Of a DNA stretch of 64,000 nt, positions 1-64,000 are shown piece after piece. The position numbers were made by a program, and so were the translations under genes. The notes below the pieces were generated by a model. It did not search any database. It worked only from the letters and a program-made list of their open reading frames with translations, and had not been told where the DNA came from. This DNA is from Mesonia profundi (GTDB lineage Bacteria; Bacteroidota; Bacteroidia; Flavobacteriales; Flavobacteriaceae): contig NZ_JAVHUL010000002.1 in the NCBI RefSeq assembly GCF_031085155.1, forward strand, positions 62,001-126,000. The letters are read 5' to 3'. The stretch's first letter is position 1. Every line of letters begins with the position of its first letter.

Positions 1-549
1 GATGGTAGAGGAACTGGATTTAAAGGTGCCGAGTTTAAGAAAGTAACTCAAAACGAATTAGGAAAATACGAAGTAGAAGATCAAATTGATGCTGCAAAAC
101 TTTTGGGAGATAGAGACTATGTAAATGCTGATAGAATTGGTATTTGGGGATGGAGTTATGGAGGTTTTATGTCTTCTAATGCGCTTTTAAAAGGAAACGA
201 TACCTTTAAAATGGCGATTGCAGTGGCTCCGGTAACCAGCTGGCGTTTTTACGATAGTATTTATACAGAGCGTTATATGACAACGCCTCAAGAAAACGCT
301 TCGGGATATGATGAAAACTCTCCTATTAACCACGTAGATAAACTTAAAGGAGCTTACCTTTTAGTTCACGGCGGAGGAGATGATAATGTACACGTACAAA
401 ATTCAATGCAAATGATAGAAGCCTTGGTTCAAGCTAACAAACAGTTTGATTGGGCGATTTATCCAGATAAAGATCACGGTATCTATGGCGGAAATACAAG
501 GCTTCACTTGTATACCAAAATGACCAATTTTATTAAAGAAAATTTATAA
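1..549 (+). CDS. Prolyl oligopeptidase (S9) / dipeptidyl peptidase IV family, C-terminal part
   Basis: The reading frame is open from base 1, so the gene begins upstream of the window and only the last 182 residues are seen. They form the catalytic alpha/beta-hydrolase domain of an S9 peptidase. The nucleophile is in the GWSYGG elbow (Ser at visible residue 52), the acid in the GGDDNVH motif (about residue 127) and the histidine in DHGIYG (about 159). S9B enzymes remove N-terminal dipeptides, usually X-Pro, in the periplasm or at the surface. The two peptide transporters that start 23 bases downstream fit uptake of the released di- and tripeptides. The first Met in frame, at base 103, is internal and not the start. 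The family is certain; the substrate is inferred. Confidence 0.93.
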   Translation, partial: DGRGTGFKGAEFKKVTQNELGKYEVEDQIDAAKLLGDRDYVNADRIGIWGWSYGGFMSSNALLKGNDTFKMAIAVAPVTSWRFYDSIYTERYMTTPQENASGYDENSPINHVDKLKGAYLLVHGGGDDNVHVQNSMQMIEALVQANKQFDWAIYPDKDHGIYGGNTRLHLYTKMTNFIKENL

Positions 550-572
550 ATAAGTATAACAATCCCTAATAT

Positions 573-2387
573 ATGGCAACAGTAATCAGAGAAAGAAGAG
601 AATTATTTGGACACCCAGTAGGTCTTTTTATTTTGTTTTTCACCGAGATGTGGGAGCGTTTTTCCTACTACGGAATGCGTGGAATTTTAACCCTATACAT
701 CGCCGCATCGGCCACAGCTGTAGATCCTGGTTTAGGATGGAGCAATAAAGATGCCATTTGGCTTTACGGTTGGTATACCATGTTGGTGTACGTAGCTTCC
801 ATTCCTGGAGGTTGGATTGCCGATAAATTTTTAGGTCAGAAGAAAACAGTACTATGGGGTGGAATTCTTCTCTGTTTAGGTCACGGTATTTTGGCCATTC
901 CTCAAGATTGGGCATTTTTCACCGGATTGATTCTTATTATTTTAGGAGTTGGTGGTTTAAAGCCTAACATTTCTACGATGGTAGGTGGTTTATACGAAGA
1001 CGGAGATATTCGTCGGGATAGTGGATTTACTATTTTCTATATCGGGATAAATGTTGGAGCTTTCCTTGCGAGTATTTCGGTAGGTTTAGTAGCCTATTAC
1101 TACGGATGGCATTACGGATTTGGTCTTGCAGGAATAGGAATGTTACTAGGACAAGCGGTTTACATTTGGGGACAAAAATTCTTGAAAGGTATTGGAGAAT
1201 TTACTGGAGGTGCTATGGTAAGTGCCGAAGAGAAAGAAGCTGCTAAGAAACCACTTAGCAAGATTGAAAAAGATAGAATCGTTGTGTTACTGATTTCTTT
1301 CTTAATCGTTATCGTCTTTTGGGGCGCATTTGAACAAGCCGGTGGGTTAATGAACCTATACACCGATGCTAAAATTGATAGAACTATTGGATTAAGCTGG
1401 TTAGAAGAAATTCCTGCAGCTGTATTCCAATCGCTTAACGCAGCATACATCATTATTTTTGGAACTATCATTGGTGGTTTCTGGATCTGGTGGAAAAAGA
1501 AAGGAAGAGAATCTTCTTCTTTATTTAAAATGGCTATAGGAACCATTATTATGGGACTTGGGTATGTATTTATGATGTATGCTTCTCAAGAAGCTAGCTC
1601 AGAAACCTTTGGGAAAGCAGCGATGTATTGGATTTTCTTAGCATACTTATTCCACACCTTGGGAGAGTTGTGTACTTCACCGGTGGCTTTATCTTTTATT
1701 ACCAAGTTAGCGCCGTTAAAATATGCTTCTATCATGATGGGAGTCTTTTTTGCAGCCACAGGTTTTGGGAACAAATTGGCAGGTAGTATTGGCGAGTCAG
1801 CTCAATTAGAACCTTATAATGGAGAGATGCTTTATACAAAACAGCAGGTGATTCCATTTATGGAAAAAGACAGTATCGAGTTTAAGAATGATCAAAAACA
1901 GATTGAAACAACGTATGATTACCCTATCAATGAGGATAAAAACTTCTCTATAAAAACAACTGTATTTGTAGATGGAGGAGATTTGGTATTTAAACGTTAT
2001 GAGTCTGATGAAATACTGAATCCAATTTTCAGCTTAGATACAAAAGCAGAAGAGGGTTTAAAAGCTACTTTGAAAGAGGAAGGAGTTACTCCAGAGAAAC
2101 CATTTCATGCTAACTTGACTTTTGAAAAAGATGCAGATGCAGCTCAGGATATTGCTAATAAAGGAGATGGGAAGAATTACGGAGTTTCTTTTGTGCTTTC
2201 TGAAGAGCAAAACGAACAAGAGTATCAAACCTTTTTATGGTTGACTATCTTTACCGTTGCTTTTGGATTCCTAGTGCTTCTTTTCTTAAAGAAATTAAAG
2301 AAACTAACCCACGGAGCTGAAGATCATGAGGTAGATAAAATGGAACAAGAAGGTTATGAAATAGCCGATGAGAATATTAAAGATTAA
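573..2387 (+). CDS. POT family proton-coupled oligopeptide transporter (copy 1)
   Basis: Inner-membrane proton/di- and tripeptide symporter of 604 residues. The TM1 signature ExxERFSYYG is near residues 25-34, the TM7 acidic position lies in WGAFEQ, TM8 has QSLN and TM10 has GELCTSPVALS. Bacterial POTs are usually about 500 residues. The extra length is a charged soluble stretch of about 140 residues between TM11 and TM12 (roughly residues 405-545), followed by the last helix and an acidic tail. The gene follows an S9 peptidase by 23 bases and precedes a paralogue by 16, so a peptide-degradation and uptake operon is likely. The transport class is certain; the function of the insert is unknown. 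Confidence 0.93.
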   Translation: MATVIRERRELFGHPVGLFILFFTEMWERFSYYGMRGILTLYIAASATAVDPGLGWSNKDAIWLYGWYTMLVYVASIPGGWIADKFLGQKKTVLWGGILLCLGHGILAIPQDWAFFTGLILIILGVGGLKPNISTMVGGLYEDGDIRRDSGFTIFYIGINVGAFLASISVGLVAYYYGWHYGFGLAGIGMLLGQAVYIWGQKFLKGIGEFTGGAMVSAEEKEAAKKPLSKIEKDRIVVLLISFLIVIVFWGAFEQAGGLMNLYTDAKIDRTIGLSWLEEIPAAVFQSLNAAYIIIFGTIIGGFWIWWKKKGRESSSLFKMAIGTIIMGLGYVFMMYASQEASSETFGKAAMYWIFLAYLFHTLGELCTSPVALSFITKLAPLKYASIMMGVFFAATGFGNKLAGSIGESAQLEPYNGEMLYTKQQVIPFMEKDSIEFKNDQKQIETTYDYPINEDKNFSIKTTVFVDGGDLVFKRYESDEILNPIFSLDTKAEEGLKATLKEEGVTPEKPFHANLTFEKDADAAQDIANKGDGKNYGVSFVLSEEQNEQEYQTFLWLTIFTVAFGFLVLLFLKKLKKLTHGAEDHEVDKMEQEGYEIADENIKD

Positions 2388-2403
2388 TTACAGAAGATAG
2401 AAT

Positions 2404-4515
2404 ATGTCAACAGTTAGTTCAACTCAGCATGATGAGTTTTTCAAGAGTAAAGTTTTAGGGCATCCCGCCGGATTATTTGTTTTATTTTTTACTGAAATGT
2501 GGGAGCGCTTTTCATTCTATGGAATGCGTGTATTGCTTATCAATTTCCTAACCATGGCCGCCGTAGGTTACAACCCGGGTTGGGAATGGACTACAGAAAA
2601 TGCGGGAGCTCTCTTTGGGACCTATGCTATGTTGCTCTATATTACGCCGATTATTGGAGGATTGATAGCTGATAAGCTCACTGGTTACCGTTGGGCAGTT
2701 GTTATTGGGGCCGTAATTATGACCTTAGGACACGCGGCTATGGCTGTAGAGACAGAGTTTTGGTTGTATATGGGCTTGGGATTATTGGTAATAGGTACAG
2801 GCTTTTTTAAGCCTACCATGACTTCTATTATTTCTGAAATGTATAAGGACGTTCCTAAAAAGAAAGATGGGGCATATACCATTTTCTATATGGGCGTAAA
2901 TGCAGGAGCTTTCTTTGGAATGATGCTTTGTGGTTATCTAGCAGAGCGTATTGGTTGGTCTTGGGGATTTGGCCTTGCAGGAGTTTTTATGCTTTTAGGA
3001 ACACTACAGTTCTGGTTGGCTAAACCCTTATTTGGTAAAATAGGAGATGTTCCTTCTAAAAGGGATGAACAAGAGCAAGAAATCAATGAAAATAATGAAA
3101 AAGAGGATATTAAGTACAATCCATTTACCTCTTTAGATAAGATTTTAATTGTAATTACCTCAATCATAGGATTGGCTTATGCTATAAATGATCCTTTATC
3201 TAAAATCGCTAACTTTAATTTATTCCCATTTGAATTTCAGGGTATTGAAGGGCAATATGTGGTAGTTCTTTTTGGGTTAATTCTTTTCTTGTATCTAGTT
3301 CTTAGTCGGATTAATCGCTACGCATCTGTAGTTAGAAATAGAATGTACGCTGTTATTGTTTTTGCTTTTTTTACGGTGTTGTTTTTCCTTGGATTCGAGC
3401 AAGGAGCAACCTCATTGGTTTTATTTGCTAGAGATTATATAGATAGAGAGCTTATAGGAAATGCTGCCGTTATATTTAATATTGTAAATGCCCTATTAAC
3501 CGTTGTTCCCTTGGGGATTGTTTCTTACGTACTATATCTTTTAGCAAAGAAAACTTATGGGAGGATACCTGGTTCTAATATTATTCTAGCGATTTGTTTT
3601 ATAGGGATATGGGCCGTAGTGATTTATATGTTAAACAGAGACTTTAATACTACAGCCTATGAAGTAGAATTTGACGCTCAAAAAGTGGCAGTAATAGATC
3701 AAGATACAGGAGAACAACGTGTTTCTAAAAATGGTGATTTAATTTTCTTAGATACCCCAATTTCTGAGCAACAAGATGTGAACCAACTAAAGAATGAGTC
3801 GTTCAAGAAAAAAATGATAATAGGAGAGGCTTTTAGTGATTTTAAAGAAGGTCAAGAGATTAATATTATTACTAAAGATAAAGGCTTTAACAAATTTGGC
3901 TACCTTACTCCAGAAAGATTGAAAGATGCCAAAGAAAATGCAGCTAGTCTAGGAATAGATAATGGTGTAATTAAAGCTAAGGTAACCGAGGTGAAAAACC
4001 ACTGGGTGGAGATTACGGCTTCTTGGTTTAGCATTCTAAACTCGTTCTTCATCATTGCTTTTGCCAGTTTATTTTCTAAATGGTGGGAAAGTAAATACAA
4101 CCCTTCGGCGCCACAAAAATACGGAATTGGTCTTATTTTATTAGCACTTGGTTTTGGAATGCTTGCATTTGGAAGCTTTGGTGTAGCTGATGGCGTTAAA
4201 GTAAGTATGATTTGGCTAATATTAGCTTATCTGTTTCATACTTTTGGAGAACTTTGTATATCACCCGTTGGCTTATCTTATGTAAGTAAATTGGTGCCAG
4301 CACGTATGATTGCTTTTATGTTTGGAATGTGGTATTTAGCGATTGCTATTGGGAATAAATTTGCCGCAGTATTAGGAGGACAGTTAGAAAATATACGAGA
4401 AGAATATTCACTTTCTACATTCTTCTTAATTTTTACAGTGGTGCCTATTATTGCTGGTTTGCTGATTATAGCTGTAAATAGACCTATAAAAAAACTTATG
4501 AAGGGCGTAGAATAA
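2404..4515 (+). CDS. POT family proton-coupled oligopeptide transporter (copy 2)
   Basis: Paralogue of the preceding gene, 703 residues. It shares ExxERFSFYG in TM1, FEQGATS in TM7 and GELCISPVGLS in TM10. Between TM7 and the TM8 signature (WFSILNSFF) it carries one or two additional hydrophobic helices followed by a soluble domain of about 130 residues (roughly 415-545). Its soluble insert is therefore in a different loop from that of copy 1. It starts 16 bases after copy 1 and is probably co-transcribed. Different inserts suggest different substrate delivery or partner contacts, but that is inference. Confidence 0.92.
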   Translation: MSTVSSTQHDEFFKSKVLGHPAGLFVLFFTEMWERFSFYGMRVLLINFLTMAAVGYNPGWEWTTENAGALFGTYAMLLYITPIIGGLIADKLTGYRWAVVIGAVIMTLGHAAMAVETEFWLYMGLGLLVIGTGFFKPTMTSIISEMYKDVPKKKDGAYTIFYMGVNAGAFFGMMLCGYLAERIGWSWGFGLAGVFMLLGTLQFWLAKPLFGKIGDVPSKRDEQEQEINENNEKEDIKYNPFTSLDKILIVITSIIGLAYAINDPLSKIANFNLFPFEFQGIEGQYVVVLFGLILFLYLVLSRINRYASVVRNRMYAVIVFAFFTVLFFLGFEQGATSLVLFARDYIDRELIGNAAVIFNIVNALLTVVPLGIVSYVLYLLAKKTYGRIPGSNIILAICFIGIWAVVIYMLNRDFNTTAYEVEFDAQKVAVIDQDTGEQRVSKNGDLIFLDTPISEQQDVNQLKNESFKKKMIIGEAFSDFKEGQEINIITKDKGFNKFGYLTPERLKDAKENAASLGIDNGVIKAKVTEVKNHWVEITASWFSILNSFFIIAFASLFSKWWESKYNPSAPQKYGIGLILLALGFGMLAFGSFGVADGVKVSMIWLILAYLFHTFGELCISPVGLSYVSKLVPARMIAFMFGMWYLAIAIGNKFAAVLGGQLENIREEYSLSTFFLIFTVVPIIAGLLIIAVNRPIKKLMKGVE

Positions 4516-4549
4516 TGAAGCTGAATCTTTTGGAACAATGTTTGTATAA

Positions 4550-5098
4550 ATGATGATTATGAAAAATATTTTAAGCTTGTGTATTCTGTTTATTGGTTGG
4601 AGTGCTTCGGCGCAAGAGATTCAATGGATGAGTATGAATGAAGCTTTAGAAGCTCAAGAAAAAGAACCTAAGAAGATTTTTATGGATGTGTACACCACTT
4701 GGTGTGGCCCCTGTAAACTATTAGATAAAAATACTTTTGCGAATAAAGATGTAGCCAACTATATCAATAAGCACTTTTATGCGGTAAAATTTAATGCCGA
4801 AGGAAAGGGAGAGGTACACTATAAAGATTTTACCTACACCAATCCAAAATATAAGGAAGGGCGTAAAGGTAGAAATAGTCAGCATTTGTTTGCTCATGCG
4901 TTAAAGGTTTCGGCTTATCCTACCATGGTGTTTTTTGATGAAAATTCAGAGGTTATTTCTCCGATATTGGGTTATCATACGCCAGAGCAATTAGAGCTTT
5001 ACTTAAAGATGATGGTGAGTGATGAGTATAAAAAGCTCACCACGGCAGAAGCTCGGCAAAAGTATCAAAAAAACTTTAAAGGAACATTTAAAAATTAA
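4550..5098 (+). CDS. Secreted thioredoxin-family protein (WCGPCK)
   Basis: Periplasmic thioredoxin-like protein of 182 residues. An N-terminal signal peptide ends near SASAQ. The redox motif WCGPCK follows in a thioredoxin fold, with a cis-proline loop at YPTMVFFD. Spacing of the motif is typical of DUF255/thioredoxin_7-like proteins of Bacteroidota. Starts at 4550, 4553 and 4559 are all possible; the last gives a standard MKN signal start. It lies 34 bases after the second peptide transporter and is convergent with comEC. Expected role: thiol reduction or disulfide handling of exported proteins. The exact partner is not visible. Confidence 0.88.
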   Translation: MMIMKNILSLCILFIGWSASAQEIQWMSMNEALEAQEKEPKKIFMDVYTTWCGPCKLLDKNTFANKDVANYINKHFYAVKFNAEGKGEVHYKDFTYTNPKYKEGRKGRNSQHLFAHALKVSAYPTMVFFDENSEVISPILGYHTPEQLELYLKMMVSDEYKKLTTAEARQKYQKNFKGTFKN

Positions 5099-5126
5099 AA
5101 TTGATGAGCTTAATCTGTTAAGATGC

Positions 5127-7151
5127 TCAATAATCAATTACGAGAGTCCCTTTTTTACCAGTATGGTGAAAAGGGATTTTCTTTTTTAAGGCCGTTTCTC
5201 TCCAACGCTTTATGTACGAATAGTAATTACTTCCGTCTGCAATAATTAGTTGGGGTTGAAGCACGTTGATCACTTGTTCTAAATTTACTTTGGGAGAATT
5301 TTCTAGAAGTAAATAATGAATGGGAGCTATTTCTGGTATTTGATAGATTCCCATACTATCAATCATAAATAGGCTTTCGCCGAAAATAGCATAGTAATTT
5401 TTCTTCTGATTTTTAATCTGAAGAGCTTTCAGGTGTTGTTTAATTTCTAAACCCTCATAGTTTTTTATCCGTAAAGAATCTGAAGTGACCAATGTGAGTT
5501 TGCCATGCTGCTGAAACCCAATCACACTTTTTTTATGCTCATGAAAAACATAGAAGCGTTTTTGCTTCCGTAAAGTATCCGTTTCGTAGAGATAAACTAC
5601 TTCCATTAAAAATAGACTGCCGCTAAATAGCCATAAGTACATCCATTTTTTCTGATATATAAAAAAGACAAACATCAGTAAAGCTATTAAAGAAAGAACG
5701 AGCATGTTGGGAGAGAAATAAACCTTTTCTAGGATGAATTGATCTTGAGAAGCTACAAGATGCACAAAGTCTAAAACAAGCTCTATAATAGCTTCAAATA
5801 CATTTTTAAATAGATTAGGAATAGGAGTTATGGAACTCCAAATAATACTAAGAAGACAAGCTCCCAATATCAATAGTAGAAAGGGAAGAAGCAGTAAATT
5901 AGTAAGTAGAAACAGACCCGGAACTTGATGAAAATAATAGAGCGAAAGTGGGAAAACCCCAAGTTGAGCCGTTAAGGTCACACAAAAAATACTCCATGCT
6001 TTTTTAGAAACTACATACTTAAAATAAATTTTCTCGTGCAAAATGGGGTAGAGCGTTACAATAGAAAATACCGCGGCATAACTTAGCTGAAAGCCTATTT
6101 GGTAGATGAAACAAGGATTGTAGATCAATAAAACCACGGCCGAAAGAAAGAGCAAACTTAGGCTGCTGCTGTCGCGTTTAGAGATTCTGGCAAAAGACAA
6201 AAAGCTAAACATCGTAACCGCCCTAATAATGGAGGGCGTAAACCCAACGAGAAAAGCATATCCCCACAAGATCATTACAATGCAAATGCTGCTGAATATT
6301 TTTCCAGTCTTACTTTTTGATATAGGTTTAAAAAGAAATAGTAGAATAAGTAATATAAGTCCTACGTGTAATCCCGAAACGGCTAAGACATGCAAGACTC
6401 CAGCTTTAGAAAAATCTTGATACGTGTCTTTAGAGAGTAAGTCTTTTTTACCCAAGACGAGCGATTCTATAAACGCAATATGCTTGGATTCAAAACCAGA
6501 CTGGTATAAATTTCTCCTAATTTTTTGCTTGAGCTCTACAGAATACTGTGTCCAAGAAACCTCTGCAGAGGGGATAGTGACTATCTCGTTTCGGTTAAAA
6601 ATAATCTTTCCGTAAACATGCTGGTGCTCTAAAAATTCTCTGTAATTAAATTGATACGGAATTTTAGGCGCATTCACCAATTCGATTTTCTCCTGAATAA
6701 ACACCTGATCGCCTATGCGTAAATGTGGCAACAACGAATCGCCATGAAACTCGGTGAGAAGAATCTTAAAAGCAGGAGTATTTCGGTGACCCGAAATTAC
6801 TTCCGCAATATAATTATGTGTAAACGGATTGGGTTTTAATGTCTTTTTAATCTTTAATTGAAGCTGACTTTCTTCCTCAAATAAATTTGAATTAATTTGG
6901 TGATGGTCTAAAACATGCCATCCAGAAATAGAAAAGCCAAGTCCTGCAAAACTAACCGCAGCGACCACCATAAAAGGATACGAAGTGATCAGCTGCTTTT
7001 TAGTATACAGAAAAGTGAGACTTAGAACAACTCCAGAAAGAACCGCTATGAGTACTAATGTGTGTTCAGAAACCGGAAAGAATAAACCTAAAACAATTCC
7101 TATAATAAGGAATAAACAGGTGATAATCAAAGGGGTATTGAGTAACTTCAT
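5127..7151 (-). CDS. comEC: ComEC/Rec2 family DNA internalisation protein
   Basis: Polytopic membrane protein of 674 residues. An N-terminal helix pair is followed by the DUF4131/OB-like region, then the competence domain with the conserved HVLAVSGLHVGL segment and many hydrophobic helices. The C-terminal part (about 510-674) is a reduced metallo-beta-lactamase-like domain without an obvious HxHxDH motif, as is common in this phylum. ComEC forms the channel that passes single-stranded DNA across the inner membrane in natural transformation. It is last in a minus-strand run after the NlpC/P60 gene, 55 bases away. Family assignment is firm; competence of the organism is not shown by this gene alone. 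Confidence 0.9.
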   Translation of the reverse strand: MKLLNTPLIITCLFLIIGIVLGLFFPVSEHTLVLIAVLSGVVLSLTFLYTKKQLITSYPFMVVAAVSFAGLGFSISGWHVLDHHQINSNLFEEESQLQLKIKKTLKPNPFTHNYIAEVISGHRNTPAFKILLTEFHGDSLLPHLRIGDQVFIQEKIELVNAPKIPYQFNYREFLEHQHVYGKIIFNRNEIVTIPSAEVSWTQYSVELKQKIRRNLYQSGFESKHIAFIESLVLGKKDLLSKDTYQDFSKAGVLHVLAVSGLHVGLILLILLFLFKPISKSKTGKIFSSICIVMILWGYAFLVGFTPSIIRAVTMFSFLSFARISKRDSSSLSLLFLSAVVLLIYNPCFIYQIGFQLSYAAVFSIVTLYPILHEKIYFKYVVSKKAWSIFCVTLTAQLGVFPLSLYYFHQVPGLFLLTNLLLLPFLLLILGACLLSIIWSSITPIPNLFKNVFEAIIELVLDFVHLVASQDQFILEKVYFSPNMLVLSLIALLMFVFFIYQKKWMYLWLFSGSLFLMEVVYLYETDTLRKQKRFYVFHEHKKSVIGFQQHGKLTLVTSDSLRIKNYEGLEIKQHLKALQIKNQKKNYYAIFGESLFMIDSMGIYQIPEIAPIHYLLLENSPKVNLEQVINVLQPQLIIADGSNYYSYIKRWRETALKKKIPFHHTGKKGTLVIDY

Positions 7152-7206
7152 GATTAAAGTTACTCAAAAAAAAGAGTTTATACCAATTTAAACACGTTAG
7201 GTCGTA

Positions 7207-7707
7207 TTAGAATAGTCTTCGAGCCATCACGTAAGCAGAATTCCAATATTTTTCATTGAGAGAAGAGACGATAACACCCCTAGAGGTGGTAGAATGTATA
7301 AAACTCACTTTACCAGGAATTATTTCTACGACCAATCCCACATGATTGATGGATCTCTTGCGTTTGTTGGTCTTAAAGAAGAGCAAATCGCCTACATTCA
7401 CTTGGTTAGTATGTATTTTATAACCCTCTTTAGCCATCTCTCTAGATACCCGTGGTAGTTCAATATCCTCTTGCATAAAAGAAGTGTAAATTAAACCAGA
7501 ACAATCCATTCCTCTCTTATTGGTTCCTCCATATTTATAACGCGTTCCTTGAAAACCTAAAGCATAATCGGCAATACGGCTCGCTTCAGGGACAGGATCA
7601 TATTTATAAGAGTTACTGTTTTTAACTTGACCGCTGGCTGCTTTTCGACTAGAGCCACACGAAGCTATACTTGCTATGAATACTAGGAATAAAAGTTTTT
7701 TAATCAT
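7207..7707 (-). CDS. NlpC/P60 (C40) peptidoglycan endopeptidase, lipoprotein
   Basis: Lipoprotein of 166 residues. The lipobox ends at Cys17 (ASIASC). The NlpC/P60 domain has the nucleophile Cys69 in MDCSGL and the catalytic His in NHVGLV. Such enzymes cut the gamma-D-Glu to diamino-acid bond in stem peptides, acting in the periplasm. The gene overlaps the 3' end of lpxB by 8 bases, so the two are co-translated. The start at 7707 is supported by the overlap and by the signal peptide directly after it. Confidence 0.9.
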   Translation of the reverse strand: MIKKLLFLVFIASIASCGSSRKAASGQVKNSNSYKYDPVPEASRIADYALGFQGTRYKYGGTNKRGMDCSGLIYTSFMQEDIELPRVSREMAKEGYKIHTNQVNVGDLLFFKTNKRKRSINHVGLVVEIIPGKVSFIHSTTSRGVIVSSLNEKYWNSAYVMARRLF

Positions 7708-8824
7708 GGGATGGGTTTAGTTTTTCATAAATCAAAGCGGCAGTTTTATCGCTAGCGCCAATTCCGCCAAGCTTCTTTTTAAGCTCAATATATGCATTTA
7801 AAATGTTTTCTCTCTTCGGATTCTTTAAAATAAGATCGAGTTCCTCTTGAAGCTTCTTTGGATTAAATTCTCCTTGAATCAATTCTTTCACCACTTCTTT
7901 ATCCATAATCAAGTTGACTAAAGAAATGTAATCTAAGTTAATGATGCGTTTTGCGATTTGGTAAGAAATAGAACTTCCTTTATAACATACCACTTCGGGC
8001 ACGTTAAAAAGAGCAGTTTCTAAAGTTGCGGTTCCAGAAGTTACCAAAGCGGCGGTAGAAACACTCAGTAAATTATAGGTTTTATTGCTGATAAGAAAAA
8101 CCTGATTCTTCTTTAAAAATTGCTGATAGTATTCTTCATCTTGGCTAGGTGCGCCCGCAATAACAAATTGATAAGCGGGGTAATGCGGCGTGATGCTTAG
8201 CATAGTTTCTAGCATTTTAGAAATCTCCTGCTCCCTGCTGCCTGGTAATAATGCAATAATGGGTTTGTTGGGAAGCTTATTGGTTTCTATAAATTGCTCA
8301 AAAGAAATCTCTTCTCGTTGGTCAATTGCGTCCAATAGAGGATGCCCCACAAAATGAACGGGAAATTGATGCTTCTTCTCGTAAAAATCTTTTTCGAAAG
8401 GAAGAATGACATACATTTCATCTACATCACGTTTTATGGCTTTAATGCGGTTTTCTTTCCACGCCCAAATCTGGGGAGAAATATAGTAATGCGTAGGGAA
8501 ACCTTGTTGCTTTGCCCATTTAGCAATACGGAAATTAAAACCAGGATAGTCTATAAAAATAATGACATCGGGTTGATACGCTAAAATGTCTTTTTTGCAG
8601 ATCGAAATATTCTTAAAGATGGTTCTTAGGTTGGCCACCACTTCGGCAAACCCCATAAAAGCGAGTTCACGGTAATGTTTTACTAAAGTACCACCTGCCA
8701 CTTGCATTAAATCACCTCCCCAAAACCTAAAATCTGCCTCCGCATCTTTTTCTTTGAGGGACTTCATCAGGTTAGAGGCGTGTAAATCTCCAGAAGCTTC
8801 GCCAGCAATAAGGTAATATTTCAT
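7700..8824 (-). CDS. lpxB: Lipid-A-disaccharide synthase
   Basis: GT19 glycosyltransferase of 374 residues that joins UDP-2,3-diacylglucosamine and lipid X to form the lipid A disaccharide, at the inner face of the inner membrane. The N-terminal signature AGEASGDLHASNLM, the YYISPQIWAWKENR segment and the LLPGSREQEI loop are characteristic, as is TSGTATLE near residue 260. Length is normal for the family. It is followed by the overlapping NlpC/P60 gene and preceded at 3 bases by a small membrane protein and surE, an order often seen in flavobacteria. Confidence 0.95.
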   Translation of the reverse strand: MKYYLIAGEASGDLHASNLMKSLKEKDAEADFRFWGGDLMQVAGGTLVKHYRELAFMGFAEVVANLRTIFKNISICKKDILAYQPDVIIFIDYPGFNFRIAKWAKQQGFPTHYYISPQIWAWKENRIKAIKRDVDEMYVILPFEKDFYEKKHQFPVHFVGHPLLDAIDQREEISFEQFIETNKLPNKPIIALLPGSREQEISKMLETMLSITPHYPAYQFVIAGAPSQDEEYYQQFLKKNQVFLISNKTYNLLSVSTAALVTSGTATLETALFNVPEVVCYKGSSISYQIAKRIINLDYISLVNLIMDKEVVKELIQGEFNPKKLQEELDLILKNPKRENILNAYIELKKKLGGIGASDKTAALIYEKLNPSHD

Positions 8825-8827
8825 AAG

Positions 8828-9127
8828 CTATAAAATTTTTCCAATCACGTTAAAATTTATCAGTGCGATTAAGACCCCTGTAAGAATGGTAAAAAGAATC
8901 ACTCCTCTTGCTCTGTAAATTTTATCCTTCTTTAAAAAAATAAAGAACGGAAGAAAATTAAGAAGGGCACCCAAAGCCATGACACTTCCTAAACGATCAT
9001 TGGCTTGAGCTATTTTTAAAGACTTCATAAAATCGTCGCCTAAAAAAAGGGTGGAGTATAAAAATATTCCTGCGCTAGTCGCCAATAATGCCACTAAAAA
9101 ACCTATTAAAATTTCTTTTTTAATCAT
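8828..9127 (-). CDS. Small membrane protein of unknown function
   Basis: Protein of 99 residues with three predicted hydrophobic segments (about 7-29, 48-66 and 74-96) and short charged loops. I do not recognise a named family. It overlaps the 3' end of surE by 8 bases and ends 3 bases before lpxB, so it belongs to the same transcript. The position suggests an envelope role, but nothing in the sequence defines it. Confidence 0.8.
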   Translation of the reverse strand: MIKKEILIGFLVALLATSAGIFLYSTLFLGDDFMKSLKIAQANDRLGSVMALGALLNFLPFFIFLKKDKIYRARGVILFTILTGVLIALINFNVIGKIL

Positions 9128-9902
9128 CGAGTTTCCAGTCGTTTAAATCTTGTATCACATGATGCGCGGTTAAGTCAAACTGTACGGGAACTACAGAGAC
9201 GTATCCATTTTCCAAAGCCCACTCATCGGTGTCTTCCCCACTATCTTCGTTGATAAACTCGCCAGAAAGCCAGTAGTAATCTCTTCCTTGCGGATTCATT
9301 CTCTTGTCAAATTTCTCTTGCCAATTTGCTTTTGCTTGTCGGCATACCTTAATTCCTTTTATTTCTTTTGCCGAAAGTCTAGGGATATTAACATTAAGAA
9401 CTACTCCCTTGGGGAGTCCATTTTTAATCACATTTTTAGTGATGGTTTCAATAAATTTCGTGGTGTGCTCAAAGTTGGCGGTAAGCGAATAGTCTAACAA
9501 AGAAAATCCAATTGCAGGAATTCCTTGGGTTCCCGCTTCTACAGCCGCACTCATCGTACCAGAATAAATCACATTAATAGAAGAGTTAGAACCATGGTTA
9601 ATGCCACTCACACATAAATCTGGTTTTCGTTTTAAAATCTCTTGGGTGCCAATTTTCACACAATCTGCAGGCGTACCAGAACAACTAAACTCTAGTTGAC
9701 TTTCGCTTTGATCTAATTTTACAGGATCACAATATAGATTGTCGTTAATGGTGATGGCGTGACCCATTCCGCTTTGCGGGCGATCTGGAGCAACCACGAC
9801 CACTTCTCCAATTTTTTTCATAATAGAAATAAGATGACGTATTCCAGGAGCGGTAATACCATCGTCATTGGTCACTAAAATAAGAGGTTTCTTTTGGGGC
9901 AT
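9120..9902 (-). CDS. surE: 5'/3'-nucleotidase SurE
   Basis: Metal-dependent nucleoside monophosphate phosphatase of 260 residues. The N-terminal LVTNDDGITAPGI motif carries the paired Asp metal ligands. Asn and Ser of the GMGHAIT and SGINHGSN segments complete the active site. Length is normal. It is the first gene of the run surE, membrane protein, lpxB, NlpC/P60. SurE acts in the cytoplasm in stationary-phase survival and nucleotide turnover. Confidence 0.95.
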   Translation of the reverse strand: MPQKKPLILVTNDDGITAPGIRHLISIMKKIGEVVVVAPDRPQSGMGHAITINDNLYCDPVKLDQSESQLEFSCSGTPADCVKIGTQEILKRKPDLCVSGINHGSNSSINVIYSGTMSAAVEAGTQGIPAIGFSLLDYSLTANFEHTTKFIETITKNVIKNGLPKGVVLNVNIPRLSAKEIKGIKVCRQAKANWQEKFDKRMNPQGRDYYWLSGEFINEDSGEDTDEWALENGYVSVVPVQFDLTAHHVIQDLNDWKLDD

Positions 9903-10169
9903 ATAAAATTTTTACGCTAAAATACGGAAATTTGAACACTTTTTATGCCTAAGAAATGCAGCATCTATTAATTTAGTTGCGAAGTCTTTTTCATAAAATG
10001 AACAAGTTTGGGTGTTAGTTTTTAGGCTTATATGGTTGTAAAAGGAACTTAACACGAATTTGGGTCGGTGGCTATAAAAAAAATATTAATTTAGGTCGTT
10101 CTTTGCAGAAGATAAATAAATGTAGAAATTAATGATAAATGGCATACTTTTTAATGCTATACTGATAGA

Positions 10170-12335
10170 ATGCTAATGAAAATAAAAAGATTTATGAAAA
10201 GGAATTATAAGATTTTCTTGTTAGGCTTATTATTGGCAGTTGCCTCTTGCAGTTTTACAACGAATAAAATTGATACCGATCAAGATTCAGATAGGGATCA
10301 GGTTTTAATCGAACTAATCTCTCTGGTTTTAACTCGCGGTCACTATAGTCCAAAGGATATTAATGATAATTTCTCTCAGGAAGTTTATAAGGATTACCTT
10401 AACGGAATTGATTCGCGTAAGCGTTACTTCCTAGAGAGCGATCTAAAGGATTTTGAATCTTTTGAGCATGAAATAGACGATGAAATTTTAGGACATAAAA
10501 TAGATTTCTTTAATCTAACCTACGATAGATTACAAGAGCGTATGGAAGATACAAAAGGTTTCTATGAAGAATTGTTAGAAAAGCCTTTTGATTTTTCAAA
10601 AGATGAAAGCATCAATACCAAGTATGATGAGTTAGAGTATGCAGCCAATAAAAAGGAGCTAAAACAAAGATGGAGAAGTCAGCTTAAATTTTCTGCGCTA
10701 TCTACCTATTACGATTTAAAAGAACAGGAAGAAAAGAAGCAGGAAGAAGATAAGTCTTATGAGCCTAAAAGTGATGTAGCCTTAGAGCAAGAAGCAAGAG
10801 AAACCACTAAAAAATCTATGGACGAATTTTATAGTCTTAATAATGATTTAGAAAGAAAAGATTGGTTTACAATTTACATTAATTCAATTGTAGAAGTTTT
10901 TGATCCTCATACCTTTTATTTCGCGCCAGAAGATAAGGAGCGTTTTGATATTCAAATGTCGGGTAGCTTAGAGGGAATCGGAGCACGTCTTCAAAAGAGG
11001 ATGGACGAAATTAAAATTGTGGATGTGATTTCTGGAGGTCCGGCTTGGAGAGGAGAGGAGCTGGAAGTAGGTGATGTAATCCAAAAAGTAAGACAAGAAG
11101 ATGAGAAAGAATCTGTAAGTCTTATAGGAATGCCATTAGACGATGCAGTAAGTTTAATCAAGGGGCCAAAAGGAACCAAAGTGATATTAACCGTAAAAAA
11201 AGTAAGTGGTTCTATAGAAGAGATTGTTATTATTAGAGATGTAGTAGAGATTGAAGAGACCTATGCTAAAAGCTCTATGGTAGAAAAAGAAGGAAAAAGC
11301 TACGGAGTGATTAACCTTCCGAAGTTCTATTTTGATATGGAAAACAGCAACAATAGAAATGCTGCTACAGATATTGAAAAAGAAATTATCGCCCTCAAGA
11401 AAGAAAATATGGAAGGCTTGGTAGTCGATTTAAGAAACAATGGAGGAGGTTCGCTATCTTCCGTAGTAGATATTGCGGGATTGTTTATTAAGGAAGGACC
11501 TATAGTTCAAGTACGTTCTGGAGATAATAAAGTAGAGATTTTACCAGATACAGATGATTCTATTCTTTGGGACGGTCCTCTAGTGATTTTGGTGAATGAA
11601 TTATCGGCCTCTGCTTCAGAAATTTTAGCTGCAGCGATGCAAGATTACAAGCGTGCTATCATTATAGGAAGCAAGCAAACCTACGGGAAAGGAACCGTAC
11701 AAGGCGTTGTAGACCTTAACCGATGGATGAGAAATAGCGAACTAGGAGATATGGGAGCTTTAAAAATCACCAGACAAAAATTCTACAGAGTAAACGGTGG
11801 TTCTACGCAGTTAGAAGGTGTGAAGAGTGATGTGGTCGTGCCAGACCGTTATAGCTATATTGATTTAGGAGAAAAGGATATGAATAATCCATTGCCTTGG
11901 GACCAAATAGACTCGGCAGATTATGACGTTTGGGAAGGTTACATCGATTTTGATGAAACCATTAAAAGCAGTAAAGAGCGCATGGCCAAAAACGAGCAAT
12001 TAAAGATAATTGATGAGAGTGCACGTTGGATCAAAGAACAAAGAGGAGTAGATACTTTTAGTTTAAACTACGAAGAATATAAAACTCAACTTAAGAAAAG
12101 CGAGAAAACAGCAGAACGTTTTGATGCGATTAACGATTATAACAGCAACCTTACTTTTACGTCGCTGCCTTACGAGGAAGAGTTATTTAAAACGGATTCT
12201 ACCTTAGCGGAAAAAAGAGTGCGTTGGCACGAGAATTTAAGCAAAGATGTATATGTAGAGGAAGCCATTCATGTCTTGGAAGATTTAAAACTGAACAATT
12301 TTAAAAAGTCTAAGGTCGCGACCATTAAAGACTAG
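10170..12335 (+). CDS. prc: Carboxy-terminal processing protease (Prc/Tsp, S41)
   Basis: Lipoprotein-type tail-specific protease of 721 residues. A lipobox (AVASC) ends near residue 29. An N-terminal Tsp domain precedes a PDZ domain (about 250-340). The S41 catalytic domain has Ser481 in SASASE and Lys507 in YGKGTVQ, the expected Ser/Lys dyad. A C-terminal DUF3340-like region follows. It degrades or processes periplasmic proteins from the C terminus. ATG at 10170, 10176 or 10194 could start it; the later ones give a more usual signal peptide length. It is followed after 6 bases by an ABC permease gene. Confidence 0.93.
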   Translation: MLMKIKRFMKRNYKIFLLGLLLAVASCSFTTNKIDTDQDSDRDQVLIELISLVLTRGHYSPKDINDNFSQEVYKDYLNGIDSRKRYFLESDLKDFESFEHEIDDEILGHKIDFFNLTYDRLQERMEDTKGFYEELLEKPFDFSKDESINTKYDELEYAANKKELKQRWRSQLKFSALSTYYDLKEQEEKKQEEDKSYEPKSDVALEQEARETTKKSMDEFYSLNNDLERKDWFTIYINSIVEVFDPHTFYFAPEDKERFDIQMSGSLEGIGARLQKRMDEIKIVDVISGGPAWRGEELEVGDVIQKVRQEDEKESVSLIGMPLDDAVSLIKGPKGTKVILTVKKVSGSIEEIVIIRDVVEIEETYAKSSMVEKEGKSYGVINLPKFYFDMENSNNRNAATDIEKEIIALKKENMEGLVVDLRNNGGGSLSSVVDIAGLFIKEGPIVQVRSGDNKVEILPDTDDSILWDGPLVILVNELSASASEILAAAMQDYKRAIIIGSKQTYGKGTVQGVVDLNRWMRNSELGDMGALKITRQKFYRVNGGSTQLEGVKSDVVVPDRYSYIDLGEKDMNNPLPWDQIDSADYDVWEGYIDFDETIKSSKERMAKNEQLKIIDESARWIKEQRGVDTFSLNYEEYKTQLKKSEKTAERFDAINDYNSNLTFTSLPYEEELFKTDSTLAEKRVRWHENLSKDVYVEEAIHVLEDLKLNNFKKSKVATIKD

Positions 12336-12341
12336 TTTTAC

Positions 12342-13454
12342 ATGAATAAGCAGAAATCCAATTCATTAACTCAATTAGCGCTCCAAAAGTTTAAAAAGAA
12401 CTTTTGGGGCGTTTTAAGTTTCTGGTTTGTAGTTTTTTGTTTTTTCTTAGCGGTTTTCGCTTATGTTGTAGCTCCAGATGACACCCAGAATTCCAATCAA
12501 ATGCATTTGGCAATTCACTCCAAGAACCCTGGATTTTCGGTGAAGATGCTGAGTTTTCCGATACAGAAATCCTCACAAAGTGGGTTTTCTTCTTTTTTCT
12601 TCGGAAATAAAATCTCTTCCGCAGAAATTCCTATCAGTAGCTATAAGATTGCAAAAGATACGCTTTATGCCAATCCTTATACGGGAGAAGGAATAGAAGG
12701 GCTTATCAAGACATACACTTTAGCTAAAGATTTTGAAGGAGTGGGAAGTTGGGAAGAAGTAGAAAAAGAATTCCTTCAGCAAAAAACCTTTTATCTAGGA
12801 ACTGATAAATACGGAAGAGATATGCTTAGCCGGATGTTGGTGGGGATTCGTATTTCCTTATCTATTGGATTTGTGGCGGTGTTTATTTCTTTGGTGATTG
12901 GAATTTCCTTAGGAGCCATTGCAGGTTATTATGGCGGAAAAGTAGATCAAGCCATTATGTGGCTCATCAATGTCACCTGGTCTATTCCTACCTTATTGTT
13001 GGTGATTGCGATTACGCTCGCGTTGGGAAAAGGCTTTTGGCAAGTGTTTATAGCAGTAGGTTTAACGATGTGGGTAGAAGTCGCCAGAGTGGTGCGCGGA
13101 CAAGTGATGGGCGTGAAAAAATTGGCTTATGTAACCGCCGCAAAAGCGTTGGGATTTAGCAATTTCAGGATTATTCAAAAACATATTATTCCCAATATTA
13201 TCGCACCGGTAATTGTGATTTCGGCCGCTAATTTTGCCGCAGCAATTTTGGTAGAAAGCGGCCTTAGTTTTTTGGGAATAGGAGCACAACCCCCCACGCC
13301 TAGTTGGGGCGGAATGATTAAAGACCATTACAGTTACATTATCTTAGGAAAACCCTATCTAGCCATTATTCCTGGGCTTGCCATTATGAGTTTGGTGATG
13401 GCGTTTATGTTGATAGGGAATGCATTGAGAGACGCGTTAGATGTAAGAACCTAA
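12342..13454 (+). CDS. Peptide/nickel-type ABC transporter permease (DppC/OppC family)
   Basis: Inner-membrane permease of 370 residues. One N-terminal helix precedes a periplasmic region of about 120 residues, then five helices of the BPD_transp_1 domain. The EAA-like loop AAKALGFSNFRIIQKHIIPN contacts the ATPase. DYKYGRDMLSR-like text (KYGRDMLSR) is the usual DppC signature. No binding protein, second permease or ATPase lies next to it, so its partners are elsewhere. It is 6 bases after prc and is probably in that transcript. Substrate is likely oligopeptide, by family only. Confidence 0.9.
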   Translation: MNKQKSNSLTQLALQKFKKNFWGVLSFWFVVFCFFLAVFAYVVAPDDTQNSNQMHLAIHSKNPGFSVKMLSFPIQKSSQSGFSSFFFGNKISSAEIPISSYKIAKDTLYANPYTGEGIEGLIKTYTLAKDFEGVGSWEEVEKEFLQQKTFYLGTDKYGRDMLSRMLVGIRISLSIGFVAVFISLVIGISLGAIAGYYGGKVDQAIMWLINVTWSIPTLLLVIAITLALGKGFWQVFIAVGLTMWVEVARVVRGQVMGVKKLAYVTAAKALGFSNFRIIQKHIIPNIIAPVIVISAANFAAAILVESGLSFLGIGAQPPTPSWGGMIKDHYSYIILGKPYLAIIPGLAIMSLVMAFMLIGNALRDALDVRT

Positions 13455-13696
13455 ACTTCATTGAAGGTTTAAAATTCTAAATTTTTATGGTTCAGCTTAA
13501 TCTCCAGTGAAATAATTAACTTCTTTATGCGCTGCTTTTCAACATAGATAGAAGATCCTCATCGGATTTGCTTTTTAATTTGCTTTTTATAGTTTAGATT
13601 TAAAATTGATTACTGATTTAGTCTTTCATCTAAAGTCTAGTAGTCTTACGGTCTAATTTCTAATCCTATACAACTCACCTTTAAAACAAAAAACAT

Positions 13697-14089
13697 ATGC
13701 CTACTTTATTCACAAAAATAATTAACGGAGAACTGCCTGCTTACAAAGTAGCAGAAAACGATGAATTTCTAGCCTTTTTGGATATCAACCCTAATGCTAA
13801 AGGACATACCCTTTGTATTCCTAAAAAGGAAGTCAATAAGCTGTTCGATTTAGATGAAGAAACCTATGATAGGCTGATGAAGTTCTCTAGAAAAGTAGCT
13901 TTGGCTTTACGGAAAACAATTCCGTGTAAACGCATAGGAATGGCGGTAGTTGGCTTAGAAGTGCCTCACGTTCACGTGCATTTAATTCCCTTACACGAGA
14001 TGGACGACATGCGTTTTGAGCGAAAAGTAAAAGTAAGTGATGAGGAGATGGAAGAATTAACTCAACGAATTCAAGCTAATTTTTTTTAA
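13697..14089 (+). CDS. HIT family nucleotide hydrolase/transferase
   Basis: Histidine-triad protein of 130 residues with HVHVHLIPL near residues 95-103, preceded by the LDINPNAKGHTL segment typical of the Hint branch. HIT proteins hydrolyse nucleoside phosphoramidates such as AMP-lysine in the cytoplasm. A 242-base gap upstream holds no gene I can see. Directly after the stop lies a 16-base perfect palindrome. It is convergent with the histidine kinase that follows. Confidence 0.93.
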   Translation: MPTLFTKIINGELPAYKVAENDEFLAFLDINPNAKGHTLCIPKKEVNKLFDLDEETYDRLMKFSRKVALALRKTIPCKRIGMAVVGLEVPHVHVHLIPLHEMDDMRFERKVKVSDEEMEELTQRIQANFF

Positions 14090-14104
14090 ACCTCTCGAGA
14101 GGTT
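14089..14104. repeat. Perfect 16-base palindrome after the HIT gene
   Basis: AACCTCTCGAGAGGTT is its own reverse complement and begins on the last base of the HIT stop codon. It has no loop, so it is a poor intrinsic terminator; it could be a protein-binding site or a weak bidirectional terminator between the convergent genes. Confidence 0.6.
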
Positions 14105-14189
14105 ATAACGCTTGGTATCAAAGGATTAATATTTTTGTAGCTTACAGTCTTCTAAGTTGCCAGAATTGTTCGGTCGAAATTTCTATTTT

Positions 14190-15353
14190 CTAAGAACCTT
14201 CCACTCTCTTTTGAAGCTTAATCTCGAATGTGGTGCCTTGATTGATTTCACTTTTTAAGACCTTAATTTTGCCTTCGTGGTAGGTTTCAATAATTCGCTT
14301 GGCGAGGGAAAGTCCGAGTCCCCAGCCTCTTTTTTTAGACGTTACTCCAGGAGAAAATATCTTTTTAAACTGACTTTTCGGAATTCCTTTTCCGTTATCG
14401 GTAATTAAAATGTGCACCCATTTAGCCTCTTCATACATTTCAATTTTAATATCTCCTTTTCCTTTTAAAGCATCGATGGCATTTTTAACCAAATTTTCAA
14501 TCGTCCAGCTATAAAGTTCTTCGTTGAGGTCTACGATAATCTCATGGGAGGGAAGATTAATCTCAAAATTTATAAGCCTAGAAGAACGGGCCTTAAGGTA
14601 ATCGTAGGAATCTTGTGTGGCTTTGATGATGTTGGTAGGCTCTAGCTTGGGCAAAGATCCTATTTTAGAAAAGCGCTCGGTGATGGTTTGCAGTCGGCTT
14701 ACATCTTTTTCAATCTCAATCAAATAATCTGGATTTACGTTTTCACTGCGTAAAATTTCTGTCCATCCTACCAAGGAAGAAAGCGGAGTTCCTATTTGGT
14801 GCGCTGTTTCTTTAGCCATTCCTGCCCACAACTGACTTTGTTCATGAGATTTTGAAGTAGAAAAGAAATAATAGATGACCCCTAGAAATAAAAGAATAAT
14901 GAGAATGATGATGATGGGGAAGTACTTTAGGCGTATTAGTAAGTCTGAATAGCCATAATAAACAATACTCACCATCGTCTCTCCGTCATAAACTTCTATG
15001 GGGTCGTATTGGGTTTTAAAATCTTCGATGAGACTGAGTTTCTTGTCTAGCGAATCTATGTCTTCATCGGGAATATTCCTAGAACTATAACTTTCATCAT
15101 TTACTCCATACACAATCATTGGCGTGGTGCTGTTAGAAGATAAGATTTCTACAATCACATCATTGATGTTGTCGTCGTTGTCACTTCTAGAAATTTCGGA
15201 ATAAGCACTTCCTAAAATTTCCATTTTATTACGCTCTTCCTCCTTTATCTTATCAAAAAAGATAGAGACATTCCATAAGAATAAACCTATAATGACCAGC
15301 GAAGAGAAAGTGATGAACCACCTAAAAAAAGTACGCTCTTTCGAGTAAAACAT
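14190..15353 (-). CDS. Membrane sensor histidine kinase
   Basis: Kinase of 387 residues. TM1 is at about 12-28 and TM2 at about 142-163, with a periplasmic sensor region of about 110 residues between them. The phospho-acceptor His185 is in AHQIGTPLSSL. The ATPase domain has the N box (NLVKNAIDAL), DNGKGIP and GWGLGLSLAKRI. No HAMP domain is apparent. No response regulator lies next to it, so the partner is unknown. It is divergent from the flavin reductase gene. Confidence 0.9.
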   Translation of the reverse strand: MFYSKERTFFRWFITFSSLVIIGLFLWNVSIFFDKIKEEERNKMEILGSAYSEISRSDNDDNINDVIVEILSSNSTTPMIVYGVNDESYSSRNIPDEDIDSLDKKLSLIEDFKTQYDPIEVYDGETMVSIVYYGYSDLLIRLKYFPIIIILIILLFLGVIYYFFSTSKSHEQSQLWAGMAKETAHQIGTPLSSLVGWTEILRSENVNPDYLIEIEKDVSRLQTITERFSKIGSLPKLEPTNIIKATQDSYDYLKARSSRLINFEINLPSHEIIVDLNEELYSWTIENLVKNAIDALKGKGDIKIEMYEEAKWVHILITDNGKGIPKSQFKKIFSPGVTSKKRGWGLGLSLAKRIIETYHEGKIKVLKSEINQGTTFEIKLQKRVEGS

Positions 15354-15431
15354 ATATCAACCTATAAAGATGTTGAAATATAATCTTTTTTATAAAACTA
15401 AGCTCATTTTTTCATTGGTCATAAGATTAAT

Positions 15432-15439
15432 TATCTTTG
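15432..15439 (+). promoter_or_regulatory. -7 promoter box for the flavin reductase gene
   Basis: TATCTTTG matches the Bacteroidota -7 consensus TAnnTTTG and lies 16 bases before the ATG. A TTG at 15415-15417 is 14 bases upstream, shorter than the usual 17-23 spacing, so the -33 element is uncertain. Confidence 0.45.
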
Positions 15440-15455
15440 CCGAAAAGAAATATAC

Positions 15456-16331
15456 ATGCTCACAATAGATCCTCAAAAAGTACCGGTTAAAAAAACCTAC
15501 GGACTCATGACAAGCGCTGTTGGTCCTAGACCTATAGCCTTCGCAAGTACTGTAAATGAAAAAGGAGAGCCTAATTTGGCCCCTTTTAGTTTTTTCAATG
15601 TATTTAGCGCTAATCCTCCCATTTTGGTTTTCTCTCCTTTGTTAAGAATTACAGATGGTTCTAGAAAACACACTTTAGAAAATGTAGAAAACAATAAAGA
15701 GGTGGTGATCAATATTGTAAATTACGATATGGTACAGCAAATGTCTTTAGCAAGTACAGGTTATGGCGACGGTGTAAATGAATTTAAAAAGGCAGGATTT
15801 AGTATGTTAGAATCTGAAGTGGTGAAACCTTTTAGAGTAAAAGAATCGCCTGTTCAGTTTGAATGTAAGGTAAAGGAAGTTAAATCGCTAGGAAAGGAAG
15901 GCGGAGCTGGTAATTTGATATTTTGTGAAGTGGTGAGAATTCATGTGGGAGAAGATGTGCTTGCAGAAGGAGAGAAAATAGATCAGCATAAGTTAGATCC
16001 AGTAGCAAGAATGGGCGGTAATTTATACTCCAGAGCCAATATGGGAATTTTTGAAATTCCGAAACCACAAACCACTTTGGGAATGGGTGTAGATTGTATT
16101 CCTAAAGAAATTAGAATTAGTAGAGTGTTGACTGGTAATGATTTGGGGAAATTGGGGAATGTTGAAAGTTTACCAAGCGATCAAGAGGTAAAAGATTTTT
16201 TATCTAAAAATAAATTGGTAGATTACGTTAAAGAAAGTTCAGAAGAGAAAATACATGCGATAGCTCAAGAATACCTAAAAAAAGAAGAGGTAATGAGCGC
16301 ATGGAAAATATTATTAGCAAAAAATAAATAA
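15456..16331 (+). CDS. Flavin reductase family flavoprotein
   Basis: Protein of 291 residues with a FMN-binding split-barrel (DIM6/NTAB-like). Conserved segments are GPRPIAFAST, NLAPFSFFNVFSANPP and the later MGGNLYSRANMGIFE. These proteins bind FMN and often serve as flavin:NAD(P)H reductases or small-molecule oxidoreductases; the substrate here is not evident. It starts at ATG 15456, 16 bases after a good -7 box. The DUF3127 gene begins 5 bases after its stop, suggesting a two-gene transcript. Confidence 0.9.
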   Translation: MLTIDPQKVPVKKTYGLMTSAVGPRPIAFASTVNEKGEPNLAPFSFFNVFSANPPILVFSPLLRITDGSRKHTLENVENNKEVVINIVNYDMVQQMSLASTGYGDGVNEFKKAGFSMLESEVVKPFRVKESPVQFECKVKEVKSLGKEGGAGNLIFCEVVRIHVGEDVLAEGEKIDQHKLDPVARMGGNLYSRANMGIFEIPKPQTTLGMGVDCIPKEIRISRVLTGNDLGKLGNVESLPSDQEVKDFLSKNKLVDYVKESSEEKIHAIAQEYLKKEEVMSAWKILLAKNK

Positions 16332-16336
16332 GAGAA

Positions 16337-16714
16337 ATGGAAATTGAAGGAAAAATTAAAAAGATTGATGAGACTAAAACCTACGGGAGTAATGGTTTTA
16401 GAAAAAGAGAAGTGGTAATTACTACAGAGGAGCAGTATCCTCAACATATTTTGGTAGAATTTATTCAAGATAAATGCGATTTATTAAATTCTTATCAAGA
16501 AGGACAGCCTGTAAAAATAGGCATCAATATTAGAGGAAGAGAATGGGTAAGCCCTCAAGGGGAAACCAAATATTTTAATTCTTTAAATGGTTGGAGAATT
16601 GAGAATTTACAAGCAGGAGGAAGTACTTCAAATGCTGCCCCAATTCCTCCAGCAGATCAATTTGAACCTGCAACGAATTTTAAAGACGAAGAACACGACG
16701 ATCTTCCTTTTTAA
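16337..16714 (+). CDS. DUF3127 domain protein
   Basis: Protein of 125 residues. The first 90 or so form the DUF3127 domain, a single-domain beta-rich fold recalling OB-fold single-strand DNA-binding proteins. The C terminus is a flexible Pro/Ala/Glu stretch ending in an acidic DDLPF tip, which resembles the partner-binding tail of SSB. That likeness hints at nucleic-acid binding but is inference. It is co-directional with and 5 bases after the flavin reductase gene. A clear terminator follows. Confidence 0.85.
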   Translation: MEIEGKIKKIDETKTYGSNGFRKREVVITTEEQYPQHILVEFIQDKCDLLNSYQEGQPVKIGINIRGREWVSPQGETKYFNSLNGWRIENLQAGGSTSNAAPIPPADQFEPATNFKDEEHDDLPF

Positions 16715-16740
16715 AACAGAAAACAGCATTGTTTTTAGCA

Positions 16741-16772
16741 GAAAATCCGACTTAAAAAGTCGGATTTTCTTA
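16741..16772 (+). terminator. Rho-independent terminator after the DUF3127 gene
   Basis: A 13-base perfect stem (GAAAATCCGACTT with AAGTCGGATTTTC), loop of three A, then a short T-rich run. It ends the flavin reductase/DUF3127 transcript. Confidence 0.8.
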
Positions 16773-16919
16773 TTGTGATCGTTTTGATCTTCTGAAAAAC
16801 AAATTCAAAAAAAAAGCAATGATGAACAAAAATTTATCTCAAAAGATCATTTCAAATATCGTTAAAATTTTGAAAACGAGCAATTTAAATTCAGAATAAA
16901 TGATTAATTTTTCTTTTCT

Positions 16920-17561
16920 ATGATAATTCTACGCGACCAAGAACCTTTTCCTCCAATCCATAAAACGGATGAAGGCGGATTATTAGCCATGGGCGGAAGT
17001 TTAACACAGCAACGTTTATGGGAAGCCTACAATTCGGGAATATTTCCTTGGTATGAAGAAGAGGGGCCTGTGTTGTGGTGGAGTCCAGATCCAAGAATGG
17101 TACTTTTTCCTCAAGATCTTAAGGTTTCTAAAAGCATGAAACAACTTTTTAAAAAGCAAGCTTTTAAAGTAACCTACAATCAAAATTTTGAAGACGTTAT
17201 GAGAAACTGTGCTCAAATGTATAGAGAAGGACAAGACGGCACTTGGATCACCAATGAAATGGTATTGGCTTACATCAAACTTCATCAATCGGGCCATGCG
17301 GTATCTGTTGAGGTTTGGCAAGAGAATAATTTGGTAGGCGGCTTATACGGAGTTTACCTTAAAGAGAAACAGGTTTTTTGCGGAGAAAGCATGTTTGCTA
17401 AAGTTAGTAATGCTTCCAAATATGGTTTTATTTCTTTGGTAAGAGAATTAGCCAAAGAGCAGGTGAAACTCATAGATTGCCAAGTGTATACCGCACATTT
17501 AGAAAGTTTGGGCGCTAAAGAAATAGATCGGGAAGTCTTCTTGAGTTATCTAAAAACTTAG
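16920..17561 (+). CDS. aat: Leucyl/phenylalanyl-tRNA--protein transferase
   Basis: Enzyme of 213 residues that adds Leu or Phe from aminoacyl-tRNA to the N terminus of proteins bearing basic N-terminal residues, marking them for ClpAP (N-degron pathway). Conserved Aat segments are visible: FPWYEEEGPVLWWSPDPRMVL and GLYGVYLKEKQVFCGESMF. Length is normal for the family in this phylum. It is convergent with the DUF2490 gene, which it overlaps by 4 bases. Confidence 0.95.
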   Translation: MIILRDQEPFPPIHKTDEGGLLAMGGSLTQQRLWEAYNSGIFPWYEEEGPVLWWSPDPRMVLFPQDLKVSKSMKQLFKKQAFKVTYNQNFEDVMRNCAQMYREGQDGTWITNEMVLAYIKLHQSGHAVSVEVWQENNLVGGLYGVYLKEKQVFCGESMFAKVSNASKYGFISLVRELAKEQVKLIDCQVYTAHLESLGAKEIDREVFLSYLKT

Positions 17562-18322
17562 ATAGAAATCTTTACGCCGCTAATAAGGTTTAATTCCACA
17601 TAGGGGTTGATGTTATACGCACGGTAACGATACTCTAATCCGAAGTCTAAGCGTGTATTTTTAAATAGTTCATAACTAATTTGTGTAGAAGCACGTTGCC
17701 CCAAACTTGGCTTTTCATTTTTTCCAAATTCCAAAACGGCTTCAGTGGAAGCGACCAAAGAAAGTTCTTTGGAGGTTACTTCTTCTTCTTGTAGTGGAAA
17801 TTCCATTTTAAAACGATAGCGCGTTCTAAAGGAGGTACGCTCTCTAAACCGTTGCGAAAATCGAACCCGATGATCTATTTTATTACGGTTCACTTTTTTA
17901 GCATACGCATATTGTTGTACAAGTCGGGTTTCATCTTGTTTCCCTGTAAAGGTTTCTTTAAAACGGTACCGAATTCCTGCACTTATTTTGCCATGAGTAC
18001 CAATTTTTCTATTGGTGTAGTGACTTAACTCTAGGTATTCGCCTTCAACATTGAACTTATTATTAAAGCCACTTTCTTTTTTAAAATCGGTGTAGACCAC
18101 ATTTTTATGTGATATTCCAAAGGAATAAGACCAAGGAGTGTCATTTTTAATACTCAAGGTGACTTCAGGGTTGATGTAGCCTTTAAAATTGGTTTGAGAA
18201 AAGGAAATACTAGTGATCAATAAGAACACAACGCAGGTAAAATTTCCAGAAAACGAAATGTTTAAATAGCGCTTGGTTAAGCTTCTTTTAAAAGCTTTCG
18301 TGGGCATGGTATAAAATTTCAT
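17558..18322 (-). CDS. DUF2490 family outer-membrane beta-barrel protein
   Basis: Exported protein of up to 254 residues. A hydrophobic signal segment ends near SISFSQ (about residue 44), after which alternating beta strands rich in aromatic and charged residues run to the C terminus. That pattern, with repeated R-x-R-F-x strands, is that of DUF2490 outer-membrane barrels. Its N terminus is long for a signal peptide, so a later start within the first 30 codons is possible. Function unknown. Convergent overlap of 4 bases with aat. Confidence 0.8.
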   Translation of the reverse strand: MKFYTMPTKAFKRSLTKRYLNISFSGNFTCVVFLLITSISFSQTNFKGYINPEVTLSIKNDTPWSYSFGISHKNVVYTDFKKESGFNNKFNVEGEYLELSHYTNRKIGTHGKISAGIRYRFKETFTGKQDETRLVQQYAYAKKVNRNKIDHRVRFSQRFRERTSFRTRYRFKMEFPLQEEEVTSKELSLVASTEAVLEFGKNEKPSLGQRASTQISYELFKNTRLDFGLEYRYRAYNINPYVELNLISGVKISI

Positions 18323-18491
18323 AGTATAAATTAACTTGCTTTAAATGGCCTGTAAACTAGGTTTAAAATAATGTCTTTTATGGTATTTTTTCTCTAGAAA
18401 TAAGCGCTGTAATTTCTTATTACTTTAAAGCTGCAATAGTACTCAAACTAACTATGATAATGAAAAGATAATAAAGATTTTACAACTAGAT

Positions 18492-19064
18492 TTAAGAGAC
18501 TTGAACCTCTTGATGTCTAAAACAAGAAACTTCATGATCATTAACCATGCCTACCGCCTGCATATAGGCATAGATAACCGTAGGGCCCACAAATTTAAAG
18601 CCTCGTTTTTTTAAATCTTTGCTCATCTTTTCACTTAGCGGAGTCGTAGGAGGTGCGGTAGTGTAATCTTCTACTTTATTCTGTATGGCCTTGTGATTTA
18701 CATAATTCCAGATGAATTTACTGAAGCTTCCATATTCTTTTTGAATTTCTATAAAAGCTTGAGCATTACTAACTGCAGATCTTACCTTGAGTTTATTTCT
18801 TATAATGCCTGGGTTTTGAAGTAGCTCCTGGATTTTTTCTTCAGAATAGTGAGCTACTTTTTCTACCTCAAAATGATCAAAGGCTTTACGGAAGTGTTCT
18901 CGTTTTTTTAGAATGGTAATCCAACTGAGTCCTGCCTGAAAACTCTCTAGAATAAGAAACTCAAACAAGGTTTTATCATCATAAACCGGAACTCCCCATT
19001 CTAGATCGTGATATTTCTCATATAATGCATCTCCTACGCACCAAGGGCATTGTTTCTTGCTCAT
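18492..19064 (-). CDS. tag: DNA-3-methyladenine glycosylase I
   Basis: Base-excision repair glycosylase of 190 residues removing 3-methyladenine from DNA. The N-terminal CPWC...YHDLEWG segment, the ESFQAGLSWITILKKR helix and the C-terminal NDHEVSCFRH provide the usual Zn-binding Cys and His residues and the substrate pocket. Length is typical. It is monocistronic, divergent from the thioredoxin-like gene. Confidence 0.95.
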   Translation of the reverse strand: MSKKQCPWCVGDALYEKYHDLEWGVPVYDDKTLFEFLILESFQAGLSWITILKKREHFRKAFDHFEVEKVAHYSEEKIQELLQNPGIIRNKLKVRSAVSNAQAFIEIQKEYGSFSKFIWNYVNHKAIQNKVEDYTTAPPTTPLSEKMSKDLKKRGFKFVGPTVIYAYMQAVGMVNDHEVSCFRHQEVQVS

Positions 19065-19134
19065 AATTGCTTAAATTTGGAATGAATGTAATACAAATAA
19101 TTAAAATTTCCTGAAAAGGACAAAATAAAAAAGA

Positions 19135-19743
19135 ATGGATACTACAACAGTTTTAAATACAGAAATCACCGATGCGCTTCAAAAAAGCATGACTTACCAA
19201 GATTTTCTTGATAAGGTCACTACACTTCACGAGGAAGGAAAAGTAACAGGAGATACACAATCTGAAGATTTACTAAACTATACCAACCTTAATTTAAGAC
19301 GTCTTAAACGTTGGAACAAAACCTTAAAAGTGAGTGATGACGTAAAAGAGACCATTGCAAACTATTCTAAGAAAGTACATTGGATTGTGGTTGCCGAAGG
19401 TTGGTGTGGAGATGTTGCTCATATTTTACCGGTGATTCATAAAGCCGCAGAACTCAATGATAACATTAATTTACGAATCGTGTTACGCGATCAAAACGTA
19501 GCTTTTATGGATCACTTTTTAACCAACGGGGCTCGTTCTATTCCTAAATTAGTGATGGTAGATCAAGAGACTTTAGAGGTTCTTCATGTTTGGGGAGAGC
19601 GTCCTGCCCCTGCTATAAAACTGATTAAAGATTATAAAGAGGAGCATGGGATAGTAGATGAGACCGTAAAAGAAGAGCTACAGCATTGGTATAATTCAGA
19701 TAAAGGTCAAACTACCTTAAAAGAATTGACAGCTTTGTTATAG
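19135..19743 (+). CDS. Thioredoxin-like protein with WCGD motif
   Basis: Cytoplasmic protein of 202 residues with a thioredoxin fold. The active-site region reads EGWCGDVAH: only the first Cys of the usual CxxC is kept. The cis-proline motif RSIPKLVMVD follows. This matches the thioredoxin_9 family of Bacteroidota and Bacillota, which are not classical disulfide reductases; one retained Cys suggests monothiol chemistry. No signal peptide. Neighbours give no functional hint. Confidence 0.85.
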   Translation: MDTTTVLNTEITDALQKSMTYQDFLDKVTTLHEEGKVTGDTQSEDLLNYTNLNLRRLKRWNKTLKVSDDVKETIANYSKKVHWIVVAEGWCGDVAHILPVIHKAAELNDNINLRIVLRDQNVAFMDHFLTNGARSIPKLVMVDQETLEVLHVWGERPAPAIKLIKDYKEEHGIVDETVKEELQHWYNSDKGQTTLKELTALL

Positions 19744-19829
19744 ATTTTCTGTTCTAAATGGAATAATAAACGACTAAAACCAACTATAAGTATAATGACT
19801 GATCTATAATAATTTAATAAATATTCAAA

Positions 19830-20762
19830 ATGAAAAAATTTGCAATTGCGCTCCACGGGGGTGCCGGAACCCTATTAAAGGAAAATATGACGTCATCTCA
19901 AGAAAAAGCGTACAAAGAAACGCTTTCTGGGGCATTGCAAAAAGGATTTGATATTTTAGAGAAGAAGGGAAGTGCCATCAATGCGGTGCAAGAAGCTGTA
20001 ATGCATATGGAGAATTCCTCCTTATTTAATGCAGGCAAAGGCAGTGTTTTTTCTGCTAGCGGAACCCATGAAATGGAAGCTGCAATTATGGAAGGGAAAA
20101 AACGCAAAGCCGGATCGGTGGCATTACTAACGGGAATTAAAAACCCCATTGCCTTGGCTAGAGATGTGATGGAAAAAAGTCCGCATGTTTTTATGATAGG
20201 CCAAGGCGCTTTAGATTTTGCTCAATCTTTAGGATATGGTTTAGAGAAACCCGATTATTTTTATGATGAGTTAAGATACAAGCAATGGCAAGAGATTAAA
20301 GATTCTAGCAAGTTTCAATTGGATCACAGTGCAACTAAGAACTCAAAATTTGGTACGGTAGGCGCAGTAGCTTGTGATGGTTTTGGTAATCTTGCGGCGG
20401 CTACTTCTACTGGAGGAATGACCAATAAAATATCTGGCAGACTTGGAGATAGTTCAGTTCCTGGCGCGGGAAATTATGCACATAACAAAACATGCGCCGT
20501 GAGTTGTACGGGGAGCGGAGAATATTTTTTAAGAGGTGTAGTGGCTTATGATGTCGCTTGTCTTATGGAAATGAAGAACAAGCGCTTAAAAGAAGCCGCA
20601 GAAGAAGTGATTCATCATCGCATTTTAGAAATTGGCGGTGATGGTGGTCTCATAGCAGTTGATGCCCAAGGAAATATCACGTTGCCTTTTAATACAGAAG
20701 GTATGTATAGAGCATATCAAACCTCTACGGGAGAGAAATTAATCGCTATATACAAAGACTAG
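19830..20762 (+). CDS. iaaA: Isoaspartyl peptidase / plant-type L-asparaginase
   Basis: Ntn-hydrolase of 310 residues, made as a precursor that cuts itself before the catalytic Thr (Thr176 in KFGTVGAVA). N-terminal LHGGAG and the later STGGMTNK and GSGEYFLRG segments are diagnostic. There is no signal peptide, so it is cytoplasmic. These enzymes split beta-aspartyl dipeptides. The next two genes are cyanophycinase and cyanophycin synthetase; cyanophycinase releases beta-Asp-Arg, which is this enzyme's substrate, so it probably completes cyanophycin breakdown. It overlaps the convergent cyanophycinase gene by 4 bases. Confidence 0.94.
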   Translation: MKKFAIALHGGAGTLLKENMTSSQEKAYKETLSGALQKGFDILEKKGSAINAVQEAVMHMENSSLFNAGKGSVFSASGTHEMEAAIMEGKKRKAGSVALLTGIKNPIALARDVMEKSPHVFMIGQGALDFAQSLGYGLEKPDYFYDELRYKQWQEIKDSSKFQLDHSATKNSKFGTVGAVACDGFGNLAAATSTGGMTNKISGRLGDSSVPGAGNYAHNKTCAVSCTGSGEYFLRGVVAYDVACLMEMKNKRLKEAAEEVIHHRILEIGGDGGLIAVDAQGNITLPFNTEGMYRAYQTSTGEKLIAIYKD

Positions 20763-21625
20763 TTAAGTTGCTTTTTCTTTTTATCAATAGGAATAACTCG
20801 AATATTTCTTTTTTCAATATCGAATTGATAGCCATTGGCAAGTACATGAGTTTTTAAATGTGCGATAGTCATAGGGTTACCTACCTCTGTAGTAGCTTGA
20901 TTATTATAGGATAATTCACTAGCATCAAAAATCACAACCATCCCAGAACCTATAATTTCAAAGGAATTACAATTTTTAATGATCAATCCAGTGTCTTCGG
21001 CTAAACCAATGCCAATCAAATCTGTAAATCGGGCTGTCGCTTCTGCCAAACGGCCAAACCTACCGCGACGTATAAAATGAGAATCAATAATAAGATCTGG
21101 CATAAATCCTAAACCTTCTCCCATACGAACGGCTCCCTTATTAAAAAACTCTTTTCCACCCCCGCCAGTAATCATTTCTTTAGACATACACATGGCTCCG
21201 GCGCTGGTACCTGCAATAACAAAATTGCCCTCTTGATATTTTCTCATTAAAATTTTGTGAATACTACTTCCGCCAATTTTATGCGTTATTTTGGATTGAC
21301 TTCCACCAGAAAATAAAACACAATCAGCATCTTCTACCAATTCAATATTTTCTGTACTTTCAGCATCATCTCGATTTCGGATATCAGCAATACTAATATT
21401 TTCACAACTTAAGGTTTTAAAACTGTCAATATAATTGTCTGCGACCTCAAGGGGTATTCTTGAGGCGGTAGGAATAATAACAATATTAGCTTGAGTACCT
21501 CCACTTTCTTTCACGAGTCTAGCTAAAACGCTGGTCTCTATAAATTCTAAATGATCTCGTTCATTCGTGTCTATTCCTTTGTCTTCATTCCCCCCTATAA
21601 GAATCAAAATCCCTTTTGCACTCAT
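20759..21625 (-). CDS. cphB: Cyanophycinase
   Basis: Serine exopeptidase of family S51, 288 residues, which cuts the storage polymer cyanophycin (poly-Asp with Arg side chains) into beta-Asp-Arg dipeptides. The nucleophile is Ser141 in GTSAGAM; LIGGNEDKG at the N terminus and DSHFIRRGRFGRL are typical. It is cytoplasmic. It is divergent from cphA, with 95 bases between the starts, and convergent with iaaA. Synthesis and breakdown genes are thus on opposite strands and can be controlled separately. Confidence 0.93.
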   Translation of the reverse strand: MSAKGILILIGGNEDKGIDTNERDHLEFIETSVLARLVKESGGTQANIVIIPTASRIPLEVADNYIDSFKTLSCENISIADIRNRDDAESTENIELVEDADCVLFSGGSQSKITHKIGGSSIHKILMRKYQEGNFVIAGTSAGAMCMSKEMITGGGGKEFFNKGAVRMGEGLGFMPDLIIDSHFIRRGRFGRLAEATARFTDLIGIGLAEDTGLIIKNCNSFEIIGSGMVVIFDASELSYNNQATTEVGNPMTIAHLKTHVLANGYQFDIEKRNIRVIPIDKKKKQLN

Positions 21626-21720
21626 GATCTTTATGTTATTTGTTTACTAAATTACGTTTAATATTAAGGATAATAACTACTTTTAAGACAAATACTTATA
21701 AAGAGTAAAAACCCTTAATA

Positions 21721-24348
21721 ATGAGAATTAAAGAGATAAATGTGCTGCGCGGCCCCAATTATTGGTCTATAAGACGACATAAGTTAATTGTCATGGTATT
21801 GGATTTGGAAGAAATGGAAGAAAGACCCTCTCATATCATAGAGGGGTTTTATGAACGATTAAAAAAATTACTTCCAAGCCTTAACAGTCATAGATGTTCT
21901 GAAGGTCATGAAGGAGGTTTTTTTGAACGCGTAAAAGATGGAACTTGAATGGGGCACATCATTGAGCATATTGCTTTAGAGATTCAAACTTTGGCAGGAA
22001 TGGAAACGGGCTTCGGAAGAACTCGCGGGTATGGAGAAGATGGAGTTTATCAAGTAGTATTTTCTTATCTAGAGGAGAACGCAGGTAAGTTTGCGGCAGA
22101 ATCTGCTGTGGCGATTTGTGAAGCTTTAATAGCCAATAAACCGTATGATTTGGAGGCAGATATTCAAGAGATGCGAGAAATTAGAGATAATTATCGTCTA
22201 GGACCAAGTACGGGCGCTATTATTTTTGAAGCGGAAGAAAGAGGAATTCCTTGGATGCGTCTCAATGAACATTCGCTATGTCAATTAGGCTATGGCTCTA
22301 AGCAAAAGCGCATACAGGCTACCGTGACGAGCGAAACCAGTTGCATAGGTGTAGAATTAGCGGGAGACAAGAAGGAGACGAAATACATGCTGAAAAAAGC
22401 TGGTATTAAAGTTCCAGAAGGTTTAATTGTTTCCAAAATAGAAGATCTCGAAAGAATAGGAGAAGAACTTGGTTATCCCGTAGTAGTAAAACCTATTGAT
22501 GGAAATCATGGAAGAGGAATAAGTATAGGTGTAAATTCTTTGGCAGAAGTAAAAAAGGCTTTTGAAGAAGCCAAAAAAGTATCTTATCAGGTTATTATTG
22601 AGAGACAAATTTTTGGTTTTGATTATCGCTTATTGGCTATTAGCAATCAGTTTGTAGCGGCTTCTAAAAGAACTCCGGCGCACGTGGTAGGAGATGGGAA
22701 ATTGACTGTAAAACAATTAATCGATCAAGAAAATAAAGATCCGCGTAGAGGTTATGGGCATGAAAATGTGCTCACGTTAATAAGCATCAACCGACTTACA
22801 AAAAGAATTATCGCCGATAGTGGTTATAGTTTGAAATCTGTATTAAAGAAAGGAGAGCTGTTGGTGTTAAAAGATACGGCAAATTTGAGTACAGGAGGAA
22901 CGGCAGAAGATGTAACCGATATGGTGCATCCAGAAAATATTAATTTAGCTGAACGCATTTCTCGAATCATTGATCTAGACATCTGCGGAATTGATTTAAT
23001 GATTGAAGATATTAGCAAGCCACTTTCCACAAGTAACGGAGGCGTAATTGAAGTAAATGCTGGTCCTGGCTTTAGAATGCATCTAGCTCCCACCGTGGGA
23101 AAAGCTAGAAATGTTGCTGCCCTAGTGGTAGATGGATTGTTTCCGCAGAAAACCGATACAGGTAAGATTCCTATCATTGCTGTAACGGGAACCAACGGTA
23201 AAACAACCACTACGCGCTTAATTGCGCACATGGCCAAAATGAACGGTTGTCGCGTGGGTTACACCACAAGCGATGGCATTTATATTCAAAACCAATTGTT
23301 GCAGGGCGGAGATTGTACGGGACCAGATAGCGCTAATTTTGTACTAAGAGATCCTGAGGTTAACTTCGCCGTTTTAGAATGTGCGCGTGGCGGTTTATTA
23401 CGCGCAGGATTAGCTTTTTCTAGCTGTGATGTGGGTATAGTGACTAATGTAAGCGAAGATCACCTTGGCTTAAAAGGAATACACAATATCAAACAGTTGG
23501 CACGAGCGAAAGCGGTTATTCCAGAGGTGGTTACTTCAGAGGGTTATGCTATTTTAAACGCCGATGATGATTTAGTTTATGCTATGCGAGAAGGACTTTC
23601 GTCGAATGTAGCTCTTTTTTCTATGGAAGAAAACAATCCAAGAATTTTGGAACTGCAAGCGGAAGGTGGAATTACTGCAGTTTATGAAAACGGATACATC
23701 ACGCTTTTTAAAGGAGGTGGAAAAATGCGTATCATCAAAGCAGAAAATGTTCCTTTAACTTTTGGCGGAAAAGCTAGTTTTATGATTCAGAATATTTTGC
23801 CAGCAGTGATTGCAGCGCACGTGCAGCATATTTCTATACAAGATATTAGGGCGGCTTTAGGAACTTTTGTTCCTTCTGCCTTGCAAACTCCTGGCCGACT
23901 CAATTTTTATCAATTTAAAAACTTTAAAGTTCTCATAGATTATGCTCATAACCGTGCAGGAATGATGGCTTTAAAGAATTTAACAGATAATATAGATGCC
24001 TCTACCAAACTGGGTATTGTAGCTCCTATTGGCGATCGAAGAGATGAAGATAATATAGAAATGGGAAAATTGGCTGCGGAAATGTTTGATGAAATAATTA
24101 TCCGTTTTGATAAAGATTTGCGAGGACAAACCGAAGATCAACTCATAAGCATTATTAAGAAGGGAATAAGTTCGGTTAAACCGGAATTAAAACCAGAAGT
24201 AATTTTTTCTGAAACGGAAGCTTTAACGCAAGCAATAAAAAATGCAAAGAAAGACGCATTAATCGTACTTTTTTGTGACGATGTTTTGGCGGCTACTCAA
24301 GTCGTAAAAGACCTAAAAAGTCAAGAAGAAAATAACGTAGATAAATGA
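21721..24348 (+). pseudogene. cphA: Cyanophycin synthetase interrupted by one in-frame UGA
   Basis: The locus encodes a full-length CphA of 875 codons but with TGA at codon 76 (21946-21948). Before it is the N-terminal domain (RGPNYWSIRRHKLIVM, ERVKDGT); directly after, in the same frame, MGHIIEHIALEIQ continues the conserved block. CphA of other bacteria has Tyr or Trp at this codon, so a TGG-to-TGA change is the simplest reading. The ATP-grasp domain (about 220-480) and the Mur-ligase-like domain with GTNGKTTTTR from residue 490 look intact. CphA adds Asp and then Arg to the polymer using ATP. Translation could restart at ATG 21949, giving 799 residues without the N domain. It may be a recent pseudogene, a sequencing error, or a leaky stop. 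Confidence 0.8.
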
Positions 24349-24362
24349 ATTGAATAGAGCCG

Positions 24363-24389
24363 AGGTATTTTTCTCTTTAAGAAATACCT
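24363..24389. terminator. Possible terminator hairpin between cphA and truB
   Basis: AGGTATTT pairs with AAATACCT across a 11-base loop, spanning the truB stop codon between two convergent genes. The stem is AT-rich and short, so this is tentative. Confidence 0.35.
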
Positions 24390-25084
24390 TCTGGTAATGT
24401 GGCGATAAAGCTTTCTAAAGTATAGGCATCATCTATATTATAATCTCCAATCTTTGTTCTTCGGAGTCCAGAAAGATGCGCGCCGCTATCTACCGCTTTT
24501 CCAAAATCATGCGCCAAACTTCTTATGTAAGTCCCTTTGCTGCAACTTACTTTAAAGTCTACTTCGGGGACATTTATCCGCGTAAGCGAAAAAGAAGATA
24601 TGCTGACTTTTCTAGGGTCTATTTTTACCTCTTCTCCTTTACGAGCATATTCATACAAGCGTTTTCCATCTTTTTTTAAGGCAGAAAAAATGGGAGGGTA
24701 TTGTTCTATTTCTCCTAAAAATTGCGGAATGGCGTTTTCTAAAATTTCTTCGGAAAGATGCTCGGTAGAAAAAGTCTCATCAATTTCGGTTTCTAGATCG
24801 TAAGAAGGCGTGGTGCTACCAAGGGTAAACGTGCCGGTATATTCTTTTTCTAAACCTTGCAATTCTTGAATGCGTTTGGTAAATTTCCCCGTGCAAATAA
24901 TGAGCAGTCCAGTCGCCAACGGATCTAAAGTGCCTGCGTGACCTACTTTTATCTTTTTGATGCCATAATTTTGCCTAATAAGCCATCGCACTTTATTTAC
25001 CAGTTGAAAGGAAGTCCATTCCAAGGGTTTGTCGAAAAGTAGAACTTGTCCGTTTTTAAAATCTTCGTCGGTCATACTAAACAC
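24377..25084 (-). CDS. truB: tRNA pseudouridine-55 synthase
   Basis: Enzyme of 235 residues that makes pseudouridine 55 in the T-loop of tRNAs. The catalytic Asp is in [16 protein letters not shown], and [17 protein letters not shown] and [15 protein letters not shown] are standard. The C-terminal PUA domain is absent, as in the short form. It overlaps uppP by 8 bases and is the last gene of the ftsX-DUF3098-uppP-truB operon. Confidence 0.95.
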
Positions 25085-25859
25085 TTAAAGGCATTACGAA
25101 ATAGTGAATAACGAAAATGGCGATTCCAATAGCAATTCGGTAATAACCAAAAACTTTAAATCCGTGTTTGGTAAGGTATCCAATAAAAGATTTTATAGCG
25201 AAAATGGCTACGATAAAGCCTATTACATTTCCAAGAATGAGTAAATTGATTTGGTTGTCACTTAGCACAAAGCCTTCTTGGTAATAATCCCATGTTTTTT
25301 TTACGGTTGCTCCAAACATGGTAGGAACCGCTAAGAAGAAAGAAAATTCTGCGGCAGTGGTTCTAGAAAGTTTCTGGCTCATTCCTCCCACAATAGAAGC
25401 GCCACTTCGGGAAACTCCTGGAATCATAGCGATACATTGGAAAAAACCAATTTTTAAAGCCGTGAGGTAAGAAATTTCTTCGTCTTCAGAGCCATTAAAC
25501 CAATCGTCTACTTTTAAGAGAATAAAACCACCAATAATAAGCGAAATAGCTACAATTAAGGGACTCTCTAAAAGCTCATCAATAAAGTCATTTAGCAATA
25601 AGCCAAGGAAGACAGCTGGAAGAAAAGCAACAAATAGTTTTTTATAAAAATCGACACTTTGTAAAAACCTTTTCCAGTATAATACCAATACGGAGAGAAT
25701 GGTACCAAATTGTATAACAATCGTAAAAAGTTTGGTGAAATCGTCGCCGGCAATGCCAAACAAAGAAGAAACAATAATCATGTGTCCTGTAGAAGAAACA
25801 GGAAGAAACTCGGTTAGACCTTCGATGATGGCCAACACAATAGCATTAAATAAATCCAT
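25077..25859 (-). CDS. uppP: Undecaprenyl-diphosphatase UppP/BacA
   Basis: Polytopic inner-membrane phosphatase of 260 residues that recycles the undecaprenyl carrier used for peptidoglycan and surface polysaccharides. Both signature regions are present: [17 protein letters not shown] near the N terminus and [16 protein letters not shown] near residue 140. It starts on the last base of the DUF3098 stop (TAATG) and overlaps truB by 8 bases, so it is translationally coupled on both sides. Confidence 0.96.
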
Positions 25860-26134
25860 TACTTTTTATTCGGGTTTAATAGAATGGCATAAACTTCGAT
25901 TCCAAAACCGAGTAATACCAACATAGGAGCTAGACGAATTCTGCGCCAGCTAAAAATTTCTGGATTAAAAACTTCGGGATCATCGCTGCCTCCGCCCGTC
26001 ATTAAAAGAAAACCTAAAGCGATGACCCCCAATCCGATGGCCATCATCACAAAATTCTTTTTTTCAAAAATAAAGTAAGGTTGGTTTTTCACCTCTTTCG
26101 TAACCTCACGTCTTTTTTTCTCGCCCATATTCAA
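25859..26134 (-). CDS. DUF3098 small membrane protein
   Basis: Protein of 91 residues with two hydrophobic helices (about 30-46 and 70-86), a charged N terminus and a short basic tail. DUF3098 proteins almost always sit between ftsX and uppP in this phylum, as here, which suggests a cell-envelope or division role, but none is established. It couples to uppP by a TAATG overlap. Confidence 0.88.
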
Positions 26135-26182
26135 TCGTAATTAAGTTTGCAAAAGTAGGAAAAAAACCTTCTCTTTCTAGAT

Positions 26183-27061
26183 TTAATAATAGAGTTCGTC
26201 TGTTTTCAGGTTTAAGAAGCGCTGGGTAGCAAAGAATGTACTCAACCAAGAAATGATGATTCCCAACAGTAAAACACCTATAAAAAGAGCTCCTAAAATC
26301 AGTTCATCTTTAAGTAATTCCAGTTCTGGGAAAGTTTTATCGATATAATATAAAACCGCAGCCATTCCTAAAAGAGCCACAACAGCACCTACAATTCCTA
26401 ACTTTACACTTTTCCAAATAAAAGGGCGGCGTATAAATCCTTTGGTAGCACCAACCATTTGCATGGTTTTAATGGTAAACCGTTTAGAATATACCGAGAG
26501 ACGAATGGAGCTATTAATTAATAAGACAGCTATAAACGTAAATAAACCACTAATCACTAAAATCCAAAAACTAATTCGCTTTACATTATCGTTTAATAAG
26601 GCGATAAGTGGCTTGTCATAAACGACTTCATCAACAAAATCTTTCTCGTTGAGGTCACGAGAAATTTCGGCAATTTGAGTTTCTGAAACATAATCGGCGT
26701 TAAAGTAAACATCAATCGAGTTTTGTAACGGATTGTAACCTAGAAAGTCCATAAAATTCTCTCCAATCTCTTCACTATGCGCTTTGGCAGCATCTTCTTT
26801 AGAGACAAAATTGGTAGATTTGGTATATTCGGCTAAAGCCAAACTTTTTTCAAGCTGATTGATTTCTACTTCTTTGGCGGTATCTTTAAGGTAGACCGTT
26901 AAAGCGATTTGTTCCTTAAAATGATCTGCTACTTTTTTGGTATTCAAGACCAATAAGCCTAATAAACCCAATAGAAATAGGACTAGCGAGATGCTAATGA
27001 CAACAGAAAAATAAGACGAAATCAAGCGTCTTTTTTGATATCTTTCAAAAGAAGAACTCAT
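26183..27061 (-). CDS. ftsX: Cell division protein FtsX
   Basis: Permease-like membrane protein of 292 residues. TM1 (about 17-38) precedes a periplasmic domain (about 40-165), then three more helices, the FtsX topology. With FtsE it activates septal peptidoglycan hydrolases. MQMVGATKGFIRRPFIWK in the loop after TM2 is the conserved FtsX segment. It is the first gene of the operon and divergent from leuS. ftsE is not in the window, as is usual for Bacteroidota. Confidence 0.92.
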   Translation of the reverse strand: MSSSFERYQKRRLISSYFSVVISISLVLFLLGLLGLLVLNTKKVADHFKEQIALTVYLKDTAKEVEINQLEKSLALAEYTKSTNFVSKEDAAKAHSEEIGENFMDFLGYNPLQNSIDVYFNADYVSETQIAEISRDLNEKDFVDEVVYDKPLIALLNDNVKRISFWILVISGLFTFIAVLLINSSIRLSVYSKRFTIKTMQMVGATKGFIRRPFIWKSVKLGIVGAVVALLGMAAVLYYIDKTFPELELLKDELILGALFIGVLLLGIIISWLSTFFATQRFLNLKTDELYY

Positions 27062-27153
27062 AAATTAACTGGTTGTTTTTGTGTAAAAATAAGAAAGTAA
27101 TTGAAACTCCTTTCTTTAAAACGTTCAAACTTTTCACTTTCGTACATTAATGG

Positions 27154-27161
27154 TACTTTTG
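27154..27161 (+). promoter_or_regulatory. -7 promoter box for leuS
   Basis: TACTTTTG fits TAnnTTTG and lies 42 bases before the leuS ATG. No clear TTG lies 17-23 bases upstream of it. Confidence 0.4.
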
Positions 27162-27203
27162 CGACTTCAATTTGAGTAATCGCAACGACGATAAATATAA
27201 AAG

Positions 27204-30200
27204 ATGAGCTACAATTTTAACGAGATCGAAGCCAAATGGCAAAAATATTGGGAAAAAAACCAAACTTTTAAAGCCGCTAACGACAGTGAAAAACCTAAGT
27301 TTTATGGTTTAGATATGTTTCCTTATCCTTCGGGAGCTGGTTTGCACGTGGGGCATCCCTTAGGCTATATTGCAAGTGATATTGTGGCGAGATTTAAGCG
27401 GCATCAAGGCTTTAATGTATTGCATCCGCAAGGCTATGATTCTTTTGGTTTACCGGCAGAGCAGTATGCGATACAAACCGGTCAGCATCCTGCAAATACT
27501 ACCAAAGTAAACATCGAAGGTTGTTTAGATAAGCAAGGTAATATTTTAGCAGAATATGTTAATGATGATGGTAGTATAAAAAATGAAGTAGTATTATCTA
27601 AGAATAATAAAGGTTTCCCTCCTTATTCTTTTGATGATGATTATAGAGATTATGTAATAAAAGGCTACCGCAATCAATTAGATAAAATTGGTTTTTCTTT
27701 TGATTGGAGTCGGGAAGTGAGAACCAGTGATCCTAATTACTATAAATGGACGCAGTGGATTTTTATTCAGCTTTTTGAAAGTTGGTATGATAAAGAAAGT
27801 GATAAAGCCCGACCTATTTCTGATTTAATCGAGCTTTTTAATCAAGACGGGAATACGAAAGTAAACGCGGTTTGTGATGAAGGAGTTGCAAATTTTTCCG
27901 CGGAAGCGTGGCAAAACCTGAGCGACAAAGAACAGCAGGAAATTTTATTACAATACAGACTGACTTATTTAGCCGAAACCGAAGTCAACTGGTGTCCAGA
28001 ATTAGGAACTGTATTGGCGAATGACGAGATTGTAAACGGCGTGTCTGAGCGTGGTGGTTATCCCGTAGTGAGAAAGAAAATGAAACAATGGAGCATGCGT
28101 ATTTCTGCTTACGCGGAACGCTTGCTGCAAGGTTTAGAAAGTTTAGATTGGACCGAAAGTCTTAAAGAAACCCAACGCAACTGGATTGGAAAATCGGTGG
28201 GGGCAATAGTTGAATTCCCCATCCTAACCTTCCCCGAAGGGGAAGAGAAAGCACGCCCAAAATATATGACTGGCGGGAATAATTCACAGTTGCTTATTAA
28301 AAAAGCTCAGGAAAATAGAGATAAGCCTACAGAAGCTGAAGCGGCTCTTTGGTCACAGTTAAGGAATAAAAATATTGGTTATAAATTTAGGCAACAGCAC
28401 CTTATTGGAGACTTTATAGTTGATTTTGTTTGTTTGCGTAGAAAATTGGTTATCGAAGTTGATGGAGGAATTCACGATACCACCAAAGAATATGACCAGG
28501 AGAGAACCAAAATCTTAAATGAAAAAGGCTTCGACGTAATTCGTTTTAAAAATGAAGAAGTTCTAGGTAATACAGAAGCAGTTTTAGATAAAATAAGTAA
28601 AGAGTTGGAAAGTCAAGTCTTCCCCTTGGGGGAGTCCCGACGCTTCGGGATAGATGGGGATGTTCCCCCTTCGGGGGCTAGGGGGATTTCTGTCTTCACT
28701 ACCCGTCCTGACACCATTTTTGGCGTGACTTTTATGACCTTGGCGCCAGAGCATGAATTGGTTTCAAAAATCACCACCTCCGCGCAAAAAGAAGCTGTAG
28801 AAAGTTATGTGAAAGCGACAGCAAAACGCAGCGAACGTGAACGTATGGCCGATGTGAAAACCATCTCGGGTGTATTTACTGGCGCTTATGCCGAGCATCC
28901 GTTTACGAAAGAAGCGGTGCCCATTTGGATTGGAGATTATGTTTTGGCAGGTTATGGAACCGGAGCGGTGATGGCGGTACCTTGCGGAGATCAGCGGGAT
29001 TATGATTTTGCAAAACACTTTAATATCCCCATTAAAAATATTTTTAAAGATGTCGATATTTCTGAAGCAGCACACGCTGGCAAAGAGGGAACGCTGATTA
29101 ATAACTCAGATTTTTTAAATGATCTTCCTTATAAAAAAGCCCTTAAGACAGCGATTTATGAATTAGAAAAAATAGGACAAGGGGAAGGAAAAACCAATTA
29201 CCGCTTGCGCGATGCTGTATTTAGCCGCCAGCGTTATTGGGGAGAACCCTTTCCCGTATATTATGTAAACGGAATGCCACAAATGATAGACGCCGAGCAT
29301 TTGCCTATTCGTTTACCCGAAATAGAAAAATACCTACCTACCAAAGAAGGCGAGCCGCCTTTAGGTCGCGCCGAGAATTGGGCTTGGGATACGCAAAAAA
29401 ATGAAGTGGTAAGCAACGAATTGATTGATGATGCCACGGTGTTTAAATTAGAATTGAATACGATGCCAGGATGGGCAGGAAGCTCGTGGTATTTCTTCAG
29501 GTATATGGAGGATAAGAAGCTAGATGAGGTTTTCGCTTCCGCGGAAGCGATGCAGTATTGGCAGAATGTAGATTTGTATATTGGAGGAAGCGAACACGGA
29601 ACCGGGCATTTATTGTACGCTCGTTTTTGGACCAAATTTTTAAAAGACCGCGGACTTGTACCCGTAGAAGAGCCTTTTAAAAAGCTCATCAACCAAGGAA
29701 TGATTTTGGGAGAGAGTGCGCTTGTGTATAGAGTTGAAGGAAAAAGTACGTTTGTGTCTAAAGATTTGAAAGATCAATATGAGACACAAGCTATTCACGC
29801 AGATGTTTCTTTGGTCAACACTTCTAATGAATTAAATATCGAAGCTTTTAAAAATTGGCGAGAAGAGTTTAAGGATGCCGAGTTTATTACCGAAGAAAAC
29901 GGAAAATACATCGTAGGTCGTGAAGTTGAAAAAATGTCGAAATCTAAGTACAACGTGGTAAATCCAGATGATATTTGTGATGAATATGGGGCAGATACTT
30001 TACGGATGTACGAGATGTTTTTAGGTCCGTTAGAGCAAGCCAAACCTTGGAATACGGCAGGAATCACGGGAGTACACAATTTCTTAAAGAAGCTATGGAA
30101 ATTATACCATAGCGGAGAAGAGTTTTTGGTTAGCGATGAAAAAGCAAGTCCGGAGAGCTTAAAAATCCTACATAAAACCATCAAAAAAGTAACCGAAGAT

Positions 30201-30611
30201 ATTGAAGATTTTAGTTTTAATACATCAGTATCTACGTTTATGATTTGCGTAAATGAGCTGGCGGCTCAAAAGTGTAGCAGCAGAGAGGTGTTAGAACCAC
30301 TTGCGATTTTAGTTTCTCCTTATGCGCCACATATCGCCGAAGAGCTTTGGAGTTTTATGGGGCATCAAGAAAGTATTGCTACGGCAGCTTATCCTCAGTT
30401 GGAAGAGAAGTTCTTGGTAGAAAGCAACAAAACATACCCCGTTTCTTTTAATGGTAAAATGCGTTTTACCTTAGATTTATCGTTGGACTTGTCTAAAGAG
30501 GAAATTGAAAAAGCGGTAATGGCAGATGAAAGAACTCAAAAACAATTGGAGGGTAGAACGCCTAAGAAGGTGATTATTGTTCCTGGTAAGATTGTAAATA
30601 TTGTGGGGTAG
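27204..30611 (+). CDS. leuS: Leucyl-tRNA synthetase carrying an in-frame endonuclease domain
   Basis: Class I enzyme that charges tRNA-Leu, 1135 residues, against roughly 920-960 for relatives. The HIGH-type motif is [12 protein letters not shown] (about 38-49) and KMSKS is at 910-914. The CP1 editing domain, with TTRPDT and later [19 protein letters not shown], is present. Two extra segments explain the length. Residues about 105-154 are a hydrophilic insert between TKVNI and YRNQLDKIG, which are adjacent in Bacteroides LeuRS. Residues about 339-494 are a DUF559 endonuclease with GC-rich borders, placed between GAIVEF and [10 protein letters not shown], where normal enzymes have a short variable loop. 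The frame stays open through both. Since LeuRS is essential, the protein is presumably functional with the insert, unless a second leuS exists elsewhere. The insert is not an intein. Confidence 0.95.
27516..27665 (+). other. First in-frame insert in leuS, unknown origin
   Basis: About 50 codons (residues 105-154) separate two blocks that are contiguous in Bacteroides LeuRS (KANIDRYREQLDKIG from memory). The segment is acidic and Asn/Gly-rich with many tyrosines near its end, and has no palindromes or cysteine motif. It could be a lineage-specific loop rather than a mobile insert. Confidence 0.6.
28213..28245 (+). repeat. Left terminal repeat of the leuS element
   Basis: Contains CCCCATCCTAACC followed by a hairpin CTTCCCC-GAA-GGGGAAG (28229-28245). 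The same order, a CTA core and then a CCCCGAAGGGG hairpin, is found in reverse complement at the right end. It is translated as part of LeuRS. Confidence 0.7.
28618..28690 (-). repeat. Right terminal repeat of the leuS element
   Basis: Three GC-rich hairpins follow one another: CCCC-TT-GGGG (28622-28631), TCCCGA-CGCT-TCGGGA (28635-28650) and CCCCC-TTC-GGGGG (28665-28677), then CTAGGGGGATT. Read on the minus strand the outer part is AATCCCCCTAGCCCCCGAAG, matching the left end in inverted orientation. Confidence 0.7.
29533..29550. repeat. 18-base perfect palindrome TCGCTTCCGCGGAAGCGA
   Basis: The sequence is its own reverse complement and lies inside the leuS coding region. Partial copies are at 27896-27908 (TTCCGCGGAAGCG) and 58541-58555 (TTTCGCTTCCGCGGA). 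This is unexpected by chance in AT-rich DNA. Confidence 0.7.
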
Positions 30612-30637
30612 GGATTTATATATAAATGGTAAGATAT

Positions 30638-30674
30638 AAAAAAAGCGGTCTAAGAATGTTGGACCGCTTTTTTT
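30638..30674. terminator. Bidirectional terminator between leuS and the LysM gene
   Basis: Stem AAAAAGCGGTC with GACCGCTTTTT, loop of about 11 bases, with A-rich and T-rich flanks on both sides. It serves the two convergent genes. Confidence 0.85.
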
Positions 30675-30680
30675 AGCTAT

Positions 30681-31172
30681 TTATTTTACTTTTTCAACTT
30701 CATCCAAGTAAGGAACTCTTAGTACTTGTCCTGGATATATTTTATCTGGATCTGTAAGCATAGGCTTGTTGGCTTCAAAAATAACAGGATACTTCATCGC
30801 ATCTCCATATACTTCTTTAGCCACCTTACTTAAAGTGTCTCCGCTTTTTACGGTGTGAAATCTAGATTCTCTTACCGGTTCGCAATCTTCTTCTTCTGGC
30901 ATTGGCGCCACAGTCATTTTGTCGTCTACTTTGGCAATTCCTTCAGAGTTTCCTATCACTAAGACCACTTTTTCTTTGGTCGCTTGGTCTGCTGCTTCTC
31001 CCCAAACCATGGCTTTGTCATCGTCTAATTCGATTTTTAAGTCGTTCACTTTTAAGTCTAAGCTATTAACGGTTCTCTTTAGTTTTCCAATGGCGTCGTC
31101 TTTCTTTTCGGCGGTTGTTTTTCCGCCAAATATTTTAGCTCCGGCATCTTTAATAAATGAAAATAATCCCAT
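30681..31172 (-). CDS. lysM: BON/LysM domain protein (Kbp/YgaU-like)
   Basis: Soluble protein of 163 residues. A BON domain (about 25-90) is followed by an acidic linker and a LysM domain (about 105-158: FHTVKSGDTLSKVAKEVYGD ... PGQVLRVP). This is the layout of Kbp (YgaU), a cytoplasmic K+-binding protein. There is no signal peptide; the N terminus GLFSFIKDAGAKIFG is amphipathic. Potassium binding is by family only. Confidence 0.9.
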   Translation of the reverse strand: MGLFSFIKDAGAKIFGGKTTAEKKDDAIGKLKRTVNSLDLKVNDLKIELDDDKAMVWGEAADQATKEKVVLVIGNSEGIAKVDDKMTVAPMPEEEDCEPVRESRFHTVKSGDTLSKVAKEVYGDAMKYPVIFEANKPMLTDPDKIYPGQVLRVPYLDEVEKVK

Positions 31173-31288
31173 AGTTTTTTAAATTTTAAGTTCTTGTCAA
31201 GATAATACTAAAGAAGATGTCTAAGAAATTTTGAAATTTAAAAACTTGTTAAAGTTTGCTTTTTAAGGTAAGCTAAATGATTTGGTGC

Positions 31289-31296
31289 TATTTTTG
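31289..31296 (+). promoter_or_regulatory. -7 promoter box for the Zn peptidase gene
   Basis: TATTTTTG fits TAnnTTTG and lies 25-28 bases before the ATG codons at 31321/31324. Its position inside the longer TTG-started reading frame argues for the later start. Confidence 0.4.
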
Positions 31297-31320
31297 TTAT
31301 CAACTCTTAAAACAAAAGCT

Positions 31321-32013
31321 ATGATGGGATATTATATACTTATTGGTGCAATTATGCTGGTAAGTTGGTACGTGGGACATAAATTAAAAACTAAGTTTAA
31401 AAAATACTCGAAAGTACATTTAGAAAACGGAATGAGTGGTGCCGAGATCGCTCGTAAAATGTTAGAGGATAATGGAATTTATGACGTAAAAGTGATTTCT
31501 ACTCCGGGTCAGCTGACAGATCATTACGATCCGCAAAAGAAGACCGTTAATTTAAGTGAATCGGTTTACGCGCAACGCAATGCAGCAGCTGCGGCGGTAG
31601 CGGCTCACGAATGTGGTCACGCCGTGCAGCACGCAAAAGCCTATAGCTGGTTAAAAATGAGAAGTAATTTGGTGCCTATGGTGAGCATCGCTTCAAAATA
31701 CAGTCAATTTGTAATTATGGGAGGTATCATCTTAATGGTGATGAATTTAGCTGGCGTAGGACAAACGGTTTTATTGGTAGGAATTGTGATGTTTGGATTG
31801 GGGACCTTGTTTAGTTTTATTACCCTTCCTGTGGAATATGATGCGAGTAACCGAGCTTTAGCTTGGTTAAAAACCGAAAACATTGTAACGCCTCAAGAAT
31901 ACGAAGGTTCTAAGGATTCGCTCAAATGGGCCGCGAGAACGTACGTAGTAGCTGCAGTTGGATCTCTGGCAACTTTGCTTTATTTTGTAGGGATATTTTT
32001 AGGGAGAGATTAA
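31321..32013 (+). CDS. Zinc metallopeptidase, YugP family
   Basis: Membrane metalloprotease of about 230 residues. TM1 is at the N terminus; the zinc motif AHECGHAVQH is at about residue 97; several helices follow, with a conserved ASNRALAWL segment. This is the Zn_peptidase_2 (YugP) family. A TTG at 31282 would extend it by 13 residues, but ATG 31321 (or 31324) gives the family-like start MMGYYIL and leaves room for the -7 box. Substrates are unknown. Confidence 0.9.
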   Translation: MMGYYILIGAIMLVSWYVGHKLKTKFKKYSKVHLENGMSGAEIARKMLEDNGIYDVKVISTPGQLTDHYDPQKKTVNLSESVYAQRNAAAAAVAAHECGHAVQHAKAYSWLKMRSNLVPMVSIASKYSQFVIMGGIILMVMNLAGVGQTVLLVGIVMFGLGTLFSFITLPVEYDASNRALAWLKTENIVTPQEYEGSKDSLKWAARTYVVAAVGSLATLLYFVGIFLGRD

Positions 32014-32088
32014 AAATTATAGATAAAAATTTTGATAAATTTTACATTAAAACGCTTCTACTTAGAGGCGTTTTTTTATTTTTAGAAC

Positions 32089-34782
32089 ATGAAGACTTTT
32101 ATAGAAGAAACCCTAGATCATTTACTTTCCAATCCCTCTTTCGACTTTAGTAAAACCACATTTATTTTACCGAGTAAAAGAGCGGGGAATTTTTTAAAGC
32201 AGGTGATTAAAGCTAAAGTGCATACCACTATTTTTATGCCCGAGGTTTTAAGTACCGAAGATTTTATTGCGCAGATCACTGGACTTATTCCGTTGGACAA
32301 TACGAGCAGTATTTTTAAGCTCTACCAAACCTATAAGAAGACCATAGATAAAGAGCATCAAGAGTCTTTTGATAGTTTTTACGCTTGGGCACAAACCCTA
32401 ATCTATGATTTTAATGAAATAGATCGTTACCTCATTGATGCCGATCATTTCTTTAGTTACCTCTCCAGAATTCAAGACATCAACCATTGGTCTAAGGGAG
32501 AAAATCAAACCGATTTGGTGAAAAACTACCTGTGGTTTTGGAAGCAGTTGCCGCAGTTGTATAAAAATTTCACTCAGCATATTTTAGAAGAAGGCAAAGC
32601 CTATCAAGGTTTAATGTACCGAGAAGCTTCAGAAAAAATAGGAAATTACGTAAAGCAAACGGATCAAAATTATATTTTTATAGGCTTTAATGCCCTGAAT
32701 ACTGCAGAACAGCAACTGATTCAGCATGTGTTAAAAGAAGAACGCGGAGAGATATTTTGGGATGTAGACCATGCTTTTTATCATAATCCTAACCACGAAG
32801 CTTCTTTATTTATAAGAAACTATGTAAAGAATTGGGATTACTTTAAAGAGAATCCGCTGCAGGATCTTCCTAAAAACTATGAGCAACCTAAACAAATTGA
32901 ACTTATAGGAATTCCCAAAAATGTAGGTCAGGCTAAATATATTGCTCAAATTTTAAAGGAACTACCGCCAGAAGAAATCAGTCAAACGGCCGTAGTGCTT
33001 AATGACGAAGGTTTATTGCCGGTTTTATTAAACTCTTTGCCAGAGAATGTAGAGAAAATCAACATTACGATGGGGCTTCCTTTGGGCGATACGCCGCTGG
33101 CTTCTTTGTTTGAAAGCTTATTTAAAATACAAGAACGAGAGGAAGATCAGCTTTATTTTAAATGGGTGTTGGAGGTGTTGAAACATCCTTTTGTACTACA
33201 AATTTTTTCTTCGGAAAGTGAACAACTTCAGAAGAAAATTATCGAATCTAATTTGGTGTTTATCGCTTTAGATACCATTAAAGACACCAAAAATGCTGAA
33301 TTTAATGAATTTCTAGAACTCGCTTTTCATTTGCATGCCAGTACCCAAAGTTTTATAGATGCAATGATTCAGCTGATTCAAATTTTACGAGGCAAAGAGA
33401 TGAAAGACTACGCGCTAGAGACCGAATATTTATTCCACTTTAATAAGCTTTTTGTTCAGTTAAAAAACATCTTGCAAGAGCAAAGTCCGGTAGACCATAT
33501 TAAAGTGCTTTATAAAATATATAGAGACAGTCTGAGTTCACAGTCCTTAGATTTTGCCGGTTCTCCGTTTGACGGTTTGCAATTGATGGGAATGTTAGAA
33601 ACGCGGGTAATCGATTATAAAAATGTTATCTTAACCTCGGTTAATGAAGGGGTTTTACCTGCCGGAAAGAGCAACAATTCTTTTATTCCTTACGATCTAA
33701 AGAAAGAATACGGTTTACCTACGTATAAAGAAAAAGATGCGGTGTACACCTATCACTTCTACCGATTGATGCAACGTGCCGAGAATATTCATATCTTGTA
33801 CAATACAGAGCAAGACGGACTTAATGCCGGAGAAAAGAGTAGGTTTATCACCCAGTTGGAAGTGGAAAGAAAGTTAACTTCAGCTTTTGTGAATCCTAAA
33901 GTGCCTTCTATCTCGCATCAATTAATAGAGATTGCTAAGACGCCAGAAGTAATTCAGAAATTGGAAAAACTGGCCGCATACGGCTTTTCACCTTCGGCAT
34001 TGACGACTTATATTCGGAATCCTTTAGATTTTTATAAACGTTATGTGTTAGGCATTAAAGACGAGCAGGCCGTAGAAGAAACCGTTGCCGCCAATACTTT
34101 GGGAACGATTATTCACGATAGTCTAGAACATTTATTTCTTCCTTATGTGGGGAAAGAAATCCGTAAAGAAGATATAGATCAGCTTTTTAAATTAAGTGAT
34201 CAAGAAGTCTTGACGCAGTTTAAAAACGTGTATAAAAATGCCCCCATTCATAAAGGAAAAAATTTATTGATTCACGAAGTCGCTAAACGTTATTTGTATA
34301 ATTTCTTACAGTCTGAAAAGAAAGAATTGGAGGGACATTCGGTAAAAATCATCAGTTTAGAAGCCGAAGAGAAAATAGCATTGAACATCCCTCAACTTCA
34401 GGTACTGGTTAGCATCAAAGGAAAAGTAGATCGTTTGGATTCTTTTGACGGAATTACACGAATTATAGATTATAAAACCGGGAAAGTAATGGCAAGTGAC
34501 GTTTCCATAAAAGATTGGGATTTGCTAGGTACCGACTATAAGTATAGCAAAGCTTTTCAAGTTTTGTGTTACGCTAAAATGATCTTAAAAGAAGAAGATT
34601 ATGATAAAGCTCAAGGCGGAATTATTTCGTTTAAGAATTTAAAATCGGGATTTTTAGCTTTAAAAGAAGGGAAAGAAACCTTGATTACCGCTGAAACGAT
34701 GCGTAAATTTGATGAGGTTTTAAATAATGTAATCATTGAGATTTTAAATCCTGATATTCCATTTAAAGAAAAAGAAGTATGA
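32089..34782 (+). CDS. AddB-like PD-(D/E)XK nuclease family protein
   Basis: Protein of 897 residues. The N-terminal two thirds look like a degenerate superfamily I helicase core, starting with the FILPSKRAGNFL segment and including LTSVNEGVLPAGKSNNSFIP. The C-terminal RecB-type nuclease has GKVDRLD and the IIDYKTGK catalytic motif near residues 790-800. This fits the AddB subunit type of a double-strand break repair or phage-DNA degrading nuclease. The AddA-type helicase is not next to it. It ends in ATGA, overlapping the hydrolase gene by 4 bases. Confidence 0.88.
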   Translation: MKTFIEETLDHLLSNPSFDFSKTTFILPSKRAGNFLKQVIKAKVHTTIFMPEVLSTEDFIAQITGLIPLDNTSSIFKLYQTYKKTIDKEHQESFDSFYAWAQTLIYDFNEIDRYLIDADHFFSYLSRIQDINHWSKGENQTDLVKNYLWFWKQLPQLYKNFTQHILEEGKAYQGLMYREASEKIGNYVKQTDQNYIFIGFNALNTAEQQLIQHVLKEERGEIFWDVDHAFYHNPNHEASLFIRNYVKNWDYFKENPLQDLPKNYEQPKQIELIGIPKNVGQAKYIAQILKELPPEEISQTAVVLNDEGLLPVLLNSLPENVEKINITMGLPLGDTPLASLFESLFKIQEREEDQLYFKWVLEVLKHPFVLQIFSSESEQLQKKIIESNLVFIALDTIKDTKNAEFNEFLELAFHLHASTQSFIDAMIQLIQILRGKEMKDYALETEYLFHFNKLFVQLKNILQEQSPVDHIKVLYKIYRDSLSSQSLDFAGSPFDGLQLMGMLETRVIDYKNVILTSVNEGVLPAGKSNNSFIPYDLKKEYGLPTYKEKDAVYTYHFYRLMQRAENIHILYNTEQDGLNAGEKSRFITQLEVERKLTSAFVNPKVPSISHQLIEIAKTPEVIQKLEKLAAYGFSPSALTTYIRNPLDFYKRYVLGIKDEQAVEETVAANTLGTIIHDSLEHLFLPYVGKEIRKEDIDQLFKLSDQEVLTQFKNVYKNAPIHKGKNLLIHEVAKRYLYNFLQSEKKELEGHSVKIISLEAEEKIALNIPQLQVLVSIKGKVDRLDSFDGITRIIDYKTGKVMASDVSIKDWDLLGTDYKYSKAFQVLCYAKMILKEEDYDKAQGGIISFKNLKSGFLALKEGKETLITAETMRKFDEVLNNVIIEILNPDIPFKEKEV

Positions 34783-35624
34783 TACGAGAAAAGAATTTTA
34801 CCCTAACGGGAAGCAATGGATTACCTATTGTCACCGATGTGTTTTTTAAGCCCAACCAACGCCTGAAGCCGATCGTTATTTTTTGTCACGGTTATAAAGG
34901 CTTTAAAGATTGGGGCGCATGGGATTTGGTAGCCGAGGAATTTGCCGAAAACGATTTCTTTTTTATCAAATTTAATTTTTCCCACAATGGAGGAACAGCA
35001 GAAAATCCCATAGATTTTCCTAATCTGGAAGCTTTTGGGCAAGATAATTACACCAAGCAGTTAAACGACTTGCAAACGGTGATTGATTGGATGATGATTA
35101 CCAAAGAATTTGCTAAAAACGCTAACGTACAGCAAGTGCATTTAATTGGTCATAGTAGGGGAGGCGGAATTGTAATGCTAAAAGCTAACGAAGAAAATAA
35201 AATTAAAACGGTGACCACTTGGGCGGGAGTAAGCGATTTTGCTTCTCGTTTCCCTTCCGGAGAAAAATTGGCCAAATGGAAAAAAGATAAAGTTTATTAT
35301 GTAGAAAATGGAAGAACCAAGCAGCAAATGCCGCATGATATTCAGTTTTATGAAGATTTTTTAGCGTATAGGGAGTGCCTAGACATTGCTCAAGCGGTGA
35401 AGCATTTAAAAATTCCGCAACTTATCATTCATGCCAAGGGAGATACTTCTGTAAATGTAGATGAAGCCAGGCAAATAAAGGAGTGGAATCCTAAAAGTAA
35501 ACTCTTTTTATTGGAAGGAAGCAACCACGTTTTTGACACGCAGCATCCTTGGAAATCTGATAAAATGAGCGAAAGCTTAAGGCAAGTGACTCATGAAACA
35601 ATACAATTTATAAAAAATAATTAA
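34779..35624 (+). CDS. Alpha/beta hydrolase
   Basis: Cytoplasmic hydrolase of 281 residues. The oxyanion region is FCHGYKGFKDWG, the nucleophile elbow is GHSRGGG (Ser at about 126), the acid lies in KGDTSVN and the histidine in GSNHVFD. It belongs to the dienelactone-hydrolase-like group; the substrate is not evident. It overlaps the upstream nuclease by 4 bases (ATGA) and the antiporter by one base, so it lies in the middle of a coupled three-gene unit. Confidence 0.9.
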   Translation: MIREKNFTLTGSNGLPIVTDVFFKPNQRLKPIVIFCHGYKGFKDWGAWDLVAEEFAENDFFFIKFNFSHNGGTAENPIDFPNLEAFGQDNYTKQLNDLQTVIDWMMITKEFAKNANVQQVHLIGHSRGGGIVMLKANEENKIKTVTTWAGVSDFASRFPSGEKLAKWKKDKVYYVENGRTKQQMPHDIQFYEDFLAYRECLDIAQAVKHLKIPQLIIHAKGDTSVNVDEARQIKEWNPKSKLFLLEGSNHVFDTQHPWKSDKMSESLRQVTHETIQFIKNN

Positions 35625-37075
35625 TGGAGTCACAATTGATTATTCTTATAGGATCGTTATTGCTTCTTATGAGTATTCTGGCGGGTAAAACTTCCTATAA
35701 ATTTGGAGTGCCTACCTTGGTGTTATTTCTTACGGTAGGAATGTTGGCGGGCTCTGAAGGAATATTGGGCATCGAATTTAATAGTCCCACCCTTGCTCAA
35801 TTTATAGGGATTATAGCACTTAACGTGATTCTCTTTTCTGGTGGTTTAGATACGCGCTGGAAAGCTGTGCAGCCCGTAGCCATCAAGGGACTTTTGTTGT
35901 CTACGCTAGGTGTTTTTATCACTGCAGGCGCCGTGGGAGGTTTTACGTATTATCTGTTAGACTTTACACTCATTGAGGCCTTTTTATTAGGTGCAATTGT
36001 TTCCTCTACTGATGCTGCGGCAGTTTTCTCCATTTTAAGGTCTAATAATATCAATTTAAAATATGGGATTCGCCCCATGTTAGAATTAGAAAGTGGAAGT
36101 AATGACCCTATGGCCTATTTTCTAACGACATTGTTCACGGGGATGGTAGTTGCTCAAGAATTTTCTTTGACCGCTTCGGTTTTAGATTTGGTGTTGCAAC
36201 TTGCTATAGGTGGGGTTGCTGGATACTTTTTAGGAAAAGCAAGTAAGTGGCTCATCAATAAAATAGCTTTAGATTTTGAAGGTTTATATCCTGTTTTGGG
36301 CCTAGCCTTAAGTTTTATTATTTATTCCTTTACGGAAGTGATTCACGGAAATGGATTTTTGGCGGTGTATGTCTCTTCGGTACTTTTGGCTAATAGTAAA
36401 TTGGTGAAAAAGTATGCTTTGCGTCAGTTTTTTGATGGTTTTGCTTGGTTGATGCAAATTATTTTGTTCCTAACTTTGGGCTTATTGGTCTTCCCATCTC
36501 GCGTAATAGAAATCTTGCCTATAGGTTTGGCGATTGCTTTATTTTTAATACTTGTGGCGCGACCCTTAAGTGTTTTTATCAGCTTGGCGTTCTTTAAGGT
36601 GAATATAAGAAGTAAATTATTTATTTCTTGGGTAGGCTTACGAGGGGCAGTTCCCATTGTTTTTGCCACCTTCCCGATGGTAATGGGCTTAGAAAACGCC
36701 GACTTGATTTTTAATATCGTTTTCTTAATCACGCTGGTTTCTATTTTAGTACAAGGGACGACGATTAACAAAATGGCGCAATGGTTAGGGGTTCAAGATG
36801 ATGACGTAAAGACCTTAAAAAAAGCAAGAGCCTTCGAGTTTTCTGAAGATTCTAAAACGGAGAGTGCCGAGATTTATATTTCTGCAAATAGTAAAGTGAT
36901 TGGGAAAAAGATCCATGAATTAGACTTGCCTAAAGACAGTCTTATTGTGATGGTCGTAAGAGAAGCCAACTATTTTGTTCCTTCGGGAGAGACCGAATTG
37001 AAGTATGGTGATACTTTACAGGTGATTTCAACAACTTCAAAAGATTTAACAAAAATGGCTCAAGATTTTGGATAA
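35624..37075 (+). CDS. K+(Na+)/H+ antiporter, NhaP2-like
   Basis: Inner-membrane CPA1 antiporter of 483 residues. About 12 helices fill the first 390 residues, with STDAAAVFSIL and ELESGSNDPMAY as the ion-binding motifs. A C-terminal RCK_C/TrkA_C domain is at about 405-480 (VIGKKIHELDLPKDSLIVMV). Such proteins expel K+ or Na+ for H+, regulating pH and turgor. The start is the last base of the hydrolase stop. tRNA-Ala follows 23 bases later. Confidence 0.92.
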   Translation: MESQLIILIGSLLLLMSILAGKTSYKFGVPTLVLFLTVGMLAGSEGILGIEFNSPTLAQFIGIIALNVILFSGGLDTRWKAVQPVAIKGLLLSTLGVFITAGAVGGFTYYLLDFTLIEAFLLGAIVSSTDAAAVFSILRSNNINLKYGIRPMLELESGSNDPMAYFLTTLFTGMVVAQEFSLTASVLDLVLQLAIGGVAGYFLGKASKWLINKIALDFEGLYPVLGLALSFIIYSFTEVIHGNGFLAVYVSSVLLANSKLVKKYALRQFFDGFAWLMQIILFLTLGLLVFPSRVIEILPIGLAIALFLILVARPLSVFISLAFFKVNIRSKLFISWVGLRGAVPIVFATFPMVMGLENADLIFNIVFLITLVSILVQGTTINKMAQWLGVQDDDVKTLKKARAFEFSEDSKTESAEIYISANSKVIGKKIHELDLPKDSLIVMVVREANYFVPSGETELKYGDTLQVISTTSKDLTKMAQDFG

Positions 37076-37098
37076 TTGTTTATTTTAGCCTTTCGTTT

Positions 37099-37172
37099 GG
37101 GGGATTAGCTCAGTTGGCTAGAGCGTTTGGCTGGCAGCCAAAAGGTCATCGGTTCGACTCCGATATTCTCCA
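37099..37172 (+). tRNA. tRNA-Ala (anticodon GGC)
   Basis: A complete cloverleaf folds. The acceptor stem is GGGGGAT with ATTCTCC, including the G3:U70 wobble pair that identifies tRNA-Ala. D arm AGCTCAGTTGGCTAGAGC; anticodon stem TTTGG/CCAAA with GGC at 37133-37135; T arm ATCGG-TTCGACT-CCGAT. The discriminator is A; CCA is not encoded. It follows the antiporter and is terminated by the hairpin just downstream. Confidence 0.95.
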
Positions 37173-37178
37173 CACTCC

Positions 37179-37202
37179 AACCCCGCATTAGCGGGGTTTT
37201 TT
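37179..37202. terminator. Terminator after tRNA-Ala, shared with the convergent gene
   Basis: Stem AACCCCGC with GCGGGGTT, loop ATTA, then TTTTTT. The stop codon of the minus-strand spermidine-synthase-like gene (37188-37190) lies in the loop, so one hairpin serves both strands. Confidence 0.9.
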
Positions 37203-37850
37203 CTTTTCAACAATTTTCTTTCCCAATAATAAAGTATTGACGCCATTAACAGCCTCTAGTTTTTCAAAGGAAATAAGCGGAGCTATTTTTTCTATCAAGA
37301 TATCGATTGCTGCCTGGTGGGCGTTTTTAATACCGGCATTAAAAATGATGACTGCATGGGGTTGAAGTAAATTTTCAACATGCTGCCAAAAGTCAATCTC
37401 TAGAAATAGAGTTGGGATTTGAGTGCCGATAAACAGATCTACGATGAGGGTTTCATAAAAATGAGTATCTGTTTGTACAAAGTCAGTAGCATCTTGACAA
37501 ACCACTTGTAAAGGTTCATATTGCTGAATCTTAAATTCATCTTTTGCGATTTCAATAATTTTAGCATCTATTTCTACGGCAGTGATGCTTCCGGTAAAAC
37601 TAAAATTCTTCCGAAGTAATTCTAAAATACTACCTCCGCCAAGACCTAAAACCAAGACTTTTCCGGCTCTATTAGGATAGGTTTTCTCTAATCCTATTTT
37701 TAAGATTTCGTGTAATGCACCGTAAGAGTAGTTGGCTTGTTGAGTATTTAGTATTTTCCTTCCGTTAAGCCAAGTGATCTCTAACATCCCGCTGTAATCA
37801 GATTTTATCTTCTTATTCAACATAGAAAGTGGATTCAGGTTATTTTTCAT
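37188..37850 (-). CDS. Spermidine-synthase-like SAM-dependent methyltransferase
   Basis: Protein of 220 residues with a Rossmann fold. The SAM/dcSAM motif is VLGLGGGSILELLR, followed by VEIDAKIIEIAKDEF and VCQDATDFV and then LIVDLFIG. This is the spermidine synthase-like fold, but the N-terminal strand domain is short, so the reaction cannot be named. The stop lies in the loop of the shared terminator. It follows a broken T9SS cargo gene. Confidence 0.85.
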   Translation of the reverse strand: MKNNLNPLSMLNKKIKSDYSGMLEITWLNGRKILNTQQANYSYGALHEILKIGLEKTYPNRAGKVLVLGLGGGSILELLRKNFSFTGSITAVEIDAKIIEIAKDEFKIQQYEPLQVVCQDATDFVQTDTHFYETLIVDLFIGTQIPTLFLEIDFWQHVENLLQPHAVIIFNAGIKNAHQAAIDILIEKIAPLISFEKLEAVNGVNTLLLGKKIVEKKKPR

Positions 37851-37861
37851 GTAAAACGAGC

Positions 37862-38550
37862 CTAATTTTTAAGGAGTTGCTGAGTAAAGTCACCTTCAGA
37901 AGTATGAATTCTGACAAAATAAATTCCGTTAGGTAAATTTTCTATGTGATATTCTTGTTCCGCTAAAATAATAGAATTAATGACCACATCAGTTTTTACT
38001 TGAAAACTGCTTTGGACAGGGTTGGGAAATAAAGAAAAATTACTTTTTGTAACTTCTTTTATAGAAAGTGTTTTATTGTTGTAATAAGCTTTGTCTCCGT
38101 TGTTTTTTTTCAATAATCAGCTGGTAAGAAGTACTGGATAGATTATTTATAGTATAACTGAAAGTATTATTATTATCAGATTGAAAATAATCCCAATAAA
38201 AATCTTCAGGATAAACACTAGAAATATTAAACAAGAGAGAACTCTTTTCTTGCGGGTTGGTTTTTTTTATCGTAATTACCTTCCCCCATGTTTAAAAAAT
38301 AAAAAGAGTTAGTGTTGTTTATAAAAACAGTTTCAGCTTCATATAGTTCTAGGTTAAAATAAATTGTAGTAAAACTAAAGGTAGGGAATATTTGAAAGAA
38401 AAGTAGGTATTCACCCCCTGTATTAAGATATTCATCACTGTCAACGATAACCTTGTCTAACTCCCATGTATATTGGTTTAGTTCGGTTTCTTGGGAAAAA
38501 CTTAAAGAACTAATCAGTAAAAATAAAAAAAGTGTAATTTTTTGAAACAT
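37862..38550 (-). pseudogene. T9SS-sorted secreted protein broken by two frameshifts
   Basis: The N-terminal part (38550-38227) has a clean signal peptide, MFQKITLFLFLLISSLSFSQ. The C-terminal part (to 37862) is a T9SS type A sorting domain, with SLFPNPVQSSF and NLPNGIYFVRI ending in QLLKN. Between them a third frame is open and joins both: removing one base from each of two A8 runs (T8 on the plus strand at 38261-38268 and 38103-38110) gives one continuous frame of about 228 residues. No catalytic domain is recognised. Both errors having the same sign in the same kind of run suggests either homopolymer miscalls or slippage-based phase variation; true decay is also possible. Confidence 0.8.
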
Positions 38551-38588
38551 AACACACAGGTTTGTGTCTCTTTAAAATTACACTTTTT
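38527..38588 (-). promoter_or_regulatory. Long-stem hairpin around the start codon of the T9SS cargo gene
   Basis: AAAAAGTGTAATTT pairs perfectly with AAATTACACTTTTT (14 pairs) across 34 bases, which hold a nested ACACA/TGTGT hairpin and the ATG (38548-38550). Read on the minus strand it ends in a T-rich run, so it may terminate the upstream gene, control translation of this one, or both. Confidence 0.5.
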
Positions 38589-38605
38589 ATTTAAAAGACA
38601 GTGGT

Positions 38606-39976
38606 TTAGCCTACAATATTATCTTCATTGTAACCTAAAAACTTCACATCTTTTTCGGTGAATTTGATCCCGTTTTCGGCTAATTCTGCCAAAATAGGTT
38701 CATATACTTCTTTGCTAATAGGTCTTAAAACTCCCGGCGTCTTAATCTCTTTATTTAAGATTTTTATGGTGGCAATCGCTACGGGTAAACCTACGGTTTT
38801 TGCCATCGCGGTATAGGTTTGGTCTTCTCCAATATGAACCATAGTGGAATCGATTTGCTTTTTCTCGCCCTTAAGCTCATATCCAAATTTATGATACATT
38901 ACGATCATATCTTTATCGTCTGGCGCTAAAGTCCATTTCTCTTCCAATATTTTTTGTAAAGCTTGTGCTGGTGTTGCTCCTTTAATCCCAATTTTCTTTT
39001 CGTTGTTAAAAATATCGAGTTCCAATAACTTCTCCCACATCAAATCATCTTGATCTATTTTAAGAGAATAGCGCATTTTAAGCTCTACAGAATCTGTTGG
39101 AGAATAGGGTAAAAATGAATTTACAAACTCTCGGTAACTCATGTTTTCAGAATCTTCCATGCTGTAAGTATCATCGGTTAAGCCTAATTGAACAAACATA
39201 TTCCAAGCTTTACTAAAGCCTACTCTTCGAAGGGTTCCACGGTATAAAGTTTGAATATTATCAAGTCCGTACACACTTTGGTAAGCCAAGGAGTTCCTAT
39301 TAGCAAGGCCTTCAAATTTACCATAGCCTTCTACTTCCAAAAATTCGGTTCTTCTAAAAAGACGGTGGTAAGGAATGTACTTAAATTGACCTTCTTGCAT
39401 AAATTCTGCTGCTCCTCCTTGACCCGCTACCACCACGTTTCTAGGGTTCCAAGTAAATTTATAGTTCCATAGATTGGTGTCGCTCTCTGGAGCTACCAAA
39501 CCACCGGTGAAAGATTCAAACAGCAATAATTTACCTCCGTTATCTCTAATTTTATCAATCACTTGCATGGCACTCATATGATCGATTCCTGGATCTACTC
39601 CAATTTCGTTCATAAAGACAAGGCCTTTTTCTTTTACATCATCATTTAAGGCTTCCATCTCTTTGCTTACGTAAGAAGCAGTTACCATGTTTTTTCCAAA
39701 TTCTATACAGTCTTTGGCCACTTCTATGTGAAATCTTGCCGGAAGCATAGAAATAACAATATCGGCATTTTTTACAGCCTCTTTGCGTTCCTTTTCTTTA
39801 AAGACATCTAAGCAAATTGCTTTGGTGTTTTCGTGGTCTCCAGCAAACTTTTGGGCATTGTCTAAGGACAAATCTCCAATCGTAAGAAAGAGTTTTTCTG
39901 AAGTTGATTTTTCTTTTAAATATTTAATGAGGGAGGAGGTAGATTTCCCCGCTCCGATAATTAATATGTTTCGCAT
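38606..39976 (-). CDS. Saccharopine dehydrogenase family protein
   Basis: NAD(P)-dependent oxidoreductase of 456 residues. N-terminal Rossmann motif is ILIIGAGKSTSSLIKYL; the later VTASYVSKEM, EIGVDPGIDHMSAM and GGLVAPESDTN segments match saccharopine reductase/dehydrogenase-like enzymes. Bacterial members may act in lysine degradation or on carboxynorspermidine-type substrates; the reaction is not certain. It is monocistronic or followed by the T9SS cargo gene on the same strand, and divergent from the DUF423 gene. Confidence 0.88.
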   Translation of the reverse strand: MRNILIIGAGKSTSSLIKYLKEKSTSEKLFLTIGDLSLDNAQKFAGDHENTKAICLDVFKEKERKEAVKNADIVISMLPARFHIEVAKDCIEFGKNMVTASYVSKEMEALNDDVKEKGLVFMNEIGVDPGIDHMSAMQVIDKIRDNGGKLLLFESFTGGLVAPESDTNLWNYKFTWNPRNVVVAGQGGAAEFMQEGQFKYIPYHRLFRRTEFLEVEGYGKFEGLANRNSLAYQSVYGLDNIQTLYRGTLRRVGFSKAWNMFVQLGLTDDTYSMEDSENMSYREFVNSFLPYSPTDSVELKMRYSLKIDQDDLMWEKLLELDIFNNEKKIGIKGATPAQALQKILEEKWTLAPDDKDMIVMYHKFGYELKGEKKQIDSTMVHIGEDQTYTAMAKTVGLPVAIATIKILNKEIKTPGVLRPISKEVYEPILAELAENGIKFTEKDVKFLGYNEDNIVG

Positions 39977-39991
39977 CTTAAATTAGTTATT

Positions 39992-39999
39992 TAAATTTG
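39992..39999 (+). promoter_or_regulatory. -7 promoter box for the DUF423 gene
   Basis: TAAATTTG fits TAnnTTTG. It overlaps the earliest possible start of the DUF423 frame (39997), which supports the later ATG at 40048. Confidence 0.4.
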
Positions 40000-40047
40000 C
40001 AGTTATTCTTCAAAGTAATTAATTTAATCTGGGTTAAAAAAAATATT

Positions 40048-40437
40048 ATGCATAGAAAGTTGTTAATTTTAGGAAGTTCAAGTGGTTTTTTAGCAGTCGT
40101 TTTGGGCGCTTTTGCAAGTCATGGTTTAGAAAAAGTTTTAACTTTAGACCAGTTAAACACCTTTGAAACGGGCGTTCGTTACCAGTTTTATCACGCTTTA
40201 TTTGCAATTCTATGCGGAAGTATTTCCGCGTTAAGCGAAAAAAGTAAGAACCTCTTATTTTATATGCTCTTGGTGGGGATGATTTTATTTTCGGGTTCTA
40301 TTTACGGACTTGCTACCAACGAGTTGTCATCTTTTGACTTTAAAAGCATTGCTTTATTGACTCCTTTAGGGGGGGTCTTTTTAATTTTCAGTTGGTTAGT
40401 ACTGCTTTTTAATGTGCTCAAAATGAAAAAGAAATAA
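40048..40437 (+). CDS. DUF423 family membrane protein
   Basis: Membrane protein of 129 residues with four hydrophobic helices. GAFASHGLEK near residue 20 and the RYQFYHALF segment are the DUF423 signature. Function is unknown. The frame is open from 39997, but the start MHRKLLILG at 40048 matches the family and follows a -7 box. Confidence 0.88.
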   Translation: MHRKLLILGSSSGFLAVVLGAFASHGLEKVLTLDQLNTFETGVRYQFYHALFAILCGSISALSEKSKNLLFYMLLVGMILFSGSIYGLATNELSSFDFKSIALLTPLGGVFLIFSWLVLLFNVLKMKKK

Positions 40438-40475
40438 TAAATCAGCTTAATCCTGTGTTTGTTTAGTATTATTTA

Positions 40476-40483
40476 TATTTTTG
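40476..40483 (+). promoter_or_regulatory. -7 promoter box for pckA
   Basis: TATTTTTG fits TAnnTTTG, 27 bases before the pckA ATG. TTG at 40459-40461 is only 14 bases upstream, so the -33 element is uncertain. Confidence 0.4.
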
Positions 40484-40510
40484 TCCTAAAGAACACAACA
40501 ACTTATTTTT

Positions 40511-42109
40511 ATGGTGGAAAATAATAAAACCACGAAAGCGTTTTCATTAGAAAACTACGGAATAAAAGATGCACAAGCTCATTATCAACTGTCTTCAGAG
40601 GAGCTTCATAACCTTGCAGTAGAAAAAGGACAGGGCGTTCAAGTAAATTCTGGGGCACTAGCTGTCAATACAGGAGAGTTTACGGGAAGATCCCCTAAAG
40701 ACCGTTTTATTGTAAAAGATGAGGTGACTAAAGACGAAATATGGTGGGGCGATGTGAATATCCCTTTCGATCCAGAAAAATTTGATCGACTTTACGATAA
40801 AGTAACTGAATATCTTTCTGGAAAGGATTTATATGTAAGAGATTCATATGCCTGCGCGGACAAGGATTATCAATTGAATATTCGTGTAATCACCGAATAT
40901 CCTTGGAGTAATATGTTTGCTCACAATATGTTTTTAAGACCTACGGAAGAGGAATTGAAAGATTTTTCTCCTGAATGGACGGTGATTAATGCACCAGAGT
41001 TTATGGCAGATCCAGAAGTGGATGGCACGAGACAACACAACTTTGCAATTTTAAACTTCACTAAGAAGATAGCTTTAATTGGAGGAACTGGTTATACTGG
41101 TGAAATCAAAAAAGGAATTTTCTCTGCGTTAAACTTTATTCTTCCGGTAGATAAGAATACGCTTTCTATGCACTGTTCTGCCAATGTGGGAGATGATGGG
41201 GATACAGCAATATTTTTTGGATTATCTGGAACGGGGAAAACAACTTTATCTGCAGATCCAGAACGTAAGTTAATTGGAGATGATGAGCACGGTTGGACAG
41301 AAGACAACAAAGTATTTAACTTTGAAGGAGGTTGTTACGCAAAAGTGATTAATCTTTCTCAAGAGAATGAACCAGATATCTTCAACGCGATTAGACCTGG
41401 TGCTATTTTAGAGAATGTGATCATCGATGATCAAGGCGCAGTAGATTTTGAAGATACTTCTATTACACAAAATACAAGGGTGAGTTATCCTATTTACCAT
41501 ATTAATAATATTCAGCAGCCGTCTGTAGGGGAGAATCCTAAGAACATTTTCTTTTTAACGGCAGATGCTTTTGGAGTATTGCCTCCTATTAGTAAATTAA
41601 CTCCTGGCCAAGCAGCGTATCACTTTATTAGTGGATACACCGCAAAAGTGGCAGGAACCGAGGCTGGTATTACCGAGCCTGTTCCAAGTTTTTCAGCTTG
41701 TTTTGGAGCACCATTTATGCCACTTCACCCTACACGCTATGCAGAGATGTTAAGTAAGAAAATGCAAGATGCAGAAGTGAATGTATGGTTGGTAAACACA
41801 GGTTGGACTGGAGGTCCTTACGGAGTTGGTTCTAGAATGAAATTAAAATATACGAGAGAAATGATCTCTTCTGCTTTAGAAGGGAAGTTAGATAAGGTAG
41901 AATATCATACGCATCCTATTTTCGGATTAGAGATGCCCAAAGATTGTCTTAACGTACCTAGTGAGGTTCTTGATCCAAGAAAAACATGGAGTGACAAAGA
42001 GGCTTATGATATCAAGGCTAAGAAGTTGGCTACGTTCTTTAAAAATAACTTTAAGAAGTTTGAAGATAATGCAAGTGATGATATCTTAAAAGGAGGTCCT
42101 ATTGTTTAG
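40511..42109 (+). CDS. pckA: ATP-dependent phosphoenolpyruvate carboxykinase
   Basis: Cytoplasmic enzyme of 532 residues that converts oxaloacetate and ATP to phosphoenolpyruvate, CO2 and ADP in gluconeogenesis. The P-loop GLSGTGKTTLS starts at about residue 237, followed by the metal-binding DDEHGW. The early TGRSPKDRF motif is the oxaloacetate site. Length is normal. It is a single-gene transcript with a -7 box upstream and a strong terminator downstream. Confidence 0.97.
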   Translation: MVENNKTTKAFSLENYGIKDAQAHYQLSSEELHNLAVEKGQGVQVNSGALAVNTGEFTGRSPKDRFIVKDEVTKDEIWWGDVNIPFDPEKFDRLYDKVTEYLSGKDLYVRDSYACADKDYQLNIRVITEYPWSNMFAHNMFLRPTEEELKDFSPEWTVINAPEFMADPEVDGTRQHNFAILNFTKKIALIGGTGYTGEIKKGIFSALNFILPVDKNTLSMHCSANVGDDGDTAIFFGLSGTGKTTLSADPERKLIGDDEHGWTEDNKVFNFEGGCYAKVINLSQENEPDIFNAIRPGAILENVIIDDQGAVDFEDTSITQNTRVSYPIYHINNIQQPSVGENPKNIFFLTADAFGVLPPISKLTPGQAAYHFISGYTAKVAGTEAGITEPVPSFSACFGAPFMPLHPTRYAEMLSKKMQDAEVNVWLVNTGWTGGPYGVGSRMKLKYTREMISSALEGKLDKVEYHTHPIFGLEMPKDCLNVPSEVLDPRKTWSDKEAYDIKAKKLATFFKNNFKKFEDNASDDILKGGPIV

Positions 42110-42132
42110 GTTTCCTTTTTGATATCTCTAAA

Positions 42133-42167
42133 AAATCCAGTTGAATGATTTCAACTGGATTTTTTTT
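42133..42167 (+). terminator. Rho-independent terminator after pckA
   Basis: Stem ATCCAGTTGA with TCAACTGGAT, 6-base loop, followed by seven T. A second, weaker hairpin (CCTCCTTA with TGAGGAGG, one mismatch) follows at about 42181-42206 and could act for the convergent hemD-like gene. Confidence 0.85.
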
Positions 42168-42247
42168 GTCAAAAAAACAACCTCCTTATTTTTAAAATGA
42201 GGAGGTTTGTTTTAAAATATAATTTACTTTAAAAATGTGTGCTTAGG

Positions 42248-42994
42248 TTACTTCTTATTTTCTTTCTTAACGTATTTCTCTAAAGCCATGGTCATAGAGG
42301 GAGTCTCTGGTGCAGGGGCTTTAATATTCACGACTAAACCATGTTCTTTTGCTGCTTTAATCGTAGAGTTTCCAAATACGGCAATTCGAGTATCTTTCTG
42401 TTGAAAGTCTGGGAAGTTCTCAAAAAGAGATTTAATTCCGCTAGGACTAAAGAAGACCACGATATCATAAAAAACTTTCTCTAAGTGAGATAAGTCACTT
42501 ACTACGGTTCTGTAAAAAACACCTTTAGTCCAATCGACACCTATTTTGTTGAGTTGTTTAGGAATCTCTGGTTTTAACATATCAGAAGAAGGAAGTAAAA
42601 ACTTCTCTGTCTTATATTTTTTTATGATAGGGGTTAACTCTGGAAAGGTTCTTTTTCCAACATATATTTTCCTTTTTCTATAAACTACATATTTTTGTAG
42701 GTAGTAAGCAACAGCTTCACTCTGGCAAAAATACTTTAAAGAATCTGGCACTTTGTAGCGCATTTCTTCGGCAATTCTAAAAAAGTGGTCTACAGCGTTT
42801 CTACTCGTAAGAATAATTGCAGTATATTGACTTAAGTCAATTTTTTGCTGTCTTACATTTTTAGAGGAAACTCCTTCAACGTGAATAAATGGTATGAAAT
42901 CAATTTTCACTTTTAATTTTTCTTCCAGTTCAGAGTAAGGAGAGTTTTCAACCTTGGGCTCGGGCTGGGAAATTAAAATTGTTTTCACTTTCAT
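42248..42994 (-). CDS. hemD: Uroporphyrinogen-III synthase family protein
   Basis: Protein of 248 residues from ATG 42994 (a second ATG at 43000 would add two). It has the HemD two-domain pattern with conserved LTSRNAVDHFF, VGKRTFPEL and FFSPSGIKSLF segments. HemD closes hydroxymethylbilane to uroporphyrinogen III in haem synthesis. In Bacteroidota this gene sits next to the DUF4271 gene, as here (33 bases). Divergence of the family is high, so hemD activity is likely but not proven by motif. Confidence 0.85.
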   Translation of the reverse strand: MKVKTILISQPEPKVENSPYSELEEKLKVKIDFIPFIHVEGVSSKNVRQQKIDLSQYTAIILTSRNAVDHFFRIAEEMRYKVPDSLKYFCQSEAVAYYLQKYVVYRKRKIYVGKRTFPELTPIIKKYKTEKFLLPSSDMLKPEIPKQLNKIGVDWTKGVFYRTVVSDLSHLEKVFYDIVVFFSPSGIKSLFENFPDFQQKDTRIAVFGNSTIKAAKEHGLVVNIKAPAPETPSMTMALEKYVKKENKK

Positions 42995-43026
42995 AAGCAT
43001 GCAAATTTAAGGGTGAGCGTTAGCAA

Positions 43027-43659
43027 TTACGTAATTACTTTATATAAAATAATATACGGAGCTATTTCAAGGCTGCAAAGGTACAAAATAAAGTAAAACG
43101 AAAACTTATAAATAAGTTTTTGATGTTTTGCATAGTATTTCAGCAACACAAGAAGATTAAGTGCAAGGTATAAAACTGTGATTAAAATAAGAATATTCAT
43201 ACTTGGTTCCCAAGTATAGATGACAATTAACAATACTGGATACAAAGAAAAAGCTAACAAATTCTTGTAAGTAATCTTATAGAAAATGTAGTTATCGATC
43301 ACGTTGTCCATAGAGAAAATAGAAGCTATGATTTTTTCAAAGAGGTACTTTATTCCGATAAGGATATTTAAAATAATAAAAATTTGGAGGTAGAAGATAA
43401 AATCATATGCTACATCAAAAATAGCCCTTGTCTTAAATAATATAAATAAAGCAAGTGAAAGCGTAAAGCCGTGTGCTAGATAGAGTATAAAGCTAAAGAG
43501 GTTAAATACGGAAGGTTTCTTTTGATGTGAAGTAAAGTATTTCCCAGAAGAAAATATCTTTTTAAACTCCGTAAATTTTTCAGGGAATAATTTATTGCCA
43601 ATTAAAATGATGACCAAAATAACGACTAGGATTAGAGTAATCCAATTGTAAGACTCCAT
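43027..43659 (-). CDS. DUF4271 membrane protein
   Basis: Membrane protein of 210 residues with six or seven hydrophobic helices and few polar loops. It matches DUF4271, found upstream of hemD in flavobacteria. ATG at 43659 (MESYNWITLI) is preferred over a TTG at 43680. Function unknown. It is the first gene of the unit with hemD and divergent from the glycosyltransferase gene. Confidence 0.85.
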   Translation of the reverse strand: MESYNWITLILVVILVIILIGNKLFPEKFTEFKKIFSSGKYFTSHQKKPSVFNLFSFILYLAHGFTLSLALFILFKTRAIFDVAYDFIFYLQIFIILNILIGIKYLFEKIIASIFSMDNVIDNYIFYKITYKNLLAFSLYPVLLIVIYTWEPSMNILILITVLYLALNLLVLLKYYAKHQKLIYKFSFYFILYLCSLEIAPYIILYKVIT

Positions 43660-43751
43660 ATTTCTAGCAATCACTTCCAATGTATATAATTTTGGACAAA
43701 GTTAAAAATTAAATAGCTAGTATTTGCTAAAATTTTGAGGTTAAAAATAGT

Positions 43752-43759
43752 TACATTTG
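43752..43759 (+). promoter_or_regulatory. -7 promoter box for the glycosyltransferase-pyrC-DUF4296 unit
   Basis: TACATTTG fits TAnnTTTG exactly, 13 bases before the ATG. TTG occurs 14 and 25 bases upstream, neither at the usual distance. Confidence 0.45.
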
Positions 43760-43772
43760 TCAAAAAAAGAGA

Positions 43773-44501
43773 ATGGCCCAACGGCTAGTAATTATACCTA
43801 CCTATAATGAAATTGAAAATATAGAGCGTATTGTTCGTAATGTATTTTCTCAAAAGCATGAGTTTCATATATTGGTGGTAGATGATAACTCTCCAGATGG
43901 TACTGCAAGCCTGGTTTCTTCCTTAAAAGAGGAGTTTGAAGGAAAGCTTTTTTTAGAATTAAGAAAAGCTAAATCAGGATTGGGAGTCGCATATATTCAC
44001 GGTTTTAAATGGGCTCTAGAGAGAGATTACGAGTTTGTTTTTGAGATGGATGCCGATTTTTCTCATAATCCAAACGACTTAATACGATTGTACAATGCCT
44101 GTGTAAAAGATAAGGCAGATGTAGCTATTGGGTCTAGGTATGTGACAGGAGTGAATGTCGTTAATTGGCCTATGAAAAGAGTATTGATGTCTTATATGGC
44201 GTCAAAATACGTGAAAGCGATTACCAGAATGCCCATTCAAGATACTACGGCAGGCTTTGTGTGCTACCGAAGAGAGGTATTAGAGCGAATCAAGCTTGAT
44301 TCGATTCAGTTTGTAGGTTATGCCTTCCAAATTGAAATGAAATATAAAGCCTACCTATTAAAATTTAATATCGTAGAAGTCCCTGTTATTTTTACGGATA
44401 GAACGCGGGGGGAATCAAAATTAAGCAGTAATATTATTTCTGAAGCTGTTTTTGGGGTGATTAAAATGAAGTTTAAAAGTCTATTTGGAAAAGAAGTATG
44501 A
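43773..44501 (+). CDS. Polyprenol monophosphomannose synthase (Dpm1-like GT2)
   Basis: GT2 enzyme of 242 residues without membrane helices. NEIENIERIV and VVDDNSPDGTA at the N terminus and the metal-binding EMDADFSHNP motif identify it, with RTRGESKLS near the end. It moves mannose from GDP-mannose to a polyprenyl phosphate at the inner face of the membrane, the donor for protein or glycan mannosylation. It overlaps pyrC by 4 bases (ATGA). Confidence 0.92.
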   Translation: MAQRLVIIPTYNEIENIERIVRNVFSQKHEFHILVVDDNSPDGTASLVSSLKEEFEGKLFLELRKAKSGLGVAYIHGFKWALERDYEFVFEMDADFSHNPNDLIRLYNACVKDKADVAIGSRYVTGVNVVNWPMKRVLMSYMASKYVKAITRMPIQDTTAGFVCYRREVLERIKLDSIQFVGYAFQIEMKYKAYLLKFNIVEVPVIFTDRTRGESKLSSNIISEAVFGVIKMKFKSLFGKEV

Positions 44502-45838
44502 GAAAGATATTGATTAAAAACGCGAAGCTTGTTAATGAAGGCGTTGTAAAAGATGGAGAAGTTTACATTGAGGACGATCTTATTAAAGAAGTAGCAGATA
44601 TTATAAGTGTAAAATCTCATGATGTAAAAGTCATCGATGCCGAAGGACAATTCTTATTGCCAGGCGTAATAGATGATCAAGTTCACTTTAGAGAGCCAGG
44701 ACTTACTCATAAAGAAGATATTGCATTTGGATCGCGAGCTGCGGTTGCTGGAGGAATAACTTCCTTTATAGAAATGCCTAATACCAATCCACAAACTGTT
44801 ACGATAGAATTGTTAGAAGAAAAGTTTGACCTTGCTAAAGAAAGTTCGGTAGCAAACTATTCGTTTATGTTTGGCGGTACCAATGACAATCTAGAAGAAA
44901 TAAAAAAAATAAATCCGAAGAATACTCCGGCCTTAAAATTATTTCTAGGTTCTTCTACAGGAAATATGTTAGTAGATGATGAAAAGGTATTGGAAGAAAT
45001 TTTTAAAAACTCCCCCGTTCTCATTGCGGTGCATTGTGAAGATGAACAGACCATAAAAGACAACCTGGCAAAATATAAGAAAGATTTTGGAGATGATATT
45101 CCTATGGTGTATCATCCAAAAATTAGAAGTGTAGAAGCATGTTACTTATCTTCTTCTAAAGCCGTGAAACTAGCTAAGAAAACAGGAGCCAAACTACATG
45201 TTTTTCATGTAAGTACGGCAAAAGAGTTAAGTCTTTTTGAGGGTAAAAAAGCTTTAAAAGACAAAAAGATAACTGCAGAGGTTTGTATTCATCATCTTTG
45301 GTTTAATGATACAGACTACGAGAAAAAAGGAACCCGAATTAAATGGAATCCTGCGGTAAAAACGGAGAAAGATCAGAAGGCTTTATTCAAGGCACTCTTA
45401 GATAATAAATTAGATGTCATTGCAACAGATCATGCGCCGCATACCAAAGAAGAAAAGGATCAGGCATATACTAAAGCACCTAGTGGCGGACCTTTAGTGC
45501 AACACGCTTTGCCAGCCATGTTAGAATTTTACCATAAAGGTCAAATAAGCCTTCCGAAGATTGTAGAGAAAATGTGTCATAATCCCGCTATTTTATTTCA
45601 AATAGAGAAAAGAGGTTACATTAGAGAAGGCTATAAAGCAGATCTTGTTTTGGTAGATCCAAACGCGCCATGGACTGTACAAAAAGATAATATTTTGTAT
45701 AAATGTGGTTGGTCTCCATTTGAAAAAACTACTTTTAAATCTAGAATCACGCATACTTTTGTAAATGGGAAGCTAGTGTATAAAAACTTTAAAGTTTTGG
45801 ATGTGAAAAATGGAGAACGTTTAATGTTTGATCGGTAA
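44498..45838 (+). CDS. pyrC: Dihydroorotase
   Basis: Class I amidohydrolase of 446 residues closing carbamoyl-aspartate to dihydroorotate in pyrimidine synthesis. The metal motif is IDDQVHFREPG (the usual D-x-H-x-H is D-x-Q-V-H here), the bridging region is around VHCEDE and HVFHVST, and the final Asp is in ATDHAPH. The first metal His position reads Gln in this motif, as in many dihydroorotases of this phylum. Coupled by overlap to the glycosyltransferase before it and by TAATG to the DUF4296 gene after it. Confidence 0.93.
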   Translation: MRKILIKNAKLVNEGVVKDGEVYIEDDLIKEVADIISVKSHDVKVIDAEGQFLLPGVIDDQVHFREPGLTHKEDIAFGSRAAVAGGITSFIEMPNTNPQTVTIELLEEKFDLAKESSVANYSFMFGGTNDNLEEIKKINPKNTPALKLFLGSSTGNMLVDDEKVLEEIFKNSPVLIAVHCEDEQTIKDNLAKYKKDFGDDIPMVYHPKIRSVEACYLSSSKAVKLAKKTGAKLHVFHVSTAKELSLFEGKKALKDKKITAEVCIHHLWFNDTDYEKKGTRIKWNPAVKTEKDQKALFKALLDNKLDVIATDHAPHTKEEKDQAYTKAPSGGPLVQHALPAMLEFYHKGQISLPKIVEKMCHNPAILFQIEKRGYIREGYKADLVLVDPNAPWTVQKDNILYKCGWSPFEKTTFKSRITHTFVNGKLVYKNFKVLDVKNGERLMFDR

Positions 45839-46242
45839 TGAAAATTAAGATAGTCTTTCTGTTATTGCTTGTTTTAGGAGCTTGTCAGGATGTGAATATT
45901 GCACCCAAGCCCAAAAATCTTATTCCAGAAGGTAAGATGGTGGATCTCTTGGTTGACCTTCAAAAAATGGAGGCAGTTATTAGTAAAAATAAAAATAGTT
46001 TTGAACTAAGAAAGGTAAAGGTTAAGAATTTAATTTATGAAAAATACCAAGTAGATAGTCTGCAAGTCGTAGAAAGCAGCAATTATTATGCTGAAGACTT
46101 TACTACAAACGCAAGAATTTACGAAAAAGTAATTGTGAAGCTTGAAGCTCAAAAAAAAGTGATTGATAGTCTTTACGACGAAGAGATTAAAGCAACACAA
46201 GACGCAAAGATAAAAAGTAAAAAACAGGCAGATAGCCTCTAG
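45838..46242 (+). CDS. DUF4296 lipoprotein
   Basis: Lipoprotein of 134 residues; the lipobox is VLGAC with Cys at residue 16. The rest is a helical DUF4296 domain with a Lys/Glu-rich coiled end. It starts on the last base of the pyrC stop (TAATG). Function unknown; the constant link with pyrC and a mannosyltransferase in this phylum is noted. It overlaps the convergent epimerase gene by 4 bases. Confidence 0.87.
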   Translation: MKIKIVFLLLLVLGACQDVNIAPKPKNLIPEGKMVDLLVDLQKMEAVISKNKNSFELRKVKVKNLIYEKYQVDSLQVVESSNYYAEDFTTNARIYEKVIVKLEAQKKVIDSLYDEEIKATQDAKIKSKKQADSL

Positions 46243-47258
46243 GCTTCGTTTTCTACATAGTTTCTACCGACTCTCGTTATGGTCTTTTTAATGGGATTAA
46301 ATTTAAAATTCAATGACTTTTCAATTTTAGCGGAACTATAAACAGTGGTGTTGAAAGCTGCTTTTATAGAGAGTTTAGTTATTTCTTGATTGGTTCCGAA
46401 AAGTATCCTTCCAAGCCATTGAAAAATCCACCCTATTTTTACCATCCAGGGTTGAAGTCTCTTTTTAGGAGGAGTACAACCCATCTCTTTTGCTATCTGT
46501 TGAAGCACTTCTTTAAAAGAGATACTTTCTGATACCAAGATAAAACGTTCTTGCTTTATGGAAGAATGCATTAATAAAATCATTGCTTTTGCCACATCTC
46601 GCACGTCTACAAAGCCTGTTACTAACGGAATGTAATAACGCAATCCCTTTTTTATTTTAGAAAAAAGCAAGCCGCTACCAGTTTCCCAAAATCCAACTCC
46701 AATGATCACACCAGGGTTGACAATTACCACGTTTAAACCTTCTTGGGACGCTCTCCAAACCTCCATTTCTCCTCCATACTTGGTAATCGAGTAGTTATCG
46801 AATTTATTTTCATGGTTACGCGGGGATTCTTCATCTACTATTTTTTGCTTCAGCTCACTTCCTAGAGTAGCAATAGAACTCACGTGGCAAAATTTCTTTA
46901 CGGAATGACTCAGTGCTAGATTCACCATATTCGAGGTGCCTTCAATATTTATCTTTCGCAGCTTTTTGTATTCCTTATCAGAAGAATTATAGGAGACGTA
47001 ACCTGCACAATGATAGACTTCTTGTACGCCTTGGAAAGCGTCAGAAAGTTGAGGTATATCTTCTAAGTGTGCTTCTACCCATTCAATGCGACTCCATTGA
47101 GAAGAAGTGAGCTTGGGATAACATGAAAGTAGCAATTCTTTGGTGTAAGTCACTTTCTTTTCTTGCCTATAAATAGCTCTTATAGGTTGGTCTAAATCTA
47201 AAAGTTGGGCAAGAAGATGACTTCCTACCAAACCTGTGGCTCCGCTAACTAAAATCAT
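46239..47258 (-). CDS. NAD-dependent epimerase/dehydratase family protein
   Basis: Extended short-chain dehydrogenase of 339 residues. The NAD motif is VSGATGLVGSHLL, the catalytic pair is in the YSITKYGGE segment (Tyr-x3-Lys), and HVSSIATLG provides the Ser. It resembles dihydroflavonol reductase-like or nucleoside-diphosphate-sugar epimerases; the substrate is not known. Convergent with the pyrC unit, divergent from tyrS. Confidence 0.9.
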   Translation of the reverse strand: MILVSGATGLVGSHLLAQLLDLDQPIRAIYRQEKKVTYTKELLLSCYPKLTSSQWSRIEWVEAHLEDIPQLSDAFQGVQEVYHCAGYVSYNSSDKEYKKLRKINIEGTSNMVNLALSHSVKKFCHVSSIATLGSELKQKIVDEESPRNHENKFDNYSITKYGGEMEVWRASQEGLNVVIVNPGVIIGVGFWETGSGLLFSKIKKGLRYYIPLVTGFVDVRDVAKAMILLMHSSIKQERFILVSESISFKEVLQQIAKEMGCTPPKKRLQPWMVKIGWIFQWLGRILFGTNQEITKLSIKAAFNTTVYSSAKIEKSLNFKFNPIKKTITRVGRNYVENEA

Positions 47259-47304
47259 GCGGTAAATATAGCGAAATCCTAATAGGAAAATTTTCAGTTT
47301 CTCA

Positions 47305-47312
47305 TATCTTTG
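47305..47312 (+). promoter_or_regulatory. -7 promoter box for tyrS
   Basis: TATCTTTG fits TAnnTTTG, 28 bases before the tyrS ATG. No TTG lies at the usual distance upstream. Confidence 0.4.
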
Positions 47313-47340
47313 TCTTTCGGTAAAACTAAATTACAAAACC

Positions 47341-48636
47341 ATGACCAAAAACTTTGTACAAGAATTAACTTGGAGAGGAATGCTGCATGATGCCATGCCA
47401 GGAACAGAAGAACATTTACAAGAAAAGATGCGTGCTGCTTATGTGGGAATAGATCCTACGGCAGATTCTTTACATATTGGTCATTTGGTGGGCGTAATGA
47501 TGTTAAGACACTTTCAATTGTCTGGACATAAGCCTTTTGCTTTAATAGGAGGAGCAACGGGAATGATAGGAGATCCTTCTGGGAAGTCTAAAGAAAGAAA
47601 TTTATTAGATGAAAAAGCTTTAGCCCATAACCAAGCAGCCATTAAAGCGCAGTTAGAGCGATTTCTAGATTTCTCTCAGCAAGAAGAAAACGGTGCGGTA
47701 TTGGTGAATAATTATGACTGGATGAAAGATTTCAGTTTCTTAGAATTTGCTAGAGATGTAGGAAAACACATTACCGTAAATTATATGATGGCAAAAGATT
47801 CGGTTAAGAAAAGACTTTCTTCGGAATCTAAAGAAGGAATGAGCTTTACGGAATTTACGTACCAATTGCTTCAAGGATATGATTTTTTGCATTTATTCAA
47901 TAAGCATGAGTGTAGTTTACAAATGGGAGGAAGTGACCAGTGGGGAAATATCACTACTGGAACCGAACTGATAAGAAGAATAGGAAATGGGAAAGGCTTT
48001 GCAATTACCTGTCCGTTGATTACAAAAGCAGACGGAACCAAATTCGGGAAAACCGAAGGAGGAAACATCTGGCTAGATGCCGAAAGAACTTCGCCTTACA
48101 AGTTTTATCAATACTGGTTAAATACAAGTGATGAGGATGCGGCAAAATACATTAAGATTTTTACGTTTTTATCTCAAGAAGAAATAGAGAACCTTGTCAA
48201 AGCGCATCACGAAGCACCACACGCAAGGCAATTACAAAAGAAACTCGCCGAAGAAGTAACCACGATGGTACATTCTAAAGAAGAGCTGGAGAATGTCATT
48301 AAAGCTTCCCAAGTGTTATTTGGGAAAAGTACCGCTAGCGATTTAAGAGACTTAGATCAAAAGACCTTCTTAGATATTTTTGAAGGCGTACCTCAAGCTG
48401 AAGTAAAGCGTCAATTTATTGAAGGTGGTTTAGATATGATTGCAGCTTTGGCAGCCGAGACGAATTTTTTAAAGAGTAATGGAGAGGCTAGAAGAGCTCT
48501 AAAAGAAAATGCTATCTCGGTAAATAAAGAGAAAGTGAAAGAAGATTATTTGATTACCAAAGAGGATCTTATTAATGATACCTACGTGATTTTAAATAAA
48601 GGAAAGAAAAATACTTATATTTTAAAAGCGGTGTAA
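47341..48636 (+). CDS. tyrS: Tyrosyl-tRNA synthetase
   Basis: Class I enzyme of 431 residues charging tRNA-Tyr. HIGH is in [12 protein letters not shown] (about residues 38-49), tyrosine-binding YQLLQGYDF and GGSDQWGNI follow, and the KMSKS equivalent is KFGKT near residue 234. A C-terminal S4 RNA-binding domain covers about 365-431. Length and domains are normal. Confidence 0.97.
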
Positions 48637-48649
48637 GTTATTAAAAAAC

Positions 48650-48680
48650 GGAAACCCCAAGCATTGCGCTTGGGGTTTCC
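48650..48680 (+). terminator. Hairpin after tyrS
   Basis: A 13-base perfect stem (GGAAACCCCAAGC with GCTTGGGGTTTCC) and a 5-base loop. There is no T run after it, so it may be a processing or weak termination signal. Confidence 0.65.
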
Positions 48681-48780
48681 TACTAACTAACCAATCTATT
48701 ATGAAATAACTTTCATCTTAGCTCTTATTAAGACGTAATAAAAATAGCTTAATTACAGGCTTTGGAGAACTTTAACATAA

Positions 48781-49761
48781 TTATAATACCATAAGGTTAC
48801 AGCCTCTTACATCGCTTGCGTCAAACCTTCCTAGAATCTCAAATTCATTACTTCCTACTTGCTTTCCTAAATCTTGCGTCGCTATAAACGAGCAAGAGTG
48901 AAGGTTGGCTAAATCAATCACATTAATGCCTCCTGTTTTTTGCTGCGGAAGAAAACTCAGCGCATCTTCAGGATCGCGAATAAGCAGGTGCATGTGACTA
49001 GGGCAAGAAAATATTCCTTGGCCCTTAGAATAGGCTTGAGATAATAACTCAGTCATTCCATATTCGCTATGAATATGATCCACCTCAAATGCTTCTGCCA
49101 GGATCTCGTGTAATTCTGTGCGAATCATTTCTTTTCTTCTTCCTTTCATTCCGCCGGTTTCCATAAGGATGGTATTTTTCAGCTGAAGCTGAAACTCTTC
49201 CGCTAAATCTAATAAGGCAAAGGAGACACCAATAAGTAAAGTTTTGATCTTTCTCTTTTCCAGAGATTGAAGAGTCTGGGAAAGTTCCTTTAAGTTATTC
49301 AGATAAAAACCACTTTCTGGGTACTTGCTTTTTTTGATAAAATCATTCGCCATATAAACCAAAGACGATCCTTTTCTATCTAGGTAGGCGGGGAGCAGAG
49401 CCAAAACGGCATAATCTTCTAATGCGCCATAAAATTGATCAAATCCGTTTAGGAAAGATTTTTCGTAGAGGCGTAGGTCTTTTACGTAATGCTTACTCAC
49501 TTGACTGCCTGAAGTGCCACTGCTGGTGAAGATGTCCTCATGCGTTGCATCTCGATCAAGAATTTTCTTTGACTTAAAAAACTCAATAGGTAAAAAGGGA
49601 ATATCCTTTAAAGCTTTAATTGTAGCGGCATCTTTCTTTAAATAAGTACAAAACTCATGATAAACAGCATTGTTTTGATACTGATATTGAAAAACCTCTA
49701 GAGCTACTTTTTCGAAGTCTTGTTGGTTCTTAATGGAAAAAATACGTTGTTGTAAGGCCAT
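48781..49761 (-). CDS. LuxE/PaaK-like acyl-protein synthetase family protein
   Basis: Protein of 326 residues of the adenylate-forming LuxE type. The conserved TSSGTSGSQVSKHYV phosphate loop (about 80-94) and the EYGMTELLSQAYS motif are visible. Such enzymes activate a carboxylate with ATP and hand it to a thiol or protein. In flavobacteria this gene often lies among lipid or flexirubin-like genes, but here its neighbours do not help. Substrate unknown. Confidence 0.87.
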   Translation of the reverse strand: MALQQRIFSIKNQQDFEKVALEVFQYQYQNNAVYHEFCTYLKKDAATIKALKDIPFLPIEFFKSKKILDRDATHEDIFTSSGTSGSQVSKHYVKDLRLYEKSFLNGFDQFYGALEDYAVLALLPAYLDRKGSSLVYMANDFIKKSKYPESGFYLNNLKELSQTLQSLEKRKIKTLLIGVSFALLDLAEEFQLQLKNTILMETGGMKGRRKEMIRTELHEILAEAFEVDHIHSEYGMTELLSQAYSKGQGIFSCPSHMHLLIRDPEDALSFLPQQKTGGINVIDLANLHSCSFIATQDLGKQVGSNEFEILGRFDASDVRGCNLMVL

Positions 49762-49784
49762 TTGATGTTGAGATCAAGTACAAA

Positions 49785-49818
49785 AATAAAAAAAGCGCCT
49801 CTTAAAAGAGACGCTTTG
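49785..49818 (-). terminator. Terminator of the T9SS cargo/beta-helix/TonB unit
   Basis: On the minus strand, AAAGCGTCTCTT pairs with AAGAGGCGCTTT (one mismatch), followed by TTTTATTTTTG. It lies 20 bases after the last stop of the minus-strand unit. Confidence 0.75.
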
Positions 49819-49838
49819 ATTGTGAATTAAGTGAAAGA

Positions 49839-51572
49839 TTATTTAATCACTAATTTTTTAGTAGCTGTTTTTCCTTCAACAGAAACTTTTACTAGATAAA
49901 CCCCGCTAGCTAAACTAGAAACATTTAAAGTAGAATTCGTTAAAGTTTGAGCGATTACCTGCTTTCCTAAAAGGTTGTAAACTTCGATAGAAGCCGCTTC
50001 AGACGAAGTTGTTCCAATGGTTACGAAACCAGTATTTGTTGGGTTTGGATATAAGCTTACGTTGGTTAACGCATGATTGTTTACCGACAAGTCTGCTTCA
50101 AAATCAGCTAAGCTCCTTGGGAAGATTTGCGGAGTAACCGTGGTTCCATCATCAAAACGAGCCGCAATTCCAACAAGGTTGGTTAATTGTGTGTTAGGAA
50201 TAATTTCACCAATGTAATCTGCATCATAAAACTGTGTTCTCATAGTTACCATTTCACCTCCGTTAGAGATATTATATTCTGTTCCTACATCAAAAGTAGC
50301 TGTCCCGTCACCATCTACAAAAGTAATGTTGGTGAAAGCGATTAATTCAGACTCGTAGCTTTGAGGACTTGCGATATAATCTGCCATAGTTACTACTTGC
50401 GGAGATAAAGCGTTTCCGTTAGAGGTTGCAGCACCAGGATCAGACTCTGGTATAAATTGCATAGTTCCGTTATATTCGTTTAACTCTCCTGTAATTCCTG
50501 TAATTCCGTCAGCAATCGTGTAGGTAGTAGTGATGTTTCCTGCAATATCATCAATTAAGATGGCACCTGTAGCATCTTCAATATACTTCTGACCTCTAAA
50601 AGATTGTTGGTAAGTTAACAACACTTCTCCAGTAAGCGTATAGATTGCATTTAGAGGACTTTGTCTTAAGGTAGCAATATCTGAAACATTGGTTGTTGGC
50701 TCACAAGAAGCAGAAGGCACTGTTCCTTGAAGGTTACAGTTAGCACTTGTAATGGTATAAGTTAAGTCTGTTCCTTCAGGAATGTTGGTCACGACAATAC
50801 TTCCTGTAGCCATAGTAGAAGGATCATCTGGGCTAGTTACAGTTCCTGCATTGATTGTAAAGGTATAGGTTTCTGTTCCTCCCCCTGTAAAAGTAGCGGT
50901 AGCTGTATACGTGTCTGAAGTTGCTCCTTCAGTTTCTGAATCACAAACGACAGAATCTACAATAACCACTAAAGGGCAAGATGATGTTCCCGGTGTAAAT
51001 GTTCCAATCTCAATGATGTTTTCGAATCCAGTTGTTCCACATTGTCCGTCTAAATCACTGTTAAAGTAGTTCCAATCTGCTACATTAAATGTTCCATTGG
51101 CAGTTGTTCCATTCGCTCTTTTAGCGTATCCGTCTTTGTACTCCCAAGCTTCTCCAGTACCGTCTAGACCCTCTACACCAAATTGATCAATGACAGAAGA
51201 ATCTGCATCTAAAACAATTCTCATTCTATCATCTCCATTAAAGCTCATTACGCTTGATGAAGTTGCTAATGTATTCGTAGCACTAGGAAATTCTGTTGCA
51301 AAAGCAGGATCATCTGCATAGATGTATGCAAACTCATCGGTTAGCGTTCCTAAATCAGCAAGATTAAGGGCATTACCCCAAGTAGTGTTGGTATTGGTTT
51401 GATTCTCCAAGGAATACATAGAAAAATCTACCGTTCCGTCCGCATAAACCTCTAGCACTTTTGGATTTCCTCCAGCACAATCGCCATCGGCGATCATAGT
51501 GATAATTGGTGTTTGAGCCATAGATGTAAATGCTATAAACATCAATGACATGAATAGAGTAATTTTTTTCAT
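49839..51572 (-). CDS. T9SS-sorted secreted protein with lamin-tail-like and DUF5689 domains
   Basis: Secreted protein of 577 residues. A signal peptide ends at AFTSMAQ. Residues about 20-190 resemble a lamin-tail fold (KVLEVYADGTVDFSMYSLEN). Next is a Thr-rich linker of about 90 residues, then DUF5689 (SDIATLRQSP ... YIEDATGAILIDD), and a C-terminal type A sorting domain (NVSLYPNPTNTGFV ... GVYLVKVSVEGKTATKKLVIK). An upstream start at 51611 would disrupt the signal peptide. DUF5689/OB-like and lamin-tail modules occur in secreted nucleases and phosphatases, but no catalytic domain is visible. It is the last gene of the TonB-receptor unit. Confidence 0.9.
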   Translation of the reverse strand: MKKITLFMSLMFIAFTSMAQTPIITMIADGDCAGGNPKVLEVYADGTVDFSMYSLENQTNTNTTWGNALNLADLGTLTDEFAYIYADDPAFATEFPSATNTLATSSSVMSFNGDDRMRIVLDADSSVIDQFGVEGLDGTGEAWEYKDGYAKRANGTTANGTFNVADWNYFNSDLDGQCGTTGFENIIEIGTFTPGTSSCPLVVIVDSVVCDSETEGATSDTYTATATFTGGGTETYTFTINAGTVTSPDDPSTMATGSIVVTNIPEGTDLTYTITSANCNLQGTVPSASCEPTTNVSDIATLRQSPLNAIYTLTGEVLLTYQQSFRGQKYIEDATGAILIDDIAGNITTTYTIADGITGITGELNEYNGTMQFIPESDPGAATSNGNALSPQVVTMADYIASPQSYESELIAFTNITFVDGDGTATFDVGTEYNISNGGEMVTMRTQFYDADYIGEIIPNTQLTNLVGIAARFDDGTTVTPQIFPRSLADFEADLSVNNHALTNVSLYPNPTNTGFVTIGTTSSEAASIEVYNLLGKQVIAQTLTNSTLNVSSLASGVYLVKVSVEGKTATKKLVIK

Positions 51573-51723
51573 AATAAAAAGGTGTTTTTTTAAACGTACC
51601 CAAAGATACAAATATGTCCACTTAATTCTTATAATTTTCTTAAAACTTTGTTTTCTTTGGGTATAATTAACTGTAATTGTGTGTTTTAATTTTACTTTTT
51701 AATAGTAAGATATAAATGCATTT

Positions 51724-53643
51724 TTAGTTGAATGCCCAAGAAAATGCAGGAGCTTCTACCGTTGCAGGAAGACTGTAATCCATCAAGAGGCTTGCATCTT
51801 CACCTTCAATTTGAACGTTTGATAAAGGTCCATCGTCAGCCATATCTATAGTTGTGTCGTATCCTGTTAAAGATAAACCTGTAATAGTTGCTCCAGATTG
51901 TGCTTTAAACTGTAATGCTTTACCACCAGCTTGAGAAACAGCAGTAAAGTTAGTAATAGTTGGATTGTTGTTATCTCCATCTGCTTCTAATGCGGTTGAG
52001 AAATTGCTTTCTGTATGTAATACATAAGTATTGGTTAATGTACCATTCCACCCTTCTGTCCAGTCAATAGCATCATCTTGTAAGTCTTTTACGTAAACAT
52101 TTGTTGCGTTAACAGAACCTCCAAAAAACTCGATTCCATCATCTTCTCCACCTATAAAAGCAACGTTATTGATTGTTGTTCCTGAACCAACCGCATAAAG
52201 CGTCAACCCATTATATTGAGAATCAGCGTTAATTTGTGCTCCCGATTGCTTAATGATTAAATATTCAATAGAACCAGAGTTATCTGTACTGTCATCACCA
52301 CCATAGATAAGGCCTCCTACTTCTGCAGTTACATTTGTTCCTGCAGCAGTTACAGCGTTTCCTAATAACAACAAACCTCCCCAAGTTCCTTCTGAAGATG
52401 GAGCCATTACTACCGGGTTAGATTCGGTTCCTTCGATAAAAATTTGACCTCCTTTTTGAACAGCGATATAAACATCTGTTCCTGTTCCTGTTTCGATAGT
52501 TGTTCCTGCAGGGATTGTTAGAGAAGCTCCATTTTCAATACTTAAAATACCTTGTAAGTTATAAGTTACTGAAGCATCTAAAGTCCTATCAGAAGTAATA
52601 GATCCGTTAAGTAAGTTGTCACTTCCAGCATTAGCTACCCAAGCAAAGTCTTCTATGTTTACGGTTGCCGGACCAGTATAAGCATTAGCTAAATCTGCTA
52701 TTTCTCCATTGATATAAACATTAGCTAAAGGACCACCATCAGAAAAATCTAAAGTAGTGTCATAACCATTTAAAGATAAACCAGTAATAGTTGCTCCAGA
52801 TTGTGCTTTAAATTGTAAAGCTTTTCCACCTGTTTGAGAAACAGCCGTAAAGTTTACGATTTGAGGATCGTTGTTTACACCGTCAGCTTCAATTGCCGTA
52901 GAGAAGTCACCTTCACTATGTAAAACATACGTATTGGTTAAGATTCCGTTCCATCCTTCAGTCCAATCAATCGCATCATCTTCTAAGTTTTCTACATAAA
53001 CGTTAGAAGCATTTACTGATCCACCAAAAAATTCGATACCGTCATCAGTTCCGTTAAGGATAGCTATATTGCTAATGTTCGTTCCAGATCCTACTGCGTA
53101 AAGTGTTAATCCGTTGTATTGAGAGTCTGCGTTAATTTGAGCTCCCGACTGCTCGATGATTAAATATTCGATAGAACCAGAGTCATCAGAACTGTTGTTA
53201 CCACCATAAATAAGCCCTCCAACTTCTGCAGTAGCATTTGTACCAGCAGTAGTTTGTGCATCACCTAAGATTACTACTCCTCCCCATTCTCCGGCAGTAG
53301 TAGGTCCCATTTTTACAGGCGCACTAGCAGTACCTTGAATATCTATTTGAGCACCTTTTTGAACGACTAAATATACATCTGTTCCTGTACCAGTGTTAAT
53401 CGTAGTTCCTGCAGGAATAGTTAATTTGTTTCCTTCTTCTACACTTAAAATACCAGTTAAATTATAAGTTACTGAAGAGTCTAATGTAGTGTCTTCAGTG
53501 ATCATTCCGTTTAATTCAGCAGAAGGAGTTGATCCATCGTCATCTGAGCTAGATGAATCGTCGTCGCTACTACAGCTAATTGCGGTCATACTCAATACTG
53601 CGATCGAGCAGAAAATCGATAAATGTTTAATTGCTTTTTTCAT
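51724..53643 (-). CDS. Surface lipoprotein with duplicated beta-helix-like domain
   Basis: Lipoprotein of 639 residues. The lipobox ends at Cys24 and is followed by the Ser/Asp-rich tract SSDDDSSSSDDDGS, similar to the lipoprotein surface-export signal of Bacteroidota. The body is two copies of one domain, starting at residues 44 and 345, period about 301. Both carry identical runs such as KALQFKAQSGATITGLSL and DAIDWTEGWNG. The Gly/Asn-rich short-strand pattern suggests a right-handed beta-helix. It is often labelled as a transporter in databases, which the sequence does not support. It lies between the TonB receptor and the T9SS cargo gene and may be their surface partner, in place of a SusD. 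Confidence 0.85.
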   Translation of the reverse strand: MKKAIKHLSIFCSIAVLSMTAISCSSDDDSSSSDDDGSTPSAELNGMITEDTTLDSSVTYNLTGILSVEEGNKLTIPAGTTINTGTGTDVYLVVQKGAQIDIQGTASAPVKMGPTTAGEWGGVVILGDAQTTAGTNATAEVGGLIYGGNNSSDDSGSIEYLIIEQSGAQINADSQYNGLTLYAVGSGTNISNIAILNGTDDGIEFFGGSVNASNVYVENLEDDAIDWTEGWNGILTNTYVLHSEGDFSTAIEADGVNNDPQIVNFTAVSQTGGKALQFKAQSGATITGLSLNGYDTTLDFSDGGPLANVYINGEIADLANAYTGPATVNIEDFAWVANAGSDNLLNGSITSDRTLDASVTYNLQGILSIENGASLTIPAGTTIETGTGTDVYIAVQKGGQIFIEGTESNPVVMAPSSEGTWGGLLLLGNAVTAAGTNVTAEVGGLIYGGDDSTDNSGSIEYLIIKQSGAQINADSQYNGLTLYAVGSGTTINNVAFIGGEDDGIEFFGGSVNATNVYVKDLQDDAIDWTEGWNGTLTNTYVLHTESNFSTALEADGDNNNPTITNFTAVSQAGGKALQFKAQSGATITGLSLTGYDTTIDMADDGPLSNVQIEGEDASLLMDYSLPATVEAPAFSWAFN

Positions 53644-53691
53644 TTGTTTAGTGTTTAAAATTAAAATTAAAGTTCAAGTTTATAGTTTGAT

Positions 53692-56529
53692 TTAAAAATT
53701 ATAGTTAATACCTAAGGTAAATATGGCTCCTCTGGTATATAATCTTGTAGTTTGGTTGCTTTCACTTTGAGCTCCTCCAGAAAGAGGCAGTACATCTTGT
53801 GTTCTTTTGATATCTGGATTTAAAATATTTTGAGCTTTAAACCTTAATAACAATCTTTCTGATAGCTCTTGGCTAAGCGTAGCATTTAGGGTTACGAAAC
53901 CTTCTTCAATAATTTCATTATTGTAGAGTACTGAGTTCTCTTGGGTTTGACTATCTGGAGCAGATCCCAATGCAAATATTTTATCTGAAGCGTAATTCCC
54001 TGAAATGTTTGCGTTAAATTCCCTTTCCCAGTTGGTTGAAAAGTTTAAAGAAGAGTTTACGATATAATCTGAAGCTCCCTGTAAACCTATTTCATTTTTT
54101 TTGTTGTACTTAAATGTTCTGGCAAGTGTTCCATCCTCATTAAATTCTGTTTTTAAGTCTTGATTATGCCACATTCTACTAAAATTAATACCCCAGTCTA
54201 TGTTGATTCCATTTTCTTCATCCGAAGCAATCAACCCTATGTTTGCGTCTAATTCTATCCCATAGATAGTAGCTTCTTCTCCTGAGTTGAAGAAAGAAAA
54301 TACGCCTGCAGAACCTCTATCTAACACTCTGTTGATTGGGTCTTTGATACTCTTGTAAAAAGCAGTGGCAGAAATAAGCTCTTTATTGGTTGGGAAAAAT
54401 TCCCATTTCAAATCTAAATTATAGACGTTACTAGCTTCTAGGCCAACATTCCCTCTGGTGATTTGCCCAGTAGCCGAAACATACTCAAATGGAGCAATTT
54501 CTTTAAACTCTGGTAAGGTGATGGTTTTACTGGCAGCCAATCTAAAATTGTGCTTTTCATTTAAAGCATATTTTATATTTAAAGCTGGGTAGAAATTATC
54601 GTAACTTTTTTCAACACTTCCATCTTCACCACCAGGAGCATTGGCAACATCGTAGTTGAGGTCTATCATGTCTTTTTGATAACGAGCTCCTATGTTTAAA
54701 TTAAATTTGCTGAAAGAGTAATTAACATTTAAAAAACCTGCGCTCGAATTAAGTTCGGCATCATATTTATCAGGTCTAATATTGCCATCATCGTCAGTTC
54801 TTACAAGCCTAAGATCTAACAAATCATTATTGAAGTTTTCGGCAGTAAAGACAGCGTCAAGATTATCTATAGATGGAGGGGTAACCCCAGCTCCATTTTC
54901 TGTCACCCCAAAAAATTCAGAAGTAAAATCTCGAGTTTTATTTCTATAGTTACCTCCCAAGCTTAGCTTTAACGTTGAGGTTGAATCGTTTTCAAAAACG
55001 GTAAACTCGTCTTTTAACCTAGCATTATATTCTAAATCTTCAAGAATCTGAGAAGTTTTTCTTTGCTGAAAACCTCCTTGAAATCCTAATTCAACAAGTT
55101 CCCCTTCGGTATTGGTAGGTTTCTTGATATTTACTTCATTACGAATACGGTTGGGTTCATCTGCATTTAGTTTATTATACCCCAATCCCCATGTAAGGTG
55201 ATTTTTTTCTCCAATTTCGTGATCACCTAATAACTGATTAACCCATAGTCTTGTTTGCTTTGTATTTTGATCCCTAACAAATTGACTGTATTGATCTTCG
55301 TTGTTAACTTCTTCAAAAACAAAACCTTCTCGATTTCTACCTACTTCATAAACCTCATCTTTTACTTTGTTTACAAATAGGCTTAAAGCTTTAATTTCGT
55401 TTTTCTTGTTAAAACGATATTTCAAATCCAATAATCCAGTAGTGTTGATGGTGTTATTGTATAAGGAAGCATCTGTAAATTCTACATTCCTTCTGTTTCT
55501 TTCAAACTGTCTAAAAATACCTTCAGAGTATTCAAATTTGCTTGATTGAGAACCTGTGAAAAATACCTTGAATTTCTCTCCAATCTTTTTTCCAGCAGTC
55601 AAAGAATATTGATAGTTGATAGGCATATTAGTGCTTTGGGCATTCCAAGTCTGGTCGGTAATAGCATCTTTTGTAGAAATGTCTTTAGAATAGAAACCTA
55701 AAGAAAGGTCACTTTCATTGGCAGTTCGTTTAAAATTGCTGCCAATACCTTCTGCATTTGCATTTGTGTTTAATCCTACTTGGGTTCCAAAACCAAATTC
55801 TTGTAACCCAACTAAACTCCTAGAGCTTATGTCTATACTTCCCGAAGATTGATCGGCCGAGTTTGCTGAAGAATAGGTTTTACTTATGGATACACTTTGA
55901 ACAATTCGTGTAGGGAACAAGCTTAGGTCAATATTTTTTCTTTCAATATCATCTGAAGGAATAGGCATTCCGTTAAGGGTAGTGTATAAATAACGGTCAC
56001 CAAGTCCTCTCACAAAAACATCTCCAGATGCTTCACTACTACTAACTCCAGAAATTTTGGTAGTTGCTGTAGCAGCATCACTTACGCCAAGCTTAGTAAG
56101 TTCTTGAGAACCTATACTCTCTTTAATATCAACAGCATCTTTTTGATCAAGCAAAAGAGCTACTTCAGAGTCTCTTCTACTTACTGTAGTAATCATTACT
56201 TCATCTAATGCAGCAGCACTCGCTCCTAAGCCAGTATTTATTTCAGTTACTTTATTGGCTTCAACTTTTACATTAGGAATCTCTACCGTTTCGTACCCAA
56301 TAAAACTAACTACAATGGTATAAATATCTGTAGGTATGTTTTCAATTTTATACAATCCATCAAAATCAGAGGTGGTGCCTTTAGAGGTGTTTTTAACGGT
56401 AACATTTGCAAAAGGCAAAGGCTCGTTATTCATTTCTTTATCGCTAAGGGCCCCAGCGATAGTTCCAGTTTCTTGGGCAAATGCGAAAGCTGAAAAGAAA
56501 AATAAGATTTGGGCAAAAAGTTTTTTCAT
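53692..56529 (-). CDS. TonB-dependent outer-membrane receptor
   Basis: Receptor of 945 residues. Signal peptide, then a CarboxypepD_reg-like domain (about 22-105, ALSDKEMNNEPLPFANVTV ... IVVSFIGYETVEI), a plug domain with VFVRGLGDRYLYTTLNG, and a large 22-strand barrel ending in TLGINYNF. No SusD follows. The next gene on the strand is the duplicated surface lipoprotein. Its start is 180 bases from a divergent PhoB-like regulator, so it may be under that system's control. Substrate unknown. Confidence 0.92.
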   Translation of the reverse strand: MKKLFAQILFFFSAFAFAQETGTIAGALSDKEMNNEPLPFANVTVKNTSKGTTSDFDGLYKIENIPTDIYTIVVSFIGYETVEIPNVKVEANKVTEINTGLGASAAALDEVMITTVSRRDSEVALLLDQKDAVDIKESIGSQELTKLGVSDAATATTKISGVSSSEASGDVFVRGLGDRYLYTTLNGMPIPSDDIERKNIDLSLFPTRIVQSVSISKTYSSANSADQSSGSIDISSRSLVGLQEFGFGTQVGLNTNANAEGIGSNFKRTANESDLSLGFYSKDISTKDAITDQTWNAQSTNMPINYQYSLTAGKKIGEKFKVFFTGSQSSKFEYSEGIFRQFERNRRNVEFTDASLYNNTINTTGLLDLKYRFNKKNEIKALSLFVNKVKDEVYEVGRNREGFVFEEVNNEDQYSQFVRDQNTKQTRLWVNQLLGDHEIGEKNHLTWGLGYNKLNADEPNRIRNEVNIKKPTNTEGELVELGFQGGFQQRKTSQILEDLEYNARLKDEFTVFENDSTSTLKLSLGGNYRNKTRDFTSEFFGVTENGAGVTPPSIDNLDAVFTAENFNNDLLDLRLVRTDDDGNIRPDKYDAELNSSAGFLNVNYSFSKFNLNIGARYQKDMIDLNYDVANAPGGEDGSVEKSYDNFYPALNIKYALNEKHNFRLAASKTITLPEFKEIAPFEYVSATGQITRGNVGLEASNVYNLDLKWEFFPTNKELISATAFYKSIKDPINRVLDRGSAGVFSFFNSGEEATIYGIELDANIGLIASDEENGINIDWGINFSRMWHNQDLKTEFNEDGTLARTFKYNKKNEIGLQGASDYIVNSSLNFSTNWEREFNANISGNYASDKIFALGSAPDSQTQENSVLYNNEIIEEGFVTLNATLSQELSERLLLRFKAQNILNPDIKRTQDVLPLSGGAQSESNQTTRLYTRGAIFTLGINYNF

Positions 56530-56603
56530 TACATGTTTATTTACGAGGCAAAGAAAAACAAGAGAAGTCTAAAAGGGGTTACCCGCAGATTAACTATACC
56601 CTG

Positions 56604-56656
56604 CCTTAGTGTTAGCAAATCCTTACCAATGTTAAGAAATTGGAAAAAATCTTAAC
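56604..56656. promoter_or_regulatory. Candidate operator between the TonB receptor and the response regulator
   Basis: Direct repeat TGTTAGCAAAT (56610-56620) and TGTTAAGAAAT (56630-56640), 20 bases apart, each preceded by CCTTA. The second also forms an inverted pair GTTAAG/CTTAAC with 56651-56656. Spacing of two helix turns suits an OmpR-type regulator. No binding data. Confidence 0.35.
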
Positions 56657-56709
56657 TTAGGGGTTTTAATATTATACTTACTTTTACCTAAATTTTAATC
56701 CTATTGGTT

Positions 56710-57393
56710 ATGAGTAAAAATGACATCAGTATATTGCTTGTTGACGATGATCCAGACATTCTAGAGATTGTGAGCTACAACCTTTCTGCGGAAGGCTACC
56801 AAATATTTACTGCCGAAAATGGAAAAGAAGCGGTAAAGAAGGCAAAGAAGAAAAAGCCGAATTTAATTATTCTAGATGTAATGATGCCAGAGATGGATGG
56901 GATTGAAGCTTGTGAACAGATAAGGAAAATACCTGCTTTGCAAAATACTATTATTACTTTTTTGACCGCTAGAGGAGAAGATTATTCTCAAATGGCAGGT
57001 TTTGATGCTGGAGCAGATGATTACATTACTAAACCCATTAGACCAAAAGTATTGGTGAGTAAAGTAAAAGCTCTATTAAGAAGACTTCATGCCGAAGAGC
57101 CCGAAAGCAATATTGTTACCATAGGAGATCTTACCATTAATAGAGATGAGTATAAAATTCTTAACGGGGAAGATGAAATTATTTTACCGCGAAAAGAATT
57201 CGAGCTGCTTTCACTTTTAGCTTCTAAACCAGGAAGAGTCTTTACCCGAGAAGATATTTTAAATCAAGTTTGGGGCAATGAGGTGGTCGTGGGAGGAAGA
57301 ACCATCGATGTACACATTAGAAAATTAAGAGAGAAAATAGGAGATGAGAGGTTTAAGACCGTAAAAGGAGTAGGGTATAAGTTTGTAATCTAA
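56710..57393 (+). CDS. OmpR/PhoB-type response regulator
   Basis: Regulator of 227 residues from ATG 56710; an upstream TTG at 56704 is less likely. The receiver has VDDDPD at 11-16, phospho-acceptor Asp56 in LDVMMPEMDG, and a Lys in ITKPIRP. The DNA-binding winged helix (about 130-227) has the GRTIDVHIRKLREKIG recognition segment. It overlaps the kinase gene by one base, so the two form a pair. Confidence 0.93.
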   Translation: MSKNDISILLVDDDPDILEIVSYNLSAEGYQIFTAENGKEAVKKAKKKKPNLIILDVMMPEMDGIEACEQIRKIPALQNTIITFLTARGEDYSQMAGFDAGADDYITKPIRPKVLVSKVKALLRRLHAEEPESNIVTIGDLTINRDEYKILNGEDEIILPRKEFELLSLLASKPGRVFTREDILNQVWGNEVVVGGRTIDVHIRKLREKIGDERFKTVKGVGYKFVI

Positions 57394-58448
57394 TGGCTAA
57401 AGAATTTAAACGATCTTATAAATTTGCTTTCTATACTTCAGGATTTATCACTTTATTTATGGTGGGTCTCATCCTGTTGTATGAAGTAATTTACCTTCGC
57501 TCTTTTCACTGGCAACCGCTGTTGTTCTTCGGAATCTGCTGTTCTGTTTTTTCGTTTCTCATTATTCAATTGCGAATCGAACACTTTATCTACAAGAGGG
57601 TCAAAGCGGTTTATGATAATGTCTCCCTGTTAGAGTCTTCTAATTTACAAGAAAAGCAAGTCACGACAGATATGGCTACCCTGACCAAAGAGATTGAAAA
57701 ATTTGCGAAGGGCAAAAAGCTAGAGATAGAATCTTTAAAGGTGAGAGAAAACTACAGAAAAGAATTTATGGGAAACATTGCTCATGAATTAAAAACGCCA
57801 CTTTTTACGGTTCAGGGGTATGTGCTTACCTTAATTGATGGTGCCATTAAAGACAAAAACGTACGAGACAAATACTTGGAACGCGCCAGTAAGGGAGTAG
57901 ACAGGCTAATCTATATTGTTAAAGATTTAGATATGATCAACAAGCTAGAAACAGGCGATTTACATCTAGACAAAGAAAAGTATAACATTGTAGAGCTTAT
58001 AGAGAGTGTGTTTGACATGTTAGAAATGAAGGCAGCCAAAAAGAACATCTCCTTAACCTTTGATATGGATTATAACGATAAGATCCTGGTCTTTTCTGAT
58101 AAGGAAAGAATACAGCAAGTGCTTACCAATTTAATCGTTAACTCTATTAAGTACGGTAAAAATGATGGTACAACCGAGGTAAGCATAGAGAATCTTATCA
58201 AGAATAAAATCATTATCAGGATCACTGATAACGGAGAAGGCATTGAGCAGAAAAATATTCCGCGTCTCTTTGAACGTTTTTATCGGGTAGATAAAAGTGG
58301 TTCTAGAAAAGAGGGTGGTTCCGGACTCGGACTTTCCATCGTAAAACATATTTTAGAAGCTCATAACGAGAAAACCTATGTAGAAAGTGATTTTGGGGTA
58401 GGGAGCGAGTTTTCATTTACCTTAGAGAAACTGAAAAAAAATACCTAA
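57393..58448 (+). CDS. PhoR-like sensor histidine kinase
   Basis: Kinase of 351 residues. Two helices (about 10-30 and 43-60) are separated by only a short periplasmic loop, as in PhoR. His131 in NIAHELKTPLF is the phospho-acceptor. The ATPase part has N, G1 (DNGEGIE), F and G2 (GGSGLGLSIVKHI) boxes. The lack of a sensor domain suggests it reads an internal or membrane-partner signal. It is the partner of the regulator directly upstream. It may control the divergent TonB unit. Confidence 0.92.
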   Translation: MAKEFKRSYKFAFYTSGFITLFMVGLILLYEVIYLRSFHWQPLLFFGICCSVFSFLIIQLRIEHFIYKRVKAVYDNVSLLESSNLQEKQVTTDMATLTKEIEKFAKGKKLEIESLKVRENYRKEFMGNIAHELKTPLFTVQGYVLTLIDGAIKDKNVRDKYLERASKGVDRLIYIVKDLDMINKLETGDLHLDKEKYNIVELIESVFDMLEMKAAKKNISLTFDMDYNDKILVFSDKERIQQVLTNLIVNSIKYGKNDGTTEVSIENLIKNKIIIRITDNGEGIEQKNIPRLFERFYRVDKSGSRKEGGSGLGLSIVKHILEAHNEKTYVESDFGVGSEFSFTLEKLKKNT

Positions 58449-58782
58449 AGTCAAAAAGTTCGTATGGGTAGAAGTATAGCGGCTAAACTAAAGTTGTTTA
58501 GAGCGAACCTGATTTCTTCCGAAGATAAAAAGAAGATTTTTTTCGCTTCCGCGGATTTCTTCTCGCAATCTTTTTAAGATGCATAAAACATCCATCTAAA
58601 ACCAAAATAGATTAAAATCCATGTTTCTTTGTTGTATGAGGGATAAGAATACAGCTAATGCCAAGTTCTCATTTCTAATGAAGCAGAACTGCTAAGTTAT
58701 TCTTTTTTGTTACAAACAAAAATAACATGGATTACCTCTGCATTATTTTAATTAATTTTACCGAAAATATTAAAACTAAGCC
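58449..58782. other. Intergenic region of 334 bases
   Basis: No gene or convincing terminator seen. It includes TTTCGCTTCCGCGGA at 58541-58555, half of the 18-base palindrome found in leuS. Confidence 0.6.
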
Positions 58783-59457
58783 GTGGGAAGTAAAAATAAG
58801 TTAAGACGTTTTAAAGAGAATGAAACCTTTACAAATGTTATTCAACCTTCAAGAGAAGAAATTGTCGAAGAAAGCTTTCCGTTAAAGGGAAAATGGAGAA
58901 AAGACTTCTTTAAAAACGAGCAACCTATCGTATTAGAATTAGGTTGTGGAAAAGGAGAATACTGCTTAGGGCTTGCTGAAATGTTCCCCGAAAAGAACTT
59001 TTTAGGAATAGACATTAAAGGCGCTCGTTTTTGGAGAGGCGCAAAAACAGCATTAGAAGATGGGATTGCTAACGTAGGTTTCTTAAGAACTCAGATAGAG
59101 CTTATTGATTGTATTTTTGAAAAAAATGAAATTGATGAAATCTGGATTACCTTTCCAGATCCGCAAATCAAATACAAGCGCACCAAACACCGCTTAACCA
59201 ACACCCAGTTTTTACAGAAGTATAAACACATCCTTAAAGAAGACGGAATCGTCAATTTAAAAACCGATAGCGAATTTATGCATGGCTACACCTTGGGCTT
59301 GTTGCATGGGGAAGGGCACGAGATTCTACACGCCAATCATGACGTGTATAAAAACGAATACAGTCCAAAAGAAGTGGTAGGCATACAAACTTTCTATGAA
59401 AAGCAGTATCTTGAACAAAATAAACGCATTACCTACATAAAATTTAAAGTGAAATAG
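58783..59457 (+). CDS. trmB: tRNA (guanine-N7)-methyltransferase
   Basis: SAM-dependent enzyme of 224 residues that makes m7G46 in tRNA. It has ELGCGKGEYCLGLAE and the FPDPQIKYKRTKHR signature with its catalytic Asp/Lys/Arg residues. The start is GTG at 58783; the resulting GSKNKLRRFKENETF is the usual N terminus in this phylum. The LysE gene begins 2 bases after its stop. Confidence 0.95.
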   Translation: MGSKNKLRRFKENETFTNVIQPSREEIVEESFPLKGKWRKDFFKNEQPIVLELGCGKGEYCLGLAEMFPEKNFLGIDIKGARFWRGAKTALEDGIANVGFLRTQIELIDCIFEKNEIDEIWITFPDPQIKYKRTKHRLTNTQFLQKYKHILKEDGIVNLKTDSEFMHGYTLGLLHGEGHEILHANHDVYKNEYSPKEVVGIQTFYEKQYLEQNKRITYIKFKVK

Positions 59458-59459
59458 AT

Positions 59460-60083
59460 TTGATAGAAACATTACAACTTTTTTTAATAACGTATTTCGC
59501 AGCTTTGGCAGGAGTGATTCCTCCAGGCTTGGTGAATATGACGGTAGCAAAAAGTTGTGTGGATAAAGGCAAGCGAAGCGGTGTCCTTGTAGCCTTGGGA
59601 GCTTCGATTATTGTGTTTATCCAGGCTTTAATTGCCATTCTAATGGCAAAATACATTTTTACGCATCCCTACGTGCAAAAAATGATGCTTCGCGCGGGGC
59701 TTGTAGTTTTTGTAATTATGGGAATTTACTTTTTTATTGAGGCACGAAAAGAAAAAACGAAAGTGGAGGCTTCCAAAAAGAGTTCGGCAAAAAGTTTTTT
59801 AAAGGGAGTAATGATTGCTTCGGTAAATGTTTTTCCTATTCCTTATTTTGTGGCCATTAGTACGGCCTTTAATCCTGATCAAGGCTATGGGTGGTTGAAT
59901 ATTACTGCATTTTCTTTTGCAGCGGCATTAGGAACTTTTACGACCTTGTATATTTATGTAATTTCCTTTTTGAAGATAGAAAAGCACACTAAGTCGTTCT
60001 CTAAGTATTCCAATTACTTTATGGCCGCTCTTATGGCCATCTTAATTATAGTCACCTTAGTTAGAATTTTCGCAGATGGCTAA
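59460..60083 (+). CDS. LysE-family exporter
   Basis: Inner-membrane protein of 207 residues with about six helices. The GVIPPGLVNMTV motif near the N terminus is typical of LysE/RhtB amino-acid exporters. The start is TTG at 59460, two bases after trmB, since no ATG or GTG begins the N-terminal helix; close coupling to trmB supports it. It overlaps the next gene by 8 bases. Substrate unknown. Confidence 0.87.
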   Translation: MIETLQLFLITYFAALAGVIPPGLVNMTVAKSCVDKGKRSGVLVALGASIIVFIQALIAILMAKYIFTHPYVQKMMLRAGLVVFVIMGIYFFIEARKEKTKVEASKKSSAKSFLKGVMIASVNVFPIPYFVAISTAFNPDQGYGWLNITAFSFAAALGTFTTLYIYVISFLKIEKHTKSFSKYSNYFMAALMAILIIVTLVRIFADG

Positions 60084-60408
60084 AGACAATTTCTACCATA
60101 GAGTATATGAAGTCGCTCGACAAATCCCTTATGGGAGAGTTACCAGTTATGGCGCAATAGCTAAAGCCATAGGCGCTGCTAAAAGTGCTAGAATGGTAGG
60201 TTATGCAATGAATGGAGCTTCTGCACTAGAAGATGTTCCTGCGCACCGAGTGGTGAATAGAAATGGCCTACTTACAGGAAAACATCATTTCCCAGGTACG
60301 CACCTAATGCAACAGTTATTAGAAAGCGAAGGAATAGAGGTGGAGGGCGATAAAGTTCAGGATTTTAAAGCTCTTTTTTGGGATCCTAAGAGCGATTCTA
60401 AAAAGTAA
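60076..60408 (+). CDS. Alkyltransferase-like protein (MGMT family, no active Cys)
   Basis: Protein of 110 residues. It has the MGMT DNA-binding and active-site fold, with RQIPYGRVTSYGAIA and the ARMVGYAMN helix. The active-site motif PCHR is PAHR (Ala56), so it cannot accept an alkyl group itself. Such ATL proteins bind O6-alkylguanine and pass the lesion to nucleotide excision repair. It overlaps the LysE gene by 8 bases. Confidence 0.92.
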   Translation: MAKDNFYHRVYEVARQIPYGRVTSYGAIAKAIGAAKSARMVGYAMNGASALEDVPAHRVVNRNGLLTGKHHFPGTHLMQQLLESEGIEVEGDKVQDFKALFWDPKSDSKK

Positions 60409-60442
60409 ACCGGGCATAGATAAATTCGGTCAATCTCCTTCT

Positions 60443-60469
60443 TTGTTACATACTTAACCCTTATATTTG
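60443..60469 (+). promoter_or_regulatory. Promoter of the mrp-nifU-FNR-ferredoxin operon
   Basis: TTG at 60443-60445 and TATATTTG (TAnnTTTG) at 60462-60469, with 16 bases between, close to the 17-23 typical of Flavobacterium. Confidence 0.6.
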
Positions 60470-60472
60470 CAT

Positions 60473-60487
60473 TTAGAATTATTCTAA
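60473..60487. promoter_or_regulatory. PerR/Fur-type 7-1-7 palindrome at the mrp promoter
   Basis: TTAGAATTATTCTAA is a perfect 7-1-7 inverted repeat, 3 bases after the -7 box, where a repressor would block transcription. It matches the Bacillus PerR consensus TTATAATnATTATAA at 12 of 14 fixed positions. A PerR or Fur homologue is inferred. Confidence 0.55.
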
Positions 60488-60513
60488 GTAAGCATAATAG
60501 AAACAAGATTTTT

Positions 60514-61647
60514 ATGAAGTTGCAAAAAAATGAAATCCTAAAAGCGCTAGAAACTATTAGTGTTTCGGGAGAAGGACAAAATATGGTAGAAAGTGGAGTC
60601 GTAAAAAACGTACTTACTTTTGGAGATGAGGTCATTGTAGATTTACAATTGACTACTCCGGCATTACATATTAAAAAGAGAGCAGAAGTAGATGTGATGA
60701 AAGCGATTCACGAGCATGTATATAAAAAGGCTAAAGTGAAGGTAAACATTAAGGTTGATGCTCCAAAAGACACGAAGAACGAGATCAAAGGGAAGGCAAT
60801 TCCTGGTATAAAAAATATTGTAGCCGTGGCTTCAGGAAAAGGAGGCGTAGGGAAATCTACGGTTACCGCAAATTTAGCGGTAAGCTTAGCTAAAATGGGC
60901 TTTAAAGTAGGTTTGTTGGATGCAGATATTTACGGACCATCAACAACGATGATGTTTGATGTAGAAAGAGAAAAACCTCTTTCGGTTACAGTAGATGGAA
61001 AATCTAAGATGAAACCTGTAGAAAATTACGGGGTAAAAATCCTATCCATCGGTTTCTTTACCAAACCTAGCCAAGCGGTAATTTGGAGAGGGCCTATGGC
61101 GGCAAAAGCATTAAATCAGATGATTTTTGATGCCGATTGGGGAGAGCTAGATTTTCTTTTAGTAGACCTTCCTCCAGGAACGGGAGATATTCACTTATCA
61201 ATTATGCAGTCGCTACCTATTACAGGAGCTGTGATTGTGAGTACGCCTCAAAACGTAGCTTTAGCAGATGCTAAAAAAGGAGTAGCGATGTTTCGTCAAG
61301 AAAGTATTAATGTACCTATTATCGGGATTATTGAAAATATGGCGTATTTTACTCCAGAGGAGTTGCCAGATAATAAGTATTATATTTTTGGAGAGAAAGG
61401 AGCTAAGAATTTAGCTAAAGATTTAGAAATTCCATTTTTGGGAGAACTTCCTTTGGTACAAAGCATTCGCGAATCTGGTGATATAGGAAGACCTGCAGCA
61501 TTACAAACAGGAACACCTATTGCGCTAGCCTTAGAAGAAATCACCAAAAATGTAGTACAACAAACGGTGGATAGAAATAAAGATTTACCGCCAACAGAAG
61601 CGATAAAAATCACCACCATGGCAGGTTGTAGTGCCGTTAAAAACTAA
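60514..61647 (+). CDS. mrp: Mrp/ApbC-type Fe-S cluster carrier ATPase
   Basis: P-loop ATPase of 377 residues. An N-terminal MIP18/DUF59 domain (about 1-90) is followed by the deviant Walker A motif SGKGGVGKSTVT (about 107-118), DADIYGPS and LPPGTGD. This is the carrier that passes 4Fe-4S clusters to target proteins. The cluster-binding CxxC normally found near the C terminus is not seen; only one Cys is in the final GCSAVKN. It is the first gene of the Fe-S operon. Confidence 0.9.
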   Translation: MKLQKNEILKALETISVSGEGQNMVESGVVKNVLTFGDEVIVDLQLTTPALHIKKRAEVDVMKAIHEHVYKKAKVKVNIKVDAPKDTKNEIKGKAIPGIKNIVAVASGKGGVGKSTVTANLAVSLAKMGFKVGLLDADIYGPSTTMMFDVEREKPLSVTVDGKSKMKPVENYGVKILSIGFFTKPSQAVIWRGPMAAKALNQMIFDADWGELDFLLVDLPPGTGDIHLSIMQSLPITGAVIVSTPQNVALADAKKGVAMFRQESINVPIIGIIENMAYFTPEELPDNKYYIFGEKGAKNLAKDLEIPFLGELPLVQSIRESGDIGRPAALQTGTPIALALEEITKNVVQQTVDRNKDLPPTEAIKITTMAGCSAVKN

Positions 61648-61651
61648 ACCT

Positions 61652-61900
61652 ATGAAAGTAGCAAATCACGAATTGAGAGCAAATGTAGAAAAGGCATTAG
61701 AAGAGATAAGACCTTTTTTAAGAAATGACGGAGGAGATATTTCGCTGGTCGAAATCAATGCGGAAGAGAATATGGTGAAAGTTCAATTAGAAGGAGCTTG
61801 CGTAGGTTGTAGCGTGAATCAAATGACGCTAAAATCTGGGGTAGAGATGACGATCAAGAAGTATGCACCTCAAATTGAAAAAGTGATTAATGTGAATTAA
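61652..61900 (+). CDS. NifU-like Fe-S scaffold protein
   Basis: Protein of 82 residues from ATG 61652. It is the NifU C-terminal domain alone: RPFLRNDGGDISLVEI followed by the cluster-binding pair Cys50/Cys53 in GACVGCSV. It assembles or carries Fe-S clusters in the cytoplasm. An upstream GTG at 61631 would lie inside mrp and is not needed. Only 4 bases separate it from the mrp stop. Confidence 0.92.
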   Translation: MKVANHELRANVEKALEEIRPFLRNDGGDISLVEINAEENMVKVQLEGACVGCSVNQMTLKSGVEMTIKKYAPQIEKVINVN

Positions 61901-61950
61901 AAAAGATTTTTCCGTCAAGCGGAAGTAAAAAATCGAACAGTACAAAAGTT

Positions 61951-63012
61951 ATGATTAAAACAGATATACTGATTATTGGAGCCGGTCCCACGGGTTTATT
62001 TACGGTATTTGAAGCTGGCTTACTTAAATTAAAATGTCATCTTATAGACGCATTGCCTCAACCGGGAGGTCAATGTTCAGAAATATATCCCAAAAAACCC
62101 ATTTATGATATCCCTGCTTTTCCTGAAGTTTTAGCAGGAGATCTAGTAGATAACCTGATGGAGCAAATCAAGCCCTTTGAGCCTGGTTTTACCTTAGGAG
62201 AACGCGCAGAAACCATAGAGAAACTGGAAGATGATACGTTTATTGTCACGACTAGTAGAGGCACCAAACACCACGCTCCTGTGGTAGCTATTGCAGGAGG
62301 TTTAGGTAGTTTTGAACCTAGAAAACCACCGCTGGCTGATATTGCAAAATTTGAAGATAAAGGCGTAGAATATATTATTAGAGATCCAGAAGTATACCGC
62401 GACAAACGCGTGGTCATTGCTGGAGGAGGAGATTCTGCTTTAGACTGGAGTATCTTCTTGGCCGATGTAGCTTCAGAAGTAACTTTGGTGCACCGTAGAA
62501 ACGAGTTTAGAGGCGCTTTAGATTCGGTAGATCGCGTGAAGGTTTTAAAGGATTTAGGAAAGATCAAGTTGGTGACTCCGGGAGAAATTATTCAGTTAAA
62601 TGGGGAAGATGAATTAGAGTCGGTTTTAATCCGTAAAAACAATGAAGCTTCCGAAGAAATTTTGCTAGAAGTAGATCACTTTATTCCTTTATTCGGACTT
62701 TCTCCTAAACTCGGTCCTATAGCCGATTGGGGCTTAGAGATTGAAAAAAATGCGATTAAAGTCGATAATTCGTTAGATTACCAAACCAATATTCCTGGTA
62801 TTTATGCCATTGGAGATGTGAATACTTATCCTGGGAAGTTAAAACTGATTCTTTGCGGTTTTCACGAAGCCACTTTAATGTGTCAGAGTGCTTACCAGCG
62901 TATTTTTCCAGATAAAAAATACGTGATGAAATATACCACCGTTGGCGGAGTTACTGGTTTTGATGGAACCAAAAAAGAAGCCCCAAAAGCAGTTGTTAAA
63001 GCCATTGACTAA
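61951..63012 (+). CDS. Ferredoxin-NADP reductase, thioredoxin-reductase-like
   Basis: FAD/NAD(P) enzyme of 353 residues. The FAD site is DILIIGAGPTGLFTVFEAG, the NADPH site is VVIAGGGDSALDWSI, and the C-terminal FAD motif is IYAIGDVNTYPGKLKL. No CxxC redox pair is present, so this is the FNR type (YumC-like), not thioredoxin reductase. It passes electrons between NADPH and the ferredoxin encoded one base later; the two overlap by one base and form a redox pair. Confidence 0.93.
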   Translation: MIKTDILIIGAGPTGLFTVFEAGLLKLKCHLIDALPQPGGQCSEIYPKKPIYDIPAFPEVLAGDLVDNLMEQIKPFEPGFTLGERAETIEKLEDDTFIVTTSRGTKHHAPVVAIAGGLGSFEPRKPPLADIAKFEDKGVEYIIRDPEVYRDKRVVIAGGGDSALDWSIFLADVASEVTLVHRRNEFRGALDSVDRVKVLKDLGKIKLVTPGEIIQLNGEDELESVLIRKNNEASEEILLEVDHFIPLFGLSPKLGPIADWGLEIEKNAIKVDNSLDYQTNIPGIYAIGDVNTYPGKLKLILCGFHEATLMCQSAYQRIFPDKKYVMKYTTVGGVTGFDGTKKEAPKAVVKAID

Positions 63013-63341
63013 TGAGTGATATTAAGATTACAATTATAGACAGGGAGGGTGTAGAGCATCAGATAGACGCGCCCACAGATATGGCGATGAACCTTATGGA
63101 AGTCGTGCGTTCTTATGAGCTTGCGCCAGAAGGAACTATTGGAATTTGTGGCGGAATGGCCATGTGCGCTTCTTGCCAATGTTATGTGCTGTCTAACACC
63201 GAGCTTCCCGAAATGCAAGATGATGAAGAAGCCATGCTTGCCGAAGCTTTTTATGTAGAAGACAACAGCCGTTTGAGCTGTCAAATCCCTATGCTTCCGG
63301 AGATGGAGGGCCTAAAAGTAAAACTAGCACCAGAATCTTAG
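63012..63341 (+). CDS. 2Fe-2S ferredoxin, adrenodoxin type
   Basis: Electron carrier of 109 residues with Cys46, Cys52, Cys55 and Cys90 (ICGGMAMCASC ... LSCQIPM), the adrenodoxin C-x5-C-x2-C plus distant Cys pattern. It overlaps the reductase gene by one base, and is the expected electron partner of that reductase. It may supply electrons for Fe-S assembly by the upstream genes. Confidence 0.94.
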   Translation: MSDIKITIIDREGVEHQIDAPTDMAMNLMEVVRSYELAPEGTIGICGGMAMCASCQCYVLSNTELPEMQDDEEAMLAEAFYVEDNSRLSCQIPMLPEMEGLKVKLAPES

Positions 63342-63366
63342 GTATTTTTTAAATTTTATAAAATGT

Positions 63367-63395
63367 AAAAAGCCCGCACTATTGCGGGCTTTTTT
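63367..63395 (+). terminator. Terminator of the Fe-S operon
   Basis: Stem AAAAAGCCCGCA with TGCGGGCTTTTT, loop CTAT. Strong and symmetrical. Confidence 0.88.
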
Positions 63396-64000
63396 AGGTT
63401 TAAGCCTAGGGAGAATTTTCTCTGGGTTTTTTGTGAAACGATAGTAATTGAACTAGTTTGCTGGTTTGCTTTTTGGGGCTCTTCCATTTTTATTTTCTGA
63501 AAAAATTCAGCACTAAGAAAGCTTTTATCTAGGATTTCATGAATAGGGAAACGATATCCCAATTTTAATTTCGAACAAGCATAAATCTTTATTTACAGTA
63601 GGATATGATTTTCTTTTTCAAAGCAGAGAGAAGTATGAAGCAAGCATTCATCGCTGTTATTTAAGGGATTAATAATTAGACAAGTAGCTTTGTTATTTTA
63701 AAAATATAAACTTTAATAATATTATTTTAATCGACAAAAGACAAATAAATACGATAAGATTGATTGCTTTAGTAACTATTGAATAATTTATGATAATTTG
63801 TAATAAATTAAACTTTTTTAACATATCTTAGTAAAAGATTAATTAATTTATTAACATTTGTAAGTAGGTATTATATGAATAAAACTAAACTTTTCAAGTC
63901 TATTTTGCATAGTGCTACTTTTCTAAGGCAGTTTCCTGTACAGAACAATTCTGCGTTTAAAGAAAGGTAATTCTATAGGAAAACTTAGAACCTAAACCCC
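63396..64000. other. AT-rich region without a clear gene
   Basis: About 600 bases, very AT-rich from 63660 to 63880. A short frame of 31 codons starts at ATG 63875 (MNKTKLFKSILHSATFL) and stops at 63970; its N terminus is basic and weakly hydrophobic. I cannot support it as a gene. It may be the leader or a remnant of a gene that lies beyond the window. Confidence 0.5.

Follow-up and report, generated by a model that had tools for sequence, protein, structure and literature searches.

A private in-frame TGA codon within the cyanophycin synthetase gene of Mesonia profundi

Results

A TGA codon interrupts the cphA reading frame

The stretch of DNA analysed here (64,000 nucleotides, hereafter the window) lies on contig 12 of the 76 contigs of a 3.08-Mb Mesonia profundi genome, which is 98.9% complete. 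The window carries a cyanophycin synthetase gene (cphA) beside two intact genes, cphB and an iaaA-like gene. The features of the locus are as follows.

19830..20762, plus strand: iaaA-like gene for an isoaspartyl aminopeptidase/asparaginase type 2, intact (PF01112, 356 bits)
20759..21625, minus strand: cphB, cyanophycinase, intact, the divergent neighbour of cphA (TIGR02069, 233 bits; cut-off, 126.6)
21721..24348, plus strand: cphA, cyanophycin synthetase (CphA1), 875 codons and the natural TGA, interrupted once (TIGR02068)
21721..21945, plus strand: first segment of cphA, 75 codons, part of the N domain with His57, the metal ligand Cys59, Phe67 and Arg70 (PF18921 positions 2-52)
21946..21948, plus strand: in-frame TGA, codon 76; the 106 distinct relatives that were parsed have TGG (Trp) here
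21949..24348, plus strand: second frame, 799 codons from an ATG (Met77), beginning with the active-site helix (His79, Glu82 and His83) and encoding the ATP-grasp and Mur-ligase domains
24346..24348, plus strand: natural stop codon of cphA, a TGA with A as the next base; a TAG comes in frame after two sense codons

The first-pass annotation had described codon 76 as a TGA inside an otherwise intact frame, and this was borne out. The residues ...ERVKDGT before the stop codon and MGHIIEHIALEIQ... after it are encoded in the same frame. In a profile search of the genome, the TIGR02068 match (1215.9 bits; cut-off, 850 bits) runs through the TGA from position 1 to position 861 of 862 and contains exactly one stop, so that the gene lacks the uninterrupted frame of that family. 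The 799-residue part alone still scores 1103.5 bits, above the cut-off. No other locus in the genome exceeds the cut-off, and thus no second, intact cphA was found there. The PF18921 domain spans the stop codon, with positions 2-52 upstream and positions 54-114 downstream; a single N-terminal domain therefore lies on both sides.

Five pairs of open stretches in the same frame and parted by one stop codon were found in the window, and cphA is the only one in which both members belong to a single interrupted family. In the other four pairs, two genes lie next to each other or a gene is flanked by an open stretch: lpxB adjoins a 99-residue frame that matches no family, surE and a LysM protein gene are each flanked by an open stretch, and a carboxy-terminal protease gene adjoins a permease gene.

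Codon 76 is TGG in the relatives

Is the stop codon kept in related cphA genes? Codon 76 is TGG in all of the 84 cphA loci read (88 loci, four of which lie on the other strand and were left out). It is also TGG in 106 of 106 distinct relatives from the family of Mesonia profundi and nearby Bacteroidota, which were kept from 117 loci after 11 had been dropped as identical to a kept row or unparsable; none of the 106 has a stop codon at this position. Among 397 genomes of the family, 80 carry cphA, and a stop inside the gene was found in one of them, namely the window's own genome. The presence of a TGA at codon 76 is more than a matter of chance. Tyr or Trp had been expected at this position, which holds for the relatives (Trp) and for the solved structure 7lg5 (Tyr) but not for the structure 7wac, which has Leu. 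The proposed one-base origin from TGG agrees with every relative parsed: judged from these sequences, a Trp codon became TGA by a single transition.

Six of the 80 carrier rows give partial cphA matches, and two of these, G095 and G335, were examined (the others are G395, G103, G341 and G422). Neither is a precedent for a naturally N-truncated CphA. In G095, the match stops at a contig end that runs into repetitive sequence, while in G335 the N domain is intact and an assembly gap leaves unknown residues within the gene. With two of the six partial matches examined, no split cphA was seen among the 80 family carriers. Degenerate repeats of about 20 bases were seen by eye in the short contig end of G095 (L192, 3855-4116), where the start of cphA is expected; they are probably an assembly artefact. 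Among the ten papers listed by a literature search on interrupted cyanophycin synthetase, none contains the term cyanophycin synthetase, which is a weak negative. One paper was found for Salegentibacter together with cyanophycin.

The cyanophycin genes come and go in the genus

Fourteen of the 16 genus genomes have no cphA, and cphA and cphB occur together in the same two. In one other member of the genus (G004), the iaaA/cphB/cphA block lies at the same place as in the window. In the other 14 genomes, no match to iaaA, cphB or cphA was found in the 1.5 kb beside truB; this interval holds trx and tag in 12 of them, trx with an unrelated frame in one, and tag alone in one. The window has neighbours that I take to be trx (19135-19743) and tag (18492-19064). 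On this comparison of sequences, the block comes and goes in the genus, which makes it unremarkable that one carrier should acquire a first disabling mutation. Incomplete sets of cyanophycin genes were reported for many genomes in a survey (PMC10206079). The best NCBIfam match of the iaaA-like gene is PRK10226 with 340 bits, below the cut-off of 567 for that model.

Of the CphA proteins at the 80 loci kept from named genomes, the one closest to the window's is from Salegentibacter echinorum DSM 24579 (L018), a species placed in the Flavobacteriaceae by the NCBI taxonomy. It is 78% identical to the window's CphA and its gene likewise has cphB and iaaA as neighbours, whereas its codon 76 is TGG. 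When 15 queries from 14 window genes were compared with 12.4 kb of S. echinorum DNA, only iaaA, cphB and the two parts of cphA matched. Thus, the block lies in a different neighbourhood there.

Other observations were made in passing. A gene adjoining truB (25077-25859), which is presumably uppP-like, is approximately 31-34% identical to the truB-side copies of those genus relatives that have one, while truB itself is 71-85% identical; it has therefore probably been replaced or is not an orthologue of those copies. In G009 (L206), the match to truB is reported with one TAA inside. The leuS gene (27204-30611, 1135-residue product) has an in-frame insertion at about residues 341-494, just before the editing domain, and the insertion carries a DUF559 endonuclease-like domain (PF04480, residues 366-469). 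It is absent from G004, while its five best foreign matches are leuS genes of other genera in the family, aligned straight through. Among the matches listed in family genomes, relatives of the DUF559 segment recur both within long frames (about 850 codons, and about 1040-1290 codons) and in short stand-alone frames. These sequences suggest that the DUF559 domain was inserted repeatedly into large enzymes. No paper on DUF559 with leucyl-tRNA synthetase was found in a literature search.

The stop codon divides the primer-making domain

The chain 7lg5, identified from its match and from PMC9262961 as CphA1 of Synechocystis sp. UTEX2470 (SuCphA1), is collinear with the window's protein from residue 1-2. 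The Cx19HxxEH motif, the ATP-grasp domain and the Mur-ligase domain are all encoded in the window's cphA once the stop codon is passed over, whereas SuCphA1 has a Tyr residue at position 76 and no stop. PMC9262961 describes the SuCphA1 N domain as a cryptic metallopeptidase, which generates primers by cutting cyanophycin; His79, Glu82 and His83 lie on a helix (77-92), and the third metal ligand is Cys59. Mutants of the N-domain site are described there as not greatly altered in primer-dependent activity, while primer-independent activity was lost or reduced in all except R100A.

In the window, the stop codon sits one codon ahead of the active-site helix and parts Cys59 and Arg70 from the HxxEH motif (His79/Glu82/His83). 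Cx19HxxEH on one chain marks a primer-independent CphA1; here its four residues are encoded on either side of the stop codon. Nevertheless, the residues of the N-domain site are kept (His57, Cys59, Phe67, Arg70, His79, Glu82, His83, Glu87 and Arg100), and the first four of them are identical in 106 of 106 relatives. Codon 77, directly after the stop codon, is an ATG, and this Met residue is conserved in all 106.

No decay of cphA is visible

No second lesion was found in cphA: the match is collinear and contains one stop only. In comparison with S. echinorum, dN is 0.146 and dS is about 2.1 (saturated), giving a dN/dS of about 0.07. Two less diverged pairs of relatives gave lower values (0.014 and 0.039), and a mild relaxation of constraint across the clade, not specific to the window's cphA, is possible on these values. 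At sites where two outgroups agree, 39 lineage-specific residue changes were found here and 39 in the sister. Identity to S. echinorum is 80% for cphA before the stop codon and 78% after it, and 78% for both cphB and iaaA. Of the 273 columns invariant in the relatives, four are changed in the window's cphA, the stop included; the other three changes are V306A, A441G and T546E. The corresponding numbers in its kin are 4/277 (L016) and 8/281 (S. echinorum), and the mean over the 106 relatives is 0.48. The clade thus deviates somewhat at invariant columns, and the window's cphA does not stand out within it.

If the gene had been neutral over the whole branch, nonsense changes on the order of 100 would be expected (a rough figure, as dS is saturated), and one was observed. 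Gene decay was not found by substitution rate, for which the saturated dS makes any age estimate rough. Neither further lesions nor relaxed selection, by which a pseudogene would be recognized, were detected. This lack of visible decay means that the stop codon is young, or that it is not real and is an assembly error.

No sign of UGA recoding

From 257 first-look tRNA candidates, 150 were scored and 37 genes were found, all of which could be typed. There is a single tRNA-Trp gene, with anticodon CCA, and none of the 37 has the anticodon UCA. The tRNA-Trp sequence is identical over 74 bases in 10 of the 16 genus genomes, that of Mesonia profundi included; it is 99% identical in four, 81% identical in one, and one has no full-length match. 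G004 has an intact cphA together with a tRNA-Trp identical to that of the window's genome. In the profile search, RF2 is present above its cut-off, while the best genome match to SelB reaches 191 bits against a cut-off of 242 and is, by inference, elongation factor Tu.

In the window, TGA terminates 5 of the 51 stop-to-stop frames of at least 150 codons, among them cphA's own. Not all five are likely to be genes, as at least one lies antisense to leuS. The use of the standard code had been deduced from ATGA overlaps at 34779 and 44498; both are real, and the TGAs there end open frames of 898 and 256 codons. The natural end of cphA and the stop at codon 76 share the same TGA-A context. Neither a dedicated factor nor, among the 37 tRNA genes found, a tRNA for Sec or Trp recoding was detected. 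Since tRNA-Trp is ordinary, RF2 is present, SelB is below its cut-off, and TGA ends other genes, there is no sign of a reassigned or programmed UGA, and a reassigned or suppressed UGA was rejected.

Discussion

It is probable that the TGA is a recent, real nonsense mutation of TGG in a cphA gene that was functional until lately, and that the allele is null or weak. Most ribosomes would be expected to terminate via RF2 after 75 residues, leaving little or no intact CphA. The strain would therefore probably make little or no cyanophycin, while keeping cphB and iaaA for degradation. Among the outcomes listed in the first-pass annotation, a fresh pseudogene is the best supported, as the gene carries no further lesion and has not evolved faster than in the sister lineage, although the loss of function is putative. 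The intact remainder of cphA is equally expected from a sequencing error or from an allele still in use.

The main rival is a sequencing or assembly error, in which case the organism would really have TGG and an ordinary cphA. An error would fit the single-base difference in a 76-contig draft, the otherwise intact and constrained state of the gene, and the absence of the stop codon from all relatives. The change is a substitution, however, and not a homopolymer indel, and 11 of 13 neighbouring genes each align with G004 in one unbroken piece that covers 96% or more of the gene. The exceptions are the gene at 17558-18322, which is matched from residue 42, and leuS, which is matched in two pieces around its insertion. 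Judged indirectly from these alignments, the local assembly looks sound. I consider an error unlikely.

Less likely still is a leaky allele, with tRNA-Trp misreading UGA often enough to give a useful amount of full-length CphA, perhaps more in the cold. In E. coli reporters, UGA is the leakiest stop codon and its misreading inserts mainly Trp, which is the ancestral residue at codon 76; mean readthrough of the TGA reporters is 5.6-7.2% at 18 °C but just 0.2-1.1% at 25-42 °C, while hot-spot sites are far leakier than the mean (PMC11126739). The suggestion that the A after the stop codon favours leakage is only partly backed by the same source: T at +4 favours termination and G favours readthrough, and older work cited there has T and C favouring termination, but A is not singled out as leaky in the available part of that report. 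Nothing found here specifically supports a leaky full-length product, as tRNA-Trp is ordinary and unchanged in sequence, RF2 is present, and the natural stop of cphA is also TGA-A. If the nonsense allele is real, ordinary misreading by tRNA-Trp could still restore the ancestral Trp in trace amounts of full-length enzyme.

The adjoining ATG offers another route. Some 799-residue product could arise by reinitiation there, and such a restart at 21949, also raised in the first-pass annotation, is physically plausible. The product would keep both synthetic domains, but Cys59 and half of the N domain would be missing; at best, it would be weakly active and have no primer-making site of its own. In E. 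coli and Haloferax, ribosomes can reinitiate across very short distances; at +2 nt, three native E. coli gene pairs still did so, losing 5, 20 and 70% (PMC10666635). The start context of ATG77 is mixed for the phylum: of the four positions at which A favours initiation in Flavobacterium johnsoniae (PMC6847099), two carry A (-6 and -13), while -3 carries T and -12 carries G. The T at -3 is no bar; it is found in 33% of the 43 first-ATG frames in the window. Readthrough and reinitiation, by analogy with these systems, could each soften the loss of cphA.

It is very improbable that the TGA-ATG is a coupled stop-start from which chains of 75 and 799 residues reassemble, or which leaves a primer-dependent CphA. 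The intergenic distance of zero, the universal conservation of ATG77 in the relatives, and the largely retained primer-dependent activity of the N-domain site mutants would suit such an arrangement. On the other hand, positions -3 and -12 have T and G in place of the favoured A, a different-frame ATG lies 11 bases upstream of ATG77, one domain is split by the stop codon so that Cys59 is on the other side from His79/His83, and no split cphA was seen among the relatives, with two of six partial matches examined. If it were true, a synthetase with three sites would have become a two-cistron enzyme by one base change, its primer making separated from polymerisation.

The preferred reading, a private nonsense mutation, resembles young nonsense-interrupted genes of the kind known from bacteria, with one stop codon in a conserved frame and a gene of patchy distribution in the genus. 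It differs from them in that the window's cphA has no second lesion and in that the next codon happens to be ATG. Since cphA and cphB are present in just two of the 16 genus genomes, their loss in the genus is unremarkable. There is also a caution in this case: a lone in-frame UGA at a Trp codon, with tRNA-Trp, RF2 and the relatives unchanged, points to a private nonsense allele or an error and not to recoding. The kind of lesion is ordinary, while its position within the primer-making domain would make the strain a small natural experiment. If the allele is real, the strain would be a natural test of nitrogen storage by a CphA1 that lacks the first half of its N domain or is made by leakage alone, and of the loss of cyanophycin synthesis while the degradation genes stay.
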